From Limosilactobacillus oris (GTDB lineage: Bacteria; Bacillota; Bacilli; Lactobacillales; Lactobacillaceae), in contig NZ_CP104398.1 of assembly GCF_025311495.1 (NCBI RefSeq), forward strand, positions 1,364,001 to 1,428,000: a stretch of DNA of 64,000 bases. The letters run 5' to 3'. Shown one piece after another: positions 1 to 64,000 of this stretch. The first letter of the stretch is position 1. Every line of letters begins with the position of its first letter. Position numbers and translations under genes: made by a program. The notes beneath the pieces were generated by a model that was not told where the DNA came from, ran no database searches, and saw nothing but the letters and a program-made list of their open reading frames with translations.

Positions 1-935
1 TACGCCCTCATCGTGGGGCTCAAGACGCAATCGCAAGGGTAGTTGATTTATATAATCAGGGATACCGACGAGTAGTCGATTTAGACCTAAAAGCCTATTT
101 TGATAACGTCAACCATGATTTGATGATTAAATACCTCCAACAATATATTGATGATTCATGGACACTAAAACTTATCCGTAAGTTTTTAACTAGCGGAGTT
201 TTAGACCATGGGATCTTCGCTAAGAGTGATAAAGGAACTCCGCAAGGAGGGCCGTTGTCACCATTACTGGCGAATATTTACCTAAATGAGTTGGACAAGG
301 AGTTGACCAGACGTGGTCACCACTTTGTGCGCTATGCGGACGACTGTAACATCTATGTTAAAAGTCAACGGGCCGGAGAACGAGTAATGCGCAGTATTAC
401 TAAGTTTCTTGAAAAGCGATTGAAGGTAAAAGTAAACCCAGATAAGACTAAAGTTGGTAGCCCGTTACGATTAAAGTTTCTTGGCTTCTCGTTAGGTGTA
501 GACCGAAATGGTGCCTATGCCCGACCAGCCAAACAATCGCAACAACGAGTAAAGAAAACGTTGAAGTTATTGACTAAGCGTAATCGCGGGGTATCTCTGA
601 CAAGAATGTTTGAGGAAATCCAGCAAAAAATGCGTGGGTGGCTTCAATATTACTTAATTGGTAAACTGACTGGCTTTACTCAACGACTTGACCAGTGGTT
701 AAGAGCGCGAATAAGGCAATATATCTGGAAGCAATGGAAGAAGTTGAAAACTAAGGTTACTAACTTACAAAGGCTTGGATTGTCTTATCGTGATGCGTAT
801 GTCTTCGCTAGTACCCGCAAGGGCTACTGGCGAACTGCGCACAGTAAGACTTTGAGCTATTCTCTAACTAATAGAAAACTGGAGCACCTTGGACTAATAA
901 ATCTGTCCAAGACGCTCCGGTCAATTCAAAAGTGA
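1..935 (+). CDS. Group II intron reverse transcriptase/maturase, 5' part outside the window
   Basis: The reading frame is open from base 3, so the start lies upstream of the window. The first residues (RPHRGAQDAI) are a conserved RT block of group II intron proteins. They are followed by the palm motifs VVDLDLKAYFDNVNH, GTPQGGPLSPLLANIYLNEL and the catalytic RYADD. The C-terminal GWLQYY and GYWRTA segments fit the maturase (domain X) region. No HNH endonuclease domain follows; the protein ends about 60 residues after the maturase part. It would splice the intron RNA and reverse-transcribe it into a DNA target. Intron RNA domains V and VI follow directly, so the unit may be intact, but the 5' half cannot be judged here. 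Confidence 0.93.
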   Translation, partial: RPHRGAQDAIARVVDLYNQGYRRVVDLDLKAYFDNVNHDLMIKYLQQYIDDSWTLKLIRKFLTSGVLDHGIFAKSDKGTPQGGPLSPLLANIYLNELDKELTRRGHHFVRYADDCNIYVKSQRAGERVMRSITKFLEKRLKVKVNPDKTKVGSPLRLKFLGFSLGVDRNGAYARPAKQSQQRVKKTLKLLTKRNRGVSLTRMFEEIQQKMRGWLQYYLIGKLTGFTQRLDQWLRARIRQYIWKQWKKLKTKVTNLQRLGLSYRDAYVFASTRKGYWRTAHSKTLSYSLTNRKLEHLGLINLSKTLRSIQK

Positions 936-1024
936 TTAAGTTGTCGAACCGCCGTATACGGAACCGTACGTACGGTGGTGTGAGAGGTCGATAATTGGAT
1001 TAATCAATTATCTCCTACTCGATT
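1..1024 (+). mobile_element. Group II intron, 3' portion (maturase ORF plus RNA domains V and VI)
   Basis: After the maturase stop at 935 comes a compact hairpin at about 946-982 whose arms CCGCCGTA and TACGGTGG pair across a GAAC-containing bulge; this is the look of catalytic domain V. A second hairpin at about 987-1019 (GATAATTG / CAATTATC) is in the domain VI position. The intron 3' end is therefore near 1020-1025. The exact splice site and the 5' boundary cannot be fixed from this window. The 3' flank up to the tRNA terminator carries no intact gene, so the interrupted site looks intergenic or is a decayed gene. Confidence 0.8.
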
Positions 1025-1159
1025 TCTTATGCTACTTGCCGAGGGCCGACACCAACAAGATGATGCTTACTACTAGACCGAGAATAAGGTAGCGCAACCC
1101 TCAAAGCTGATTGGTGATAAAACTAAAATAGCTGTCAGGGCAACCACCCACTAATAAAG

Positions 1160-1198
1160 AAAAAAGGTGATGAAGAAGATTCTTCAGCACCTTTTTTT
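1160..1198. terminator. Bidirectional intrinsic terminator downstream of tRNA-Lys copy 1
   Basis: A near-perfect stem (GGTGATGAAGAA / TTCTTCAGCACC) is flanked by A and T runs on both sides, so it can work in both directions. On the minus strand it lies just after the tRNA-Lys gene. The stretch 1025-1160 between it and the intron holds no gene I can support. Confidence 0.75.
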
Positions 1199-1202
1199 GA
1201 AA

Positions 1203-1275
1203 TGGGCAGTCAGGGGATCGAACCCTGGACCCACGGATTAAGAGTCCGTTGCTCTGCCAGCTGAGCTAACTGCCC
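1203..1275 (-). tRNA. tRNA-Lys(CTT), copy 1
   Basis: On the minus strand the 73-nt sequence folds as a cloverleaf: acceptor GGGCAGT pairs with ACTGCCC, D-arm TAGCTCAGCTGGCAGAGC, anticodon loop CTCTTAA with anticodon CTT (Lys), T-arm GGGTTCGATCCC, discriminator A. The 3' CCA is not encoded. It is identical to the copy at 4000-4072, which has the same orientation. Confidence 0.96.
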
Positions 1276-1296
1276 ATGTCATTGACAACACAAATA

Positions 1297-1325
1297 ATAA
1301 TATCAATTTTCGGCGCTGTTGGCAA
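1297..1325 (-). promoter_or_regulatory. Promoter of tRNA-Lys copy 1
   Basis: TTGCCA (1320-1325) and TATTAT (1297-1302) with a 17-bp spacer on the minus strand, about 20 bp upstream of the tRNA. The second tRNA-Lys copy has the same two hexamers and spacer, while the spacer sequences differ. Confidence 0.7.
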
Positions 1326-1388
1326 GGACTTTTTTGTTAAGTTCGGCTGATAGGGGGGACGTAACGTTACCGTCAAGGCTTTTAAAGC

Positions 1389-1420
1389 AAAAATCCCAGC
1401 ACCACTTTAATGGCCTGGAA
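1389..1420 (-). terminator. Terminator after the aldo/keto reductase operon
   Basis: On the minus strand TCCAG-CCA and TGG-CTGGGA arms form an imperfect hairpin followed by TTTTTG, directly after the stop of the downstream reductase gene. Confidence 0.5.
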
Positions 1421-1429
1421 TTTTTGGTA

Positions 1430-2422
1430 TCACTTTTCTGCTAAGACCCGGTCAATTGCGGCTAATTCGGCGGGAGTAAATGACAGCTTATTGAGGGTCT
1501 TAACGTCATCGACGAGCTGGCTGGGTCGACTGGCACCGACGAGGACGCAGGCGATTTCCGGTTCCCGCAGGTTCCAGGCAACCGCCATCTCGGCGAGAGT
1601 CTGGTGGCGGCTGGCGGCAATTTCATTGAGCTGCTTAACCTTGCCGATAGTTTGTTCTACCTGGTCCTCATGGAGGAATGGGCTAGTAGACTTGGCCGCC
1701 CGCGAGTCGGCCGGAATGCCGTTGAGATAACGGTCAGTGAGCAGGCCCTGGGCGAGCGGGCTAAAGCAAACCGCAGCCTTACCTTCCTGCTTCAACACCG
1801 GCAACAAGTCGTCCTCGATATGGCGGTCGAACATGTTGTAACGGGGCTGGTGGATGATAAATGGGGTGTGGAGGTCCTTGAAAATCTTGGTGATGGCGGC
1901 CGTTTGCGCGCCATTGTAGTTGGAAATGCCAACGTAAAGCGTCTTCCCCTCCCGAACCAGCTGGTCGAGGGCTTCAGCGGTTTCTTCAATTGGTGTTTCC
2001 GGATCCGGCCGGTGGGAATAGAAGATATCCACGTAGTCGAGCTGGAGCCGCTGCAAGCTCTGGTTGGCACTGGCGATGATGCTCTTACGGGAACCCCAAT
2101 TACCGTAAGGACCGTCCCACATTTCATAGCCGGCCTTGCTGGTAATAATCATTTCGTCCCGGTAGGGCTTCATGTCGGTTGCCATGATGCGGCCAAAGTT
2201 TTCTTCGGCACTCCCCGGAACCGGGCCGTAATTATTAGCCAGGTCGTAGTAGGTAATTCCCAGGTCAAAGGCTTGGTGGACGATCACCTTTTGGTTTTCA
2301 TAGGGATCGACGCTGCCAAAATTGTGCCAGAAGCCGAGGCCAATGGCGGAGAGCTTTAAGCCGCTCTTGCCGACCCGCTTGTAAATCATCTTTTGGTAAC
2401 GGTTTGGATTTGCTTGATACAT
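1430..2422 (-). CDS. Aldo/keto reductase, YghZ/L-glyceraldehyde-3-phosphate reductase type
   Basis: 330-aa single-domain (beta/alpha)8 aldo/keto reductase using NADPH. The catalytic tetrad is visible: Asp in YDLANNYG, the Tyr of NNYG, Lys in IITSKAG, and His in FYSHRPD. The C-terminal LVGASRPSQLVDDV matches the cofactor-phosphate loop. The insert AGYEMWDGPYGNWGSRKSI is typical of the YghZ (AKR14) group, which reduces L-glyceraldehyde 3-phosphate and methylglyoxal. It is the last gene of a minus-strand set with a second reductase 12 bp upstream and an HxlR regulator further up. Physiological substrate here is inferred; detoxification of reactive aldehydes is likely. Confidence 0.88.
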   Translation of the reverse strand: MYQANPNRYQKMIYKRVGKSGLKLSAIGLGFWHNFGSVDPYENQKVIVHQAFDLGITYYDLANNYGPVPGSAEENFGRIMATDMKPYRDEMIITSKAGYEMWDGPYGNWGSRKSIIASANQSLQRLQLDYVDIFYSHRPDPETPIEETAEALDQLVREGKTLYVGISNYNGAQTAAITKIFKDLHTPFIIHQPRYNMFDRHIEDDLLPVLKQEGKAAVCFSPLAQGLLTDRYLNGIPADSRAAKSTSPFLHEDQVEQTIGKVKQLNEIAASRHQTLAEMAVAWNLREPEIACVLVGASRPSQLVDDVKTLNKLSFTPAELAAIDRVLAEK

Positions 2423-2434
2423 CTGGTTAACCTC

Positions 2435-3388
2435 CTATGGTAGTTTGTGGCCAGCTGCCAGGTAGAGGTCGTACCATTCCTGGTTGGTCAAATCAACGTC
2501 GGCGCCCGCTGCACTATCGGCAATGTGATCAGGGTTCATAGTCCCCATGATTAGCTGAATCTGGGCCGGGTGCTTGAGGACCCAGGCGGCAGCAATCGCG
2601 TTCTTGCCGACATGGTACTTCGCCGCCAACTTTGCCAGCTGGTCATTTAGTTCGGGATAGTCCGGGTTGTCGATAAAGGTCCCCTCGAAGTTCCCGTATT
2701 GGAATGGCGACCAAGCCTGGATAGTGACGTGCTGGCGCCGGCAGAAGTCGAGCAGGCCGCCGTCATGATCGGTCCCGTTGGCATTACTGATGTTGGTGTT
2801 GATACCAAAGTCAACCATCCCAGTGTGCATCAGGCCAAACTGGAGCTGGTTGAACATCAGTCGTTGGGTGACGCTGTCCTGAACCATCATAAACTGCTGG
2901 GGGTTGAAGTTAGATACCCCGAAGAAGCGAACCTTACCGCTGGCCTGGAGAATATCAAAGGCTTCCTTGATTCCAGCGAGGTCCATCAGCGGGTCGGGCC
3001 GGTGGAGGAGGACTGCATCGAGGTAGTCGGTCCCCATTCGCTCTAAGACGCCGTCGACCGCTTCCAGGATATGTTGCTTGGTAAATTCGTAGCGGCTGCC
3101 AAAAACAAAGCTGCCGTGACTGCGGGCGGGGTCAACGATAATCCCGACTTTTGATTGGATGAAGAGGTCTTCCCGGCTTACCGCTGCCTTTTGCAGGGCC
3201 TGGCCAAACACTTCTTCCGACTTGCCCTGACCGTAAATGTCAGCCGAGTCGATAAAGTTGATTCCGTGATCATAGGCGGTGTCAATCGCCGCAGCTGCCT
3301 GTTCCGAACTCTTGGCCTCCATCCGCATGATGCCGAGGCCCATGGCAGAAATCTTGAGGCTAGTGGCGCCGAGGTTGATTTGTTTCAT
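2435..3388 (-). CDS. Aldo/keto reductase, YdhF-like oxidoreductase
   Basis: 317-aa aldo/keto reductase. Catalytic residues appear as Asp and Tyr in FIDSADIYGQG, Lys in LFIQSKVGI and His in VLLHRPDPL. The C-terminal LIMGTMNPDHIADSA is the NADP-binding end. The sequence style (MKQINLGATSLKISAMGLG) resembles E. coli YdhF-type oxidoreductases of unsettled substrate. The ATG follows an AAAGGACGG ribosome site. It lies 12 bp upstream of the second reductase, so the two are surely co-transcribed; HxlR family members often control such reductases in response to electrophiles. Confidence 0.87.
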   Translation of the reverse strand: MKQINLGATSLKISAMGLGIMRMEAKSSEQAAAAIDTAYDHGINFIDSADIYGQGKSEEVFGQALQKAAVSREDLFIQSKVGIIVDPARSHGSFVFGSRYEFTKQHILEAVDGVLERMGTDYLDAVLLHRPDPLMDLAGIKEAFDILQASGKVRFFGVSNFNPQQFMMVQDSVTQRLMFNQLQFGLMHTGMVDFGINTNISNANGTDHDGGLLDFCRRQHVTIQAWSPFQYGNFEGTFIDNPDYPELNDQLAKLAAKYHVGKNAIAAAWVLKHPAQIQLIMGTMNPDHIADSAAGADVDLTNQEWYDLYLAAGHKLP

Positions 3389-3433
3389 AATAAAAAGCCG
3401 TCCTTTCGTTTATCCTAACTCACTACATTCTTA

Positions 3434-3462
3434 ATGGTAGGTGGTTAGAGGGTAAACGACAA
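3434..3462 (-). promoter_or_regulatory. Candidate promoter of the two-gene reductase operon
   Basis: TTGTCG (3457-3462), 17-bp spacer and TACCAT (3434-3439) on the minus strand, in the 97-bp gap between the HxlR gene and the first reductase. It would let the reductases be transcribed apart from the regulator. Confidence 0.4.
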
Positions 3463-3485
3463 GATGGCACATTTTATTGCCTAGG

Positions 3486-3932
3486 TTACTTTTGGGTTCC
3501 CAGCTGCTTTTCGCGTTCCCGGTCGCTGGTAAATTGTTCATAAAGTTTATGCAAGCGTTCCTGCTTAATTGCCCGCGTTTGCTCACTGTAGACGCAGGTC
3601 GGGTGCTTAATTTGGTAGTCGGCCGCGTTGATGTAGCCCCAGGCACACATCACTTCGAGGATTGGGAAGAGGGACTTGCCGTGGTCCGTCACGCTGTATT
3701 CGACCTGGACGGGGACGGTTGGAATAACGGTCCGCTTAATAATATTCTCGTCTTCCAGCTCCCGCAACTGGGCGGTTAGGGTCTTCTTGGGCGCGGTTTC
3801 TAGGTAGCGAAGGATTTCACTATACCGCTTGGTCCCTTCATTTTGCAGGTAATGAAGAATCAATGGCTTCCACTTACCGCCAATTGTGTTGAGCGTAATT
3901 TGAATTTCGGTCAATGCTTCCTTCTTCGCCAT
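3486..3932 (-). CDS. HxlR-family winged-helix transcriptional regulator
   Basis: About 148 aa, the usual HxlR length. The core LNTIGGKWKPLILHYL, KRYSEILRYL, KTLTAQLRELEDENIIKRT and VEYSVTDHGKSLFPIL is the full winged-helix pattern. A single Cys (VMCAWG) and another (PTCVYS) could be redox or electrophile sensors, as in the HypR/YodB members; this is inference. I chose the ATG at 3932 because AGGAG sits 7 bases upstream; an in-frame ATG at 3938 would touch the ribosome site. It is encoded just upstream of, and in the same direction as, two aldo/keto reductases, its probable targets. Confidence 0.88.
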   Translation of the reverse strand: MAKKEALTEIQITLNTIGGKWKPLILHYLQNEGTKRYSEILRYLETAPKKTLTAQLRELEDENIIKRTVIPTVPVQVEYSVTDHGKSLFPILEVMCAWGYINAADYQIKHPTCVYSEQTRAIKQERLHKLYEQFTSDREREKQLGTQK

Positions 3933-3952
3933 GGTCATTCTCCTTTGAAAAA

Positions 3953-3988
3953 CAAAAAAAGAGGTTGAGAATCAAATCTCAATCTCTG
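3953..3988 (-). terminator. Terminator of tRNA-Lys copy 2
   Basis: On the minus strand GAGATTGAGA and TCTCAACCTC form a 10-bp stem followed by TTTTTTTG. It lies between the tRNA and the HxlR ribosome site, so HxlR probably depends on readthrough or a promoter within this short interval. Confidence 0.8.
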
Positions 3989-3999
3989 TAAACCTCTGA

Positions 4000-4072
4000 T
4001 GGGCAGTCAGGGGATCGAACCCTGGACCCACGGATTAAGAGTCCGTTGCTCTGCCAGCTGAGCTAACTGCCC
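4000..4072 (-). tRNA. tRNA-Lys(CTT), copy 2
   Basis: Identical over all 73 bases to copy 1 at 1203-1275: acceptor GGGCAGT/ACTGCCC, anticodon CTT in loop CTCTTAA, T-loop TTCGATC, CCA not encoded. Identity extends only a base or two beyond the tRNA (3999-4074), so the copies form a 76-bp direct repeat around the HxlR-reductase cassette. Confidence 0.96.
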
Positions 4073-4097
4073 ATAACGTTGTTAATCAACGTTAATA

Positions 4098-4126
4098 ATA
4101 ATAGCAAAGTCTCAGTCGTTTGGCAA
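4098..4126 (-). promoter_or_regulatory. Promoter of tRNA-Lys copy 2
   Basis: TTGCCA (4121-4126), 17-bp spacer, TATTAT (4098-4103) on the minus strand, about 25 bp upstream of the tRNA 5' end. Confidence 0.7.
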
Positions 4127-4201
4127 GGGCAAATTAGAAAATAATTTAGAAGGGGGGCGGCTGGTTTGAATAGACACTTGGCTAGGAAGTCACCGTCCCT
4201 G

Positions 4202-4210
4202 TGCTATAAT
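4202..4210 (+). promoter_or_regulatory. Extended -10 promoter of the wal operon
   Basis: TGC-TATAAT (TG at 4202-4203, TATAAT at 4205-4210) is an extended -10. No good -35 is seen at 17 bp. It precedes walR by about 65 bp and is the only clear promoter before the walRKHIJ genes. Confidence 0.6.
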
Positions 4211-4275
4211 AGGAATAACAAATTATAAGGATTGAAATGAAATCGTCAATTATACCCATTGGAGGGACTATTGAG

Positions 4276-4983
4276 ATGGCAAAGAAGATTTTAGTTGTCG
4301 ATGATGAAAAACCAATTTCAGACATCATTAAATTTAACCTGGAAAAGGAAGGCTACGAGGTCGTCGTCGCCTTTGACGGTGAGGAAGCCCTCGAAAAGGT
4401 CGAGGCAGAGGATCCGGATTTGATCATCCTGGATCTGATGTTGCCGAAGGTTGACGGTTTGGAGGTTGCCAAGCGGGTACGGGCTAAGCACACGACCCCA
4501 ATCATCATGGTCACCGCTAAGGATTCCGAACTCGACAAGGTCCTGGGGCTAGAACTCGGCGCCGACGACTACGTTACCAAGCCATTCTCCAACCGTGAAC
4601 TGGTTGCCCGGGTTAAGGCTAACCTCCGGCGGGAAGCTACTGCGCAGGCCCCGGCGGAAGAAGATAAGAACACGGATATCAAGGTGGGCGACATCACCAT
4701 TCACCCGGAGGCCTACACCGTTACCAAACGGGGTGAGAACATCAACCTGACCCACCGGGAATTTGAGCTGCTCCACTACCTAGCCCAGCACATCGGACAG
4801 GTTATCAACCGGGAACACCTCCTGCAAACCGTGTGGGGCTATGACTACTTTGGCGACGTGCGAACGGTTGACGTGACGGTGCGGCGGCTCCGGGAAAAAA
4901 TCGAAGACAACCCAAGCCAGCCGCAATGGCTAATCACGCGCCGGGGAGTCGGCTATTACCTGGCAAATCCTGATCAGAATTAG
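4276..4983 (+). CDS. walR: Response regulator WalR (YycF), OmpR/PhoB family
   Basis: 235-aa master regulator of cell-wall metabolism, phosphorylated by WalK. Receiver domain (residues 1-120) with acidic pocket VVDDE, phospho-acceptor Asp in LIILDLMLP, Thr in IIMVTAKDS and Lys in DYVTKPFS. The C-terminal winged helix (about 130-233) has the recognition helix [18 protein letters not shown] chose ATG 4276 because GGAGGG lies 8 bases upstream and the protein then has the family length; an upstream in-frame ATG at 4237 adds 13 residues without a ribosome site. First gene of walR-walK-walH-walI-walJ. Confidence 0.97.
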
Positions 4984-4996
4984 AGGCTGAGCAGTT

Positions 4997-6850
4997 GTGA
5001 ATAGCAAGTTAAAATTTTATCAATCAATTCGGGTAAAAATCGCCCTCGTGTTTGCGTTAATGTTAATGTTAACGCTCGAATGCGTGGGGGCGGTTTTTGT
5101 GCGTCAATTGGAGCACCAAAACCTGAATACTTTTAAGCAGACGATTGAACTACCGTCTTATGTCGATAATTCGTTAAGCGAGCAGTTACCGCGGCCCGAT
5201 ACCAAGAAGGCTAACCAGCAGATCCGACAAATCCTGTCGGAGGTCAACAATAACAACATTTCTGAAATCCGGGTTGTTGACAGTAAGGGGGTTATCCGCG
5301 GGACTAGTACGGCTGATAACCGGAACATGGTTGGACAGAAGACGACCGATGCGATGGTCAAGGCGACTTTGCTGAATAACCGCTCCCACTCAGAAAACGT
5401 ATACGATGGTGCCAATCACAACCGCTACTATGTGAACGTCATTCCCTTAAACGATAGCAACAATAACGTTGTTGGGGCCGTCCTCCTCCGGGCGAGCCTG
5501 GAAGGGGTCTATTCCAACATTAATAACATTACGCTGATCTACCTCTCCGCGGCCCTGATCACCATTATCCTGTCCCTTTTCCTCGCGGTACTTATTTCCC
5601 AGGAAATAACCCGACCGATCGAAGAAATGCGGAAACAAACGTTGCGGATCGCCCGGGGGGACTTCTCTGGCCAGGTCCGGGTAATGGGCAACGACGAATT
5701 GGGCCAGCTTGCCGGGGCGGTCAACAACCTTTCCGTCCGGGTGGAAGAAGCTCAGGAATCCTCTGATTCTGAACGCCGACGGCTGGACAGCGTCCTCTCG
5801 CACATGTCTGACGGGGTCCTCGCCACGGACCGCCGGGGCAACATCACGATTGTTAACAACATGGCCCTGCAGCTGCTGGGAGTTGACCATGAGGATGATT
5901 TGATCGGCAAGTCAATTATTGACGCGCTGGACATCCGCCACGACTACACTGTTCGGGAGCTGATCAACAGCAACCAGAAGGAAATGATTATTGACATGTC
6001 GGCCGGGGGCAATAACCTGATCCTGAATGCCTACTTCTCACCGATCCAGCGCGAATCCGGCTTTATCAGCGGGCTTGTGTGTGTCCTGCATGACGTTACC
6101 AGCCAGCAGAAGGAAGAGCGGGAGCGGAAGCAGTTTGTTTCCAACGTTTCCCACGAATTGCGGACCCCGCTGACCAGTGTCCACAGCTACGTGGAAGCAC
6201 TGAGTGACGGGGCTTGGAAGGATAAGGACATCGCACCCCAGTTTTTGACGGTGATTCAAAACGAAACCAACCGGATGATCCGCATGATCAACGACCTGTT
6301 GAGCCTGTCGCGGATGGACTCGGGGACGACCAAGCTCAACCTAGAATACGTCAACATCAAGGAGCTGTTCAACTACATCCTGAACCGGTTTGATATGATC
6401 ATCAAAAAGGATGAGAACGACCAAAACAGCAAGAAGTACACAATCGAGCGCTACTTCACCGATAAAGACCTCTGGGTAGAAATTGATACCGATAAGTTTA
6501 CCCAGGTCATCGACAACATCATGAATAACGCGATTAAGTACTCACCAGATGGCGGGGTCATTACCACCCGCCTCTTAGAGACTCATAACCACGTTATTTT
6601 AAGTATTTCCGACCAGGGCCTGGGGATTCCCCGCAAGGACCTGGGGAGGATCTTTGACCGTTTCTTCCGGGTTGACAAGGCCCGGAGCCGGAAGCAGGGC
6701 GGAACTGGCCTTGGATTAGCAATTTCTAAGGAAGTAATCAACCTGCTTGGTGGCCAGATCTGGGTCGATAGTATTGAGGGTCAGGGTTCGACCTTCTATA
6801 TTTCACTGCCGTATGTTCCGTATGAAGAGGAGGATGATTGGGATGATTAA
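4997..6850 (+). CDS. walK: Sensor histidine kinase WalK (YycG)
   Basis: 617-aa membrane kinase partner of WalR, starting at GTG 4997 with GAGG ten bases upstream. Order of parts: TM1 about 14-34, extracellular PAS-like sensor about 35-175, TM2 about 178-200, HAMP about 201-253 (RPIEEMRKQTLRIARGDF), cytosolic PAS about 262-365, HisKA with phospho-His386 in VSNVSHELRTPL, and HATPase with N box (IDNIMNNAIKYS), G1 (DQGLGIP), F (DRFFRV) and G2 (GGTGLGLAI). Senses cell-wall state and activates autolysin genes. Ends 8 bp inside walH. Confidence 0.97.
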   Translation: MNSKLKFYQSIRVKIALVFALMLMLTLECVGAVFVRQLEHQNLNTFKQTIELPSYVDNSLSEQLPRPDTKKANQQIRQILSEVNNNNISEIRVVDSKGVIRGTSTADNRNMVGQKTTDAMVKATLLNNRSHSENVYDGANHNRYYVNVIPLNDSNNNVVGAVLLRASLEGVYSNINNITLIYLSAALITIILSLFLAVLISQEITRPIEEMRKQTLRIARGDFSGQVRVMGNDELGQLAGAVNNLSVRVEEAQESSDSERRRLDSVLSHMSDGVLATDRRGNITIVNNMALQLLGVDHEDDLIGKSIIDALDIRHDYTVRELINSNQKEMIIDMSAGGNNLILNAYFSPIQRESGFISGLVCVLHDVTSQQKEERERKQFVSNVSHELRTPLTSVHSYVEALSDGAWKDKDIAPQFLTVIQNETNRMIRMINDLLSLSRMDSGTTKLNLEYVNIKELFNYILNRFDMIIKKDENDQNSKKYTIERYFTDKDLWVEIDTDKFTQVIDNIMNNAIKYSPDGGVITTRLLETHNHVILSISDQGLGIPRKDLGRIFDRFFRVDKARSRKQGGTGLGLAISKEVINLLGGQIWVDSIEGQGSTFYISLPYVPYEEEDDWDD

Positions 6851-8132
6851 CAAGCTGAAAGCCAACTGGCTCTCAATCGCGTTGACAATTGTCGTAATCA
6901 TTAGCCTGTTCTTGTCTGGCTTAATCTGGACGAACCCCTACCAGTACGAAGGGACACGCCGGGAAAACGTGATGAAGAGCAGCCAGCAGTATACTGCCCA
7001 GTCGATGGGGGACGTCTACCTGCCGACCACGGTGGTTCGTACTAACGGTCGCGGGAACCAGGTCTTCTTATATAGCACCCCAGCCAGCTTGACGCGGGAA
7101 ATGAAAAACATTATCCGGGGCTGGCAGTTTGGCCGGGTCACGACCGTAAAGAGCAATAATAGCGACGTCTACCTGAGCTATCTCCGGCGGCACAACGCCA
7201 TTACGCTCAGTTACCCCAAGGCTATTCCAACCCTTGTCTTTAACGAAACCTTTTCCCAGACGGTCAATAGCGACCAGGTGAGCCAAATCAACCACATCGT
7301 GATCCCGTTAAAAGGGCCCCGCGAAGTGTACCTGCTGAGTGACCATCGCTATGGGATTTACCGTTTGCAGGTGAAGAAGGGGAACTTCAAGCAGATTACG
7401 AAGCTCACGAAGGGCGCCCGGGGCATTGCTGTTGACCATAAAATCGTTAACGGGACAACGATGCTGACCTACCCGAAGAGCTTTACCCTGCCGGTCTTCG
7501 CCTTCCAGGTTGCAAACCAGAATATCGATACCCTGAGCTCTAATTTGCTGAGCAGCAACCAACGCAGCAACATCACTTCCAGTGAAAACGGCGACGAGGT
7601 CGTGTACAGCAGCGGCAATAACCAGCGGCTGGTTTACCACCGGACTAACGGGACCGTGGACTATGAGTCGTTTACTAACAGCGATGACCACCGGTCGACG
7701 GACCAGCTCTACTCCTACTTTTACAACCGGCTGGTTAAGACTGGGGTGCAACTGAGCAACGTCCGCTTCGACGGGACAAGCAACCACCAGCGGCGGTTTA
7801 CCTACCGAACGTTTGTCGACGGGTTCCCGATCTTTAATGAGGATGGTTACGGCAGTATCCAGCTAATGGCTGGCAGCGGGACGGAACGGTGTCAGATGAG
7901 CCGGTATTCGCTCCAAGTTCCGTTACCCATCAACCAGCAGGAAGTCAAACTGCCGGCTACCCCGGAAGTCCTCAATGACCTGCATGCCAGTCCGCACTTT
8001 CGGGACATCAAGGGTATCCGGGTCGGCTACCTCTGGCGGTCTGACGATAGTAATAAGGTGGTCAAGCTGACCCCGACCTACTTTGTGTGGTATCACGGTA
8101 ACTGGGTTGATTACGAGCAATTGCTAAAGTAA
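6843..8132 (+). CDS. walH: WalK regulator WalH (YycH)
   Basis: 429-aa membrane-anchored accessory protein; one N-terminal helix (about 8-30, LSIALTIVVIISLFLSGLIW) followed by a long extracytoplasmic domain. In Firmicutes YycH and YycI contact the WalK transmembrane segments and tune kinase activity. ATG 6843 is preferred because AGGAGG is 9 bases upstream; longer in-frame forms would overlap walK by about 100 bases. Overlaps the walK stop by 8 bp, which suggests translational coupling. Confidence 0.92.
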   Translation: MINKLKANWLSIALTIVVIISLFLSGLIWTNPYQYEGTRRENVMKSSQQYTAQSMGDVYLPTTVVRTNGRGNQVFLYSTPASLTREMKNIIRGWQFGRVTTVKSNNSDVYLSYLRRHNAITLSYPKAIPTLVFNETFSQTVNSDQVSQINHIVIPLKGPREVYLLSDHRYGIYRLQVKKGNFKQITKLTKGARGIAVDHKIVNGTTMLTYPKSFTLPVFAFQVANQNIDTLSSNLLSSNQRSNITSSENGDEVVYSSGNNQRLVYHRTNGTVDYESFTNSDDHRSTDQLYSYFYNRLVKTGVQLSNVRFDGTSNHQRRFTYRTFVDGFPIFNEDGYGSIQLMAGSGTERCQMSRYSLQVPLPINQQEVKLPATPEVLNDLHASPHFRDIKGIRVGYLWRSDDSNKVVKLTPTYFVWYHGNWVDYEQLLK

Positions 8133-8145
8133 GGAGGCGTGCAAG

Positions 8146-8985
8146 GTGAACTTTAAACGAATTCAGTGGATTTTTCTGGTTGCCTTCATCCTCTTTGACA
8201 TTATCGTCGGTTGCCAGCTACTCTTTCAAAACCGCTTTACCATCACCAATAATACGCAAAGCCGGCAGTCAACGGTGCTGAAGGAAATGCGGGCAGACTC
8301 GATTAGCTACCAGGGCCTGTCTAAGCACCAGCCGAACGCCTTTTACATTTCCGGCAGCCGGTCAGGGGATGGCGGGACGCTGGAGCAGGAGATGGCAAAG
8401 CTGCATAACCAGACGTCCCGCTTCGCTGATAGTCAGCTGGTCAGTGAATTTGATTCGCCAATCAAGGTTAACGCTGAGCGGCCGCAATTACGGCTCGACC
8501 AGGTCGTCCGCCGGTCCCGGAACGTTCCGCTGGGTGACCATTACCAGTACAATGCCCAGCTGTCGAGCCGGCGGGAAGCAGTGTATACCCAGATGGTAAA
8601 GAACCAGCCCGTCCTCTCCAGTGATGGCCAGCTGCGGTTCCGCATCAACCGGAACGCCCAGGTAACGGGGTATACCCAGACCTACTTGGAGAACCCGACG
8701 ACCCTCCAGCAGCGGACGGCGACCATCAGCCAACGGCAAGCGGTAGTCTGGCTTTACCGGCACAACCAGATTCCCAATAACTCACAGATTCGGTGGGCAA
8801 TTCTGGGCTATACCAAGCTGTTAACTACGAATAACCATAACCAGGCTGTTTATGTCCCGACCTGGGCGGTGGAAATTAAGACTAAGACGGCGGATACGGT
8901 CCAGCGGCTGAACGTCAACGCTTTTAACAGCACCATCATGAAGTCGTCGCCGGACACCGTCAACATGGACAGTATTAATAAGTGA
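8146..8985 (+). CDS. walI: WalK regulator WalI (YycI)
   Basis: 279-aa protein with an N-terminal signal anchor (about 7-25, IFLVAFILFDIIVGCQLLF) and an extracytoplasmic YycI domain. GTG start at 8146 with AAGGAGG 8 bases upstream, 13 bp after walH. The segment VWLYRHNQIPNNSQIRWAILGY fits the conserved C-terminal half of YycI. It acts with WalH on WalK in the membrane. Confidence 0.9.
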   Translation: MNFKRIQWIFLVAFILFDIIVGCQLLFQNRFTITNNTQSRQSTVLKEMRADSISYQGLSKHQPNAFYISGSRSGDGGTLEQEMAKLHNQTSRFADSQLVSEFDSPIKVNAERPQLRLDQVVRRSRNVPLGDHYQYNAQLSSRREAVYTQMVKNQPVLSSDGQLRFRINRNAQVTGYTQTYLENPTTLQQRTATISQRQAVVWLYRHNQIPNNSQIRWAILGYTKLLTTNNHNQAVYVPTWAVEIKTKTADTVQRLNVNAFNSTIMKSSPDTVNMDSINK

Positions 8986-9001
8986 AAAAGGAGCACTTGG
9001 A

Positions 9002-9808
9002 GTGGCAGATAAGAATCCATTACGTTACAGCATTCTCGCCAGCGGAAGCACTGGCAACGTTACTTACTTAGAAACTGACCAGCACCGGATTTTAATTGAC
9101 GCCGGTTTGAGCGGGAAAAAGATTGAGGGCCTGATGGCTAAAATCGACCGGTCCTTAGATGACGTTGAAGCCATCTTCGTTACCCACGAACACAGCGACC
9201 ACTGTCACGGGGTTGGGGTCCTGGCACGGCGCTACGGGATGGCGGTTTACGCTAACCGTGGCACTTGGCAGGCGATGGCTAACAAGGTCGGGACGATTCC
9301 GGAAGACCAGCAGTTTATTTTTAACCCCAATAGCGTCCAGACCCTCGGCGACCTTGATATTGAGAGCTTTGCCGTCTCGCATGATGCGGCCGAACCGCAA
9401 TTTTATCAGGTGCACCATGACAACAAGACCTTTTGCATCCTGACTGATACTGGCTATGTGTCCGACCGGGTCGCGGGAATAATCCGGGACGCGGACGCCT
9501 ACCTAATGGAGTGTAACCACGATACTGAAATGCTCCGGATGGGACCGTATTCCTGGCCGTTGAAGCAGCGCATCCTCGGTGATGAGGGGCACCTCTCAAA
9601 CGAGGAGGGAGCCGACGCGCTGATGAACGTTATCGGTCGGCGGACCAAGGAAATTTTCCTGGGGCACCGTAGTCAGCACAATAATATGCGTTCCTTGGCC
9701 CACCTGACCGTGGCAAGCCTGATGAAGCAGCATGACTTTGGTGTTGACCAGGATTTCCAGCTGGCGGATGCGGAGCCGGAGCAACCTAGTAAGTTAATGG
9801 TGATATAA
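9002..9808 (+). CDS. walJ: Metallo-beta-lactamase-fold hydrolase WalJ (YycJ/VicX)
   Basis: 268-aa cytosolic MBL-fold protein; the metal-binding motif THEHSDHCHG is at about residues 60-69, with further ligands in the FAVSHDAAEP and LTDTGYVS segments and a C-terminal LGHRS. GTG start with AAGGAG upstream, 16 bp after walI. YycJ/VicX proteins are encoded with WalRK in most Lactobacillales and have been linked to DNA processing and to Vic signalling; the exact reaction is not settled. No terminator is seen before htrA, so htrA may be partly co-transcribed. Confidence 0.94.
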   Translation: MADKNPLRYSILASGSTGNVTYLETDQHRILIDAGLSGKKIEGLMAKIDRSLDDVEAIFVTHEHSDHCHGVGVLARRYGMAVYANRGTWQAMANKVGTIPEDQQFIFNPNSVQTLGDLDIESFAVSHDAAEPQFYQVHHDNKTFCILTDTGYVSDRVAGIIRDADAYLMECNHDTEMLRMGPYSWPLKQRILGDEGHLSNEEGADALMNVIGRRTKEIFLGHRSQHNNMRSLAHLTVASLMKQHDFGVDQDFQLADAEPEQPSKLMVI

Positions 9809-9879
9809 CAGGAATTTCAATCTTTTTTCACAACTATACGTTATGGTTATTAGTGATAACTGATTTGGAGGAATGAAAA

Positions 9880-11154
9880 ATGAGCGATCAAAAACCTCTT
9901 AGCAACCGGTTTTGGGCGAAGGTTGCGGGGATTGGCCTCGTAGCCGGTCTGATTGGGGGCGGCGTTGCCTTGGGGATTAACGGTGTCATTCAGCACCACG
10001 AGGCAGTCGTCAGTACCAAGGTGCCAAGCGGTTCGAACCAGGCCGGCGGCACGAAGGTCAACGGTAATAAGGCGGAATTGAACACGGCCTCGACCAAGGC
10101 TTATAACTCGGTCCAGGGAGCAGTCGTCAGCGTTATTAACAAGCAGAAGGTGCAGCAGAGCAGCGGAATGCTGGGCGTCTTTGGCATTGGCGGCCAGGGT
10201 GATAGCAGCCAGAACAGCAACAGCGGCAAACTTCAAACGGCCAGTGAGGGGTCGGGAGTAATTTATAAGAAGTCCGGCAACGCGGCCTACGTGGTTACTA
10301 ATAACCACGTTGTCGCAGGTTCCAGCGCGCTCCAGGTGATCATGAGCAATGGTAAGAAGGTGGACGCGGACCTTGTCGGGAGCGACGCGGCAACCGATTT
10401 AGCGGTCCTGAAGATCAATTCTGCCAACGTTAAGACGGTGGCGTCATTCGGTAATTCCAACTCAATCACCGCTGGTCAGGATGTTTTGGCAATCGGTTCG
10501 CCAATGGGGAGTGAGTACGCCAATACCGTCACCAAGGGGATTGTTTCCGCCAAAAACCGGACACTGAAAGCCGGGACTGACGGGACCTTGACCTCGGTTA
10601 TCCAAACCGACGCGGCAATCAACTCTGGTAACTCCGGTGGTCCCCTGATTAACATGGCGGGGCAGGTCATCGGGATTAACTCGATGAAGCTGGCTTCCAA
10701 CAACGATGGCTCCTCGGTCGAAGGGATGGGCTTTGCCATTCCAAGCAACGAAGTGGTCAGCATCATCAACCAGCTGGTAAAGAACGGGAAGATTTCCCGG
10801 CCAGCGTTGGGTGTCGGGATGATTGACCTGAGCAATGTCACGACCGACCAGCAGAAGTCCGTCCTGAAGCTGCCAAGCAACATCACCAAGGGGGTTGTAA
10901 TCGCCCAGGTGGAGGACGGCTCCGTAGCGGATAACGCCGGCTTAAAGAAGTACGATGTCATCACTAAGCTGGGTGACAAGACCATTAACAACACGAGCGA
11001 GCTGCGGGCGGCCCTGTATAAGTACAAGGTGGGCGATAGCGTTAAGATTACCTTCTATCGTGACGGCCAGCAGCAGACGGTGACGGTCCACCTGACCAAG
11101 GCGGCCAGCGCGACCGATAGCAGTCAGCAGCAACAAACAGAAGCTGGCGAATAA
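9880..11154 (+). CDS. htrA: Membrane-anchored serine protease HtrA (DegP-like)
   Basis: 424 aa. One N-terminal transmembrane anchor (about 11-33, FWAKVAGIGLVAGLIGGGVALGI), a low-complexity Ser/Gly/Gln linker, a trypsin-like domain with triad His143 (NNHVV), Asp173 (ATDLAVL) and Ser252 (GNSGGP), and one PDZ domain (about 310-405). The tail is rich in Ser/Gln. It degrades or refolds misfolded exported proteins at the outer face of the membrane. Its place after walJ is the standard lactobacillus order. The ATG has GGAGG 8 bases upstream. Confidence 0.96.
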   Translation: MSDQKPLSNRFWAKVAGIGLVAGLIGGGVALGINGVIQHHEAVVSTKVPSGSNQAGGTKVNGNKAELNTASTKAYNSVQGAVVSVINKQKVQQSSGMLGVFGIGGQGDSSQNSNSGKLQTASEGSGVIYKKSGNAAYVVTNNHVVAGSSALQVIMSNGKKVDADLVGSDAATDLAVLKINSANVKTVASFGNSNSITAGQDVLAIGSPMGSEYANTVTKGIVSAKNRTLKAGTDGTLTSVIQTDAAINSGNSGGPLINMAGQVIGINSMKLASNNDGSSVEGMGFAIPSNEVVSIINQLVKNGKISRPALGVGMIDLSNVTTDQQKSVLKLPSNITKGVVIAQVEDGSVADNAGLKKYDVITKLGDKTINNTSELRAALYKYKVGDSVKITFYRDGQQQTVTVHLTKAASATDSSQQQQTEAGE

Positions 11155-11172
11155 GCTAGTTAATTCAAATCT

Positions 11173-11217
11173 GGTGGTTCTCAGTGCCAATCGCGTGCAG
11201 GGGAACCGCCATTTTTT
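11173..11217 (+). terminator. Terminator after htrA
   Basis: GGTGGTTC and GAACCGCC form an 8-bp stem with one G-U pair, followed by ATTTTTTG, 18 bp after the htrA stop. Confidence 0.75.
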
Positions 11218-11265
11218 GAAAAGGTGGTAAAATGCTATTAAAAGTTTCGGAACGGAGGATGAGAG

Positions 11266-11763
11266 ATGAATAACCGGAAATTTAAATATCCTGACACCAA
11301 GGCCTACGAATTTGTGGTCAGCCGGCTTGAGGAACGGGGCGTTGACCTGGCCGACCTGGCTGCCATTATCTACAATTCGCAAATCGAATTTGAACCGACG
11401 CTGACGATGGCCCGGGTAAACGAGTACCTCCAGGACGCCCTGCATAAGCGGGAGCTGCTGAACAACGCCATGGTCATGCTGGAATTGGACCGGCTGACGG
11501 AGGCCGGGGAGGTCGCGGAGCCGTTGTCGAGTATTATCAAGAATGATGCCGGCGTCTTTGGGGTCGACGAAACCCTGGCCCTCCAAATTGCCAACATCTA
11601 CGGGACGATTGGGACCACTAATTTTGGCTACTTCGACCGGGTCAAGAAGGGAATTATTGCCAAGTACGATAGCGATAAGGGGCACGTCAATACCTTTATC
11701 GATGACCTGCTGGCTGCGATTGTGGCCGCCGTTTCCGGCAAGATTGCCCACCAGTACGCCTAG
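11266..11763 (+). CDS. Phosphatidylglycerophosphatase A family protein (YutG-like)
   Basis: 165-aa soluble-looking protein of the PgpA/YutG family, which in Firmicutes lacks the membrane helices of E. coli PgpA. Conserved features are GVDLADLAAIIYNSQ near the start, ELDRLTEAG, DAGVFGVDETLALQIANIYG and TNFGYFDRVKKGII, and FIDDLLAAIVAAVSGKIAH. Homologues are annotated as removing the terminal phosphate of phosphatidylglycerophosphate or acting on related lipids; the activity in lactobacilli is less certain. Has its own GGAGG and a terminator on each side, so it is probably monocistronic. Confidence 0.8.
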   Translation: MNNRKFKYPDTKAYEFVVSRLEERGVDLADLAAIIYNSQIEFEPTLTMARVNEYLQDALHKRELLNNAMVMLELDRLTEAGEVAEPLSSIIKNDAGVFGVDETLALQIANIYGTIGTTNFGYFDRVKKGIIAKYDSDKGHVNTFIDDLLAAIVAAVSGKIAHQYA

Positions 11764-11788
11764 GTCACAGCTGAATGTTAGATTAAAC

Positions 11789-11836
11789 AAGGCACTTCCA
11801 GAGTCCGTTCGGGACAAGTTTTGGAAGTGCCTTTTA
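11789..11836 (+). terminator. Strong terminator after the PgpA-like gene
   Basis: AAGGCACTTCCA and TGGAAGTGCCTT form a perfect 12-bp stem with a 21-base loop, followed by TTTT. Confidence 0.85.
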
Positions 11837-12048
11837 AAATGACCTGTGTAAAAGTAGCTAGCTTGGTGGGGTGTTTTTGGACAAATCGAACCGCCCCGGG
11901 ACGGATTTTAACGGAATTTAAACTTTCAAAAACGAATAATTCATACTTTTTATCGAATAAAATTCATTTTGCCACGGGGTGTTGCACAGATACCACGCGA
12001 CGTGTTATTTTAGGGAAGATTTATGAAAGAATAGCTGGTGGAATTAGC

Positions 12049-12382
12049 TGTGGAAAACTAGGTGGATAAGTCGGCGCAAGAAATTTCTAAATTAGTAAAA
12101 GCCGGTATTAGGGCGTTTGGCTAAGGTTCAAAGTTATCCACAGGCAGCCGGATGACCGGTGGATAAGTGGATAACAATTTGACTCAATCCCTAATAAAGG
12201 CTGATTTGACAGCGATTGATGCCTGTGGGAGGGAACGGTTGTTTTTGTGGATAACTGTGGATAAGTTCCCTCTCAGAAAACGCTTTTAGGAGAATTGGAT
12301 AAGCGAACATTCGGAGATCATCCCCATGGTTGGAATTGCTTGTGGATAACTTTGTGGAAAACATGTGGAAAGCGGTGGATAA
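12049..12382. promoter_or_regulatory. Cluster of DnaA boxes upstream of rlmH
   Basis: Four perfect DnaA boxes (TTATCCACA or its complement) lie at 12134-12142, 12246-12254, 12256-12264 and 12341-12349. Near-matches with one or two changes are at 12049, 12061, 12158, 12166, 12353, 12364 and 12374. All but the one at 12134 point the same way, and the last four start 12, 11 and 10 bases apart, about one helical turn each. An A+T-rich stretch at about 11925-11975 lies just upstream. The final box abuts the rlmH start codon. No ORF is supported between 11837 and 12383. This is origin-like or a DnaA-titration/regulatory site; dnaA itself is not in the window. Confidence 0.8.
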
Positions 12383-12383
12383 T

Positions 12384-12863
12384 TTGAATATCAAAGTAAT
12401 TGGCGTGGGAAAGTTAAAGGAAAAGTATTTTAAGGCCGGAATTGCTGAATACGCAAAGCGGCTGGGGCGGTTTTGCAAGTTTGAGATTGTGGAAGTTCCG
12501 GATGAAAAGGCCCCTGAGTCGTTGAGCCAGGCGGAGATGGACGAGGTAATGGCAAAGGAAGGAGAACGAATCCTGAGTAAGATCAAGGACCGGGAGTACG
12601 TCTTCGCACTTGCTATCAAGGGCAAGGAACGGACTTCGGAAGAATTTGCCAAGGAGATCAACCAACTGACCACGTACGGGCACAGTGATATTACCTTTGT
12701 GATCGGTGGTTCCCTGGGGCTGAGTCCGGCCGTGCTCAAGCGGGCGGATACCCAGATTTCGTTCGGCCGCTTTACCCTGCCGCACCAGTTGATGCGGTTG
12801 GTACTGACCGAGCAGATTTACCGGGCGTTTACCATTATTAATGGATTGCCTTACCATAAATAA
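12384..12863 (+). CDS. rlmH: 23S rRNA (pseudouridine1915-N3)-methyltransferase RlmH
   Basis: SPOUT-class methyltransferase that modifies position 1915 in helix 69 of 23S rRNA. From TTG 12384 the protein is 159 aa, exactly the usual length, and begins [15 protein letters not shown]. The AdoMet-binding trefoil knot shows in [11 protein letters not shown] and in the end [20 protein letters not shown]...PYHK. An ATG at 12363 would add seven residues and is the alternative. The ribosome site before TTG (GGTGG) is weak and is itself part of a DnaA-like box. In many Firmicutes this gene (orfX) lies close to the replication origin. Confidence 0.93.
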
Positions 12864-12875
12864 ATCGGCAGCTGA

Positions 12876-12929
12876 TTGGCGGCTAGTTAAGTTCCTGGAA
12901 GGGGGCTTGCTGGCCGCCTGTTATTTTTT
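12876..12929 (+). terminator. Probable terminator after rlmH
   Basis: GGCGGC (12878) pairs with GCCGCC (12913) across a 29-base loop, followed by TGTTATTTTTT. The loop is long, so it may be weak. Confidence 0.5.
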
Positions 12930-13012
12930 AAAGGCGGGAGTGGTGGGGATGAAAGGGATTTCTAAATTATTTCTCAAGAAGGTTAAGAAAGTATATGTAA
13001 TTTTGCATTATA

Positions 13013-13041
13013 TTGTCTGTTATATGCTCATAATGTATATT
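13013..13041 (+). promoter_or_regulatory. Promoter of the surface-protein pseudogene
   Basis: TTGTCT (13013-13018), 17-bp spacer, TATATT (13036-13041), 117 bp upstream of the ATG, in an A+T-rich stretch. The rest of the 12930-13157 gap shows only the AGGAGG ribosome site at 13144. Confidence 0.6.
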
Positions 13042-13157
13042 TAAATCAGCGAAAAATCTGGAAAGCAAATAAGGAAATGGGTTTAACTCCCGCTAACTTG
13101 TGCTGGATGGAAAAGCTGCAGATCCAACTTTTTTATGAACACAGGAGGAAGCTAAAT

Positions 13158-14801
13158 ATGTTTTCAAAAAATAATCGTTTCGCGATGGAACGCAAGATGA
13201 GCGCCAGCAAGCAACGCTTCGGCCTTAGAAAAATAATGGGCGGGGTAGCGTCGGTCCTCTTAGGGCTGACCTTCCTGTACGGCACCCGGGCCTCGGCCGA
13301 TGAGGTTCAACCAACGGAGACGGTGACCACCATCCAGCTGGCAACGGCACCGACCCATAGCGAGTTAACGGTCCCGGCAACTGCTAACCCGGCTTTGTCG
13401 ACTGCAACGCCGACTACGGGTGAGGAAGTTGCGCCGGTGGTAGCGACGGATACCAACAGTGAAGTAACAACACCAGTAACACCGGTGGCGACACCTCAGT
13501 AGCCGGTCGATTCTGCGACTACCGAAACGGCGAACACCCAGCAGCCGGCCACTGCGCCGGCGCCTACGGTCTCTGCACCGGCTGAGGAACAGCAGAAAGA
13601 GCAGCAGGTCCAAATCAACTTCGTCACGGACTGGTATGGGAGCACTCAGCCGGTCCTGACGGTGACCGTTAATGTCCGACCCGGGACTGACCTTGACCTC
13701 AGTCAGTTTGCCAGCCAACTGCCAACGGGGCTCAAGCTGAACCACCAATGGCTGCGGATTAATCACAGCGACGTGGTTTACCAGGTTAAACTTGATCACG
13801 AACTAACGGAAAACTACGCTGAAAACAAGGATTTCGTGCAGAATATTTACGGGGTAGTCAACGGTCAGCAGGTCTTGCTGGGCACGCAAACGATCACGTT
13901 AACGCGCTATGGCGTTTATGACCACTACACGAACGAGTTTCGCCCGACAACGGGCTGGCAGCTCAACGGCCAAGAGATTAGCCAGGCCCAGTTCGCCGAC
14001 TTTACGGTTAAGCTCACTGGTGACTTAGCGGGCTACTCAGCGGAAAAAACTGTCGTGACGGGAGCTGTCATTGACCCCAATGGCGACCAAACCGTCTTCA
14101 ACCAGTACGTTAATTTGGCTGAAAACATCGTCAAAACTGAGAACAGGACTATTAAGCGGCTGGTGACGGTCTACTATCCAGACGGGAGCCATCGGGTGAT
14201 TACCCAGCTGGTGACCTTTACCAGAACGACCACGTACAATCCCTTTAACCAGGATCAAATTGCGGACACCGGCCGGTCTACCTGAATCTCCAGACCAACC
14301 TGCTGGAGTATGGTGACTGGGAGGGATCAGCGGCATTCGACGACTACCTGGTACCTGAGCTGGCGGGTCATACGACGAGCGTTGATAAGATTGCCGGGGC
14401 CGAAGTAAAACCAGGCCATCTCGACGCCGACCACGTCCACCACGTTTACTACACGTTACTCGCCAATCCTGACGATCAACCAGGGAACTCGGATTCGGAT
14501 ACTGACTAGCCAACCGGGAGCCGGTACGACTGCCGGAAACACTGGCAGCCCGGCTGATGGTCAGCAGAGTCAACCAGCGCCCGTGCTGACCGCGGTAACG
14601 TCAACTGGCGGTGAACAGTCAGCCCAACCGGCGGCAGTTGCTTCTGCTACCAGAGGCGCTAACCAGGAGCAGCAAGCAACCCTGCCAGCCACTGGGACTG
14701 CTGACAACCAGGCCGCTACGGTTACTGGCGCGGTCATCCTGGGGTTAATGGCTCAACTATTAACGTTTGGCCTCCTGCGGCGCAAGAAAGTAAACAAGTA
14801 A
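13158..14801 (+). pseudogene. Broken LPXTG surface protein with YSIRK-type signal and Mub-like repeat
   Basis: The ATG at 13158 has AGGAGG 9 bases upstream and opens a YSIRK-type signal peptide (FGLRKIMGGVASVLLG, cleavage near RASA-DE), then a Thr/Ala/Pro-rich stretch. An in-frame TAG at 13500-13502 follows PVATPQ, probably from CAG. The same frame continues to TGA at 14283, the sequence then continues in another frame from about 14279 (YLNLQTNLLEYGDWEG) to TAG at 14507, and returns to the first frame for an LPATG sorting signal, a membrane helix and RRKKVNK. The segment TIKRLVTVYYPDGSHRVITQLVTFTRTTTYNP resembles mucus-binding (Mub/MucBP) repeats. So there is one nonsense change and two frameshifts in an adhesin-like gene. 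Confidence 0.85.
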
Positions 14802-14807
14802 CTGTTT

Positions 14808-14842
14808 AGGAACTGGCGAGCGAATCGTTGCCGGTTCCTTTT
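14808..14842 (+). terminator. Terminator after the surface-protein pseudogene
   Basis: GGAACTGGC and GCCGGTTCC pair with one G-U, followed by TTTT. The 3' arm overlaps the -35 of the next promoter. Confidence 0.65.
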
Positions 14843-14857
14843 GATTTGGGCTATACT
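14828..14857 (+). promoter_or_regulatory. Promoter of the FMN reductase gene
   Basis: TTGCCG (14828-14833), 18-bp spacer, TATACT (14852-14857), 34 bp upstream of the ATG. Confidence 0.55.
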
Positions 14858-14891
14858 AACCAGTAGCAAGACAAGATTTGGAGGGATTCTG

Positions 14892-15428
14892 ATGAAAAAA
14901 GTAGCAATCATTGTCGGCAGTGTCCGGCCGAACCGGCGGAGTAAGCAGGTGGCCAACTGGCTGCGTACCCAGCTGCTGGCAAGCGACCAGGTTCATTTTG
15001 ACGTGGTCGACCTTGCCAAGGTGAACCTGCCGATGCTGGACGAGCCGCAGATACCCTTCACGGGACTGTACGCGCACGCCAAAACCCGGGAGTGGAGCCA
15101 GCTGGTTGCGTCCTACGACGGCTTTGTCTTCGTCTTTCCGCAATATAACTGGGGCTACCCGGCAGTCTTGAAAAACGCCATTGATTACCTGGCGAAGGAA
15201 TGGCAGGGCAAGCCGGTTAGCCTGGTGACTTTTGGCGGCCACGGCGGCAGTCAGGCCCAAGTGGCAATGCGCCTGGTCGTCACCGGCCTGAAAATGCGCC
15301 AGATGGCAGTCAACCCGCAGATCAGCCTGTCACCGAGCGATTCACTCGCCACGGCGGACTACCGGCTGCATACGCACGACAGCGAGGCGGCCCTGCTGCG
15401 TACCGAGTTTGAAAACATCCTTAAATAA
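14892..15428 (+). CDS. NADPH-dependent FMN reductase family flavoprotein
   Basis: 178-aa flavodoxin-like reductase. The FMN phosphate loop GSVRPNRRSKQVANWL is at the N terminus, the isoalloxazine-contacting FPQYNWGYPAVLKNAIDYL at about 80-100, and FGGHGGSQ further on; together they mark the NADPH-dependent FMN/quinone reductase family (Pfam FMN_red). It probably reduces quinones, flavins or azo compounds. ATG 14892 has GGAGGG 6 bases upstream; a longer in-frame start at 14841 has none. Single gene between a terminator and a bidirectional terminator. Confidence 0.88.
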   Translation: MKKVAIIVGSVRPNRRSKQVANWLRTQLLASDQVHFDVVDLAKVNLPMLDEPQIPFTGLYAHAKTREWSQLVASYDGFVFVFPQYNWGYPAVLKNAIDYLAKEWQGKPVSLVTFGGHGGSQAQVAMRLVVTGLKMRQMAVNPQISLSPSDSLATADYRLHTHDSEAALLRTEFENILK

Positions 15429-15430
15429 GA

Positions 15431-15464
15431 AAAAACGACACCGGATTTTTCCAGTGTCGTTTTT
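15431..15464. terminator. Bidirectional terminator between convergent genes
   Basis: AAAAACGACAC and GTGTCGTTTTT form an 11-bp stem with A and T runs on either side, ending both the FMN reductase gene and the minus-strand transporter operon. Confidence 0.85.
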
Positions 15465-15487
15465 GACTAGTGCCCGTATTAGTTTCT

Positions 15488-16327
15488 TTAGTTATGAGCG
15501 TTAAATGCTTTTTGGGCGCCCGGCAGCTTAAAGGTGTTTTCGTAGAGGTACTTCTTGGTCAGCTTTTCCATGTAGCCATTATCGTGCAGCTTTTGGAGCT
15601 CCTTGTTCATGGCCTTAGTTAATTTCTTATTGGATGCGCTCTTGTGAAGGAGGAAGTAGGAACTTTGCAGACCAATCGACTTGGAAGCTGTTAGGTTCTT
15701 CCCCGCCGCAGTGGTTTGGACTGACTTGTAGGCAGCGTAGGGGTAAACCGCGACATCATATTTACCAGACGCGACCTGCTTTAGTGCGTCGCCAGTGGTC
15801 TGGTCGCCGATTCCTTTGAGGTTGATCTTGTTGTTGGGGTGTTGCTGGTTGTAGTTTGCAAGCAGGCTGTAACGGGCGTCGCTGGTGGAGACGGGAACGA
15901 CGGTAAGCTTCTTTTTGGCTACTTCGGCCAGGGAGTTGGCTTTCTTACCGTTCTTGCGTTCGACCAGCCGGAGGTCATCGAGGCCGTTTGCACGAGTGTG
16001 GTAGTAGTTGTTAAACCGTTCCTTGTTGTACCAGAAGTTCGACATGGCGACGTCGTACTTGCCAGACTGGAGCCCGGCAAACACTGCATTTTGCGAGGTG
16101 AAGGTGGTCTTGAACTTATATTGCGGCAAGTCTTGGTCAATCTTCTTCAGCAGCTCGCCGTAATACCCACCGGCACCGTGGTCAGTGTTGATAATATAAG
16201 GCGAGTTGCCATTCGGCGCCGCGACCCTAACCGTGGTGGCCGCGGATGCTGGACCAGCGATGGTTGAGAGGCCGAGGATTGTTAGGCCGGTCAAGGCCAC
16301 GCGGTTAATTAAGCGAGATAATTTCAT
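15488..16327 (-). CDS. Amino-acid ABC transporter substrate-binding protein 1 (family 3)
   Basis: 279 aa, periplasmic-binding-protein family 3. A signal peptide ends near PASA-AT; there is no lipobox Cys, and the whole protein lacks cysteine. Conserved stretches: VRVAAPNGNSPYIINTD, GGYYGELLKKID, FAGLQSGKYDVA, ALKQVASGKYDVAVYPY. It should bind a polar amino acid or cystine-like ligand and hand it to the two permeases encoded upstream. It is the last gene of a six-gene minus-strand operon and a paralogue of the preceding gene (about half identical by eye). Without a lipid anchor it may be held at the wall or by the permease; this is inference. Confidence 0.88.
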   Translation of the reverse strand: MKLSRLINRVALTGLTILGLSTIAGPASAATTVRVAAPNGNSPYIINTDHGAGGYYGELLKKIDQDLPQYKFKTTFTSQNAVFAGLQSGKYDVAMSNFWYNKERFNNYYHTRANGLDDLRLVERKNGKKANSLAEVAKKKLTVVPVSTSDARYSLLANYNQQHPNNKINLKGIGDQTTGDALKQVASGKYDVAVYPYAAYKSVQTTAAGKNLTASKSIGLQSSYFLLHKSASNKKLTKAMNKELQKLHDNGYMEKLTKKYLYENTFKLPGAQKAFNAHN

Positions 16328-16341
16328 GATGATGTTCTCCT

Positions 16342-17205
16342 TTATTTATTGAATTCAGCGTTGTAGGCTTTGTCAGCACCAGGGAAGGCAAAGGTGTTTT
16401 CGTGGATGTACTTCTTAGTCAGCTGCTCGAGGTAGCCATCCTTGTACAAGTGGTCAATCTCCTTGTTTAGGTCCTTAGTTAACTGCTTGTTTTGCTGATT
16501 CTTGTGGACGAGGAGGTAGGCACTCTTAAGGTAGATGGACTTAGAAACGGCGAGCTTTTTGCCGTCCTTAGTATTTTGAACCTCGCGGAAGGCGGCGTAT
16601 GGATACATCGTGACGTCGTACTTCCCCGAAGCCACCTGGCCGAGGGCGTCTGCCGTGGACTGGTCACCGAACGGCTTTAAGTCGACCTTAGGATTGTGGG
16701 TATCGTTGTAGGTCTTAACAACGGAGTAGAGCGCGTCGTCGGTGGCTAGTGGCACCATTGACAACTTGTGCTTGGCGATGGGGGCGAGGGAAGTGGCATT
16801 CTTGAGGTACTTAGCCTGGGGACTGTTCTTGCGGTAAATAATGCGGACATCATCCAGGCTGGTCGAACGGGTATGGTAGTAATTCTTGAACCGCGACTCG
16901 TTGTACCATGAATTGTTCAAGGCGACGTCATACTTACCGGATTGAAGGCCGGAAAAAACGGCATTTTGGGAAGCGAAGGTCGTCTTGAAGCGGTATTGCG
17001 GCAGGTCTTTATCGATCCGCTTAATCAGGTCACCATAATAGCCGGCCGGACCATGATCGGTGTTGACCACGAATTCGGGGTTGCCGTTCGGGGCGGCGAC
17101 CTTGACGGTAGTTACCTTATTCGCATGGGCGGTGAGCGGCGTGAACAAGGTGGTGGCGGTGAGGACGAAAACGGACGCGGTTGTTAGTAGTTTGGTGAAT
17201 TTCAT
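16342..17205 (-). CDS. Amino-acid ABC transporter substrate-binding protein 2 (family 3)
   Basis: 287 aa, paralogue of the neighbouring binding protein: both share VAAPNGN, GYYGDLIKRIDKDLPQYRFKTTF, SGLQSGKYDVA, YNESRFKNYYHTRS and ASGKYDVTMYPYAA. Signal peptide cleaved near TAHA-NK; again no lipobox and no cysteine at all. Two binding proteins in one system usually mean two related ligands or different affinities. 14 bp separates it from binding protein 1. Confidence 0.88.
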   Translation of the reverse strand: MKFTKLLTTASVFVLTATTLFTPLTAHANKVTTVKVAAPNGNPEFVVNTDHGPAGYYGDLIKRIDKDLPQYRFKTTFASQNAVFSGLQSGKYDVALNNSWYNESRFKNYYHTRSTSLDDVRIIYRKNSPQAKYLKNATSLAPIAKHKLSMVPLATDDALYSVVKTYNDTHNPKVDLKPFGDQSTADALGQVASGKYDVTMYPYAAFREVQNTKDGKKLAVSKSIYLKSAYLLVHKNQQNKQLTKDLNKEIDHLYKDGYLEQLTKKYIHENTFAFPGADKAYNAEFNK

Positions 17206-17222
17206 GGGTGATTCCTCTTCTC

Positions 17223-17921
17223 TTAGTTAAAGGCGTAGCGACGACGAAGACGGGTTTCAATCAACTGGAAGACTTTCGCGAAAATCCAGCAGATAATAAT
17301 GTAAATAATCAGGGCATCAGTATAGGTTTCAAGGTACTTAAACCCTAGGGACGAAACAATGTTAGCCTGACCCATAATTTCTACCAAACCGATATTGTAA
17401 ATCAAGGCGGTATCCTTGATCAGGTCGAGGAAAATATTGGTGAAGTTAGGAATCAAGTTGGTGATTAGCTGGGGGACCACAATTTGGGTCATGGTGCGCA
17501 GGGGGGTCATCCCCACCGCCAGGCCAGCCTCGTACTGGCGGTAATCAACGGCGTGGTAGGCGGAGCGAATACTCTCCGACAGGTTGGCCATGGCGTTGAG
17601 CCCGTAAGCGGAAAAAGCAATGATGATGGCCGGTAAGCCATCGGGGTTGGTGTTCCACCCCCAGTTACGCATTAGGACCAGCAGTTGGGGGAGGCCATAG
17701 TAAACTACGTAGAGTTGGACTAGAATTGGTGTTCCCCGAATGAACGAGACGACCACAGCTAGGAGCGGCGATAAGAGCGGGATTTTACGTTCACGGGCGA
17801 TTGCTACTAAAATGGCCAGAATCAGTCCGGCCAAAGTCGCCACGACTGCGACCAGGATAGTCAAAGGAGCGGCGGCCAGGATTTGGCCAAATGACTCGCG
17901 AGCAAAATTTAAGTCGAACAA
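17223..17921 (-). CDS. Amino-acid ABC transporter permease (HisM/GlnP type) 2
   Basis: 232-aa inner-membrane permease of the polar amino acid uptake family. About five helices; the cytoplasmic EAA loop that docks on the ATPase is YRQYEAGLAVGMTPLRTMTQIVVPQ. The motif SFIRGTPILVQLYVVYYGLPQ is typical of the family. It pairs with the permease encoded 18 bp upstream to form the heterodimeric channel. One Cys only. Confidence 0.92.
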   Translation of the reverse strand: MFDLNFARESFGQILAAAPLTILVAVVATLAGLILAILVAIARERKIPLLSPLLAVVVSFIRGTPILVQLYVVYYGLPQLLVLMRNWGWNTNPDGLPAIIIAFSAYGLNAMANLSESIRSAYHAVDYRQYEAGLAVGMTPLRTMTQIVVPQLITNLIPNFTNIFLDLIKDTALIYNIGLVEIMGQANIVSSLGFKYLETYTDALIIYIIICWIFAKVFQLIETRLRRRYAFN

Positions 17922-17939
17922 GCTGCTTTCCTCCTTTCA

Positions 17940-18611
17940 CTAAATCCGAATGGCGACGAAGCGCTGCTTAACCAACCGGAACAGCCCCTCAATGATGAGG
18001 ACGATTACCCAGTAGGTCAGCGCCAGCAGGACGAAAATTTGCAGCTGGTGAACGCCGGCCGTCTGGTTAGACAGGTTTGAAGCCTCGTTGTAAAGGTCGT
18101 AGAGGCCCAGAACATAGACTAGCGACGTTGCCTTCACCAGGCCGATGACCAGGTTTTCAATATTGGGAAGGGCAATCATGGTAGTCTGGGGAACCAGGAT
18201 TTGCCAAAAGGTAGTGCGGTCTGGCAGGCCGATTGAACGGGCGGCTTCTAACTGCCCGGAATCAACTGACAAGTAAGCACTCCGGAAAGCTTCGGAGAGG
18301 TAGGCACTCCAGCCCAACGATAATCCAAGAACACCAAAGGTCAGCTTAGTCCAGCCGTCAATGTTAATGCCGATGCCCTTTAAGAGGACCGGTAAGCCGT
18401 AATAGGCCAACAGCAGCATCAGCAAGGGCGGGGTACCACGGATTAGGCCGAGGTAGAGGTTAGCGACGCCCTTAGCCACCCGACTTTTCCGCAGGTCCAG
18501 CCAAGCTAAGAAAATGCCCAGGATGGTCGCGAAGACAAAGGAGAGGACTAGCAGGTAGAGGGTATTGGGAAGCCCGCGCAGGATAACTTCCAGGATTTTA
18601 GTATTGCTCAT
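17940..18611 (-). CDS. Amino-acid ABC transporter permease (HisM/GlnP type) 1
   Basis: 223-aa permease; start chosen at ATG 18611 (MSNTKILEVILRGLPNTLYL), which restores normal family length; a longer in-frame ORF overlaps the ATPase gene. EAA loop SGQLEAARSIGLPDRTTFWQILVPQ and GLIRGTPPLLMLLLAYYGLP mark the family. Lies 10 bp after the ATPase gene. The protein has no cysteine. Confidence 0.92.
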   Translation of the reverse strand: MSNTKILEVILRGLPNTLYLLVLSFVFATILGIFLAWLDLRKSRVAKGVANLYLGLIRGTPPLLMLLLAYYGLPVLLKGIGINIDGWTKLTFGVLGLSLGWSAYLSEAFRSAYLSVDSGQLEAARSIGLPDRTTFWQILVPQTTMIALPNIENLVIGLVKATSLVYVLGLYDLYNEASNLSNQTAGVHQLQIFVLLALTYWVIVLIIEGLFRLVKQRFVAIRI

Positions 18612-18621
18612 CGTTTGCCCC

Positions 18622-19365
18622 CTAACTAGCATCATTGAGTGCGGACAGGAATTGTGCGGTCCGCTTGTTTTGGGGATGATCAAATAGTTCTTCTGGAGCG
18701 CCGGTTTCAACGATCTTTCCCTCATCGAAGAAGACGATGCGGTCCGCGACTTGACGGGCAAAGCCAAGCTGGTGGGTCACGATAATCATCGTTTGCCCGC
18801 TTTCGGCCAGGCGGCGCATATCACCGAGGACGGAGCCCACCAGTTCAGGGTCGAGGGCGCTCGTCGGTTCATCAAAAAGGATAATTTCTGGATTGAGGAC
18901 GGTTGCCCGGGCAATCCCGATTCGCTGTTGCTGTCCCCCAGAGAGTTGGGCCGGATAGAGTTGCGCCTGTTTGCTGAGCCCGAGGTTATCCAGGGCCTGG
19001 TTGGCAATTTCGTTGGCCTGACCTTTAGCCATTCCCTGGGCGTAGATTAACCCCTCGGCGATGTTTTGCAGGGCCGTCTTATTTTTGAAAAGGTTATAGT
19101 TTTGAAAGACCATTGCGGAATGGCGGCGTACCCACTGGACGTCCTTTTTATCGGGCTTGGCCAGGTCAATGTGGTGGTCAGCGAAGTCCATGCTGCCCTG
19201 GTCAGCGTGTTCAAGGAAGTTAAGGTTGCGTAAGAAGGTGGTCTTTCCAGAGCCAGACGGTCCAATCATGACAACAATTTCACCTTTTTGAATCTCAAAA
19301 TCGATACCCTTGAGAATTTCCCGACCATTGAATGATTTGTGTAAGTCTTTAACGGTTAGTAACAA
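18622..19365 (-). CDS. Amino-acid ABC transporter ATP-binding protein
   Basis: 247-aa ATPase of the polar amino acid family. Walker A GPSGSGKTT, Q-loop MVFQNYNLF, signature LSGGQQQRIGIARA, Walker B IILFDEPTSALDPE and switch His in IIVTHQLGF are all present. I chose TTG 19365, preceded by AAGGGGG 7 bases upstream, because it gives the usual length and starts LLTVKDLHKSF; the ORF extends 64 codons further but would overlap the upstream gene. Powers the two permeases. No cysteine. Confidence 0.93.
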   Translation of the reverse strand: MLLTVKDLHKSFNGREILKGIDFEIQKGEIVVMIGPSGSGKTTFLRNLNFLEHADQGSMDFADHHIDLAKPDKKDVQWVRRHSAMVFQNYNLFKNKTALQNIAEGLIYAQGMAKGQANEIANQALDNLGLSKQAQLYPAQLSGGQQQRIGIARATVLNPEIILFDEPTSALDPELVGSVLGDMRRLAESGQTMIIVTHQLGFARQVADRIVFFDEGKIVETGAPEELFDHPQNKRTAQFLSALNDAS

Positions 19366-19378
19366 GGTGAATCCCCCT

Positions 19379-20389
19379 TTAGTTGTGTGCGGCTTCGATC
19401 GCCCAGCGAAGGTGATCGTAATCAATGTCACGCGGCACTGTGCAATCGGCACCGAGCAGGACGCCCTGCTTGCCCACCTCGCTAATGAGTTCGTGCACTT
19501 TATCCTGAATTTGCTGCTTACTGCCGGTGTAAAGAATCCCCTTGGTGCTGTTGTCAAAGCCGCCTAAAACGGGACGGTCATTGAAGAGCTTCTTCCCTTC
19601 AGCCAAGGAGTAGCCATCGGTTTCAGTAGCCCAGTTGATTACCTGCAAAGGATAATCGGTAAACCAGTCGAGGTGGTTGTCGGCCCCATCAAAGCCACAG
19701 ATATGGAGGATGTTAAGGAGCGAGACAGCGTTAATGGCATTTTGCACATCGATGTCAATCGGTTCCATGACCTCTTCGAAGAACTGGTGCGTTTGGGTCC
19801 GCTGATCTTGGATCTCCTGGGTGCTGTAGTAGATTCCGTCGATCTGGGTATTGGTCATCAGGGCCCGGGCAACTTTTTTCTGGTCGTCGCTAATGACCTT
19901 TAAGACGTGCAGGACCAGCTGGGGATCTTCCGTATACATATCGGCAAAGCGCTGATCTGCTAGGAGTAGTGGCTCCTGGTAGTGTTCAATTAAAGCCCAC
20001 TTGAGGAGGAAGAGCGGGGAGAACATGGTGACGAAGGTTGGGCGGTCGCCGGTAACCTGTTTTTGCTTCTCGGCCAGTTCGACCTGTCCCGTTAGCCAAG
20101 GATCGTTGTCCTCAATGGGCCGCAGGTTGTGCAGGTCAGCGAGTTGCCGGGGGTTGTTGACCCCATGGAAGGGGTAGGGGAAGTAACCGTCGAGCATGGT
20201 TTTGGCAAAATCAACGTCAACGGCTTGGTAGTAATTGCGGTGCCCCGTTAGGTTGGTGGTCAAAACCTCGGGGCTTTCAGCGGCGTCGGTAAATTCGTTA
20301 TCGGTGAAGTGGCGCCAAAATGACGTGGGTACTTGGTTGACCTCTTCGTTATGTAAAGCCTTTAGGACAGTTTCGCGGTTTAAGCTCAT
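19379..20389 (-). CDS. Uroporphyrinogen decarboxylase (URO-D) family protein, methyltransferase-like
   Basis: 336 aa, ATG 20389. The fold family (Pfam URO-D) includes heme-pathway decarboxylases and zinc-dependent methyltransferases such as MtaA/CmuA and MetE-type proteins. No other heme genes are nearby. The only two cysteines lie in LLNILHICGFDG and LLGADCTVPRDI, which match the positions of the His/Cys and Cys zinc ligands of the methyltransferase branch. Being first in an operon with an amino-acid ABC importer and behind a Cys-Cys leader peptide suggests work on a thiol or sulfur amino acid, for example methyl transfer to or from a sulfur compound. That is inference. Confidence 0.75.
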   Translation of the reverse strand: MSLNRETVLKALHNEEVNQVPTSFWRHFTDNEFTDAAESPEVLTTNLTGHRNYYQAVDVDFAKTMLDGYFPYPFHGVNNPRQLADLHNLRPIEDNDPWLTGQVELAEKQKQVTGDRPTFVTMFSPLFLLKWALIEHYQEPLLLADQRFADMYTEDPQLVLHVLKVISDDQKKVARALMTNTQIDGIYYSTQEIQDQRTQTHQFFEEVMEPIDIDVQNAINAVSLLNILHICGFDGADNHLDWFTDYPLQVINWATETDGYSLAEGKKLFNDRPVLGGFDNSTKGILYTGSKQQIQDKVHELISEVGKQGVLLGADCTVPRDIDYDHLRWAIEAAHN

Positions 20390-20412
20390 CAATAATCACT
20401 CTTTCTTTTGAA

Positions 20413-20454
20413 AATACAAAAACGCCACCGACCATGTGACATGATCGGTGGCGT
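20413..20454 (-). terminator. Leader terminator ahead of the URO-D/ABC operon
   Basis: On the minus strand ACGCCACCGA-TCATG and CATGG-TCGGTGGCGT form a 15-bp stem with a TCA loop, followed by TTTTTG. It lies between the 29-codon leader ORF and the URO-D start, so the operon is expressed only when it is read through. It is the terminator of a probable attenuator. Confidence 0.85.
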
Positions 20455-20503
20455 CTACCTACCTAAAATGAGTTTTCAATGTGGGAGAATAAAAAAGTCA
20501 ACC

Positions 20504-20593
20504 TCAAAGAAAACGGCCAGCTGAACTCATGTCAGTTTGTCCGAATGTAGTTGATGGTTGACAACACATGGCGAATTTAACTGTGGTAAACAT
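20504..20593 (-). CDS. 29-aa leader peptide with Met-Cys-Cys, probable cysteine attenuator
   Basis: ATG 20593 has a perfect AAAGGAG 7 bases upstream and opens a 29-codon ORF ending TGA at 20504. The peptide contains FAMCCQPS at residues 7-14, with adjacent TGT TGT codons 10 and 11; the RNA arm GTCAACC starts inside the second TGT. That arm can pair with GGTTGAC right after the stop (20497-20503, then TTTTTT); a crossing stem ATGAGTT (20524-20530) with AACTCAT (20468-20474) is mutually exclusive with it. Order on the RNA: promoter, leader ORF, alternative stems, terminator, six-gene transport operon. I infer ribosome stalling at Cys codons as the signal; peptide function as such is unlikely. 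Confidence 0.72.
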   Translation of the reverse strand: MFTTVKFAMCCQPSTTFGQTDMSSAGRFL

Positions 20594-20625
20594 AAGCTCA
20601 GCTCCTTTCAAAATTTGTTGCCTGT

Positions 20626-20655
20626 ATTCTAAGATAGGTGGCTGGGGTTTGTCAA
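20626..20655 (-). promoter_or_regulatory. Promoter of the leader/URO-D/ABC operon
   Basis: Perfect TTGACA (20650-20655), 18-bp spacer and TAGAAT (20626-20631) on the minus strand, about 33 bp upstream of the leader ATG. The aromatic leader at 30.1 kb has the same two hexamers. Confidence 0.8.
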
Positions 20656-20822
20656 TATATATTAACTAATTTTTTATCAGTGAATTTTGTAAACCGCTGT
20701 CACGGGATTTGTGATTAAAAGCGACAAGTTAATATAAATCAATTAAATTTCCGTTACAAAATGCGACATATCAGCCAAAATAGCTCGTGAAGAAAGTTGC
20801 AATCTCGGCGATTTTGTGCAAT

Positions 20823-20828
20823 TATAAT
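20823..20828 (+). promoter_or_regulatory. -10 box of the 1,3-propanediol dehydrogenase gene
   Basis: TATAAT at 20823-20828; the nearest -35-like hexamer is TTGCAA at 20797-20802, spaced 20 bp. The remaining 20656-20800 stretch between the divergent promoters is A+T-rich, with no further feature I can support. Confidence 0.5.
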
Positions 20829-20867
20829 AGCCGTTATGAGTAATAGATAGAAAGAGGTTGTTAAAGA

Positions 20868-22040
20868 ATGGAACGTCAATTTGATTTTCTGATGCCAAGC
20901 GTAAACTTCTTCGGCCCTGGGGTGATTGCTAAGATCGGTGACCGGGCTAAGATGCTGAACATGAACAAGGTGCTGGTCGTTACTGGGAGCCACATTCGCA
21001 AGATTAAGAATGGCCCAGTTGATCAGACCCTGGCTTCATTGGAAAAGGCCGGCGTAGAATACGTGGTCTTTGACGGTGCCGAAGAAAATCCAAAGATTCG
21101 TGATATCAAGAAGGGGAAGCAAATCTACCTGGATAACAACTGTGACAGTATCATCACGGTCGGTGGTGGCTCTGCCCATGACTGTGGTAAGGGAATCGGG
21201 ATTATCCTGACTAACGGTGACGACATTACCAAGCTGGCTGGGATCGAAACCCTGGACAAGCCGCTGCCACCACTGATGGCGGTTAACACCACTGCCGGAA
21301 CCGGTTCAGAACTGACCCGCCACGCCGTAATCACGAACGAAGAAACGCACCTGAAGTTTGTTGTCGTTTCCTGGCGGAACATTCCGCTGGTTTCCTTCAA
21401 TGACCCAATGCTGATGCTGGGAATCCCGAAGGCAACAACTGCGGCTACTGGTCTGGATGCCTACGTCCAAGCCGTTGAACCATACGTTTCCGTTGACCAC
21501 AACGACATTACCGACAGTCAGTGTGAAAAGGCCATCAAGCTGATTCAACAATATCTGCCGGAAGCAGTGGCAAATGGCAACAACGTTGAAGCCCGGACGA
21601 AGATGGTTGAAGGGGAAATGCTTGCCGGCATGGCCTTCAACAACGCCAACCTCGGTTACGTCCACGCCATGGCGCACCAACTGGGTGGTCAATACGACGC
21701 TCCTCACGGTGTCTGCTGTGCATTGATGTTGCCAGTCGTTGAAGAATGGAACATTATCGCCTGCCCAGACCGTTTCGCTGAATTAGCTAAGATCATGGGC
21801 TACGACATCAGCGGCCTGACGACGATGGAAGCCGCCCACAAGGCAATCGACGGGATGCGGGAATTGGCTAAGGCCATTGGTATTCCGGACTCCATCAAGG
21901 CCATCGGTGCTAAGCCAGAAGACTTTGAATTGATGGCGGAAAATGCCCTCAAGGACGGGAACGCCTTCTCTAACCCTCGCAAGGGGACCAAGGAAGACCT
22001 GGTCAAGCTCTTCCAAAAGGCTTACGACGGAATTTACTAA
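20868..22040 (+). CDS. Iron-containing alcohol dehydrogenase, 1,3-propanediol dehydrogenase type
   Basis: 390-aa group III (iron-type) alcohol dehydrogenase, very close in style to the L. reuteri 1,3-propanediol oxidoreductase that reduces 3-hydroxypropionaldehyde to 1,3-propanediol and regenerates NAD+ in heterofermenters. NAD motif GGGSAHDCGKG, PLMAVNTTAGTGSE, and metal ligands Asp197 (GLDAYVQA), His266 (GYVHAMAHQLGG) and His280 (APHGVCCA). The fourth usual ligand, His four residues after the Asp, is Gln201 here. Codon use is biased as in strongly expressed genes. The glycerol dehydratase that makes its substrate is not in this window. Confidence 0.92.
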   Translation: MERQFDFLMPSVNFFGPGVIAKIGDRAKMLNMNKVLVVTGSHIRKIKNGPVDQTLASLEKAGVEYVVFDGAEENPKIRDIKKGKQIYLDNNCDSIITVGGGSAHDCGKGIGIILTNGDDITKLAGIETLDKPLPPLMAVNTTAGTGSELTRHAVITNEETHLKFVVVSWRNIPLVSFNDPMLMLGIPKATTAATGLDAYVQAVEPYVSVDHNDITDSQCEKAIKLIQQYLPEAVANGNNVEARTKMVEGEMLAGMAFNNANLGYVHAMAHQLGGQYDAPHGVCCALMLPVVEEWNIIACPDRFAELAKIMGYDISGLTTMEAAHKAIDGMRELAKAIGIPDSIKAIGAKPEDFELMAENALKDGNAFSNPRKGTKEDLVKLFQKAYDGIY

Positions 22041-22133
22041 AAAAGGTGAGTGCGAAGTGGCACGGAGCACGTTATTGCTATGCGGCATTAATAGCCCTGT
22101 GCTAGCGAGTACGTTATAAATATGTGACGGATT

Positions 22134-22176
22134 AAAAAGTGACCTCCTCAATTGTTAAATTTGGGAGGTCATTTTG
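22134..22176 (+). terminator. Terminator after 1,3-propanediol dehydrogenase
   Basis: GACCTCC and GGAGGTC pair around an A+T-rich loop, followed by ATTTTG, with an A run before the stem. Confidence 0.7.
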
Positions 22177-22255
22177 CGTTCAACGAAATTGACGTTCGGC
22201 CAAATAGCCAGGAAGGCTGCCTTGGCGGCGTGACAACAGAGAGGGGATAGAGAGA

Positions 22256-23593
22256 TTGACCGTCATTAGAGAAGTTGTGTCCAAAGAGCTCCTGAAGCTG
22301 GCGGGTGTTTTCAGCTTACTGCTAAATTTAATGCCCTTTTTAATTTATGTTGCCTTGATTCAGGGCCACCATGAATTGCTAACGGCGGCACTGCCCTTTG
22401 CAATCTACTATGGTTTCCGGCGGGCTGGTTTATTGCTTTTTCGCGATTTTGAATATGACTACCAGCGACTGGCGTGGATTGGCATTGGCAGCGGGATTTG
22501 CGGTTATGCCTTGGGAATGCTGGGCATCATTAATCCGGTATTTTTTGACTTGTCAGGAGTGGGCGCCGGGCTGGCTTCGGCCCTCTTTCCGGTAGCGGTC
22601 AGTCAACGGAACCGCCTCGTTAAGAATGGGCTGCTGACCAAGCGCCCGCAGTGCCAGCCGTTAGTTCAATTCGGCATTGTGCTGGCTTTCCTAGGGTGCT
22701 TGCTATTGGTAAAGAATCCGGTCATCCACTTCGGACTGATGCTCCTTATCTCTCTTGGAGCGGCCGGCGCATACTGGAAGCTGCCGCACTCCATCCATCC
22801 CTTTCCCGTTCGCTTGCACTGGTATAACTACTTCTTAGCACTCATCTTGCTGGCCGCAATGCTATTGCTGCGCCTCGGCCGGAGTATGGGGAGCGGTCAG
22901 CCAGCGCAGTGGGGACTCGGACTACTGCTTACTTTTATTATCGTCATTGCCCTAGGCTTGCTGTTCAACCACCAGCACCTGCTCTCCTATCCTCATAACC
23001 TGCGCGCGTGGATCTTGCTCTACGGCGTTTGCGGGCAGTACTGGACGCTGTATAGCACGATTTTTATTGGGGTTATCTACGGGGTCCAATTGTACTACTG
23101 GACAATCGTTGCCTACCTGCTGGCCTTTATTTTTGGGGCAAGGCTGGTGAACGAGGTAACCCGGATTTCCAGTGCCGCTCCCGAGCGCACGGCGCTGGTG
23201 ACGTTAACGCTCGGCATCATCCTTACCTTCTGGCTCCCCACCTACTTTATTGGGATTTTTATCATCAGGAGCTTTGCGGGGGAAATTCGTAAGCAAACAA
23301 TCGGCGCGTACGAGCAGGCAACGCGTAATTACACGATCTCGTCCATTGTCAACAATTACTATTCCATGATTTCCGGTGTATTTTCGCAACTGGTCATGTG
23401 GGGCAGTTTGTTTTTGAGCGTGGGTTTAAAAGGGATGAACCACATTCTCGGCGCCTTTTCATTGCACCAGCCGGATATGCAAAACGGTAGCGCCATTACC
23501 TTGACCCACCTAGTTTTAGCAGTGTACATGATTCTCTATCTCATGTGGCTACTACTCAGGACGCGGAAGCAGAGCAGCATTTTTAAAAGTTAA
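22256..23593 (+). CDS. Multi-pass membrane protein of unknown function
   Basis: 445 aa, about twelve hydrophobic helices, TTG start at 22256 with AGAGGGG about 10 bases upstream. Hydrophilic loops are short; the largest lies near residues 115-130 (VSQRNRLVKNGLLTKRPQ) and another near 335-360 (RSFAGEIRKQTIGAYEQATRNYT). The size and the two-halved helix layout are like a major-facilitator carrier, and IRSFAGEIRKQTIGAYE is loosely like an MFS central loop, but I recognise no diagnostic motif. No partner gene is adjacent. Substrate unknown. Confidence 0.7.
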   Translation: MTVIREVVSKELLKLAGVFSLLLNLMPFLIYVALIQGHHELLTAALPFAIYYGFRRAGLLLFRDFEYDYQRLAWIGIGSGICGYALGMLGIINPVFFDLSGVGAGLASALFPVAVSQRNRLVKNGLLTKRPQCQPLVQFGIVLAFLGCLLLVKNPVIHFGLMLLISLGAAGAYWKLPHSIHPFPVRLHWYNYFLALILLAAMLLLRLGRSMGSGQPAQWGLGLLLTFIIVIALGLLFNHQHLLSYPHNLRAWILLYGVCGQYWTLYSTIFIGVIYGVQLYYWTIVAYLLAFIFGARLVNEVTRISSAAPERTALVTLTLGIILTFWLPTYFIGIFIIRSFAGEIRKQTIGAYEQATRNYTISSIVNNYYSMISGVFSQLVMWGSLFLSVGLKGMNHILGAFSLHQPDMQNGSAITLTHLVLAVYMILYLMWLLLRTRKQSSIFKS

Positions 23594-23641
23594 GTGAACC
23601 GGGCGTTGGCTGTCGGGGGTTTTTCCGTGACCGATTTATAG

Positions 23642-23647
23642 TATAAT
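23642..23647 (+). promoter_or_regulatory. -10 box of the L-2-hydroxyisocaproate dehydrogenase gene
   Basis: TATAAT 40 bp upstream of the ATG; no convincing -35 at 16-18 bp. Confidence 0.45.
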
Positions 23648-23687
23648 GAAATGGTAAGAAACCGTTTACAGATGGAGGAATGTGACT

Positions 23688-24596
23688 ATGCATAAGATTG
23701 GAATTATTGGCTTGGGACACGTGGGAACGACGGTGGCCCATATTTTACTGCTCAAGGGATTGGCTGATGAACTGGTGATGATTGACCAAAACGCAAAGAA
23801 GGTTGAGGCGGAATATTACGACTTTGCAGACTCCTTTGCCCGGACGGAACACTCCGCGGTCCTGAAGTGCAACGATTACGGTGAACTAGCGGACGCTGAC
23901 ATTGTCATCACCAGCTTCGGTGATATTGAAGCGACGGCGAAGACGGGTGACCGGTTCGCGGAACTGCCGATTAACAAGAAGAGTGCCGTGGAAGTCGGCC
24001 GGAAGATTAAAGAGAGCGGCTTTAATGGCATCTTGCTCAACATCAGTAACCCCTGCGACGCGATCGTGAATGAGCTGCAGAAGGCGACGGGGATGCCGCA
24101 CAACCGGATCTTTGGGACGGGAACCTTCCTTGACACGGCGCGCCTGCAACGGGCGGTTGGCGCCCACTTTGGCGAAGCGCCGCAAAACGTCAGTGGTTTT
24201 GTCCTCGGTGAGCACGGCAATTCCCAGTTCTCTGCCTGGTCGACGGTTCGCCTGGACGGCCAGCCAATCAGCCAGTTTGCTGATGCGGGTAAAGTTGACT
24301 TGGAGAAACTGGACGAAGAAATTCGTCAGAGCGCCTTTACGGTTGTTGCCGGCAAGGGCTACACTTCTACTGCGATTGCGACCTGTGCGGTCCGGATTGT
24401 CGAAGCAATCTTCAATGACAAGCACGAGTTCATGCCAGCTTCGGTATACCTGGAGCAATTCGGCACCTACATCGGCTACCCGGCCGTGATTGGCAAGAAC
24501 GGGGTCGAGAAGATCGTGCCGGTTAAGCTGCCAGCCGACGAAGCGGAAAAGCTGGCTGCTTCCGCGAAGACGATTAAGGAAAAGGAAGACGCCTAG
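23688..24596 (+). CDS. L-2-hydroxyisocaproate dehydrogenase (LDH/MDH superfamily)
   Basis: 302-aa NAD-dependent L-2-hydroxyacid dehydrogenase. Rossmann motif GIIGLGHVGTTVAH, substrate-binding Arg in TGDRFAELPI, NISNPCD, and the catalytic His in VLGEHGNSQFSAWSTVR. The set GTGTFLDTARLQRAVG and GKGYTSTAIAT is the pattern of the Weissella/Lactobacillus L-HicDH, which reduces branched-chain and aromatic 2-oxoacids rather than pyruvate. ATG 23688 is preferred over GTG 23682 because GGAGG is 9 bases upstream. Together with the aminotransferase and D-specific dehydrogenase at 27.7-29.8 kb it covers both stereochemical ends of amino-acid-derived oxoacid reduction. Confidence 0.9.
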   Translation: MHKIGIIGLGHVGTTVAHILLLKGLADELVMIDQNAKKVEAEYYDFADSFARTEHSAVLKCNDYGELADADIVITSFGDIEATAKTGDRFAELPINKKSAVEVGRKIKESGFNGILLNISNPCDAIVNELQKATGMPHNRIFGTGTFLDTARLQRAVGAHFGEAPQNVSGFVLGEHGNSQFSAWSTVRLDGQPISQFADAGKVDLEKLDEEIRQSAFTVVAGKGYTSTAIATCAVRIVEAIFNDKHEFMPASVYLEQFGTYIGYPAVIGKNGVEKIVPVKLPADEAEKLAASAKTIKEKEDA

Positions 24597-24620
24597 ACAC
24601 TAGCTATTGGTTGTAAATTA

Positions 24621-24670
24621 AGTCCTGCTGGGAATACTCGGAAAAGCCGAGCCTTCCAGCGGGGCTTTTT
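24621..24670 (+). terminator. Terminator after the L-HicDH gene
   Basis: CCTGCTGG and CCAGCGGG arms with an inner CTCGG/CCGAG stem, followed by CTTTTT. Confidence 0.7.
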
Positions 24671-24737
24671 ATGCTTTTTTCCACCGCCTTTTTTGCGCTA
24701 TACTATTAGCTAAGATATAGAAGTGGATGGTGAAATA

Positions 24738-25703
24738 ATGACTAAATCGGCCCGCAACAAGACAATTGACTTTGACCTCGACCATGCTCCAGCGGGGGTC
24801 TTAGAGCAGATTGTCACGCTTCAACCGGGGCCAGTTTCGCTCACGGCAATTCGCGACCGGAGCATTAACGGGGATTCCTTTCAGCTGGTGCAGCAGTTTC
24901 CCGACCAGTTTGCTGATTTAGCCCTGGTTGACCCGCCCTATAACCTGGATAAACACTACGACGGGCTGAATTTTAAGCATCAGTCTACCGACGAATACCA
25001 GGAGTACACCCAACGTTGGATTGACCTGGTTAAACCGAAGCTGAAGCCCCACGCCAGTCTCTACGTTTTTGCCGATTGGCAGACCAGTATTGCACTGGCG
25101 CCGGTCCTCACGGCTAACTTCACGGTCAAGAACCGGATTACCTGGCAACGAGAAAAGGGCCGCGGCGCCAAAGGCAATTGGAAAAACGGCATGGAGGACA
25201 TCTGGTTTTTGACCATGGACGACAAAAAGTACACCTTTAATGTCGACCAGGTCAAACAACGCCGGCAAGTAATCGCCCCCTATCGTGAAAACGGCCAGGC
25301 CAAGGACTGGCATGAATCGGCGGCTGGCCGCTTCCGGGACACGATGCCGTCAAACTTTTGGGATGACATCTCGATTCCCTACTGGTCGATGGCTGAAAAC
25401 ACCGGCCACCCGACGCAAAAGCCGGAGAAGCTGCTTGCCAAGCTGATCCTGGCGAGCTCCAACCCGGGTGACACGATTCTCGACCCCTTTGCCGGCGCCG
25501 GTTCGAGTCTGGTGACCGCCAAAAAGCTGGGGCGGCACTTTGTCGGGGTTGAGCAAAGCCGCCTGTACACGGCTTGGGGCGTTTACCGTCTCCAGGCTGC
25601 CGACCGCGATCAGAGCATTCAGGGGTATACCGACGGGGTGTTCTGGGAACGCAATACGGGTGCCTTACAACGAAGGCTGAAGAAAGATGGGAGTCGCTCG
25701 TAG
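24738..25703 (+). CDS. Orphan beta-class DNA adenine methyltransferase
   Basis: 321 aa. Catalytic motif IV DPPYNLDKHYDG (about residues 73-84) precedes the AdoMet motif I FAGAGSS (about 250), the beta-class order shared by N6-adenine and N4-cytosine enzymes such as HinfI; DPPY favours adenine. A conserved GHPTQKPEKLLAKLI lies just before motif I. There is no restriction endonuclease or specificity subunit beside it, so it is likely a solitary methylase (regulatory or phage/restriction protective). ATG 24738 chosen; a GTG at 24723 in the same frame is possible. Bounded by terminators. Confidence 0.88.
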   Translation: MTKSARNKTIDFDLDHAPAGVLEQIVTLQPGPVSLTAIRDRSINGDSFQLVQQFPDQFADLALVDPPYNLDKHYDGLNFKHQSTDEYQEYTQRWIDLVKPKLKPHASLYVFADWQTSIALAPVLTANFTVKNRITWQREKGRGAKGNWKNGMEDIWFLTMDDKKYTFNVDQVKQRRQVIAPYRENGQAKDWHESAAGRFRDTMPSNFWDDISIPYWSMAENTGHPTQKPEKLLAKLILASSNPGDTILDPFAGAGSSLVTAKKLGRHFVGVEQSRLYTAWGVYRLQAADRDQSIQGYTDGVFWERNTGALQRRLKKDGSRS

Positions 25704-25732
25704 TTTATGTTTTGCAGCACATAGCCAATAAA

Positions 25733-25775
25733 AAGGAGCCAGGTAGAAATTGTCATTTTCTACCTGGCTCCTTTG
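25733..25775. terminator. Strong bidirectional terminator
   Basis: GGAGCCAGGTAGAAA and TTTCTACCTGGCTCC form a perfect 15-bp stem with A and T runs on both sides, between the methyltransferase gene (+) and the SDR remnant (-). Confidence 0.9.
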
Positions 25776-25795
25776 TTCAAATTCAGATTAGACCG

Positions 25796-26126
25796 TTAAT
25801 ATAAGGTTGGCACGAGGCCACCTTCCATCCGCAGTGCTTCACCGGAAAATCCGTTTGAGTATGGCGATGCAACGAAGGTAACGAAGCGGCCGATTTCTTC
25901 TGGGTCAATGAGACGCTGGATCATTGATAGTGGACGGTGCTCCTTGGGGGTTCGTGTTTGGATAATCAGCCTTGATTTCGGCTACGATGGCGTCAACGTC
26001 CGCCGCTTTACGCCCGTTAATAATCACATTGACCCCTTCGCCAGCCATGACCCTGGCGATTGCCTTTCCAATCCCCTTAGTGGAGCCGATAATGAGGGCA
26101 CTTTTATTTTGTAATCCCATGTCCAT
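25796..26126 (-). pseudogene. Short-chain dehydrogenase/reductase with its middle deleted
   Basis: From ATG 26126 (AAGGAG 9 bases upstream) the reading frame gives the SDR N terminus with cofactor motif LIIGSTKGIGKAIARVMAGEG up to about residue 60, then junk to a stop near 25905. Further on, in another frame, 25796-25916 encodes a clean SDR C terminus (LIDPEEIGRFVTFVASPYSNGFSGEALRMEGG). The catalytic Ser-Tyr-Lys region, roughly 150 residues, is missing, so the protein cannot be active. It follows the OsmC gene by 34 bp on the same strand. Confidence 0.85.
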
Positions 26127-26160
26127 GGTATCAATCTCCTTTTATTTAGCGCTGGTGTTG

Positions 26161-26583
26161 CTATTCCCGTACAAATCCGGTTGGCTTAAACGTGGTGCCG
26201 TGCATCAGGGTGTTTTCGACCGGGCACTTCTTGGCGACGTCGGCGAGAAACTGCTTGATATCCTCGTCGGACTCGTCACTGCGCACGTGGGCCTGGTAAC
26301 GGATCTCAGTGAACTTTCGTAACGATTCACCGTCGATGTCTTCCCGGCCCAGGTCGCCTTCAACGTCCACCCAAAATGCCTGGAGGTCAAAGTGCCGCTT
26401 TCGGGCAAGCGCGGTGGCCGTGATTGACTGGCAGGCGCCGAAAGAGGCGAGGAGAATTTCGACCGGGTTCATCCCGGTATTCGTACTGCCGGGCTCGTCA
26501 AAGTTGATTTCAAAGCCCCGGGTACCAGCAGCGACCTGCATTCCGGTAGTAGTTTTAGTTGCTCTAACTTTGTAAGTGCTCAT
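26161..26583 (-). CDS. OsmC/Ohr-family peroxidase-like protein
   Basis: 140-aa OsmC-fold protein, usually a homodimer that reduces organic hydroperoxides through two cysteines. The two expected Cys are present, in ILLASFGACQSITA and in VAKKCPVENTL. AGGAGG lies 9 bases before the ATG. It is divergent from an Rrf2 regulator gene; the two promoters are about 20 bp apart, which suggests that Rrf2 controls it. Confidence 0.9.
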   Translation of the reverse strand: MSTYKVRATKTTTGMQVAAGTRGFEINFDEPGSTNTGMNPVEILLASFGACQSITATALARKRHFDLQAFWVDVEGDLGREDIDGESLRKFTEIRYQAHVRSDESDEDIKQFLADVAKKCPVENTLMHGTTFKPTGFVRE

Positions 26584-26614
26584 TGCTTTCGCCCTCCTGA
26601 TTTCTTTTTCCTTA

Positions 26615-26643
26615 ATTGTAATCGGTGACTAACTTGTCAGCAA
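26615..26643 (-). promoter_or_regulatory. Promoter of the OsmC gene
   Basis: TTGCTG (26638-26643), 17-bp spacer, TACAAT (26615-26620) on the minus strand. Confidence 0.6.
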
Positions 26644-26656
26644 TGAAAATGCTCCT

Positions 26657-26686
26657 TTGACCCGGCCCACGGTTAGCGCCTATAAT
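26657..26686 (+). promoter_or_regulatory. Promoter of the Rrf2 regulator gene
   Basis: TTGACC (26657-26662), 18-bp spacer, TATAAT (26681-26686). It is back to back with the OsmC promoter; the shared interval is the likely operator. Confidence 0.75.
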
Positions 26687-26728
26687 AGGGTATTATTAGT
26701 TTAGTGCCGTTAGAATGGGGAGATTGTA

Positions 26729-27163
26729 ATGAAGTATTCGCACCGGTTAAGTGACGCCGTCCACATCTTAGTGTATTTGGAAATCTTAGGGAGCAATAGC
26801 AGCTCGGCCATCGCGGAGAACGTTAACTCCAACCCCAGCTTAATCCGGCGCCTGATTGCCCACATGGTCAAGGGCGGGATCCTCGAACGGAGCGGCCAGC
26901 ACGGGGAAATCAGCATCAAGCTGACCCGGCCCGCGGCCCAGGTGAGCCTGCTGGATATTTACCAGGCGGTTGAAAGCCACCAGGAGTTCTTAGACGTGGA
27001 TCAGGAGATTAACCACCTCCACCCCCTGAGCCGGTGCATGCCGGGCGTGCTCGGTGCCGCGTACCAGCGTGTCCAGACGGCGGCAGAACAAGAGATGGCT
27101 CAAATCAGCCTCCAGTCGGTTGTCGACCAGATGCGGGCGCGGATTAACGAAGAAAAGAAGTAA
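26729..27163 (+). CDS. Rrf2-family transcriptional regulator
   Basis: 144-aa winged-helix regulator. The N terminus KYSHRLSDAVHILVYLEI and helix-turn-helix SSSAIAENVNSNPSLIRRLIAHMVKGGIL are typical, as is the wing LTRPAAQVSLLDIYQAVE. Only one Cys is present (SRCMPG), so the three-Cys Fe-S site of IscR/NsrR is absent; it is closer to YwnA/CymR-like members. Likely regulator of the divergent OsmC gene. Confidence 0.88.
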   Translation: MKYSHRLSDAVHILVYLEILGSNSSSAIAENVNSNPSLIRRLIAHMVKGGILERSGQHGEISIKLTRPAAQVSLLDIYQAVESHQEFLDVDQEINHLHPLSRCMPGVLGAAYQRVQTAAEQEMAQISLQSVVDQMRARINEEKK

Positions 27164-27166
27164 CAT

Positions 27167-27217
27167 AAAGGCCTCCGGGAAGCGGTGCAAAACCGCGGTC
27201 CTGGAGGCCTGCTTTAT
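27167..27217. terminator. Bidirectional terminator between Rrf2 and the ElaA-like gene
   Basis: AGGCCTCC and GGAGGCCT with an inner GCGGT/ACCGC stem; A and T runs on both sides. Confidence 0.85.
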
Positions 27218-27218
27218 T

Positions 27219-27656
27219 TTATAGCCCGGGGTGGGTCATGGTGATGTGCTTGCGCTCGGCTTCGATGAAGGGGTCCCCAGTGGGGTGGAAACCGTACTGG
27301 GCGTAGTAGCCCCGGATGTAATACTGGGCGTGGATGACAATTTCACGGCCCGGGAAGTCACGCTGGATTCCACTGAGGAGCTGGTCCATCAAGGGCTTAG
27401 AGAGGCCGGTACCCCGGTAGTTTTTCCGGATCACGACCCGGCCAAAGGTGACCTGCTTACCAACTTCAAAGTAGCGGGCATAGGCCACGACTTGCGGGCC
27501 ATCACAGCAGAAGAGGTGGTGCGCGACCAGGTCGTTTTCGTCCGGGTCAGGGTAGGAGCTCTCCTGCTCCCCGTTGAAGACGAGGGCCCGGAGCTGATAA
27601 ATCTTAAACAGTTCTACACCGGTGAGCTCATCAAATGTCTTATTGAACCACTGCAA
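27219..27656 (-). CDS. GNAT acetyltransferase, ElaA family
   Basis: 145 aa. ElaA-type features: LYQLRALVFNGEQ-like start (IYQLRALVFNGEQESSYPDPDENDL), VAYARYFEVG, acetyl-CoA loop VIRKNYRGTGLSKPLM, and HAQYYIRGYYAQYGFHPTGDPF. Substrate unknown. Third gene of the aminotransferase operon, 15 bp after the D-2-hydroxyacid dehydrogenase; whether it has a metabolic link is unclear. Confidence 0.88.
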   Translation of the reverse strand: MQWFNKTFDELTGVELFKIYQLRALVFNGEQESSYPDPDENDLVAHHLFCCDGPQVVAYARYFEVGKQVTFGRVVIRKNYRGTGLSKPLMDQLLSGIQRDFPGREIVIHAQYYIRGYYAQYGFHPTGDPFIEAERKHITMTHPGL

Positions 27657-27671
27657 ATTAACGCCTCCTCG

Positions 27672-28661
27672 TTAGACCTCGTGTGGGGAGTGCTTTCCCG
27701 CGAGGATGAGCAGGACGTCTTCGAGGGCGAAGTCGACCATGTTCTTGACGGCCAGGTTGGTGAAGAAGGCGATGTGAGGCGTCAGGATGACGTTGTCCAT
27801 GGCGTGCAGCTCCTCCACGAGCGGAACGTCAGCGAGACCCTTCTCCCGACGGTCGGTCATCACTACCTCGTTTTCTCCCTCGAAGGTGTCGAGGGCCGCG
27901 GCGGCTAGCTGGTGGTCCTTCAAGGCCGCGACCAGGTCGGCAGTGACGACGACCGGTCCCCGGCTGGCGTTGACAAGACCCGCCGTTGGCTTCATCAGGG
28001 CCAGGTCCGGTGCGGCAATCAGACCGGTCGAAGTCGGGTTGAGGTCCACGTGGAGGGAAACCACGTCGCTTTGCCGGAGCAGGTCCTCTTTGGAAACGTA
28101 CTCGACAATTCCCCGCATTTCTTCACGGGGCTTGACGTCAAAGCCCAGGACCCGGGCACCGAGGGCCTTGAGTAGCTTGGCCAGGGTACCGCCGATCCGG
28201 CCGACCCCGATGATCCCGATGGTGGCCGTGTGGATTTCTAAGGCCTGTTCGTCACTGAACCAGCGGAAGTCGTTTTGGGCGACCTGGGCGTCGAAGCGGT
28301 AGGACTTGCGGAGCAGGCGGAAAATCTGCATAAGGGCGTGCTCGGCAACCGACCGGGGCGAGTATGCCGGGACGTTGGTAACGGTCAGCCCGTTGGCGTG
28401 GGCGGCTTGCAGGTCGACCATGTCAAAGCCGGCGGTCCGGGTGGCAATCTGCTTGAGCCCGTGCGCTTTGAGCTGGGGGTAGACGGCTGGGTCGACGGGG
28501 CTGCGCTGCTGGATTACCAGCCCGTCAACGTCCTTTGTCAGGTCCACCGCGTCGTCAATCAGCTTTGGCGTGGTGACGATGTCGACGTTATGTTCACGGG
28601 CAAATTGGTCAATGGCGGCCTGTTCGTCGTCCCGGACACTGGTCATTAAAATCTTAGTCAT
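27672..28661 (-). CDS. D-2-hydroxyacid dehydrogenase (D-LDH/D-HicDH family)
   Basis: 329-aa NAD-dependent dehydrogenase. NAD loop GVGRIGGTLAK, catalytic Arg in VNASRGPVV, Glu in LDTFEGENEV, and His in LTPHIAFFT. It resembles D-lactate dehydrogenase at 37.5 kb but is clearly divergent and is coupled to an aminotransferase (2 bp gap), so D-hydroxyisocaproate or D-phenyllactate production is more likely than lactate. AAGGAGG lies within the end of the aminotransferase gene, so translation is coupled. Confidence 0.87.
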   Translation of the reverse strand: MTKILMTSVRDDEQAAIDQFAREHNVDIVTTPKLIDDAVDLTKDVDGLVIQQRSPVDPAVYPQLKAHGLKQIATRTAGFDMVDLQAAHANGLTVTNVPAYSPRSVAEHALMQIFRLLRKSYRFDAQVAQNDFRWFSDEQALEIHTATIGIIGVGRIGGTLAKLLKALGARVLGFDVKPREEMRGIVEYVSKEDLLRQSDVVSLHVDLNPTSTGLIAAPDLALMKPTAGLVNASRGPVVVTADLVAALKDHQLAAAALDTFEGENEVVMTDRREKGLADVPLVEELHAMDNVILTPHIAFFTNLAVKNMVDFALEDVLLILAGKHSPHEV

Positions 28662-28663
28662 AG

Positions 28664-29848
28664 TTAGTCCTCCTTGAGAAATGCGGCGATGCGGTCAACG
28701 GCGGTTTTGAGATTTTCCATGCTGGTGGCGTAGCTGAGCCGCAGGTAGCCCTGCCCGCCGGCGCCAAAGTAGGAGCCAGGGATCACGGCGACCCGGCCTT
28801 TTTTGGCCAATGCAGTGGCGAAGGCAACGTCATCATTGCCGGCACTAGCAGGAATCTTTGCGAAGAGGTAGAAGGCCCCGTTTGGCGTTGCGGTTTCAAA
28901 ACCAAGCTTAGCGAGTGCGGCCACGAGGAAGTCCCGCCGTTCTTGGTAGGCGGCCTTCATTTGCTGGGTAGCTGCCTTCCCGGCTGCGGTACCGAAGGCC
29001 GCCGTGGCCGCTGCCATGGCCGAATCGGTCGCGGATGTAATCATCATTCCGCTGACGGCGCTGACCGGTCCCATCAATTCCCGGGGACCAGCGATAAAGC
29101 CAATCCGGTAGCCGGTCATGGCGTGGGACTTGGAGGCCCCGTTCAGGATGAGGGTCTGCTCGGGGATGAATTTGGCGATGGAGGTGTGCTGACCGTCGTA
29201 GACCAGCTCGGAGTAAATTTCATCCGCGATTACTACCAGGTCGGTGTTCTTAACCGTCATTGCCAGTTCCTCGACCTGCTGGGCGGAGTAGGTCACCCCA
29301 GTCGGGTTGGAGGGGTAGTTCAAAATCAAAGTCGTGGCACGGGGGTGGGCGGCAATGGTTTCTTTAAGCTGATCAGGAGTTAGGACAAAGTCGTGGTCGC
29401 TGGTGTCAATTTCAACCGGCTGGCCGCCTAGCATGGTAGTGACCGCCATGTACAACGGGAAGGTCGGGGTGGCGACTAGGATCTCGTCACCGGGATTGAT
29501 TAGGGCAGAGAGGGCGGCGTAGATTCCCTCGGTTGCGCCGATCGTCACCGCAATTTCACCGTTGGGATCATAGTCTAGTTGGTAGCGGTCCTTGAGGAAG
29601 TCGGCGATGGCCGCTCGCAGCTTGGCGGTACCGACAGCCGGCGCGTAGTGGGAGTCGTTATCAGTGATACTGTCGATGGCGGCCTGCTTCATGGCGTCAG
29701 GTACGTTGAAGTCGGGTTCCCCCAAGGTTAACTTGACGATTCCAGGGACGGCGCTGGCCTGGGCATCGAATTCCCGGATGCCAACCGGTTTAAGGCGGGT
29801 GAAGTTACGGTTGAGCTGGTTCATAATACTGGCTTTAGTTGTGGGCAT
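28664..29848 (-). CDS. araT: Aminotransferase class I/II, aromatic/PatA type
   Basis: 394-aa fold-type I PLP aminotransferase. Key parts: TLGEPDFNVPD, LNYPSNPTGVTY, Asp of VVIADEIYSELVY, Schiff-base Lys in LNGASKSHAMTGYRIGF, and the carboxylate Arg in GYLRLSYA. Family members interconvert aromatic amino acids (or aspartate) and their 2-oxoacids. The leader peptide with Tyr-Tyr-Phe-Trp-Phe ahead of the gene argues for the aromatic (AraT) assignment. The protein has no Trp at all. ATG 29848 has AAGGAGG 7 bases upstream. First gene of the operon with D-2-hydroxyacid dehydrogenase and ElaA-like protein: Phe to phenylpyruvate to D-phenyllactate is the expected route. Confidence 0.85.
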   Translation of the reverse strand: MPTTKASIMNQLNRNFTRLKPVGIREFDAQASAVPGIVKLTLGEPDFNVPDAMKQAAIDSITDNDSHYAPAVGTAKLRAAIADFLKDRYQLDYDPNGEIAVTIGATEGIYAALSALINPGDEILVATPTFPLYMAVTTMLGGQPVEIDTSDHDFVLTPDQLKETIAAHPRATTLILNYPSNPTGVTYSAQQVEELAMTVKNTDLVVIADEIYSELVYDGQHTSIAKFIPEQTLILNGASKSHAMTGYRIGFIAGPRELMGPVSAVSGMMITSATDSAMAAATAAFGTAAGKAATQQMKAAYQERRDFLVAALAKLGFETATPNGAFYLFAKIPASAGNDDVAFATALAKKGRVAVIPGSYFGAGGQGYLRLSYATSMENLKTAVDRIAAFLKED

Positions 29849-29872
29849 GATTAATTCCTCCTTAAAAATACG

Positions 29873-29911
29873 AAAAGACCCGGATGACGATTAAACGTAT
29901 CCGGGTCTTTT
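29873..29911 (-). terminator. Leader terminator of the aromatic aminotransferase operon
   Basis: AAAAGACCCGGAT and ATCCGGGTCTTTT form a perfect 13-bp stem ending in a T run, 25 bases before the araT start. Its 5' arm is also complementary to an upstream segment, see the array at 29877-30007. Confidence 0.9.
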
Positions 29912-30007
29912 CATCAGATTGGAATGAGTATGATGAAGGAGTATTCCGGATACTTGGCAATTATCCGGAAGTCCCAATGATAAAATCACTGCTGGCTAGC
30001 GGATTAA
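29877..30007 (-). promoter_or_regulatory. Five-segment alternating attenuator RNA
   Basis: Reading the minus strand: segment 1 TTAATCCG (30007-30000, inside the last leader codons), 2 TTCCGGATAA (29970-29961), 3 GTATCCGGAA (29953-29944), 4 CCCGGATAC (29905-29897), 5 ATCCGGGTC (29885-29877). Each pairs with its neighbour: 1:2 (7 bp, one bulge), 2:3 (9 bp), 3:4 (8 bp), 4:5 is the terminator. A ribosome that reaches the stop covers 1, so 2:3 and the 4:5 terminator form. A ribosome stalled at the aromatic codons leaves 1 free, giving 1:2 and the 3:4 antiterminator. The pairings are seen; the switch is inferred. Confidence 0.78.
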
Positions 30008-30064
30008 GCTGCTAAACCAGAAGTAGTATGCATGATTTACTTGTTGCATCGCTGATTTCATCAT
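29996..30064 (-). CDS. 22-aa leader peptide with Tyr-Tyr-Phe-Trp-Phe
   Basis: ATG 30064 with AAGGAG 6 bases upstream; the ORF ends at TAG 29996. Residues 11-19 read HAYYFWFSS: five aromatic codons in a row (TAC TAC TTC TGG TTT), including one of each aromatic amino acid. It sits between a strong promoter and the alternating stems and terminator that precede araT. This is the arrangement of classical trp/phe attenuators. The peptide is most likely only a sensor of aromatic aminoacyl-tRNA supply. Confidence 0.85.
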   Translation of the reverse strand: MMKSAMQQVNHAYYFWFSSLIR

Positions 30065-30095
30065 TACGGTCTCCTTGATTAACTGATTATTAGCT

Positions 30096-30123
30096 ATTCT
30101 AATTAATTTCTAATGATTGTCAA
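30096..30123 (-). promoter_or_regulatory. Promoter of the aromatic leader/araT operon
   Basis: TTGACA (30118-30123), 16-bp spacer, TAGAAT (30096-30101) on the minus strand, about 32 bp upstream of the leader ATG. The region 30124-30246 shows nothing else I can name. Confidence 0.8.
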
Positions 30124-30246
30124 GGAAAAATTGAGAAATCACCCCTTGGCAAGTGCCAACAAGCCGCTAGATAATGGCCTAAACTGCCTTTTTTATAATA
30201 AAAATTATTTAAGCTAAAATTAATTCACATTTTTCTACTATTACAC

Positions 30247-30274
30247 TTGTGCTATATCACAGATGTGTTATAAT
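30247..30274 (+). promoter_or_regulatory. Promoter of the small HTH gene
   Basis: TTGTGC (30247-30252), 16-bp spacer, TATAAT (30269-30274), 26 bp before the ATG. May also drive clpL by readthrough; a lone TACAAT at 30585-30590 is the only candidate just before clpL. No CtsR operator repeat (GGTCAAA pair) is visible. Confidence 0.6.
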
Positions 30275-30300
30275 AGATAACGTGAAGGAAGTGAATAGCG

Positions 30301-30543
30301 ATGCAGATCGATATCAAGAGATACTTAGAAGTCCACAATTTAACGATTTACCAAGTATCTAAGCATTCTGGCTATGGCTACACGACTTTACATAAATCAT
30401 TCAATAAACCACAATCGAGTTCTACGTCGCTAAATCTACGCGACCTTGATGCCTTGGCACGAGCTGAGCACAAGGCGATGTGGGAAGTCCTTCGTGATTT
30501 AGAGAGTCATTATCTGAAACATGATGATGACGAGTCGTTGTAG
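30301..30543 (+). CDS. Small helix-turn-helix protein
   Basis: 80 aa, ATG with GAAGGAAG upstream. LTIYQVSKHSGYGYTTLHKSFNK looks like a Cro/C1-type helix-turn-helix (helix, Gly turn, recognition helix), followed by LNLRDLDALARAEHKAMWEVLRDL and an acidic tail. It precedes clpL by 89 bp on the same strand. I cannot assign a target; a role in the control of clpL is possible but unproven. Confidence 0.7.
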   Translation: MQIDIKRYLEVHNLTIYQVSKHSGYGYTTLHKSFNKPQSSSTSLNLRDLDALARAEHKAMWEVLRDLESHYLKHDDDESL

Positions 30544-30632
30544 CCAGTCGGCCCGATTGGCTGTTTATATAGATTAATTCTGACTACAATTTAACACTTG
30601 AAATTAACAATTAATTGAGGAGGTACAGCGTA

Positions 30633-32831
30633 ATGGCACAAAATCCAATGGATCCATTTAACAGCGATATGAATGACATCTTTAACCAACTGATGGGTGG
30701 AATGAATGGTTCTGCAAACCGTCGTTACATGATCAATGGTCAAGAAGTAACTCCAGAAGAATTCGCACAATACCGGCAAAGCGGTCAGTTGCCTGGTGGG
30801 GCAATGCCACAAAAGGGCGGTCAGCCAGGTCCACAGCCAAGCGAAGGCAAGGAAAGCATCCTGCACAAGCTGGGCCGGAACTTGACGGAAGAAGCCCGTC
30901 AAGGCGAACTGGACCCTGTAATTGGCCGGAACAAGGAAATCCAAGAAACCGCTGAAATTTTAAGTCGGCGGACAAAGAACAACCCGGTCCTGGTTGGGGA
31001 TGCTGGTGTTGGTAAGACGGCGGTTGTTGAAGGCTTGGCCCAAGCAATCGTTGACGGCAACGTTCCTGCACCAATCAAGGACAAGGAAATCATCAGTATT
31101 GATATTTCTGGTCTGGAAGCTGGAACCCAATACCGGGGCAGCTTTGAAGAAAACATGCAAAAGCTGATTGATGAAGTCAAGAAGGCGGGAAACATCATCC
31201 TCTTCTTCGATGAAATCCACCAAATCATCGGTGCTGGTTCAACTGGTTCTGACAGCGGCTCCAAGGGAATGTCCGACATCATCAAGCCGGCATTGTCCCG
31301 GGGTAAAATCAGCGTCATCGGTGCAACTACTCAGGACGAATACCGGAACACCATTATGAAGGACGCTGCCTTAGCGCGGCGGTTTAACCCGGTAACGGTT
31401 AACGCCCCAAGCAAGGCCGACACGATTGCCATCCTGAAGGGTATTCGGGACCTGTACGAACGTCACCACAACGTTAAGTTGCCAGACGACGTTCTGCAGG
31501 CAGCGGTTGACTATTCCGTTCAATACATGCCACAACGGGCTTTGCCTGACAAGGCCATCGACCTGATTGATATGACGGCCGCTCACCTGGCAGCAAAGCA
31601 CCCAGCACATGATGCTAAGCAGATTGAAAAGGAAATCGAAGTTCAAGAAAAGAAGCAGAAGGAAGCAGCGAAGAAGGAAGATTACAAGGCTGCCCAGGCT
31701 GCTAAGGACAAGATTGCTGACCTGAAGAAGCAATTGAGCCAGAACTCCGAAGACGAAAAGGTTACGGCAACTCCAGAAGACGTTGCTAACGCCGTTGAAC
31801 AGATGACTGGTATTCCGGTTTCCAAGATCGGTGCTAGTGATGTTGAACGTCTGAAGGACATGGACAAGCGCCTAGAAGGCAAGGTTATCGGCCAAGACGA
31901 AGCCGTGGAAGCCGTTGCCCGCGCTATTCGGCGGAACCGGGCCGGCTTCGATGAAGGGGAATCACCAATTGGCAGCTTCCTCTTCGTCGGCCCAACTGGT
32001 GTTGGTAAGACTGAACTGGCTAAGCAATTGGCCCTCGACATGTTCGGCTCCAAGAATGACATCATCCGTTTGGATATGTCTGAATACTCAGACCGGACTG
32101 CCGTTTCCAAGCTGATTGGGACGACCGCTGGTTACGTTGGTTACGATGACAACTCCAACACCCTGACCGAAAAGGTTCGTCGGCACCCATACTCCATCAT
32201 CTTGTTGGATGAAATTGAAAAGGCTAACCCACAAGTGATTACACTGCTTCTCCAAGTACTTGATGATGGTCGCCTGACTGATGGTCAAGGGAATACCATC
32301 GACTTCAAGAACACCGTGATCATTGCAACTTCTAACGCCGGCTACTCCAACGACGCACCGGTTAAGCTGGGCAATGACAACGATGAAGAAGACCTGATCA
32401 AGAAGTTGACCAACTACTTCCGTCCAGAATTCTTGAACCGGTTCAACGCCATCGTTAAATTCCACAGCCTGACGAAGGAAGACCTGCAAAAGATCGTTGA
32501 CCTGATGCTGGCTGATGTTAACGCCACTCTGGCTAAGAAGGGCATGGACGTTAAGGTAACGCCTACTGCTAAGAAGTACCTGATTGACGAAGGGTACGAT
32601 GAAGCCATGGGTGCACGTCCGCTGCGGCGGGTAATCGAACGGGAAATCCGTGACAAGGTCACTGACTACTACCTTGACCACCTGGATGCTAAGCACTTGG
32701 TTGCTGAAATGCAGGATGGCAAGCTGGTAATCGTTGACGCCAAGGACGCTGCCAAGGATGACAGCGACCAATACACTTCTCCGGAAGACAAAAAAGATGA
32801 CGAAGCTAAGGACGACCAAGAAGACAAGTAG
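30633..32831 (+). CDS. clpL: ATP-dependent chaperone/unfoldase ClpL
   Basis: 732-aa HSP100 protein. It lacks the N-terminal Clp-N repeats of ClpB/ClpC and starts with a short Gln/Gly/Met-rich region, as ClpL does. First AAA+ domain with Walker A GDAGVGKT (Lys128) and Walker [11 protein letters not shown]; a short coiled coil (about 325-375, UVR-like [19 protein letters not shown]); second AAA+ domain with GPTGVGKT (Lys459) and ILLDEIEKA. It disaggregates heat-damaged proteins in the cytosol and does not need ClpP. ATG 30633 follows GAGGAGG. Biased codon use suggests high expression. Confidence 0.97.
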
Positions 32832-32856
32832 TCGTTAGCTGAATAGCTAAATTGAT

Positions 32857-32898
32857 AAAACCGGCTGGTGAAAAAATTTCACCGGCCGGTTTTTTTGT
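32857..32898 (+). terminator. Terminator after clpL
   Basis: AAACCGGCTGGTGAAA and TTTCACCGGCCGGTTT form a 16-bp stem with one G-U, followed by TTTTT. Confidence 0.9.
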
Positions 32899-32910
32899 AT
32901 TTTAAAATAT

Positions 32911-33696
32911 TTAGTTATCCTCTGCTTGGCCCTTTGGCGTTTCAGTACCATCAGGATTCATGAGTCCTTTCTGGACACTATCTTTGATTTGCAGATAAGT
33001 AACGTAAGCATTTGCATCACTGTAATAAGCGGGGTCAGATTTGTCAGTAATCCAGCGACCACCATTCTTAAATGCAGCGGCCCGTTCTTGGGCGTCTACA
33101 TCATCACTAGCGGTTCCCGAGTTGCTAGTGGCATTAGTATTACTGCTGCTTGCACTGTCGCTGTTATTGTCAGGATCGGTATAACCATTTTTCTTAACTT
33201 TTTCTTGCTGTAATTCTTTGGCAGCGTTAAACATACTCATAAAATCGGCGGCAGTCATATCAGTCTTCTTATATGAATCCTTGCCCCACTCATAGGTAGC
33301 ACCCTTAGCAGTACCAGAAGTGCTTAATTGGTTGCCACTTTTTTTCATGGTAAAAGTATAAGCATCCTTATCATAAATTGTCTTGATGCTGATTTTGAAT
33401 TTGTTATTTCCCAGAGCTTTCCAGGTTCCCCGTTCTGCATCGCCGTAATTGCCGTTATTCTCTCCACCGGTTTCGGCTTGGGCGACCAATACGTCCCCAT
33501 TCTTTTTGAAGTAAAAGTAATTAGGCTGAGCACGGCCTTCATCATCTTTTGGCGTGTCCTGGTCTGTTTCCTTATATACCCCGCTGAGGAACTCTTGATT
33601 ACTTGTTGCGTGAGTAGGTGCCTTTTTACCGCAACCAACCAGAATCAATGCCAATAGTGCAGTTATAATAATTACTATCCTTGAATTATGCTTCAT
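32911..33696 (-). CDS. Lipoprotein of unknown function
   Basis: 261 aa from ATG 33696 (GGGAGG 8 bases upstream). N-terminal signal with lipobox ILVGC at residue about 22, so it should be lipid-anchored on the outer membrane face. The middle (about 50-130) is a beta-rich region with repeated Lys/Gly/Asn turns; about 160-185 is a Ser/Asn/Asp-rich linker; the C terminus has AAAFKNGGRWITDKSDPAYYSDANAYVTYLQ. No family recognised with certainty; such layouts occur in small lactobacillus surface lipoproteins. Low-G+C codon use compared with its neighbours may indicate transfer. An extended -10 (TGC-TACAAT at 33727-33735) lies upstream. Confidence 0.75.
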   Translation of the reverse strand: MKHNSRIVIIITALLALILVGCGKKAPTHATSNQEFLSGVYKETDQDTPKDDEGRAQPNYFYFKKNGDVLVAQAETGGENNGNYGDAERGTWKALGNNKFKISIKTIYDKDAYTFTMKKSGNQLSTSGTAKGATYEWGKDSYKKTDMTAADFMSMFNAAKELQQEKVKKNGYTDPDNNSDSASSSNTNATSNSGTASDDVDAQERAAAFKNGGRWITDKSDPAYYSDANAYVTYLQIKDSVQKGLMNPDGTETPKGQAEDN

Positions 33697-33884
33697 TTTA
33701 CTTCCTCCCAAATAAGCAATGCGTCAATTGTAGCATATGCTGCGTAGAGCTTCCACTTTATCCATTGGCTGAAAAAACTACCACTTGGCGGACGGAAAAT
33801 GGTAATTTGCTGATAAAGTTGTAAAATGAAGGGTGTTTTATCATTATTTTTATTGAAACATTGCAAGAATTAATGGGGGGAAAT

Positions 33885-36800
33885 ATGAAAATCAAGGTTA
33901 AGGGAATTCTAGCCGCCGCCACTGTCTGCGGGGCGGTTTTAATGGTCAATCAGCTGACCGCCAACGCCGCCGACCAGCAGGTGGCACCGGCAAATCTCAC
34001 TGCCAGCGCGGCTTTTGCTAGTAGCCAAACTAGCAATCAATCGCTCCCGGCGGCTCCAGCCAGTCAGGTAGCGCCAAGCACGGTTAATGCTGTTAGCCAG
34101 CCGGCGGTAACACCCATCACTGCTAATAGCGATACTGGGAACTACGGCAACCTGGACGGGGCGGCCATTGTGGGGAACCAGGTTCAGTTACAAGGCTGGA
34201 ACGCGAATGGGCAGGCCGGAAACCGTCCCTACCACACGATTATCGTGGTTGACCGAACCACTGGCCGGGAATTGCAGCGGCAGACAGTCCAACCGGTCAG
34301 CCGTCCAGACGTGCAAACTGCTTTTCGCAACGTCACCAACGCGGTTAATTCAGGTTGGCAGGTCAGTTTTGACCTCAGTGATGGTAATGCCGATGCCTGG
34401 TTAAGCCATTCGCTAGCCATTGTCAGCCGGTACAGCAATGACCCGACAGCTAACAATACGGATGCCGATTACTGGTATGCCCCGATCACGTTTGACCAGC
34501 AGGAGAATGGCTACCTAGACAGCTGGCGGTTTGCTTCCGGCCACCTCACCGCTAGCGGCTGGCACGCGACTTCTGCCAGCTACCGCCAGCCCTACCATTG
34601 GATCATTATCTATGACCAGACCCTGGGCCGGGAAATCAAGCGGGTTCGAGTCGGCGACGCGGCCCGGCCGGATATTGCCAAATATTGTGGTCGGACGTAC
34701 GGCGCTGCCAAAGCTGGCTGGAACCTCGACTATGATTTTAGTACGGACAGCCGCTATCTCAACGACCAGCTCCAACTGATTTCACGGTATAGCGACGACC
34801 AGCAGGGTGGAGAAGGTCACCATACCGATTATTGGTACTCGCCGCTAAAGGCTGACCAAGCCAACCGGGCGAACCTTGATAATGTCACCATTGCTGGCGG
34901 CAAACTCAACCTGGCGGGCTGGCACGCGACAGATGGCAGCCTGGGAAGGGAGCACCACTTTATCATCCTGCTGGACGCCCAGGGGCACGAACTTGGCCGG
35001 TTACCGGTGAAGAACATTGCCCGGGCAGACGTTGGCCGCGCCTTCGCGGGAATTTATAATTCTGCTAATTCTGGCTGGCAAGTTCAGTTTGACCTGACTA
35101 GCGCGCTGGTGGGGAGCCCGCTCCGGATCGTGAGCCGGTATAGCAGTGATCCCGCTGGCAACCGTGACTACGTTGACTACTGGTTTAACCCGGTGAACTT
35201 TAACCACAACCAGTATGCCATCACCAGTGTGGCAAAGCAGGACGGGGCACTGGTGATCAAGGGCTACCACGCCGCGGATGCTGCCTATCAGCAACCAAAC
35301 CATTACGTGATTATCTATGATCTAACAGCCCACCAGCAGGTTGGGTCGGTGAAAACGCCGCTGACGGTGACCGAGCCGGGAGTTCAGCTCAGTGCCTACA
35401 ACGCGGCCGATGCCAGCTTTACGGCGGTTTTCCCGCAACTCAGCTTAAACAGCGGCCACCAGTACGCCCTGGTTCTACGTTATTCCGCGAACAGTCAGGG
35501 AAATGGTGACGAGGGTGATCGCCAAAATGACACCTGGCTAACCTTATCTAGTGCCAACCGGGGCTGGCTGGATAGCTTTCAGCTCAGCGATGGTCGGCTC
35601 AAAGTCAGCGGCTGGCACGCCAGCGACTTTGAGCTGGTTGCGCCCTACCACTTCCTGATCGTGTATGACAATACTGCTCACCAACAAGTGGCGGCCAAGC
35701 TGGTCACTGGCAATGCGGCGCGGCCGGATGTCCAGCGGAGCAATGCTGGAATCGCCACGGCTACCGCTTCCGGCTTCAACTGTGATTTTGGTCAGCTTGC
35801 CCTGCACGCCGGCCATTCCTATTCTATCGTCAGTCGGTATTCGACTATTAGTACCGGTAACGGTGATAACGGCAGTGCTAGTTACCAGGATTACTGGATG
35901 CCAGCGATGACGCTCGACCAGGCGCACGCATCCATTGACGGTTTGACCGCGGCCGCTGACGGCATCCGGGTAGCCGGGTGGCTTGCCACTGACCAGCTGC
36001 TTGATAAGCCGTTTGCGTATGTGATTGGCTTATATAACGGCAAGGAGTTTGGCCGCCAGAAAATTAGCTTTAGCGACCGCCCTGATGTTACACGAGCATA
36101 CTCACAGACCTACCAAAGCGGGCACAGCGGCTTTGACCTGGTAGTGCCAACGAACAACACTGTGTTTAAGCAAGGCCAGCTCAGCTTTATCTTGCGGGTA
36201 ACCGATGATCCAGCCGGTAACGGTCATGCTAGTGACCTGAACAGTCAGAGCTACGCTGTTAACGCTGGTGAAGTCACTGGTGTCTACAAGCCGACGACCA
36301 ATGCGGTAGCGATTTCTGGCTGGCACGCGGCAATGGGGCAGAGCTCCCGGCCGTACCAGTACCTGATTGTGACCGACTTGAACGGGCACGAATTTTACCG
36401 GCGGCCGTTGAACCAAACGAATTCTAACTTGACGACCAGCGCCGGGGCTCGGCAGGCGGGTTGGATTGCTGGTGCTGGCAATTCTGCCTTTGCATTGACT
36501 CTGCCAGTAACAGAGCAGATGAACCACCGGGGAATTCGCGTAATTCACCGCTATACCGATGATGCAGCTGGTAACGGCGATTATATTGACTGGTGGTCGC
36601 CAGAGATTGATATTAATACTGGCTTCCAGTCATTAAATGGTGGGACGGTCTATTATGATCCCGCGACTGGTCAGCTGGCGACCGGCTGGCGGAACGTGGC
36701 TGGCAACAACTATTACTTTGCGGACGGTTATCAGATGAAGCCGGGTTCTGACGACTGGGTTTACAATGACCAGCTCCACGGGCAGATGTACACGGGTGTG

Positions 36801-37358
36801 CAGTGGGCCGATGGACACTGTTACGACTTTGGTCGGGACGGAGTTGCCCATACGCAGCCGTGGAACGATGGCTGGTCATGGCCGTTTCCTGCTAGTGGCG
36901 AGGGCTCCTTTGCCTTTGGGCAGGGTTTTGGCTATAACTGGGCTGGCCGGACAAACAGCTACCACGATGGCTTGGACTTTGGGGCCTACGATCATCCGGG
37001 TGCCGACGTTCACGCGGTCCACGGCGGCCGGGTCATTGATATTGCGACGGTGCGGGACCAGCAAGCACGGGACCTCTGGTGGTACGCCCTGATCTGGGAT
37101 GGTCGAACCCTCTTCGTTTACCAGGAAGCCTTTTCTAACCGGAGCCGGATTATCGTCAACGTCGGCGACCTTGTCTACCCTGGACAGGTGATTGGCTACC
37201 GGGACCTGTCGCACCTACACTTGGGGATGAACACCAGCCCGAATTACCGGATGGACCTCGCCCACTCTTATCAGCCAAACTGGACGGATTCCTCTCAGGC
37301 TACTGGTTCAGGGAGCTGGATCGACCCTGAATGGGCGCTACGGGTACGCCCGTACTAG
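33885..37358 (+). CDS. Secreted M23-family peptidase with seven long repeats
   Basis: 1157 aa. Signal peptide cleaved near ANA-AD (residue 28), then an Ala/Ser/Gln linker. Seven repeats of about 105-120 aa follow (about residues 85-910), each with a GW(H)A core, a ...PYH.IIV.D segment, a RPDV segment and a ...IVSRYS.D..G.....YW end. Next come glucan/choline-binding-like units (YYDPATGQLATGWRNVAGNNYYF, DGHCYDFGRDGVAHTQPW). The C-terminal M23 domain has zinc motifs HDGLDFG and HLHLG. It should bind the cell wall or polysaccharide and cut peptidoglycan cross-links. ATG 33885 chosen for GGGGGG just upstream and a normal signal peptide. Confidence 0.85.
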   Translation: MKIKVKGILAAATVCGAVLMVNQLTANAADQQVAPANLTASAAFASSQTSNQSLPAAPASQVAPSTVNAVSQPAVTPITANSDTGNYGNLDGAAIVGNQVQLQGWNANGQAGNRPYHTIIVVDRTTGRELQRQTVQPVSRPDVQTAFRNVTNAVNSGWQVSFDLSDGNADAWLSHSLAIVSRYSNDPTANNTDADYWYAPITFDQQENGYLDSWRFASGHLTASGWHATSASYRQPYHWIIIYDQTLGREIKRVRVGDAARPDIAKYCGRTYGAAKAGWNLDYDFSTDSRYLNDQLQLISRYSDDQQGGEGHHTDYWYSPLKADQANRANLDNVTIAGGKLNLAGWHATDGSLGREHHFIILLDAQGHELGRLPVKNIARADVGRAFAGIYNSANSGWQVQFDLTSALVGSPLRIVSRYSSDPAGNRDYVDYWFNPVNFNHNQYAITSVAKQDGALVIKGYHAADAAYQQPNHYVIIYDLTAHQQVGSVKTPLTVTEPGVQLSAYNAADASFTAVFPQLSLNSGHQYALVLRYSANSQGNGDEGDRQNDTWLTLSSANRGWLDSFQLSDGRLKVSGWHASDFELVAPYHFLIVYDNTAHQQVAAKLVTGNAARPDVQRSNAGIATATASGFNCDFGQLALHAGHSYSIVSRYSTISTGNGDNGSASYQDYWMPAMTLDQAHASIDGLTAAADGIRVAGWLATDQLLDKPFAYVIGLYNGKEFGRQKISFSDRPDVTRAYSQTYQSGHSGFDLVVPTNNTVFKQGQLSFILRVTDDPAGNGHASDLNSQSYAVNAGEVTGVYKPTTNAVAISGWHAAMGQSSRPYQYLIVTDLNGHEFYRRPLNQTNSNLTTSAGARQAGWIAGAGNSAFALTLPVTEQMNHRGIRVIHRYTDDAAGNGDYIDWWSPEIDINTGFQSLNGGTVYYDPATGQLATGWRNVAGNNYYFADGYQMKPGSDDWVYNDQLHGQMYTGVQWADGHCYDFGRDGVAHTQPWNDGWSWPFPASGEGSFAFGQGFGYNWAGRTNSYHDGLDFGAYDHPGADVHAVHGGRVIDIATVRDQQARDLWWYALIWDGRTLFVYQEAFSNRSRIIVNVGDLVYPGQVIGYRDLSHLHLGMNTSPNYRMDLAHSYQPNWTDSSQATGSGSWIDPEWALRVRPY

Positions 37359-37402
37359 GCTTTTGTTTCATGTGAAACGGTGCGCTTGCCGCCTTTTTGC
37401 TC

Positions 37403-38501
<1,099 letters not shown>

Positions 38502-38540
38502 GGGATTAATTAAATAAAAGAGAGTATTATAGTATGCAAA

Positions 38541-38583
38541 TAGCCTCCAAACTCGGAAAATCCGAACTTGGAGGCTGTTTTTA
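38541..38583 (+). terminator. Terminator after ldhD
   Basis: AGCCTCCAA-CTCGG and CCGAA-TTGGAGGCT form a long stem, followed by GTTTTT. Confidence 0.88.
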
Positions 38584-38628
38584 TGCTCTAAAGATGGGCT
38601 TGATGGAGAGAAGACCACCTATGTCCAT

Positions 38629-39219
38629 TTATTTACGGTTTATCATTGGCCGCATGAAGTCATTATTGACGTGGTACTCGACCGGCAGCTCATTAGTCGG
38701 CAGGTTGAGCTCGTAGGCCAGCCGTTCGGGATCAATCTGGTCCGCCACATTCACCGTTCCCCGGTACTGGAAACTGAACTTCTGGGCAATGGCCTGCATG
38801 GCCTTATTGAGGCGATGAGTATCGAGGCGGAAGTTGGTATAACCACGCTCCTGGCCGATGGTAAGCAGGTTGGAAAAGAGGAAGGTACTTAGGTGCTGCC
38901 CCCGCGCCTGGTTACCAATCGCCACTCGGTGAATGGTCAGGTAGGGGTTGTCATCGTCACTCCATGCCCCGCCCTGGAGCTGTTGGTAGCTTTTTTCAGG
39001 ACCAGGCACCAAGGTTGCTACGCCGACAACTTGTTCGTCGACCACCAAGGCCCAAGAGAGGTGGTGGGTGATATCATTAATAATTGTGCGACGGTCGGGA
39101 TGTCCGTCTTGCCATTGCGGACTGCCGGCAGTTTTCAATGCGTTTTTGGCGTCCTCAATAATGCGGTTAATTGCAGGCAAGTCGCGCATATAGGTCCGTC
39201 GTAAGTAAATCGTACTCAA
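38629..39219 (-). CDS. GNAT-family N-acetyltransferase
   Basis: 196 aa, TTG start with AAGGTGA 5 bases upstream. GNAT features: MRDLPAINRIIEDAKN at the N terminus, VVDEQVVGVATLV, LTIHRVAIGNQARGQHLSTFLF (acetyl-CoA loop), and NFRLDTHRLNKAMQAIAQKFSFQYRG. Substrate unknown. Convergent with ldhD. Confidence 0.82.
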   Translation of the reverse strand: MSTIYLRRTYMRDLPAINRIIEDAKNALKTAGSPQWQDGHPDRRTIINDITHHLSWALVVDEQVVGVATLVPGPEKSYQQLQGGAWSDDDNPYLTIHRVAIGNQARGQHLSTFLFSNLLTIGQERGYTNFRLDTHRLNKAMQAIAQKFSFQYRGTVNVADQIDPERLAYELNLPTNELPVEYHVNNDFMRPMINRK

Positions 39220-39353
39220 TTAATTCACCTTATTAGGTATTACTATTTTTATTATCGTTAAATTGGGGCGAAGAATCAAGGGTCAGTGTTGGTTCCTGAA
39301 ATTGGTTTGCGGTAAAATAAAAGGCAGGATTGAGAAAGAGGGGGATGAGCGAG

Positions 39354-40820
39354 ATGGATTTAACCTGGGAAATTATTCGCTGGGTGTTGCTGGCGGTGAT
39401 TATCATTAACGAGCTAGCGGCCATCTTTACCGTCTTCCGTGAAAAACGCGATATTGCGGCCACCTGGGCCTGGTTGTTGGTGCTGACCCTGATTCCGGTA
39501 ATTGGGTTTATTATTTACGCCTTTCTGGGCCGAAAACCAACCCATAAGCGCTTGAACCGGATTAAATCGCAGACCCGGCTGAAACTAAAGGAAGCAGTGG
39601 AACGGCAGAAAAAGCAGTTTCGCAACATGCCCAAACCGAAGTACTCGGTCACGCAAATTTACCGGCGGACGATTATGCTCTTCCAGAGTATCGATGAATC
39701 CTTCCTCAGCCGGCACAACCGGGTCGCGGTCTTTACCGACGGCCACCAGCTGTTCAAGCAGATGTTTGATGACATTGCTGCGGCAAAGGAAAGTATCCAC
39801 ATTGAGTTTTATACCATTTACAATGACCGCATCGGGAACCAGTTGCGGACCCTGCTCGAGCAGAAGGCAGCTGAGGGTGTTGAGGTGCGGGTCCTTTATG
39901 ATTCCTGGGGTTCCATGGGGGTTAAGCCGAGCTTTTACGCGAACCTGCGTGATTTGGGCGGGTACGCGACGCCTTTCCTGATGACCCGGAGCAACTTCTT
40001 CGACTTTCGGATTAACTACCGGGACCACCGGAAAATCGTGGTGCTGGACGGTAAAATTGGCTACGTTGGCGGCTTCAACGTCGGTGACCAGTACCTGGGC
40101 CGGGCCGCAAAGTTTGGCCCGTGGCGCGACACCCACCTGCGGGTCGTCGGTGGGGCGGTTTTTGGAATGCAACGACAGTTTATTGGTGATTGGAACGCCT
40201 CGGTGAAGAGGGCTGAGTCACGGATTGAACACTACCACCCCTATTTTCCTGAAATTGATGTTAAGGACGGGACGACGGCGATGCAGACGGTGGCGAGCGG
40301 TCCCGAGGGGGAGCTGGAAAAAATCAAGATGGGCTACCTGCGGCTGATCAACGCGGCCCAGGACCACATTTGGATTCAGACGCCCTACCTCATCCCGGAT
40401 GACAGTATCCTCGACGCGCTCCGGGTGGCGGCCCACTCAGGGATTGACGTGCGGATCATGATTCCCTGCAAGCCGGACCACCCCTTTGTCTACCGGGCGA
40501 CCCAGTACTACGCCCAGTCGCTGGCGGCCCAGGGGGTCACGATATACACCTACCAGAAGGGCTTCCTGCATTCTAAGACGATTACGATTGATGGGCGGAT
40601 GGCGTCAGTGGGGTCAGCGAACCTTGATTTCCGCAGCTTTAAGCTCAACTTCGAAATCAATGCCTTTATCTACGACTTCAAGCTGACGGACCAGCTCGAG
40701 CAGATCTTCGTCAATGACATCCGGAATTGCCGGGTGATGACTGCCGAGCGCTTTGCCCAGCAGTCTCGCTGGCTGAAATTCAAGCAGTATTTCTCTCGCC
40801 TGCTGTCACCGATTCTATAA
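39354..40820 (+). CDS. cls: Cardiolipin synthase (phospholipase D family)
   Basis: 488 aa. Two N-terminal membrane helices (about 7-25 and 37-57) and two PLD active sites: YRDHRKIVVLDG (about 222-233) and FLHSKTITIDGR (about 405-416), each HxKxxxxD. It joins two phosphatidylglycerol molecules to cardiolipin at the inner membrane. ATG 39354 chosen because AGGGGG lies 9 bases upstream; in-frame ATGs at 39330 and 39345 are too close to or before it. Confidence 0.94.
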   Translation: MDLTWEIIRWVLLAVIIINELAAIFTVFREKRDIAATWAWLLVLTLIPVIGFIIYAFLGRKPTHKRLNRIKSQTRLKLKEAVERQKKQFRNMPKPKYSVTQIYRRTIMLFQSIDESFLSRHNRVAVFTDGHQLFKQMFDDIAAAKESIHIEFYTIYNDRIGNQLRTLLEQKAAEGVEVRVLYDSWGSMGVKPSFYANLRDLGGYATPFLMTRSNFFDFRINYRDHRKIVVLDGKIGYVGGFNVGDQYLGRAAKFGPWRDTHLRVVGGAVFGMQRQFIGDWNASVKRAESRIEHYHPYFPEIDVKDGTTAMQTVASGPEGELEKIKMGYLRLINAAQDHIWIQTPYLIPDDSILDALRVAAHSGIDVRIMIPCKPDHPFVYRATQYYAQSLAAQGVTIYTYQKGFLHSKTITIDGRMASVGSANLDFRSFKLNFEINAFIYDFKLTDQLEQIFVNDIRNCRVMTAERFAQQSRWLKFKQYFSRLLSPIL

Positions 40821-40945
40821 TAAGTTAATAAGCGTCTCGTTACGTCTGATTTGCGTACCGAGATATTTTTTATTTGTGGGCGAAAATATGTTCGGCTAGT
40901 ATGATAAAATGTGGATAGGATTTTTACGCAAAGGGGCGGATTATT

Positions 40946-43900
40946 GTGGGTAAACTTGGTTTTGTGATTGGCACGGCGGCGAAGGACCACCAGGAGGTCT
41001 TGGTGGACCAGTTAGCTGACCAGCTAGAGACAGCACCAGCGGCGGATACCTTCTTTTACATCGTGCCGAACCATATCAAGTTTCAGACGGAAATTACGGT
41101 GCTCGACCAGCTGCGGGCCCGAGAAGGGAAGAGGGGCGCCGACCGGTTCGCGGCCTCCCGTGTCCAGGTCCTTTCACTGAGCCGGCTGGCCTGGTACCTC
41201 CTGCGTGATACTCCGGCCCTGCAACGACCACGCCTGTCAAAAATCGGTCTGACAATGCTGGTCGCCAAGGTGGTGCAGGACCATGCGGCGGACCTCCAGC
41301 TCTTTGCTAGCGAAGCCCAGCAGCCCGGCTTCATCCAAAAACTAACCGACCAGCTGACCGAACTAGCGAACGCCAACGTCAGCGCTGACGACTTGACGGC
41401 ACTCCTCCGGCAGGCCCAGCATGATGACAATGCTAGTATCAACCAGGCTTGGCTGGCGAAAATGCACGACGTTGAGCTAATTTACCATGCTTACGAAGAA
41501 CGGGTCCAGGGTAAATTCATGGGCAATACCGAGCTCTACCAGCAACTGGCCCAGTTCCTGCAATCCCAACCAGCAGCAAAGCGGATGCACTTTTTCATTG
41601 ACCGCTTTGCCCAGTTTACCCCCGGCGAGCAGCAGGTCGTCGACGCGATGATCCTCAACGGGGCCTCGACGACAGTTTCCTTCGTCCTCGACCGGGGCTA
41701 CCCTGACCAGACCCACCCCGACCAAAGTGAGTTGCCCGGGTCAACGGACCTCTTTTACCCTGCCGCAATGCAGTACCACCGCCTCTGGGACTTTGCCCAC
41801 CAGCACCCACAGGAAGTTGACCTGGTGCCGAACGTCCTAGTTGCGACCAAGGATCGGGTCAGTCCAACCTTGACGGCAGTTGACCGCTTCTTCGCTGATT
41901 ATATTAAAAAGCCGTTAGATTTAACGGCCGGAAATGAAGCAGTCGACCCCGCCGACCTGCAGTTCATCACGACAGTCAACCGGCGGACGGAGCTGGAACG
42001 GGTGGCAACGATGATTCACCAGCTGGTAGCGACCAAGGGTTACCGCTACCGGGACTTTTTGGTGTTGAGCCGGCACTTGGATAAGTACCAGACCCTGCTG
42101 GCGCCGACCTTCGCGGCCCACCAGATCCCTGTCTTTAATGACCACGAGCGGCGCATGGACAACCACCCCCTGGTGACCCTCCTGACGGCGCTGTTTAACC
42201 TGCCGCTCTACCACTACCGGACCGCCGACATCATGCAGCTGCTCAAAACCTGGCTGCTGGCGGAGTACCAGCCGGCAACCGGTGACTACCAGGCCCTTGA
42301 CCAGGATGCCGTCTTCGCAACCGAAAACTGGTGCCTCAAGCGAGCCATTGAGGGACAACGGGTCTGGATGGATGCCGAATCGCCGCTCTGGCAGGTCGGC
42401 GACTCCACGGCTGCCCCAGTAAACCAGCTGCAGGAACAGTTGGGCCGTGTACGGGCATTCGTGGCAGACCGCATCATGTCCTTCTTTGCCGACCTTAAAA
42501 CGGTGACTACGGGCCGTGAATTGGCGGCCAAGACCTACCAATTTTTGGTTGACAACGGGGTCGTCAAGCGGTTGACGGACTGGCAAAAGTACCAGAGTAC
42601 CCGGGACTTAGACCTCGCTCGCCAGCCCCAGCAGGTATGGGGGACTTTCTGCCAAATTTTAGATGAATATGTCCAGCTGTTGGGCGACACGCCGGTTAAT
42701 GCCGATAACTTCACCGCTACGTTGACCAATTTCAGCGAGCTGCTCCAGGCGGGCTTCGCGGCGGCCCAGTATTCGCAAATCCCAGCGACCCTCGACCAGG
42801 TAATGGTTTCCGAAACGGGTATCGTGCAAAACCAAGACCGCAAGATTGTCTTTATGATTGGCTCGACCGACGACGTCATGCCCGAGGTCCAGCAGCAGGA
42901 GAGCCTGCTGACCGACCAGGATAAAGAACTGTTAGCAAACTACCTCGACCCGGCGACCCAGTACCTTCCGGCAGGGCCACGGGACCAGTTGCGGACAGAA
43001 CCCTTCCTCCACTACTCCGGAATGATGACCGGGACCGAGAAGCTGATTATGCTGGCGCCGACCGCCAGCGATGATGATCAGCCCCTAACTCTGTCAGCTT
43101 ACCTGACCGACATGGCCCGTTACTTTGACCAGCCGGTGGCGGCCGTTCCCCTGGTAGCTAGTCCAGCGGGGCAGCAACGGGTGCCGGATTACGTCAGCAC
43201 CCCCGCCGCGACCCTCAGCCAGCTGGTGCAGGTCGAACGCCAGGCCCGGAATGACCAGCCGAAGGGTCCCATCGTATTAGCACCCGGCTGGCAGGCCGTT
43301 CGTCAAGCCCTGGTGGATGAAATTGCCCACCTCCGTCACGCCCCGCGGGCCACGGCCCAGCGCGCCGGTCGAGAATTAGCCGCCCGGCTCAGCCTGATTA
43401 CAGCGGGTTTTAACTACCGCAACCAGGTTGATGACCTTGGCGAGCAGCTGGCCGCCGCCCTCTACCTCCGCCATAATCATGACCAGCAAATCCTCTATTC
43501 GTCGATTTCCCAGTTGCAAGACTACTACGTCAACCCGTACGAGTACTTCTTGAAGTATGGGCTTGGTCTGAAAAAACGGGATCAGCTGACAATGTCGGTC
43601 GACCGGATTGGAACATTCTTCCACAAGGCGATGGAGTGGTTCGTCAGCGCGGTTAATGCCGCCCAGCAGTTGTCTTTTGCCGGTTTGGCTGAAAATCCCG
43701 CCCAACTTAACGACCTGATCAAGCGGGCGCTGGTGGTTGCCAAGGATGACCAACCCGACCTCGCTATCCTGACGGCCAATTCCAATCAGGCGGCCTTCCA
43801 GTATCAGCAGTTAACCAGGATTGTGAAGACGATGCTGACGATTCTCTGCTGGCAGGCGAAGTACACGGCCGCCCAGCCCCTGGACACGGAAATTCGCTTT

Positions 43901-44698
43901 GGCCGGCTGGGAGCCGCCAAGGAGGATGACCTACGGCCGCTGGAATACCCGCTGCGGCCAGCCAACACCCACGTTTACCTGCGGGGGCGGATTGACCGGA
44001 TCGACCAGCTTAACCAGGACAACAAGGATTACCTGACGGTCGTCGACTACAAGTCCGGCAACCGGACCTTTGACCTGACGGCGGCCTATTACGGGCTATC
44101 GCTCCAGCTATTGGCCTACCTGAACGCCATCAGCAGCAACCGGCACCAGTTGCCGGCTCGGCTCAACCCAACGGCGGGCGACCTGCAGCTAGCAGGGGCC
44201 CTTTACCTGCATTTGAGCAACCCGGTAATCAATGCCGCTAAGCTCAAACCCGGCACGGACCTGGACACGGTACGGATGCAGCAGCACCAGTACAAGGGGC
44301 TGCTGCTCAATGATCCGGCGCTCTTGAAACAACTCGACAAGAACCTCGACCAGCAAAAGTCGCTTCTGTACCCGCTCCGGGAACGGGGGGACAAGATCCT
44401 TGGCAATAAGGATGCCCTCTTGGTCACTCCTGACCAGCTTGCCTGGCTGCAAGACCGTAACAAGCAGCTGATTATCGGTGCCGGCAACGACATCGTCGCG
44501 GGGAAGGTCGCCCTCAAGCCGTACCGCTTACTGACCGGCAGTAATTGGCAAACCGGTCTCGACTACACCGACTTCGGTGATATTTACCAGTTTGATAACA
44601 TGCTCGACCAGCAGAATTACCGGCAGCTGGACCCCCGTTTGGCCCAGGACGAATTCGACCAGCTGGCCGCCGACGATGAAGAGAAAGGAGACAAGTAA
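40946..44698 (+). CDS. rexB: ATP-dependent nuclease subunit B (RexB/AddB)
   Basis: 1250-aa subunit of the RexAB (AddAB) helicase-nuclease that processes double-strand breaks for recombination. It begins [20 protein letters not shown] and ends in a RecB-type nuclease domain with RGRIDRIDQ and [15 protein letters not shown], followed by SLQLLAYL. There is no Walker A Lys motif at the N terminus and no four-Cys iron-sulfur cluster; both absences mark RexB rather than AddB of Bacillus. GTG start with AAGGGGCGG 7 bases upstream. Its last base overlaps the rexA ATG (TAATG). Confidence 0.94.
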
Positions 44699-47600
44699 TG
44701 GCAGACTTTAAGCCCACCCCGGCCCAACAACAAGCAATCAGTGACCGGGACCAGAACATTATCGTGTCCGCGTCGGCCGGCTCGGGGAAAACCGCCGTGC
44801 TCGTCAACCGGGCCGTGGACATGATCAAGGAGGGCCGGGCGACAGTCGATCGGATGCTGTTGGTGACCTTTACCGACGCGGCCGCCAAGAATATGCGGGA
44901 CAAGATCCGCCAGCGGATGCAGGAGGTTGCCCAGGCTGAACCCCGCTTGCGGGACCTGATGAATGAACAGGTCAACCGGCTAGCGGTGGCTGACATCAGC
45001 ACCATTCACGCCTTCTGTTTGAAGCTGATCAAACGCTACTACTTCTTAATTGGCTTGGACCCGCAATTTCGCCTGCTGACCGATGATACCGAGCGTCTCC
45101 TGCTCCAGGAGGACGTCCTCCACCAGGTCAACGAACAATTTTACGCGTCGGCCGACGAGGAAAGTGACGATGCCGCCTCCTTTGGCCAGCTGGTGCTTAA
45201 TTTTTCTAGTGACCGGGACGACCAGGGTTTAAACGACCTGGTCCTCAAACTGATGGAGATTGCCAACGCCCAGCCAGATCCCGAGCAGTGGCTGGCCCAG
45301 TTGCCAACCAGCTACCAACTCAATGGTCCGGTGCTCGACTCGGCCTTTTACCAACACCAGCTCCTGCCCCTGGTTCTGCAACGGCTTGACCAGCTCTGCC
45401 ACGACTTTGCGGAGTTGACCCAGCGTGCTGACCAGGAGGGGCTGAGTAAGGCCCGGGAAGTCTTGGAAGATGACCAGGCGGTCCTGACCCAGCTCCAAGC
45501 GGCCCTCGACCCGGCCCACCTGACCAGCGACCAGCTCCAAGCCATCCTTGGCGGAGTGTCGTTTGGCAGCTTTAGCGGGCGGCCGAAAAAGGGGGCCGCT
45601 GGCTATGATGACTTTAAGGCCCTCAACCAGGAGCGCAACCAGCTGAAAAAGGAGTGGCCGACCGTAGCCGCCACGGTGGCGGATAAGGATGCCGCCCTTG
45701 CCCAGCTGGACCAATTTAGCGCCCGTTTCCAAGGGTTACGTGACCGGGCTGTAGCGGCCCAGCTTGATGACAAAACACTGATTTCCCTGGACAAGGACCT
45801 CCAGCAGTTTGCCCAGGCCCGGCAGCTGCTCGTGCCCAACTCCTGGAACGCGGTTCGGGCGATTATTCGCGGGGCCAAGTTTCGGACGATGGCGGGGAAA
45901 CCCAAGGGGGACCCGGTAGCGGCCGACGTTTACGCTACCCTGACCGCTTCCCGCCAGGCCCTGAAAAAGCAGCTGACGGGCATTCAGGACAGTTTCTTTG
46001 CCTACGATGAGGACCAGTTTCAGGAAATTTCCCACCAATCTCAGCGCCTGCTGACCAAGCTCAGCCAGGTGACTGTGGCCTTTCGCCGGGCCTACCAGCA
46101 GGTTAAGCTGAGCCGGCACGTCTTAGAGTTCAGTGACCTTGAGCACTACGCCTACCAGATTTTGACCCCACCGGCGGACCAGCCCGACTGGCAGGAACTG
46201 GTAGCGAACTTACAACGGCACTACCAGGAGATCATGGTCGACGAATACCAGGACACCAACCGTCTGCAGGAAGCAATCCTGACCCGGTTGACCAACCCGG
46301 CCCAGCATAATATGTTCATGGTCGGCGACGTCAAGCAGTCCATTTACCGCTTCCGCCAGGCCGACCCGTCACTCTTCCTGCATAAGTACCAGCGTTATCG
46401 TCAGCCGGGAGCCGGGGACGAGGCAATTGTCCTCGGGGAAAACTTCCGCTCGATGAGCAACGTTACCGACTTTACCAACCTCCTCTTCGCCCAGTTGATG
46501 GGGGCGGACGTTGGTGAAATTGAATATGACCAGGCGGCCCACCTCAAATACGCGGCCACCTACTACGAAACAGCTGACAACCAGCCCCGGCCGACGGAGA
46601 TCCTGCTCTACGACGCCAACGCGGACCAGGATGCCATTAAGGAATCCCCGGACCAGCATGAGGATGACAAGCTGGCGGGTGAACTGAAGATGGTCGGAAT
46701 GCGGATTAAGCAGATGGTTGCTAACGAGGAACAGATTTTTGACCCCGCGACCCAGCAATTGCGGCCGGTTAACTATGGCGACATTGTCCTGCTGGAACGG
46801 ACGAAGAGTATCAATAATACCCTAATGGAGGAATTCAGCAAGCTGGAAATTCCGCTGACCGTCCATGACGTTGAGAGCTACTTCCAGGCGACCGAGGTCC
46901 GGGTGATGATGGCCCTCCTCCGGCTGATTGATAACCCCCACCAGGATATCCCGCTGGTGGCCGTACTCCGGTCGCCACTGGTGGGCTTATCGACCAAGGA
47001 GCTGGCCTTTATTCGCCTGCAAAACCGGTCGGCAAACTACTACGGCGCCCTGCAAACCTTTAAGAGCAACTATGCCAATGCCGACCGGCACCTGATTAAG
47101 CCGGAGCTGTTAAACGCAGCGGCGACGGCTGACCAGCCCGACCCGGTGGCGGTCCTCTATGACAAGGTCAGCCACTTTTTGGACCAGCTGGCAACCTTCC
47201 GCCAAACGGCCCAGCAGCAGTCCTTGGTGGACCTGATTTGGCAAATTTATAACGAGACCGGCTACCTGGACTACGTGGGCGCAATGCCTGGCGGGGCGCA
47301 ACGGCAGGCGAACCTGCACGCCTTTTACCAGCGGGCCCATGACTACGAACAGAGTAGTTTCAAGGGCCTCTACCAGTTCATCCGCTTCATTGAAAAAATG
47401 CAGGAACACGATAAGGACCTGGGAGTGGCACCGACCCAGCTGGTCAAGAACACCGTCAACGTGATGACAATCCACGGTAGCAAGGGGTTGCAATTCCCAA
47501 TTGTCTTCCTGATTGACGCGACCCACGGCTTTAACCAGCAGGCGACCCGGGAGACAGCGGTGGTCGATGCCGTCAACAAGGTCGGGATTGAGTACACCGA

Positions 47601-48858
47601 CCCGGAAGAGGTGCGCTACGATACGCCCCAGCGGCAGGCCATCATCAGTGCCGTCCAGCAGGGGGAACGGGCCGAAGACCTCCGGGTGCTGTACGTGGCT
47701 TTGACCCGGGCCGAGCAACGTCTGATTATTACCGGGTCATTTAATGAAGAAAATCGCCGGCAAAACCTTGCCAGCGCCTGGACCCGTTGGCAAAAGGCCT
47801 TCCAGTCACCAGCAACCCTGCTTGGCCCCCAGCTCCGGGTCAATGCCCGGTCCTTTATGGATTGGATTGGGTTGGCCCTGGCCCGGTCGACCGAATTTCG
47901 GGCAAAGCAGGTGGCACCAGCGGGGATGGAACTGGACGAAAGCGCTATGGCGGACTACCAGCACTACCAGCCGCTCTTTGCCGGCCAGCGTTTCACCGTA
48001 GGGTGCTATACCGCTGCGGACGTTACGGAAAAGTTAGCCAGCCTGCAAGAGCAACGTGAAGAAACTGTGCTGACGGACCAGACTGCAATCGACCAGGAGC
48101 AGTTGAAGCAAATCAAGCAGCTGCTTGAGGCGCGCTACCCGTACCAGGTAGCGACGAAGACCACGGCCTACCAGTCCGTGACCGATGTCAAGCGGCTCTT
48201 TGAATACCCTGATAACGCGGTGGAGGCCCAGTGGGACTACGAGCAGCAGCAACGGGAAAAACAGGCCCAGGGGATTTACTTTAACAACCACTTCGCAGAA
48301 CCAGCCTTTATTAAACAAGCGGATGAGCAGCCGACAGCGACAACCATCGGGACGGCCACCCACTTAGTTTTCCAGAAGCTGCCCTTAACGGCGGGGGAGG
48401 TCAGTCCGACCCTGGTGGCAGATGAAGTCCAACGGCTCGTGGATCAGGGACTAATGACCCCGGCGGTGGCGGCCAAAATCAACGTCACCGGGGTCGCTCG
48501 CTTCTTCCAAACGGCCGTGGGTCAGCAGGTTCTGGCGGCTCCTGAGCACTACCACCGGGAAGAGCCTTTTGCAATGGTGATGAACGGCGCGGAACTCTTT
48601 AAGGAGATCAAGACCAGCGACCAGGAGCAGGTCCTCCTCCACGGGATCGTTGACGGCTACCTGGAGACGCCGACTGGCATTATTCTAGTGGACTACAAGA
48701 CCGACCACCTGCGGCCCGGCTTTGGGGAAGCGGAGATTGTTGACCGCTACCGGGGGCAGTTAAATCTTTACAAGGAGGCCTTAGGGCTGATGAAACCACT
48801 TCCGGTTGTTCAAATGGGCTTATATCTGGTAGAATCAGAACAGTTCATAACAATTTGA
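44698..48858 (+). CDS. rexA: ATP-dependent helicase/nuclease subunit A (RexA/AddA)
   Basis: 1386 aa, UvrD/Rep-type superfamily 1 helicase with C-terminal nuclease. Walker [14 protein letters not shown] (Lys31), Walker [11 protein letters not shown], motif [18 protein letters not shown], motif [18 protein letters not shown], motif [15 protein letters not shown], and nuclease motif [15 protein letters not shown]. Acts with RexB on DNA ends. ATG overlaps the rexB stop by one base, so the two are translationally coupled. Confidence 0.96.
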
Positions 48859-48882
48859 TTATTAGTGGTGGGGGTAGTTTAC

Positions 48883-49821
48883 TTGTCAACAATTAAAGAC
48901 ATTGCGCAAGCCGCAGGGGTATCGGTTTCGACCGCTTCTCGGGCGTTGAATAACAACCCGCGAATCAGCCTCAAGACCCGGCAGAGGGTGAAAGAGATTG
49001 CTGATCAGCTGGGCTATCTGCCGAACTATAACGCGCAGAATTTGACCCGAGGCGAGTCGAACATGGTGGGGCTGGTTTTCCCAGTTACCAGCGATACGGC
49101 CCCTGCAAACCCCTTCCACATTGACCTGATGCGGGGAATCAGCGTGGCCTTAAAACCCCTCCACTACGAGATGGTGGTGGCAATTGCACCAACCGCTGAC
49201 GAGTTGTTGGAGAGCGTCCAGTCGATGGTCAACCAGTCCAAGGTCCATAACTTCCTTGTCTTCTACACGGCGGAAAATGACCCGGTGACGAACTACCTGC
49301 GTGAGCACCAGCTAAACTTTGTGGTCATCGGTCACCCAACTGCTAACCACCCCGACCGGTACGTCGATAACGATAACGTCGCGGCGGGGGAGGAGGCAAC
49401 GGCCCACCTGCTAGATAAGCACCCGGTCAACCACCCGGCCTTTTTACAGTCGGCTGACGACTGGATCTACGAACATTCCCGCCGGCTTGGCTATGAGGCC
49501 TGCCTGGAAGGACGGGGTCTAACCGCGTATACTTGGCGCTGCCAGGATGGTGGGGAGTTGGTGACCGACTTCTTGGCGGCCCACCCAGAGGTCGATTCGC
49601 TGGTCTGTGCCGATGACCTGCTGTTGGTGCGGATCAATGACCAGTTGCAGTCGACGGGCTTCCCGGTAGTTTGCTTTAATAATAGCCGGCTGGTGGGGAT
49701 GCTCCTGCGTGACAACGAGCGGATTGATATGCAACCGCGGAAGTTAGGGCAGGAGGCGGTCAACCTCTTGTTTGACCCGGCTGCCCACCACCGCATTGTG
49801 GACTTTACCATTTACGACTAA
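48883..49821 (+). CDS. LacI/GalR-family transcriptional regulator
   Basis: 312 aa. N-terminal headpiece STIKDIAQAAGVSVSTASRALNNNPRIS with hinge helix YNAQNLTRG, then a periplasmic-binding-like effector domain (VGLVFPVTSD, FLVFYTAEND, FVVIGHP, VDNDNVAAGEEA). TTG 48883 is preferred: GGTGGGGG lies 8 bases upstream and the headpiece begins at once; GTG codons at 48865/48868 are alternatives. The maltose genes 4 kb downstream carry LacI-type operators, so it may be their regulator, but several unrelated genes lie between. Confidence 0.9.
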   Translation: MSTIKDIAQAAGVSVSTASRALNNNPRISLKTRQRVKEIADQLGYLPNYNAQNLTRGESNMVGLVFPVTSDTAPANPFHIDLMRGISVALKPLHYEMVVAIAPTADELLESVQSMVNQSKVHNFLVFYTAENDPVTNYLREHQLNFVVIGHPTANHPDRYVDNDNVAAGEEATAHLLDKHPVNHPAFLQSADDWIYEHSRRLGYEACLEGRGLTAYTWRCQDGGELVTDFLAAHPEVDSLVCADDLLLVRINDQLQSTGFPVVCFNNSRLVGMLLRDNERIDMQPRKLGQEAVNLLFDPAAHHRIVDFTIYD

Positions 49822-49929
49822 CTCGGTAAGTGATCGCGCATTGCCGCTAAGTATGCTAGAATACTGATGATAATTTGATAACGAATGACGTCCATTGCGG
49901 GCACCCTTCTGTAATAGCACGGGGAGAGA

Positions 49930-50092
49930 GTGGGACAGAACTAGCTTGTCTAGTTCATTGTCCCACCTCCGCAAGGATGGCTAGGTTGGTCAAGGGCTAG
50001 CTTGTCAGCCCTTGAACTGCCAGCCATCTACTGCGCTGTTGCAGTATTATCTATGAAGTAGCAAAGACTGGGATAATTCTCAGTCTTTTTTT
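49930..50092 (+). ncRNA. Structured intergenic RNA with twin AGCTTGTC loops and terminator
   Basis: The 49822-50128 gap has no ORF but is packed with hairpins. Hairpin 1 (49930-49966): GTGGGACA-AACT paired with AGTT-TGTCCCAC. Hairpin 2 (49976-50028): GATGGCT and TCAAGGGCT paired with AGCCCTTGA and AGCCATC. Both apical loops carry the same octamer AGCTTGTC. Hairpin 3 (50030-50045): ACTGC/GCAGT. Last, AGACTGGGA/TCTCAGTCT with seven Ts (50065-50092) is an intrinsic terminator. The GAGAGTGGGACAGAA start resembles short dispersed repeats known from streptococci and lactobacilli. A small RNA, a 5' leader of the next MFS gene or a mobile repeat are all possible. Confidence 0.6.
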
Positions 50093-50128
50093 CATGCAAT
50101 TATCAAAACTAATCTTGGAGGAACCTTT

Positions 50129-51529
50129 ATGAAACAGCAATCCACCACCATTGAAGCCTGGGTGATCGTGGCAGTCGTCGCGGCGGGGATCATGTCCTTT
50201 GCCGGGGTGGTTGTCGAGACCGCCGTCAACATTTCCTTTCCGACCCTGATGCGTGAATTTGGCGTGTCCACTAGTTTGGTCCAGTGGATGACGACAATTT
50301 GTCTGCTGACCATTTCACTGACGGTGCCGCTCTCGGCCTACCTCAAACGGCGCTTTAAGACAAAGCACCTCTTCGTCTTTGCTAACCTGACTTTTATCTG
50401 TGGCCTCTTGATTGATATTCTTGCTCCCAATTTCGGCCTGCTCCTGCTCGGTCGTTTGGTGCAGGGAATCGGCACCGGGGTTGCGTTGCCCCTAATGTTT
50501 AACATCATCCTTGACTGGGTTCCGCAAAACCGGGTCGGCATGATGATGGGCGTGGGGACGATGATTACGGGAATTGCCCCGGCAATTGGACCGACTTACG
50601 GGGGCCTCTTGGTCAATAGCCTCGGCTGGCGCTGGATTTTCATCTTCCTCCTTCCATTGTTAATCGTTTCTTTAGTGATGGGGCTGTTCACAATCCGCCA
50701 GCAGACTTCCTGTACCCGTCCCCGCTTTGACTGGTGGGGATTAGTCAGTCTCGTCTTGATGTTCGTTGGGCTCACGATGGGCTTTGCCAACATGGGTAGC
50801 CAGCCGTTCTGGTCACTGCTGGTGGCGAGCAGTTTTGTCCTTGGCCTCCTGGGGACCGGCGCCTTTGTCCATCGTTCCCTGGCAGTCAGCGCGCCCATCA
50901 TCAACCTGCGGATTTTCCGGAACAGCAGTTTTGCACGCCTGGCGCTCGGATTCCTGCTCTTCCAGCTTGTTGCCCTGGGGCTCTCATTCCTGTTGCCTAA
51001 TTACATCCAGCTCACCAACTACGCGACGGCCATGACGGCGGGCCTGGTTGTCCTTCCCGGCGCCGCCCTGGGTGCCATCACCGGGCCGTTTGGTGGCCGC
51101 CTGCTCGACCAATGGGGCGCCCGCCGCCCGGTCCTGGCTGGTTCGGGACTCAGCTGGTTGGCGGTAATCGGTCTGGCCTTTCTAGCGGGCGGGTTGCTCA
51201 GCAATGGCCTGATTGTTTTCCTTTATGCCTGCTTCATGCTGGGGATTGGCCTTTCTTTTGGCAATATCATGACCAGTGCCCTTGCCAGTCTGCCGGACGC
51301 GGAAAACGGGGACGGGAACGCCATCCTGAATACGCTCCAGCAGTTTTCCGGGGCGGTCGGGACGTCAGTCGTTTCTGCAATCGTGGCCGCGAGCCAGCGC
51401 AACCACCAGCTTTCCCTGGCCCAAACGACCGCAGCTGGGACCCAGCACGCCCTAGTGGTCCTCGTCGTAGTTCTGGCAGCCGAATTGGTAATTGTCGCGG
51501 TGACCTTGCCGCGGCACCGGCGGGTGTAA
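50129..51529 (+). CDS. Major facilitator efflux protein, DHA2 (14-helix) family
   Basis: 466 aa, about 14 helices. Motif C of drug/H+ antiporters is clear in GIAPAIGPTYGGLLV; the N-terminal half has FAGVVVETAVNISFPTLMREF, typical of EmrB/LmrB transporters. Probably exports drugs or toxic organics. GGAGG 8 bases before the ATG. A structured RNA with a terminator lies just upstream. No regulator is adjacent. Confidence 0.88.
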   Translation: MKQQSTTIEAWVIVAVVAAGIMSFAGVVVETAVNISFPTLMREFGVSTSLVQWMTTICLLTISLTVPLSAYLKRRFKTKHLFVFANLTFICGLLIDILAPNFGLLLLGRLVQGIGTGVALPLMFNIILDWVPQNRVGMMMGVGTMITGIAPAIGPTYGGLLVNSLGWRWIFIFLLPLLIVSLVMGLFTIRQQTSCTRPRFDWWGLVSLVLMFVGLTMGFANMGSQPFWSLLVASSFVLGLLGTGAFVHRSLAVSAPIINLRIFRNSSFARLALGFLLFQLVALGLSFLLPNYIQLTNYATAMTAGLVVLPGAALGAITGPFGGRLLDQWGARRPVLAGSGLSWLAVIGLAFLAGGLLSNGLIVFLYACFMLGIGLSFGNIMTSALASLPDAENGDGNAILNTLQQFSGAVGTSVVSAIVAASQRNHQLSLAQTTAAGTQHALVVLVVVLAAELVIVAVTLPRHRRV

Positions 51530-51631
51530 TTATTAAGAAATTCTCCAGATAAGCCGTAGAATTTGCAGTTCTAGTGGTAAATCGGTAAACTTTCTTTGTA
51601 TGAGACTACGTGAGCTTGGAGGAAGAAATTG

Positions 51632-52807
51632 ATGGAAGAAGTATACATTGTGGCAGCGCAGCGGACACCGATCGGCAAGTTTGGCGGGGCCCTCGCACCA
51701 CTAACGGCAGCTCAGCTCGGGGCGGCGGCAATCAAGGGTGCCCTGGCGGCCAGCGGGCTGGCAGCAGAGAAGGTCGACCAGGTCCTGATGGGGAACGTCA
51801 TCCAGGCTGGCGGTGGTCAAAACCCGGCTCGCCAAGCAGCCATTGCGGCGGGACTCCCCCAATCAGTTCCGGCCATCACGATCAACGATGTGTGTGCTTC
51901 GGGGATGTCCAGTATCAACCTGGGCGCTAGTCTGATTCAATCCGGCCAGGCTCAAGTAATTGTCGCCGGGGGGATGGAAAGCATGTCCAATGCGCCCTAC
52001 CTCCTGCAACGGGCACGGCAGGGTTACCGTTTCGGTGACGGCCAGCTGGTCGACGCCCTCCAGCGTGACGGCTTGAATGACGCTTGGGGCGGCTACCCAA
52101 TGGGGATGACCGCTGAAAACGTCAATGACCGCTACCAGGTTAGCCGGGAAGAGCAGGACCAGTTTGCCCTGACCAGCCACCAGCGGGCGGTCGCGGCGCA
52201 ACGCCAGCACGCCTTCGATGATGAGATTGTCCCGGTGATGGTGCAACGCCGCAAGCAAACCGTGGTAGTGGACCAAGACGAGTCCCCACGGCCTGACACT
52301 TCACTATCCGTGTTAAGCAAACTCAAGCCAGTCTTCAAGCCGAATGGGTCGGTGACGGCGGGGAACTCCTCCGGCTTAAATGACGGCGGGGCGGCCGTAA
52401 TCCTGGCATCCCGGGAAGCGGTGGAAAAGTACCAGCTCCGGCCGCTAGCTCAATGGCGGGCGTCGTCCTTGGTCGGCTTAGACCCGCAGTTGATGGGGCT
52501 GGGACCTTACTATGCCGTCAGCAAACTCTTCCAGACAACCGAGCTGACGGAAAAAGACGTCGATATCTTTGAACTGAACGAGGCCTTTGCCAGCCAGACG
52601 CTTGTCAGCCAGCGCCTGCTTAAATTGCCGGCGGCCAAGGTCAACCCGTATGGCGGTGCGATTGCCCTGGGGCACCCCCTTGGTTGCTCCGGTGCCCGGA
52701 TTATTGTCACCCTGGTTCACCAATTGTGGAGCCTTAACCAGCGGGTCGGGGTAGCCAGCCTCTGCGTCGGTGGCGGAATGGGCGCTGCCACTTTGATTAC
52801 AAGATAA
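51632..52807 (+). CDS. Acetyl-CoA C-acetyltransferase (thiolase II)
   Basis: 391 aa. Condenses two acetyl-CoA to acetoacetyl-CoA, the first step of the mevalonate route that lactobacilli use for isoprenoids. Nucleophilic Cys in INDVCASGMSSINLG (about 88), His in GGAIALGHPLGCSGARI and second Cys in ASLCVGGGMG. NH2 terminus EEVYIVAAQRTPIGKFGG is classic. ATG 51632 has GGAGG 9 bases upstream. Monocistronic; no other mevalonate gene is next to it. Confidence 0.94.
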   Translation: MEEVYIVAAQRTPIGKFGGALAPLTAAQLGAAAIKGALAASGLAAEKVDQVLMGNVIQAGGGQNPARQAAIAAGLPQSVPAITINDVCASGMSSINLGASLIQSGQAQVIVAGGMESMSNAPYLLQRARQGYRFGDGQLVDALQRDGLNDAWGGYPMGMTAENVNDRYQVSREEQDQFALTSHQRAVAAQRQHAFDDEIVPVMVQRRKQTVVVDQDESPRPDTSLSVLSKLKPVFKPNGSVTAGNSSGLNDGGAAVILASREAVEKYQLRPLAQWRASSLVGLDPQLMGLGPYYAVSKLFQTTELTEKDVDIFELNEAFASQTLVSQRLLKLPAAKVNPYGGAIALGHPLGCSGARIIVTLVHQLWSLNQRVGVASLCVGGGMGAATLITR

Positions 52808-52843
52808 AAAGCCGTGTGCCAAATCAAGTGGTCACGGCTTTTT
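52806..52843 (+). terminator. Terminator after the thiolase gene
   Basis: AAAAGCCGTG and CACGGCTTTT pair, followed by TCTT. Confidence 0.8.
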
Positions 52844-52878
52844 CTTCGCCTTCATAATGAAAACGGTTAATTATTTTT

Positions 52879-52947
52879 GCGCAAACGGTTGCACAATTCA
52901 AACTAATCTGTTATATTATTATTGCAATTTGATATGAAACGTTTTCA
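52879..52947 (+). promoter_or_regulatory. Maltose-locus promoter with LacI-type operators
   Basis: TTGCAC (52889-52894), 17-bp spacer, TATATT (52912-52917). A near-palindrome GCGCAA-ACGG-TTGCAC (52879-52894) covers the -35 and looks like a MalR/LacI-family operator. A second symmetric site TGAAAC-GTTTTCA (52935-52947) lies just after the start of transcription; it is like a catabolite-response element but one base short of the usual 14. Confidence 0.65.
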
Positions 52948-52994
52948 AAAACGCGTGATAGTTAGGAATTGTTGTATAAAGGAGTTGTTTAGTA

Positions 52995-54338
52995 ATGAGT
53001 GAAAAGTCTACTGCGGCTGGCTTACCTGCGCTCTCTAAGTCAACCATCTGGATGATTAACTTCGGGTTCTTGGGTGTCCAGACCGCCTTCACTTTGCAAA
53101 GTTCGCAAATGAGTCGGATCTTCCAAACCATTGGTGCCGACCCGAACAACCTGGGCTGGTTCTTCATCCTGCCACCACTGATGGGGTTGGTTGTTCAACC
53201 AATCGTTGGTTACTACTCTGACCGGACCTGGGCACCAAAGCTCGGTGGACGGCGGCTGCCATACCTGCTCTTGGGGATGATTGTAGCCGTGATCGTGATG
53301 CTACTGTTGCCAAACTCTGGGAGCTTCGGCTTCGGTTACGGGTCACTAGCGGCCCTCTGGTTTGGTGCCATCACCGTGGCCTTCCTGGACCTGTCATCTA
53401 ACGTGGCAATGCAGCCATTCAAGATGATGGTTGGGGACATGGTCAACGATGACCAGAAGAGTTACGCCTACGGGATCCAGAGTTTCTTGTCCAACACTGG
53501 TGCCGTTTTGGCCGCTATCTTCCCATTCCTGTTCACTTGGTTTGGTGTTAAGAACATCGCGCCAAAGGGTGTCGTTCCAGATTCAGTTAAGGTCGCCTTC
53601 TACGTTGGTGCCGCACTGCTGGTCATCACCAGTCTCTTTACCGTTTTCCGGGTTCACGAATACGACCCAGCTACTTACGCAAAGTACCACGGTATTTCCG
53701 AAGAGGATAACAAGGAGGGTGGTAACTGGTTCACCCTGCTGAAGCACGCGCCAAAGGCCTTCTGGACCGTTACCCTGGTTCAATTCTTCTGCTGGTTTGC
53801 CTTCCAATACCTCTGGACTTACTCCGCTGGGGCCATTGCCCAGAACGTTTGGAACACGCATGATGCTACTTCAGCTGGCTACCAGGCCGCTGGTAACTGG
53901 TACGGTGTTTTAGCCGCCGTCCAATCCATCGCTGCCGTTGTTTGGTCATATGTTTTGGCGAAGGTACCAAACAAATACCACAAGTACGGTTACGCCGGCA
54001 GTCTGCTGCTCGGGGCCCTCGGTTTCCTGTCAGTCTTCTTCATCCATGACCAATGGACGCTGATTGTTTCCTACATCCTGGTTGGGATTGCTTGGGCTGG
54101 TATGAACACTTACCCACTGACCATCGTTACGAACGCCCTGACTGGTAAGCACATGGGTACTTACCTCGGCCTCTTCAATGGTTCAATCTGCCTTCCACAA
54201 ATCGTGGCTTCACTGCTTAGCTTTGCACTGTTCCCACTGCTGGGCTCTTCCCAAGTCAACATGTTCATCGCTGGTGCGGTTGTCATGGCCTTGGCTGCCC
54301 TCTCGGTTGGTACGATTAAGGAAACCTACGCCGAATAA
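52995..54338 (+). CDS. MFS maltose/oligosaccharide transporter (SLC45-like)
   Basis: 447 aa, about 12 helices. N-terminal WMINFGFLGVQTAFTLQSSQMSRIFQTIGADP, VQPIVGYYSDRTW and GGRRLPYLLLG are the pattern of the SLC45/sucrose-maltose symporter branch of MFS. It sits directly before maltose phosphorylase and beta-phosphoglucomutase, so maltose import by proton symport is the likely role. Codon use is biased as in the next two genes. GGAGTTG ribosome site. Confidence 0.88.
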   Translation: MSEKSTAAGLPALSKSTIWMINFGFLGVQTAFTLQSSQMSRIFQTIGADPNNLGWFFILPPLMGLVVQPIVGYYSDRTWAPKLGGRRLPYLLLGMIVAVIVMLLLPNSGSFGFGYGSLAALWFGAITVAFLDLSSNVAMQPFKMMVGDMVNDDQKSYAYGIQSFLSNTGAVLAAIFPFLFTWFGVKNIAPKGVVPDSVKVAFYVGAALLVITSLFTVFRVHEYDPATYAKYHGISEEDNKEGGNWFTLLKHAPKAFWTVTLVQFFCWFAFQYLWTYSAGAIAQNVWNTHDATSAGYQAAGNWYGVLAAVQSIAAVVWSYVLAKVPNKYHKYGYAGSLLLGALGFLSVFFIHDQWTLIVSYILVGIAWAGMNTYPLTIVTNALTGKHMGTYLGLFNGSICLPQIVASLLSFALFPLLGSSQVNMFIAGAVVMALAALSVGTIKETYAE

Positions 54339-54362
54339 ATTAATCTCGCTGTAAAACGCTGT

Positions 54363-54368
54363 TATAAT
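54363..54368 (+). promoter_or_regulatory. -10 box upstream of maltose phosphorylase
   Basis: TATAAT at 54363-54368 with only a weak TTAATC at -35. The 143-bp gap also holds an AGAGG/CCTCT imperfect hairpin at about 54430-54460. The phosphorylase may be expressed both from here and from the transporter promoter. Confidence 0.45.
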
Positions 54369-54481
54369 GAGGAATGAGGCGGGAGCCAGCGCTGCTTCCA
54401 CCTTGTCCACTGTCGAATCAAAATATTTGAGAGGTTGAGCTAGTTCCCAGCCTCTTGTGATAGAGAAAGGACTTGAATTGA

Positions 54482-56734
54482 ATGAAACGGACTTTTGACA
54501 TTGCCCCATGGCACGTTGCTACCAAGAACTGGGATCCGCAAGACAAGCGTATCCAGGAATCAATGACCAGTTTGGCAAACGAAAACCTCGGGATGCGGGG
54601 CTTCTTTGAAGAAGGTTACTCCGGTGACTGCATGGAAGGGGTCTATCTCGGTGGTGTTTGGTTCCCTGACAAGACCCGTGTTGGTTGGTGGAAGAACGGT
54701 TATCCAAAGTACTTCGGTAAGATGATCAACGCGGTCAACTTCATGAAGCTGATCATCAAGGTTAACGGCGAACAGCTGGACCTGGCTAAGCAAACGCCAA
54801 AGGACTTCAAGCTGGACCTCGACATGAAGCGCGGCGTCCTCGAACGTGAATTCACCGTTGAAATCGGTGGTACCGAAATGTACTTCAACTTTGAACGGTT
54901 CGTTTCCGTTACCCAGAAGGAATTAGTGGGTCAACGGCTCCACATCAAGAACCGTGGTGACAGCGATGCAAAGGTTGAAATCACCAGCATGATTGACGCC
55001 GACGTTTACAACGAAGACGCTAACTACGACGAACAATTCTGGAACGTTTTGGGCAAGAGCGCCCAGGGCGAACACGCCGAACTGACTTCCATGACGAAGA
55101 AGAACGACTTCGGAACGCCACAATTTACTGTTGGCATGAAGACGACTTCCAAGACCAACCTGGACCACGTGGGTGACGGTACTGACGACAAGGATGCTTA
55201 CAACACCTTTGCCGGCACTGTTGCTGCGGGCAAGGAAGTTAACTTTGAAAAGCGGACGGTCGTTGTTACTTCCCGGGACTTCGATGGTCAGGAAGCCATT
55301 GAAAAGCACCTGGACGAACTGAGTGCCCAACTCGACGCCCAGAGCTTCGACGACCTGCTCGACCCCCACGTTAAGGAATGGGCTGACCGCTGGACCAAGT
55401 CTGACGTTGAAATTGACGGTGACGAAGGGGCCCAACAAGGTATTCGCTTCAACCTCTTCCAACTCTTCTCCACTTACTACGGTCAAGATTACCGGCTGAA
55501 CATCTCACCAAAGGGCTTCACTGGTGAAAAGTACGGTGGTGCTACTTACTGGGATACCGAAGCCTACTGTATTCCGGTTTACCTGGGGGTTGCCAACCCA
55601 GAAGTTGCTCGTAACCTGCTGATGTACCGTTACAAGCAACTGGATGGTGCTTACGTCAACGCCCAACAACAGGGCTTGAAGGGTGCACTGTTCCCAATGG
55701 TTACCTTCAACGGGATCGAATGTCACAACGAATGGGAAATTACCTTCGAAGAAATCCACCGGAACGGGGACATTGCCTACGCCATCTACCTGTACACTAA
55801 GTACACCGGCGACAAGTCATACGTCCTCCACGAAGGTGCCAAGGTTCTGACCGAAATTTCACGGTTCTGGGCTGACCGGGTTCACTACTCACAAAACAAG
55901 AACAAGTACATGCTCCACGCCGTTACTGGTCCGGACGAATACGACAACAACGTAAACAACGACTGGTACACCAACCTGCTTTGCCGGTGGACGCTCCAAT
56001 ACACGCTGGAAATCCTGGATCAGGTTGACCCAGAGGTTGCTAAGAAACTTGACGTTTCCGAAGACGAAAAGCGGCGTTGGAAGGGCATTGCCGACAACAT
56101 GTACCTGCCATACGACAAGCAACGGGACATCTTCCCAGAAAACGACGGCTTCATGGACAAGGACCTGACGCCAGTTTCCGAAATTCCAAGTGACCAACTG
56201 CCACTGAACCAAAACTGGTCGTGGGACCGGATCTTACGTTCACCATACGTAAAGCAGGGTGACGTCATCCAGGGTCTCTGGGACTTCATCGACGACTTTA
56301 CGAAGGAACAAAAGAAGCACAACTTTGACTTCTACGAACAATTCACCGTTCACGAATCAAGTCTGTCTGCTTCCGTATACTCCATCATTGCCGCTGACCT
56401 GGGTTACGAAGACAAGGCCGTTGAACTGTACGAACGGTCGGCTCGGCTTGACCTGGACAACTACAACAACGATACTTCCGACGGTCTGCACATCACTTCG
56501 ATGACTGGTAGCTGGCTGGACATCGTTCAAGGGTTCGCTGGGATGCGGGTTCGTGGCAACGAACTGCACTACGCACCATTCCTGCCAAAGAAGTGGAACT
56601 CCTACCAATTCCGTCAGATGTTCCGTGGCCGGATCCTGAAGGTCAAGGTTGACAAGCACGGTACGAAGATCGACTTGGTATCCGGTGACCCAATCACGAT
56701 TGATCTGGATGGCAAGAAGCTGGAATTAAAGTAA
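54482..56734 (+). CDS. malP: Maltose phosphorylase (glycoside hydrolase family 65)
   Basis: 750 aa. Splits maltose with phosphate into glucose and beta-glucose 1-phosphate in the cytosol, saving one ATP. The general acid Glu lies in ECHNEWEITFEEIHRNG (about 415-430 region) and the phosphate-binding and subsite signature in HAVTGPDEYDNNVNNDWYTN. Length is normal for lactobacillus enzymes. Followed 19 bp later by beta-phosphoglucomutase, which uses its product. Confidence 0.96.
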   Translation: MKRTFDIAPWHVATKNWDPQDKRIQESMTSLANENLGMRGFFEEGYSGDCMEGVYLGGVWFPDKTRVGWWKNGYPKYFGKMINAVNFMKLIIKVNGEQLDLAKQTPKDFKLDLDMKRGVLEREFTVEIGGTEMYFNFERFVSVTQKELVGQRLHIKNRGDSDAKVEITSMIDADVYNEDANYDEQFWNVLGKSAQGEHAELTSMTKKNDFGTPQFTVGMKTTSKTNLDHVGDGTDDKDAYNTFAGTVAAGKEVNFEKRTVVVTSRDFDGQEAIEKHLDELSAQLDAQSFDDLLDPHVKEWADRWTKSDVEIDGDEGAQQGIRFNLFQLFSTYYGQDYRLNISPKGFTGEKYGGATYWDTEAYCIPVYLGVANPEVARNLLMYRYKQLDGAYVNAQQQGLKGALFPMVTFNGIECHNEWEITFEEIHRNGDIAYAIYLYTKYTGDKSYVLHEGAKVLTEISRFWADRVHYSQNKNKYMLHAVTGPDEYDNNVNNDWYTNLLCRWTLQYTLEILDQVDPEVAKKLDVSEDEKRRWKGIADNMYLPYDKQRDIFPENDGFMDKDLTPVSEIPSDQLPLNQNWSWDRILRSPYVKQGDVIQGLWDFIDDFTKEQKKHNFDFYEQFTVHESSLSASVYSIIAADLGYEDKAVELYERSARLDLDNYNNDTSDGLHITSMTGSWLDIVQGFAGMRVRGNELHYAPFLPKKWNSYQFRQMFRGRILKVKVDKHGTKIDLVSGDPITIDLDGKKLELK

Positions 56735-56753
56735 TAGCGGAGGCATTTAGAGA

Positions 56754-57416
56754 ATGAAGTTTGAAGACTTGAAGGGTTTTGCCTTTGACCTTGACGGGGT
56801 AATTGCTGACACTGCCCGGTTCCACGGTCAGGCTTGGCACCAACTCGCTGACAAGGTCGGCACCGAATGGACGCCTGAACTGGCGGACAGCCTTAAAGGG
56901 GTTAGCCGGATGGACTCCTTGGAACTGATCTTAAAGGCGGGCGGTCACGAAAATGACTACACCCAGGAAGAAAAAGAAGCCCTGGCAACCGAAAAGAACG
57001 ACAACTACATCAAGTTAGTTGAAACCTTGACGCCAGCGGACATCCTTCCCGGGATGAAGAACCTGTTGGATGAATTAAAGGACAACGGCTACCACATTGT
57101 TTTGGCATCCGCATCCAAGAACGCACCAAAGGTTTTGAAGTACCTGCAGATTACCGATTACTTTGAGGGAATCGTGGATCCCGCTAAGCTGAGTCACGGT
57201 AAGCCGGACCCAGAAATTTATAGCGAGGCCGCGAAGCTGATGAACCTGCCTGCCAACCAGGTGGCCGGATTGGAAGACGCCCAAGCAGGGGTGGAATCCA
57301 TCAACCGGGCAGGCGAGGTGTCAATTGGCTTTGGCGCGTCACTCAAGGACGCGGCGGTCAAGTTTGACGATACCAGTGAAGTTTCATTGGCTGCCATCAA
57401 GGAGCAAATGGCCTAA
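56754..57416 (+). CDS. pgmB: Beta-phosphoglucomutase
   Basis: 220-aa HAD-superfamily mutase converting beta-glucose 1-phosphate to glucose 6-phosphate. Nucleophile Asp and acid/base Asp in FAFDLDGVIADT, Lys in SHGKPDPEIYSEAA, and metal site in VAGLEDAQAGVESI; the cap has GVSRMDSLELIL, the substrate-specificity loop. GGAGG-like AGCGGAGG site upstream. Works directly after maltose phosphorylase. Confidence 0.96.
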   Translation: MKFEDLKGFAFDLDGVIADTARFHGQAWHQLADKVGTEWTPELADSLKGVSRMDSLELILKAGGHENDYTQEEKEALATEKNDNYIKLVETLTPADILPGMKNLLDELKDNGYHIVLASASKNAPKVLKYLQITDYFEGIVDPAKLSHGKPDPEIYSEAAKLMNLPANQVAGLEDAQAGVESINRAGEVSIGFGASLKDAAVKFDDTSEVSLAAIKEQMA

Positions 57417-57460
57417 CATCCTTTATACAACCTATCAATCACATTGCTATTTGCTTCTGA

Positions 57461-57500
57461 GCAACGGGTCGACCGGATTTCCGGCTGGCCCGTTTGTTGC
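57461..57500 (+). terminator. Probable terminator after pgmB
   Basis: AACGGG and CCGG arms pair with CCGG and CCCGTT, followed by a weak TTGTTG tail. It ends 12 bases before the next start. Confidence 0.5.
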
Positions 57501-57511
57501 TTGGAGGAATT

Positions 57512-57946
57512 ATGCGAAAAATAAAATTAGCAATCCTAACTATCCTGCTGGTCCTTACTAGCAGTTCAACTGTTGGGGCGGCCCAGCGGCAGCTGACGGA
57601 CCAGCAGCTCGGTATTCTAGTGAGCTTGGCAGTCGATTCTTGCTGGGTACGGCAGGAAGCCGCCAGCCAGTCCCTGGTCTACGGAGTCGTCCACCCTGCT
57701 GACCAGGTGCCGACTGGCGTTACTGACGATGATAGCTATATCGTGGCCCGCGATGGCCGCGCCCCGGCAGTCGTGTATTACCGGGTAGGTGCTAACCAGC
57801 ATGTTCAGGTTACTTATCCGCCGGCTGGCAAGGGGCGGTTGCGAACGGCTGATTTCACCGTTAAGCAACTGCGACGTCGCTTTTTCCGGACGGCGGCCCA
57901 ACGAAAGCGGGTCAACGCCTACGTCGGGAGTTTGCAAACAGAGTAG
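57512..57946 (+). CDS. Small secreted protein of unknown function
   Basis: 144 aa from ATG 57512 with TTGGAGGA 5 bases upstream. Signal peptide about 1-27 (KLAILTILLVLTSSSTVGAA), then a mature part of about 117 residues with LTDQQLGILVSLAVDSCW and DDSYIVARDGRAPAVVYYRVG, and a basic end VKQLRRRFFRTAAQRKRVNAYV. The pattern is like short exported lactobacillus proteins of unknown role. One Cys only. Confidence 0.75.
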   Translation: MRKIKLAILTILLVLTSSSTVGAAQRQLTDQQLGILVSLAVDSCWVRQEAASQSLVYGVVHPADQVPTGVTDDDSYIVARDGRAPAVVYYRVGANQHVQVTYPPAGKGRLRTADFTVKQLRRRFFRTAAQRKRVNAYVGSLQTE

Positions 57947-58070
57947 TCGGCGATTTCCATCGTTGCCGGGTAGCTCACCATGGCCATGCTAGTTAATCCC
58001 GTGGAGACCTGCCATGGTCCCGGGAAAAGTTATATAATTAAAAGTAAGCGAAATGGAAAGGATGGTTGTG

Positions 58071-58937
58071 ATGGTCGAACTAAAAAATATTAATTCACTG
58101 TACCACTTAAATAATGGGGTTAAGATTCCCTGCGTTGGCTACGGAACTTTTCGGACGCCCGCTGATGTAGCTGAGCAGGCTGTGGCGGACGCTATTGACG
58201 TTGGCTACCGGTTGATCGATACGGCTGCCGTGTACGGCAACGAGGAAGCGGTCGGTCGCGGAATCAAGGACTCGGGGATTAATCGCCACCGGCTCTTTGT
58301 GACCAGCAAGCTCTGGAATGACCACCGGGGCTATGACAAGGCCAAGCAGGCCCTGGACGAAACGTTGGAACGTTTGCAGATGGACTACCTGGACCTCTAC
58401 CTGATCCACTGGCCGGCGAACGAAAAGCAGTTCGGTGACCGGGCTGCGGAAATTAACGCCGAAACCTGGCGGGCAATGGAGGAGGCCTACCACGAAGGTA
58501 AAATTCGTGCCCTGGGGGTAAGCAACTTCATGCCCCACCACATTATTGAACTGATGAAGACTGCGGAGGTGGCTCCCGCCGTTGACCAAATTGAAGTTCA
58601 CCCTGGCTGGCCCCATGTCGAGGAAGTTAAGTATCTGCAAGCCCACAATATCCTGGTAGAAGGGTGGGCACCGCTGGGTGGTCAGGGTGCCAAGGTAATG
58701 ACCAACCCCACGATTTTGCAGCTGGCTGAAAAGTACGATAAGACGCCGGCCCAGCTGTGCTTGCGCTGTCTGATCCAGCGGGGTGTCCTGCCATTGCCAA
58801 AGTCAGTCCACAAGGAACGGATGGTCCAAAACACCCAGCTCTTTGACTTTGAAATCAGTGACGAGGATATGCAAAAGATTACCGCCTTGCCAAACCTGGG
58901 CGGCCAGTGCGCAGACCCGGACGCGGTTGACTTTTAG
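58071..58937 (+). CDS. Aldo/keto reductase, 2,5-diketogluconate-reductase (AKR5) type
   Basis: 288 aa. Asp and Tyr of the tetrad in LIDTAAVYGNEEAVGRG, Lys in FVTSKLWN, His in YLIHWPANE; C-terminal LPKSVHKERMVQN binds the NADPH phosphate. Reduces aldehydes, ketones or diketones; substrate unknown. ATG 58071 lies 8 bases after AAAGGA; in-frame ATGs at 58053 and 58062 overlap the ribosome site. Followed after 18 bp by a cupin gene. Confidence 0.9.
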   Translation: MVELKNINSLYHLNNGVKIPCVGYGTFRTPADVAEQAVADAIDVGYRLIDTAAVYGNEEAVGRGIKDSGINRHRLFVTSKLWNDHRGYDKAKQALDETLERLQMDYLDLYLIHWPANEKQFGDRAAEINAETWRAMEEAYHEGKIRALGVSNFMPHHIIELMKTAEVAPAVDQIEVHPGWPHVEEVKYLQAHNILVEGWAPLGGQGAKVMTNPTILQLAEKYDKTPAQLCLRCLIQRGVLPLPKSVHKERMVQNTQLFDFEISDEDMQKITALPNLGGQCADPDAVDF

Positions 58938-58955
58938 AAGGGATGGTTAAAGTCA

Positions 58956-59255
58956 GTGCAATTCATTAACACAACACCGGACGTTGACTTGGCGGAAAAT
59001 ATCGTCGAGACGTCCCACCAGACCGTTACCCATTTGGTGATCCCAGCGGGGAAAACTGTCCCCAAGCACCACGTTCCTGAAGACGTGGTAGTTGTGCCGA
59101 TCAAGGGCCGGATCGTTTTTGAAGATGTCAGCAACGGGACTGCCCAGACCCTTGTCCCAGGCGACATTGTCAAGCTGGCGCCAAACGAGTGGCACGCCTT
59201 AGAGGCAGTTACGGATACGGAAGTAATGGTAATTAAATCCCAGCTCGCCGATTAG
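58956..59255 (+). CDS. Cupin-domain protein
   Basis: 99-aa single cupin barrel. Motif 1 PAGKTVPKHHVPEDVVVVPIKGRI supplies two His and a Glu as metal ligands, and motif 2 PGDIVKLAPNEWHALEA supplies the last His. GTG start with AAGGGATGG about 10 bases upstream. Probably co-transcribed with the aldo/keto reductase. Such small cupins bind metal and may act as isomerases or dioxygenases; nothing here decides which. Confidence 0.85.
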   Translation: MQFINTTPDVDLAENIVETSHQTVTHLVIPAGKTVPKHHVPEDVVVVPIKGRIVFEDVSNGTAQTLVPGDIVKLAPNEWHALEAVTDTEVMVIKSQLAD

Positions 59256-59270
59256 CGAGGAATAATTAAC

Positions 59271-59312
59271 ACCAGAAGAGCGGCTGGAAAGCCGGTTTTC
59301 TGGTGTTTTTGT
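59271..59312 (+). terminator. Terminator after the cupin gene
   Basis: CACCAGAA and TTCTGGTG with an inner CGGCT/AGCCG stem, followed by TTTTTG. Confidence 0.88.
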
Positions 59313-59377
59313 TCACTCTCTGCCCCGGATTGTTTTATGATAGAGGTAGTGAATTTTTGATAAGGAAATGATAGAAA

Positions 59378-60577
59378 ATGGCAGACGGGAAGAAAGAGAC
59401 GATTTTTTCGAAGGACGTTGTGCTGGTAATGGCCGCGGCGTTCTTTTTCATGTTTAGCAATATGTACTGTAATCCGTTGATTAACGGCTATGCGAAAAGC
59501 CTTGGGGCCAGCAGTGCCTTCGCCGGGGTCATTGTCGGGATGATGAGCATTGTCGCGATGTTTTTGCGGCCAATCGCGGGTAACCTGACTGACCGCTTTT
59601 CCAAGTACCAGCTGTCCTTGATTGGGGGCCTGTTATCGTTTGCCGGCGTCATGGGCTATGTGTTGACCCCGAATAGCGGGATGCTGCTCCTCTTCCGGCT
59701 GATCAACGGCTTGGGTTATGTCCTCTGTACGGTCTGCATGACGACCTGGCTCTCCTACCTGGTACCCTTTTCCCACGTCGGTGAGGCGATGAGTTTTTAC
59801 GGGCTGATGAACGCTCTGGCAATGTCGCTGGCGCCGGCAATCTCGATTGACCTCTACCGGGTGATTGGCTACCGGCTGGCGATTGTGATTTCGGCTATTT
59901 CTGCCCTGCTGGTCGTTGTCACAATCCAGTTTGTTAGCAACCGGGCCGTCCCGGATCTCGCTGCCGCGCCAGCACCAGGGCTTCGGCACCTCAAGATTAT
60001 CCAGCGCGACTCTTTACCCGTGGCCGCCTTGATTGCCCTCTTTGCTATCCCCTATTTTGCGACCCAGGCAGACATTGTCAGCTACGTTGAACAGCGGCAC
60101 CTGAATGTGGCAGTTGGCGCCTACTTCCTGATTTACGCGGTCGTATTGCTGGCAATCCGGCTGGTGCTGCGCAACCAGTTTGATACGGTGCGCTTCGGGG
60201 TCTGGCTTGTCGGCTGTACAATTGCCACCGCCTTTTATCTGGTGATGCTAGCGATCATGGAGAATAATTGGCAGATGGCCCTGGCCGCGGCGGGGATGGC
60301 CTTGGGCTACGGAATCATTTACTCTGTTTGCCAGTCGACTGCCATGATGCTCGCGCCAGGAAACGAACGTGGACTGGCGAGCGCCACTTTCTTCGTGGGA
60401 ATGGACATTGGAATGTCGCTTGGTCCGATTGCCGGGGGAATTATCGACAGTTTGCTGCCGGTAGAGTACTTCTACCCGGTAATGCTGGTGGTTGTGCCGG
60501 TAATTTTGCTGATTTACCTGGTTAACCGGCGCAAACTAAACCAGGCGGTTATCCAGCACCAGCAAGACGTTAACTAG
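59378..60577 (+). CDS. Major facilitator superfamily transporter
   Basis: 399 aa, twelve helices. Motif A variant RPIAGNLTDRFSKYQ between helices 2 and 3, and NGLGYVLCTVCMTTWLSYLVPFSHVGEAMSFYG, typical of DHA1-like sugar or drug exporters. Substrate unknown. Its stop is 13 bp from the next gene, so it is in an operon with a membrane glycerophosphodiesterase. Confidence 0.85.
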   Translation: MADGKKETIFSKDVVLVMAAAFFFMFSNMYCNPLINGYAKSLGASSAFAGVIVGMMSIVAMFLRPIAGNLTDRFSKYQLSLIGGLLSFAGVMGYVLTPNSGMLLLFRLINGLGYVLCTVCMTTWLSYLVPFSHVGEAMSFYGLMNALAMSLAPAISIDLYRVIGYRLAIVISAISALLVVVTIQFVSNRAVPDLAAAPAPGLRHLKIIQRDSLPVAALIALFAIPYFATQADIVSYVEQRHLNVAVGAYFLIYAVVLLAIRLVLRNQFDTVRFGVWLVGCTIATAFYLVMLAIMENNWQMALAAAGMALGYGIIYSVCQSTAMMLAPGNERGLASATFFVGMDIGMSLGPIAGGIIDSLLPVEYFYPVMLVVVPVILLIYLVNRRKLNQAVIQHQQDVN

Positions 60578-60590
60578 CGGGGGCTGAGTG

Positions 60591-62378
60591 ATGAAAAATA
60601 TTTTGACTGCAATCGGCCAGCAGACCCGCGCTTTTCAACGGCACTGGCTCAGCTATTTCAGCCTATTTGTAAGTGTCGACCTGGTGATCCAGCTAATTGT
60701 AATCCCGCTTTTCCGGCTAGCGACAACCGTGATTCTGCAGGCGGCGCAAATCCCGTTTATTTCCTACCAAAACGTGGTGATAATTGCTCGCCACCACCCG
60801 CTAGTCGTTGTGGCCCTGCTGGTGGAATTGATCTGCCTGTTGCTGGTAGTCGACCTGCAATTTGCCGCGGTCCTGCTCGGCATTCGTGATATTTCCCGGG
60901 AAATGTTTACCGTCCGTGGCCTAGTTAGGGAAATTTGGGAGACGTTGCGCCGCCTGCGCCCGAGTTCGCTCCTGGTCCTAATGGTTTATTTCATTTTAGT
61001 AATCCCCTTCGCGGACCTTGTCTACCGGACGCCCCTGCTAGCAAAAATTCAGGTACCCCAGTTTATTCTCGACTACTTGACCCGCAACGGCCTACTGCTG
61101 ACGGCCACGGTAATGATTTACATTGTCCTGACCTTCCTCGGCCTGCGCCTGGTTTGGGCCCTCCCCTTAATGGTTTATCAACGACTACGTCCGCGGGCGG
61201 CCTTCCGCCAAAGTTGGCAGCGAACCCAGGGGAGGCGGTGGTTAGCAGTGGCCCTGCGCTTGCTAGCCATTGGTTTTCTCGCGGTGCTGGTTATGGCGGC
61301 CTTTTACGCACTGGTAATCGGAGCTCAATGGCTGCTGGACTTCCTGCCGCAGCCAGTGGCAGCCCTGTTTGCCAACATTAACCTGCTAATCATTCAGCTG
61401 GGCAGCGAGTTGGTCACCACCTGGACCGGGGTGGTCACGGTTAGCCTGCTGTTCTTGCCGTTAACTACGGCTGCGCCAGTGACGGCCTCGCCACGGCTGG
61501 CTGCGAAGAGCAAACGGGTCTTTGCTGGCCTGATCCTGGTCGTTTTGGTGGTCGTAGCGGCTGCCGGGAACGGCCTCTACCTCTCGACAAGCCAGCACCA
61601 CCGGCCGGTGACGATTTCCCACCGGGGGGTGGCGGAAGAAAATGGGGTGCAAAACACTATCCCGGCGTTGAAACGGACCCACCGCCTGCACCCGGACTAC
61701 GTGGAGTTAGATGTTCACGAGACTAAGGATCAGCAATTCGTGGTCCTGCATGATGAAAACCTCAAAGAGCTCGCGGGGGTTAACAAAAGGCCGCGCCAGC
61801 TGTCGCTCAAGCAGTTGACTCGGTTGACGGTTCACGAGAATGGCCACCAGGCCAAGCTGGCTAGTTTTACCACCTACCTGCGGACTGCTGACCGTCTCCA
61901 CCAGAAGCTGCTGGTGGAGATTAAGCCCACCCCGGCGGATTCACCTGGGATGGTGAAGCGGTTTGTAGATCGTTATGGCACTGACCTGATCCAGCACCAT
62001 GCCCTGGTCCACTCGTTGGACTACGGGGTCGTTGAACAGCTGAAGCGGCTGGAACCACGGCTGCCGGTAATGTATATCCAGCCCTATAATTTTACCTATC
62101 CGAATACCGCGGCTAACGGGTACTCGATGGAGTATTCGACCCTTACCTATGACTTCATTACGCTGGCCCATCTGCAGGGCAAACGGGTGTATGCTTGGAC
62201 TGTCAATGAGCCGGCCATTATGATGCAAATGATGTATAAGAATGCCGATGGGATCATTACCGATAACCTGGCGGAATTGAACCGGCAAATCGCCGCTTAC
62301 GAGGACCAGCGCAGCTATGCCCGGCAGCTCTTAAACTACATCCTAGTCGTGCCGACTAACACGGAGTTTGCGCCTTAA
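60591..62378 (+). CDS. Membrane glycerophosphodiester phosphodiesterase
   Basis: 595 aa. N-terminal half is a membrane domain with about seven helices (about 20-335, Pfam 'GPDPase_memb' type). The C-terminal half is a GDPD barrel with the catalytic pair and metal ligands in ISHRGVAEENGVQNT, LELDVHETKDQQFVVLHDENL-like (YVELDVHETKDQ...VVLHDEN), and the end VYAWTVNEP and GIITDNLAEL. It hydrolyses glycerophosphodiesters, possibly lipoteichoic-acid or phospholipid breakdown products at the membrane. The same fusion is common in lactobacilli and streptococci. ATG 60591 preferred over GTG 60588. Confidence 0.92.
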   Translation: MKNILTAIGQQTRAFQRHWLSYFSLFVSVDLVIQLIVIPLFRLATTVILQAAQIPFISYQNVVIIARHHPLVVVALLVELICLLLVVDLQFAAVLLGIRDISREMFTVRGLVREIWETLRRLRPSSLLVLMVYFILVIPFADLVYRTPLLAKIQVPQFILDYLTRNGLLLTATVMIYIVLTFLGLRLVWALPLMVYQRLRPRAAFRQSWQRTQGRRWLAVALRLLAIGFLAVLVMAAFYALVIGAQWLLDFLPQPVAALFANINLLIIQLGSELVTTWTGVVTVSLLFLPLTTAAPVTASPRLAAKSKRVFAGLILVVLVVVAAAGNGLYLSTSQHHRPVTISHRGVAEENGVQNTIPALKRTHRLHPDYVELDVHETKDQQFVVLHDENLKELAGVNKRPRQLSLKQLTRLTVHENGHQAKLASFTTYLRTADRLHQKLLVEIKPTPADSPGMVKRFVDRYGTDLIQHHALVHSLDYGVVEQLKRLEPRLPVMYIQPYNFTYPNTAANGYSMEYSTLTYDFITLAHLQGKRVYAWTVNEPAIMMQMMYKNADGIITDNLAELNRQIAAYEDQRSYARQLLNYILVVPTNTEFAP

Positions 62379-62458
62379 CGGAATTTTAAGGACTTGCCCC
62401 TAATAAAGTCAAACAAACGTTGTTAAAATAGCAAAAAGCACAAGGAGTTGGGAAAGCA

Positions 62459-63079
62459 ATGTCGATTTACGGGCCCTATGAAGAAACCCTTAATAATATC
62501 CTGGCAGACGTTGAACAGCGGCTGGCGGAGTGGAATAACTACCAGCTGGCGGCTAACCAGCCCAAGCTGTATGAGCACTTGATCGGCCGGGTAAAGACAC
62601 CCGCTAGCATGGCAGAAAAGTGCCGGCGGAAAGGCTACCCGGAGACTACGACGGCAGCCCTGCGTCAGTGCCGGGACGCGGTCGGGGTCCGGCTGGTCTG
62701 CAACTTTATTAGCGACATTACCCGCTGCCTTTCCCTGATTGAGCAGGCGGACTGGTGTACGGTAGTTAAGAAAAAGGACTACATCACCAATGCCAAACCC
62801 AACGGCTACCGGAGCTATCATCTGATTTTAGACGCGGTGGAACCATACGAGGACGTCGACGGTCAGCAACCCGGCCACTTCTTCGTGGAAGTACAGCTGC
62901 GGACGATTGCCATGGACTCCTGGGCGAGCCTGGAGCATGAGATTAAATATAAGCACCACGTTGCCAACCCAGAGCGGTTCAGCAAGGAATTGAAGCGGTG
63001 CGCCGACCAGTTAGCGTCGTGTGACGTTCAGATGCAAACGATTCGGCAGCTGGTCCAGGAAGGAGAAGAGGATAAATGA
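62459..63079 (+). CDS. relP: Small alarmone synthetase, RelP-like (p)ppGpp synthetase
   Basis: 206-aa single-domain RelA/SpoT synthetase without hydrolase or regulatory domains. Synthetase motifs: RVKTPASMAEKCRRKG, RDAVGVRLVCNF, ITNAKPNGYRSYHLI (G-loop and substrate site), FFVEVQLRTIAMDSWASLEHEIKYK. Makes ppGpp/pppGpp from GTP/GDP and ATP in the cytosol. The stop overlaps the next response-regulator start by 4 bases (ATGA), and a kinase gene follows: this is the relPRS arrangement described in Streptococcus mutans. Confidence 0.92.
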   Translation: MSIYGPYEETLNNILADVEQRLAEWNNYQLAANQPKLYEHLIGRVKTPASMAEKCRRKGYPETTTAALRQCRDAVGVRLVCNFISDITRCLSLIEQADWCTVVKKKDYITNAKPNGYRSYHLILDAVEPYEDVDGQQPGHFFVEVQLRTIAMDSWASLEHEIKYKHHVANPERFSKELKRCADQLASCDVQMQTIRQLVQEGEEDK

Positions 63080-63741
63080 AAATTCTGCTTGCGGAAGATG
63101 AGGCCCAGCTAGCCCGGGTGCTAAAGCTGGCGATGACCAGCAGCGGCTACCAGGTTGACGCGGTCGACAATGGACAGAAGGTTGTGGACCTAGCGGCGGC
63201 CAACGCCTACGATGTGATGATTTTAGATATCATGATGCCGGTCAAAAGCGGTCTGGACGCCCTTCGTGAATTACGGGCCCGTGGTGACCGCACCTACGTC
63301 ATCATGCTGACGGCGATGGCGGAGGAAGACGACCGGGTGACTGGCCTGGACACGGGGGCGGATGATTACCTGACCAAGCCTTTTTCGCTCAAGGAACTGC
63401 TGGCCCGCTTGCGGTCATTAGAACGGCGGGTCAAAAGCTATGATGACCAGGACCTGACCTTTGCCGACCTCCACCTCAATAGTGATGAGCAGGTGCTGGA
63501 AAGTCATAATTCTATCAGCCTGTCCCGAGAGGAAACCAAGATGCTCCAGTATCTGATTCATAATGCTGGAAAGGAGTTGCCGGCGGCCGACATTTTGCAG
63601 CGGGTGTGGGACGGTGACCAAGGCGCGGATGAAGAAGATGTCTGGATTAACATCTCCTACCTCCGTCACAAGCTGCAATCGATCCAATCGACGGCCGCGA
63701 TCGTTGGTAAAAAAGGTGGTCCATACCTACTAAAGGGGTGA
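63076..63741 (+). CDS. relR: OmpR-family response regulator, RelR-like
   Basis: 221 aa. Receiver domain with AEDE pocket, phospho-acceptor Asp in VMILDIMMP, Thr in IMLTAMAEE and Lys in DYLTKPFS; C-terminal winged helix with SREETKMLQYLIH and EDVWINISYLRHKLQ. Start overlaps relP by 4 bp, so translation is coupled. Likely partner of the kinase that follows 6 bp later. Confidence 0.93.
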   Translation: MKILLAEDEAQLARVLKLAMTSSGYQVDAVDNGQKVVDLAAANAYDVMILDIMMPVKSGLDALRELRARGDRTYVIMLTAMAEEDDRVTGLDTGADDYLTKPFSLKELLARLRSLERRVKSYDDQDLTFADLHLNSDEQVLESHNSISLSREETKMLQYLIHNAGKELPAADILQRVWDGDQGADEEDVWINISYLRHKLQSIQSTAAIVGKKGGPYLLKG

Positions 63742-63747
63742 GTTGTG

Positions 63748-64000
63748 ATGATTCAGCATTTTCGCAAAAAATTTATCCTCATTTCAACCAGCGCGCTGCT
63801 AGTCGTAATTATCACGATTATCGGCAGCATTAGTGCTGTGACCTACTTTCAAGCGCAACAGGAGGTTAACTCTGTGTTGTCGATTCTGAGTGACAATCAG
63901 GGGCGGATGCCGGCCCGTCAGGTTCCCAGCCAGTCGAACTTCTTTCCCCAGCAGCGCTTTACACGGGAAAGCCTTTCCCAGTATCGCTACTTTAGTGCCA
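63748..64000 (+). CDS. relS: Sensor histidine kinase, RelS-like, N-terminal part only
   Basis: ATG 63748 with AAGGGG upstream; the frame is open to the window end (84 codons). The N terminus has basic residues then a transmembrane helix (about 11-33, LISTSALLVVIITIIGSISAV), followed by an extracytoplasmic sensor region rich in Gln, Arg and Ser. Kinase domains lie outside the window. The kinase call rests on the helix, on the preceding response regulator and on the relPRS gene order. Confidence 0.75.
   Translation, partial: MIQHFRKKFILISTSALLVVIITIIGSISAVTYFQAQQEVNSVLSILSDNQGRMPARQVPSQSNFFPQQRFTRESLSQYRYFSA

Follow-up and report, generated by a model that had tools for sequence, protein, structure and literature searches.

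A conserved aromatic leader peptide and a predicted six-segment attenuator upstream of araT in Limosilactobacillus oris and other Lactobacillales

Organization of the araT locus

The minus strand of the 64-kb window (the whole stretch of DNA analyzed, from a 2.0 Mb genome in a single contig) carries, in order, a promoter, a Shine-Dalgarno sequence, a short leader ORF, CCGGATA/TATCCGG repeats, a terminator, an araT-like aminotransferase gene, and a dehydrogenase gene. A promoter scan together with the sequence itself placed a sigma-70-type promoter at 30096–30123, with TTGACA (30123–30118) and TAGAAT (30101–30096) separated by a 16-nt spacer and matching 11 of 12 consensus positions; the region held 4 promoter-like sites, compared with 1.7 in shuffles. 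Both promoter words are kept in the genus alignment, as is the Shine-Dalgarno sequence AAGGAG at 30071–30076. The leader ORF (29996–30064), identified by ORF calling and by its homologues, comprises 22 codons and encodes MMKSAMQQVNHAYYFWFSSLIR. It includes a conserved block of five consecutive aromatic codons, TAC TAC TTC TGG TTT (30014–30028), the putative sensing codons. Reading the window in six frames gave three runs of at least five aromatic codons, where 30 first-order Markov resamplings had a mean of 0.3, and the run in the leader was the only one of the three to contain Tyr, Phe, and Trp together (resampling mean of 0.07).

The first gene predicted to be controlled by the leader (28664–29848) encodes a 394-aa araT-like aminotransferase with a PF00155 domain, for which the best NCBIfam model, PRK07309, scored below its cut-off. 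Among the best 80 of 588 named araT loci, the closest to it was that of Limosilactobacillus viscerum (85%). The ATG (29848) lies 25 nt from the end of the terminator hairpin. The second gene of the operon (27672–28661), encoding a D-2-hydroxyacid dehydrogenase of 329 aa (PF02826/PF00389), starts 2 bases past the end of araT and has its own AAGGAGG. A preliminary description of this DNA, made from the letters alone, had listed the promoter, AAGGAG, the 22-codon ORF, the five aromatic codons, the CCGGATA/TATCCGG segments, and the terminator, and a recheck of the sequence found every one of them where it had been placed on the minus strand.

Leader RNA and its alternative pairings

The leader RNA (231 nt) folds with an energy of −75.4 kcal/mol (z = −6.3 relative to 200 shuffles). 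Based on duplex searches and alignments, segment 1 (30010–30025; TACTTCTGGTTTAGC) lies inside the ORF and consists of the aromatic codon stretch, while segment 2 (29986–30004; ATCCGCTAGCCAG) covers the ORF end, the stop codon, and the bases just after; GCTAGCCAG, located at and past the stop codon, is the partner of the Tyr-Phe-Trp-Phe codons, and covariation also supports these two segments. Segment 2 can pair with either segment 1 or segment 3 (29958–29971; CTTCCGGATAATTG), and segment 4 (29945–29954; AGTATCCGGA) with either segment 3 or segment 5, segments 3 and 4 being defined by duplex search and pairing counts. Segment 5 (29896–29907; GACCCGGATACG), found by duplex search, would act as antiterminator with segment 4 or as terminator with segment 6 (29877–29885; ATCCGGGTC), the latter being the terminator 3′ arm identified by folding and duplex search. 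The alternatives are thus 1:2, 3:4, and 5:6 (terminate) versus 2:3 and 4:5 (read through), which is the layout of the his attenuator. Five alternating pairing segments had been claimed previously; those five exist, but the count was one short, as the aromatic codons themselves form a further segment. The reported distance of 18 bases from the second Tyr codon to the first of the five is exact for ATCCG at 30004. In the minimum-energy fold, the leader start-codon region (30054–30066) can also form a 13-bp helix with 29987–29975, which possibly limits re-initiation or holds an untranslated leader.

The intrinsic terminator, comprising the hairpin and the first U tract, occupies 29873–29913 and has a core of −20.3 kcal/mol (RNAfold). 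A generic terminator scan reported no terminator at the leader, probably because that scan admits neither bulges nor loops >8. For all 57 leaders of the folding set (57 of 57), a finder designed to seek a hairpin with a U run behind it returned one, the best having energies from −14.7 to −29.0 kcal/mol. A first version of this finder over-extended some hairpins, after which its criteria were tightened. One locus (L092), whose aromatic block is interrupted by a break in frame, yielded no intact leader and was left out of the folding sets, and the automatic segment assignment for another (L034) looks wrong, with 3:4 at −1.4 kcal/mol. Rfam gave no meaningful match at the leader at either gathering or permissive thresholds (all nine permissive matches were far below gathering scores), and matches were likewise absent from eight loci of other genera.

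Distribution of the leader in the genus, family, and order

A protein search of 50 genomes of the genus provided the upstream regions of 39 araT loci, one per genome, and we found the leader in 36 of them. Of the three leaderless loci, one (L017) has a homologue of the window's 30301–30543 ORF directly upstream of araT, as judged by eye, another (L008) stands at a contig edge that leaves only 107 nt, and the third (L039) is 53% identical and probably a paralogue. The best matches in the other 11 genomes were 47%–50% identical and were kept outside the count; G028 has a leader at a contig edge. Aromatic blocks in the genus read AYYFWF, AYAFWF, AYDFWF, AYDYWF, AYVFWF, AFSYWFW, AFYYWFW, YLAWFFF, AFYAYWF, YYCWFW, and FYFWF. 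The aromatic codons are therefore kept together with the terminator, in these 36 of 39 genus loci as well as in other genera; conservation of the terminator without the ORF or its codons, named beforehand as the outcome that would speak against an attenuator, was not what we found.

When 396 genomes of the family were scanned with an exact leader pattern, most hits were due to chance, and covariance models were used instead. The first of these (R1), built from 29 genus sequences and searched in the same 396 genomes, led to 31 loci that were read closely, 23 of which had a leader-like block (including a second copy in the window's genome, G028, and the frame-broken L092). Seven R1 matches (L103, L104, L109, L110, L111, L114, and L115) proved to be chance on close reading, and L093, cut by a contig end, was kept outside the leader count. 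Weaker R1 matches (in 87 of the 396 genomes, with E up to 0.5) were not counted, those above E of ~0.01 being partly chance. The second model (R2), built from 34 diverse sequences, was searched in 395 genomes of the order and 378 of the class. In the order, 23 of 30 loci read had a leader, including the window itself and some loci already found, and the matches at L160, L163, L164, L166, L167, L169, and L170 were chance. Outside the order, the search of the 378 class genomes (E up to 0.01) yielded three matches, all of them leaderless.

Among named araT loci (the best 80 of 588), a leader was called in 35, comprising 31 found by R2, 3 by ORF reading (L219, L244, and L246), and 1 by hand (L245, where the leader lies 503 nt upstream of araT). 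As R2 missed the latter four and the ORF search spanned 450 nt upstream, "no leader" here means that none was called. Leaders were called in Limosilactobacillus and in ten genera besides, namely Weissella, Leuconostoc, Lacticaseibacillus, Furfurilactobacillus, Lactiplantibacillus, Secundilactobacillus, Lentilactobacillus, Agrilactobacillus, Liquorilactobacillus, and Sporolactobacillus. On a tree of these 80 araT sequences and that of the window, leader presence requires 9 changes, compared with 26.6 in shuffles, with L245 counted as lacking. All 35 leader rows fall within two araT clades of 51 rows together, 16 of which were without a called leader (including L245, later found to have one), and none was called in the other 30 rows. 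By sequence comparison, the window's leader is one case of an element present in many genera and no oddity of Limosilactobacillus.

An inserted GTGTTTG...GTGCAAACAC...TTTGCATC-like element was seen by eye between leader and terminator in L157, L165, L244, L219, and L245, a variant common to Lactiplantibacillus-like, Liquorilactobacillus, and Sporolactobacillus loci.

Amino acids encoded by the aromatic block

Codons for Tyr, Phe, and Trp are all present in 66 of 71 distinct araT leaders, with Trp missing in the other 5; this set was drawn from 30 of the 35 named leader loci plus the genus and family leaders, leaving out those of the order search. Trp is also missing in L162, L173, and L245, which are outside the set, and 3 of the 5 distinct leaders found before carrier genes have all three amino acids. 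Leaders reading YYFKYF, FYFKYF, YYFRFF, and FFTRFF rule out that Trp is indispensable. Since some leaders have dropped Trp, what they all have in common is Tyr/Phe, and most of them read Trp as well. The earlier proposal of a single leader polling Tyr, Phe, and Trp together thus agrees with the codons of most leaders, but not as a necessity for Trp.

Within the block, Tyr and Phe interchange, position 2 is taken by A, D, V, S, or N in some leaders, and the distance from the block to the stop codon varies. A tripeptide, [QHE][LVIM][NKS], occurs in 42 of 85 distinct leaders, mostly 2–3 residues before the aromatic block; its codons show synonymous changes, and it lies outside any pairing segment found.

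Conservation of the pairing segments

Pairing of segments 1 and 2 received the clearest comparative support. In the 34 sequences chosen for diversity, 94.4% of 1:2 cells were paired compared with 86.0% in shuffles, and 27 double changes were observed compared with 8.6, with 0 of 500 shuffles reaching either measure. Individual substitutions illustrate this: in L094, L095, L097, and L098, TGG TTT has become TGG TAT and segment 2 has changed from AACCA to TACCA, while in L150 and L151, where TGG has become AAG, segment 2 reads ACTTAA. As segment 2 of the AAG leaders compensates in this way, the 1:2 stem outlives the Trp codon. Taken jointly within the genus, 1:2 and 3:4 were paired in 90.9% of cells versus 88.0% (0 of 500 shuffles).

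Support for 2:3 was modest. Within the genus, 66.8% of 2:3 cells were paired, a level reached by 0 of 500 shuffles (59.8%), and double-change cells numbered 21 versus 12.5 (4 of 500), while the number of 2:3 pairs having a double change showed no excess (6 versus 5.6). Clades use slightly different 2:3 registers and also different words for this pairing, with ATCCG/CGGAT in the window's clade, CCTAG/CTAGG, CCCAG/CTGGG (L028), and CCCGAAA/TTTCGGG (L034) elsewhere in the genus, and TGATCTGTG/CACGCAGATCA in L099 and its like. The preliminary description had suggested looking upstream of araT in Limosilactobacillus for a conserved ORF rich in Y/F/W codons and for covarying CCGGATA/TATCCGG stems; the ORF is conserved and 1:2 covaries, but the words as such are clade-specific.

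When segments were paired with those of other leaders, a leader's own partner beat 90% of foreign ones in 11 (1:2), 8 (2:3), 17 (3:4), and 15 (4:5) of 26 leaders, a moderate specificity that is probably due to motifs that clades have in common. For 4:5, the comparative support comes from this own-versus-foreign comparison. Based on these sequence comparisons, a mutually exclusive antiterminator chain is conserved, strongly for 1:2 and modestly for 2:3.

Modeled effect of ribosome position

To relate ribosome position to pairing, transcripts ending past segment 5 were folded while a ribosome footprint, extending 15 nt upstream and 12 nt downstream of the A-site codon, was barred from pairing. 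This model yields equilibrium energies without kinetics, and the score is the log10 odds of 4:5 over 3:4; it was used in place of an earlier scan of terminator-arm sequestration, which gave a flat profile in the window's clade. When the start site was left free, placing a ribosome on the aromatic codons gave a higher score than placing one at the stop codon (by >0.3 log10) in 43 of 57 leaders and a lower one in 4, and a higher score than no ribosome in 40, with a lower one in 1. When a following ribosome was assumed to occupy the start site, the aromatic position exceeded the stop position in 54 of 57 leaders (lower in 2; median difference of 3.9 log10) and exceeded no ribosome in 52. L034 and L026 behaved in the opposite direction even with the start occupied.

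The window's own leader showed no switch with the start site free (1.77 with no ribosome, 1.76 on the aromatic codons, and 1.70 at the stop), probably because the 13-bp start-region helix crosses 2:3. With the start occupied, its scores were +3.02, +2.97, +2.32, +1.81, and +1.66 on the successive Tyr, Tyr, Phe, Trp, and Phe codons and −1.96 at the stop, and in the window's clade the effect mostly requires an occupied start site. As the leaders are related by descent, these counts are not independent, and they were collapsed to 26 non-redundant leaders for a positional profile. In 25 of the 26, the maximum fell within or beside the aromatic block. The averaged optimum spans the block, and a 3-nt change in the assumed footprint shifts it by one codon. 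In this model, a ribosome on the aromatic codons favors the antiterminator, for the window's own leader only when the start is occupied.

Genes downstream of the leader and host metabolism

A dehydrogenase gene was found within ~110 nt after araT in 29 of 35 loci with a leader and in 0 of 45 without a called one (28 of 34 versus 1 of 46 before L245 was reassigned), with the sequence ending within 170 nt of araT, too soon to show such a gene, in L186, which has a leader, and in L204 and L242, which do not. In Weissella confusa (L178) and two Leuconostoc species (L179 and L183), a PTS_EIIC_2 gene (PF13303) follows araT, replacing the dehydrogenase. The leader also precedes PTS_EIIC_2 without araT at four loci (L086, L088, L090, and L091, with Pfam run on the first two), and the window's genome has a second leader of this kind at C1:1549897–1549984 (L100), encoding MTTLATVKANNVFFWFWNSHS, with Phe and Trp without Tyr, followed by a terminator and then PTS_EIIC_2. 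At one further locus (L106), a leader stands before an APC-type permease, for which the nearest NCBIfam model, BcaP, was below cut-off. In another Lactobacillales family, the leader precedes a gene for DAHP synthase, the first enzyme of aromatic biosynthesis, in two genomes (L159 and L161, the latter identified by eye from the same start sequence) and araT in a third (L149).

In the window's genome, we found no prephenate dehydratase, TrpA, or AroA, the proteins of the EPSP-synthase family being two MurA only, and its host looks like an aromatic auxotroph from gene content. Without AroA, prephenate dehydratase, and TrpA, araT cannot complete the shikimate pathway in this host, and a switch serving aromatic biosynthesis there is ruled out; as the host looks auxotrophic, the regulon would instead serve uptake and interconversion. 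No match to the PTS_EIIC_2 protein came up in a search of solved structures. Its shared control and its place in the operon make this protein a candidate aromatic carrier.

Three minor features were observed at these loci. A transposase-like ORF was seen by eye farther downstream of the second leader in the window's genome, araT contains two in-frame stop codons in one species (L026), and the dehydrogenase gene of L007 was matched in two pieces.

A probable attenuator and its alternatives

Comparison across genomes demonstrates that a translatable leader is conserved along with a chain of six segments and a terminator, and that these are linked to araT with the dehydrogenase and to a membrane carrier. 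We consider it likely that the parts make up a transcription attenuator that works through the ribosome, has the topology of the his type, and uses its leader peptide to read mixed aromatic codons. When charged tRNA-Tyr, -Phe, or -Trp runs short, the ribosome would wait on the aromatic codons and cover segment 1, so that 2:3 and 4:5 pair, leaving segment 6 without a partner and allowing RNA polymerase to continue. A ribosome reaching the stop codon would cover segment 2, allowing 3:4 and the 5:6 terminator to form, and with no translation, 1:2 would form and the terminator would win again. Aromatic shortage would thereby switch on the operon (aromatic amino acid to aryl-pyruvate to aryl-lactate and back) and the carrier. 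The conserved leader and codons, the compensated pairing, and the in silico ribosome folding are all consistent with the aromatic attenuator put forward in the preliminary description.

The simplest interpretation is that the leader responds to shortage, which suits DAHP synthase and carriers as targets. Together, araT and the dehydrogenase are generally regarded as catabolic, and switching on a mainly catabolic enzyme pair under shortage counts against this reading and needs explaining. A nascent-chain sensor of excess, in which the peptide would stall in a TnaC-like manner when free aromatics are abundant and turn on a catabolic operon, would suit both the plausibly catabolic nature of the genes and the apparent auxotrophy of the host. 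The same RNA logic would serve any stall on the aromatic block, and the tripeptide shared by about half of the distinct leaders outside the pairing segments agrees with a role of the nascent chain. To our knowledge, however, arrest peptides require fixed residues near the stall site, whereas residues of the block are interchangeable here and the block-to-stop distance is variable; with DAHP synthase and carrier targets fitting shortage as well, we regard a sensor of excess as unlikely.

Amino acid sensing itself could be dispensed with if the leader were simply a translated upstream ORF coupling translation or growth to antitermination, as a slow ribosome at that place would suffice for the switch. 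This is very improbable, as the aromatic block persists across many genera with F and Y replacing each other, the remaining peptide being variable, and as several targets are aromatic genes. A T-box, riboswitch, or TRAP-like element with an accidental ORF is hardly credible: although Firmicutes employ T-boxes widely and the window's genome has 26 T-box (RF00230) matches (E up to 0.001), of which 7 exceed the family cut-off, none lies at araT or at the second leader, Rfam is silent at the leader and in the eight loci of other genera, and the ORF is conserved.

Returning to the attenuator that senses shortage, we lean toward a wider reading in which it belongs to a pan-aromatic leader regulon that is old in Lactobacillaceae, reads Tyr, Phe, and usually Trp, and controls an aryl-lactate operon, PTS_EIIC_2 as an aromatic carrier, an APC permease, and, in another family, DAHP synthase, perhaps assisted by the nascent chain. 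Phenyllactate, 4-hydroxyphenyllactate, and indolelactate from lactic acid bacteria are food-preserving and gut-signaling compounds, and if this reading is true, the operon that most plausibly makes them gains a named RNA switch. Lactobacilli, reputed users of T-boxes, would then run a leader-peptide regulon beside the 26 T-box matches in one genome, and PTS_EIIC_2 proteins sharing the leader or operon would gain aromatic uptake as a functional hypothesis.

Comparison with known attenuators

The his operon attenuator of Salmonella and E. coli has six segments, A–F. The araT leader resembles it in its clustered codons, in the alternatives 1:2, 3:4, and 5:6 versus 2:3 and 4:5, and in having the sensing codons in or next to segment 1; it differs in its mixed aromatic codons, as opposed to a His run, and in its occurrence in Lactobacillaceae, the likeness described here being one of layout. 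The enteric trp, pheA, and pheST attenuators have leader peptides that read one aromatic amino acid each, and differ from the araT leader both in this and in preceding biosynthesis or synthetase genes. In TnaC of E. coli, free Trp stalls the nascent chain and antitermination proceeds through Rho, unlike the six-segment chain described here. The two are alike in pairing a leader peptide related to Trp with aromatic catabolism, as far as the TnaC work is outlined in PMC8429421.

The general mechanism of his attenuation is described in PMC9413887. According to PMC2965389 and PMC9413887, His leader-peptide attenuators occur in the Bacillus cereus group and other Firmicutes, where leader-peptide transcription attenuation replaces T-boxes, as it would at araT, albeit for histidine, other genes, and other clades; Lactobacillales are stated to use His T-boxes (PMC9413887). 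The ilv-leu leader of Staphylococcus aureus likewise reads several related amino acids (Ile/Leu) with a terminator before the operon, but these are branched-chain, and its antiterminator is described as pairing with the poly-U tail (PMC5794164). The uORFC-13-1 motif before aroF in Acholeplasma shares a predicted uORF with Phe codon(s), a promoter, a terminator, and DAHP synthase as the product of the gene controlled; it has at least one Phe and 24 examples, from Acholeplasma and environmental sequences, and the part of the source dealing with it mentions neither a mixed aromatic block nor araT (PMC8632094). Trp attenuators are known in Actinobacteria (PMC1262725), and the main text of a T-box survey that names Lactobacillus transporters contains neither "araT" nor "aminotransferase" (PMC2494555).

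Among the literature matches listed, with subscription journals mostly outside the scope, we found no description of an aromatic leader peptide in Lactobacillales. The previous suggestion that such a leader is undescribed in a lactobacillus therefore holds for Rfam and the literature searched, but leader-peptide attenuation in Firmicutes is itself known; as such attenuators are known or predicted there for His, Leu/Ile, and Phe, the novelty is confined to the aromatic variant of lactobacilli.

Other features of the window

Apart from the araT locus, a group II intron match was observed at 947–1023 on the plus strand of the window, and two tRNA-Lys (ctt) genes, ~2.7 kb apart, at 1202–1276 and 3998–4073 on the minus strand.
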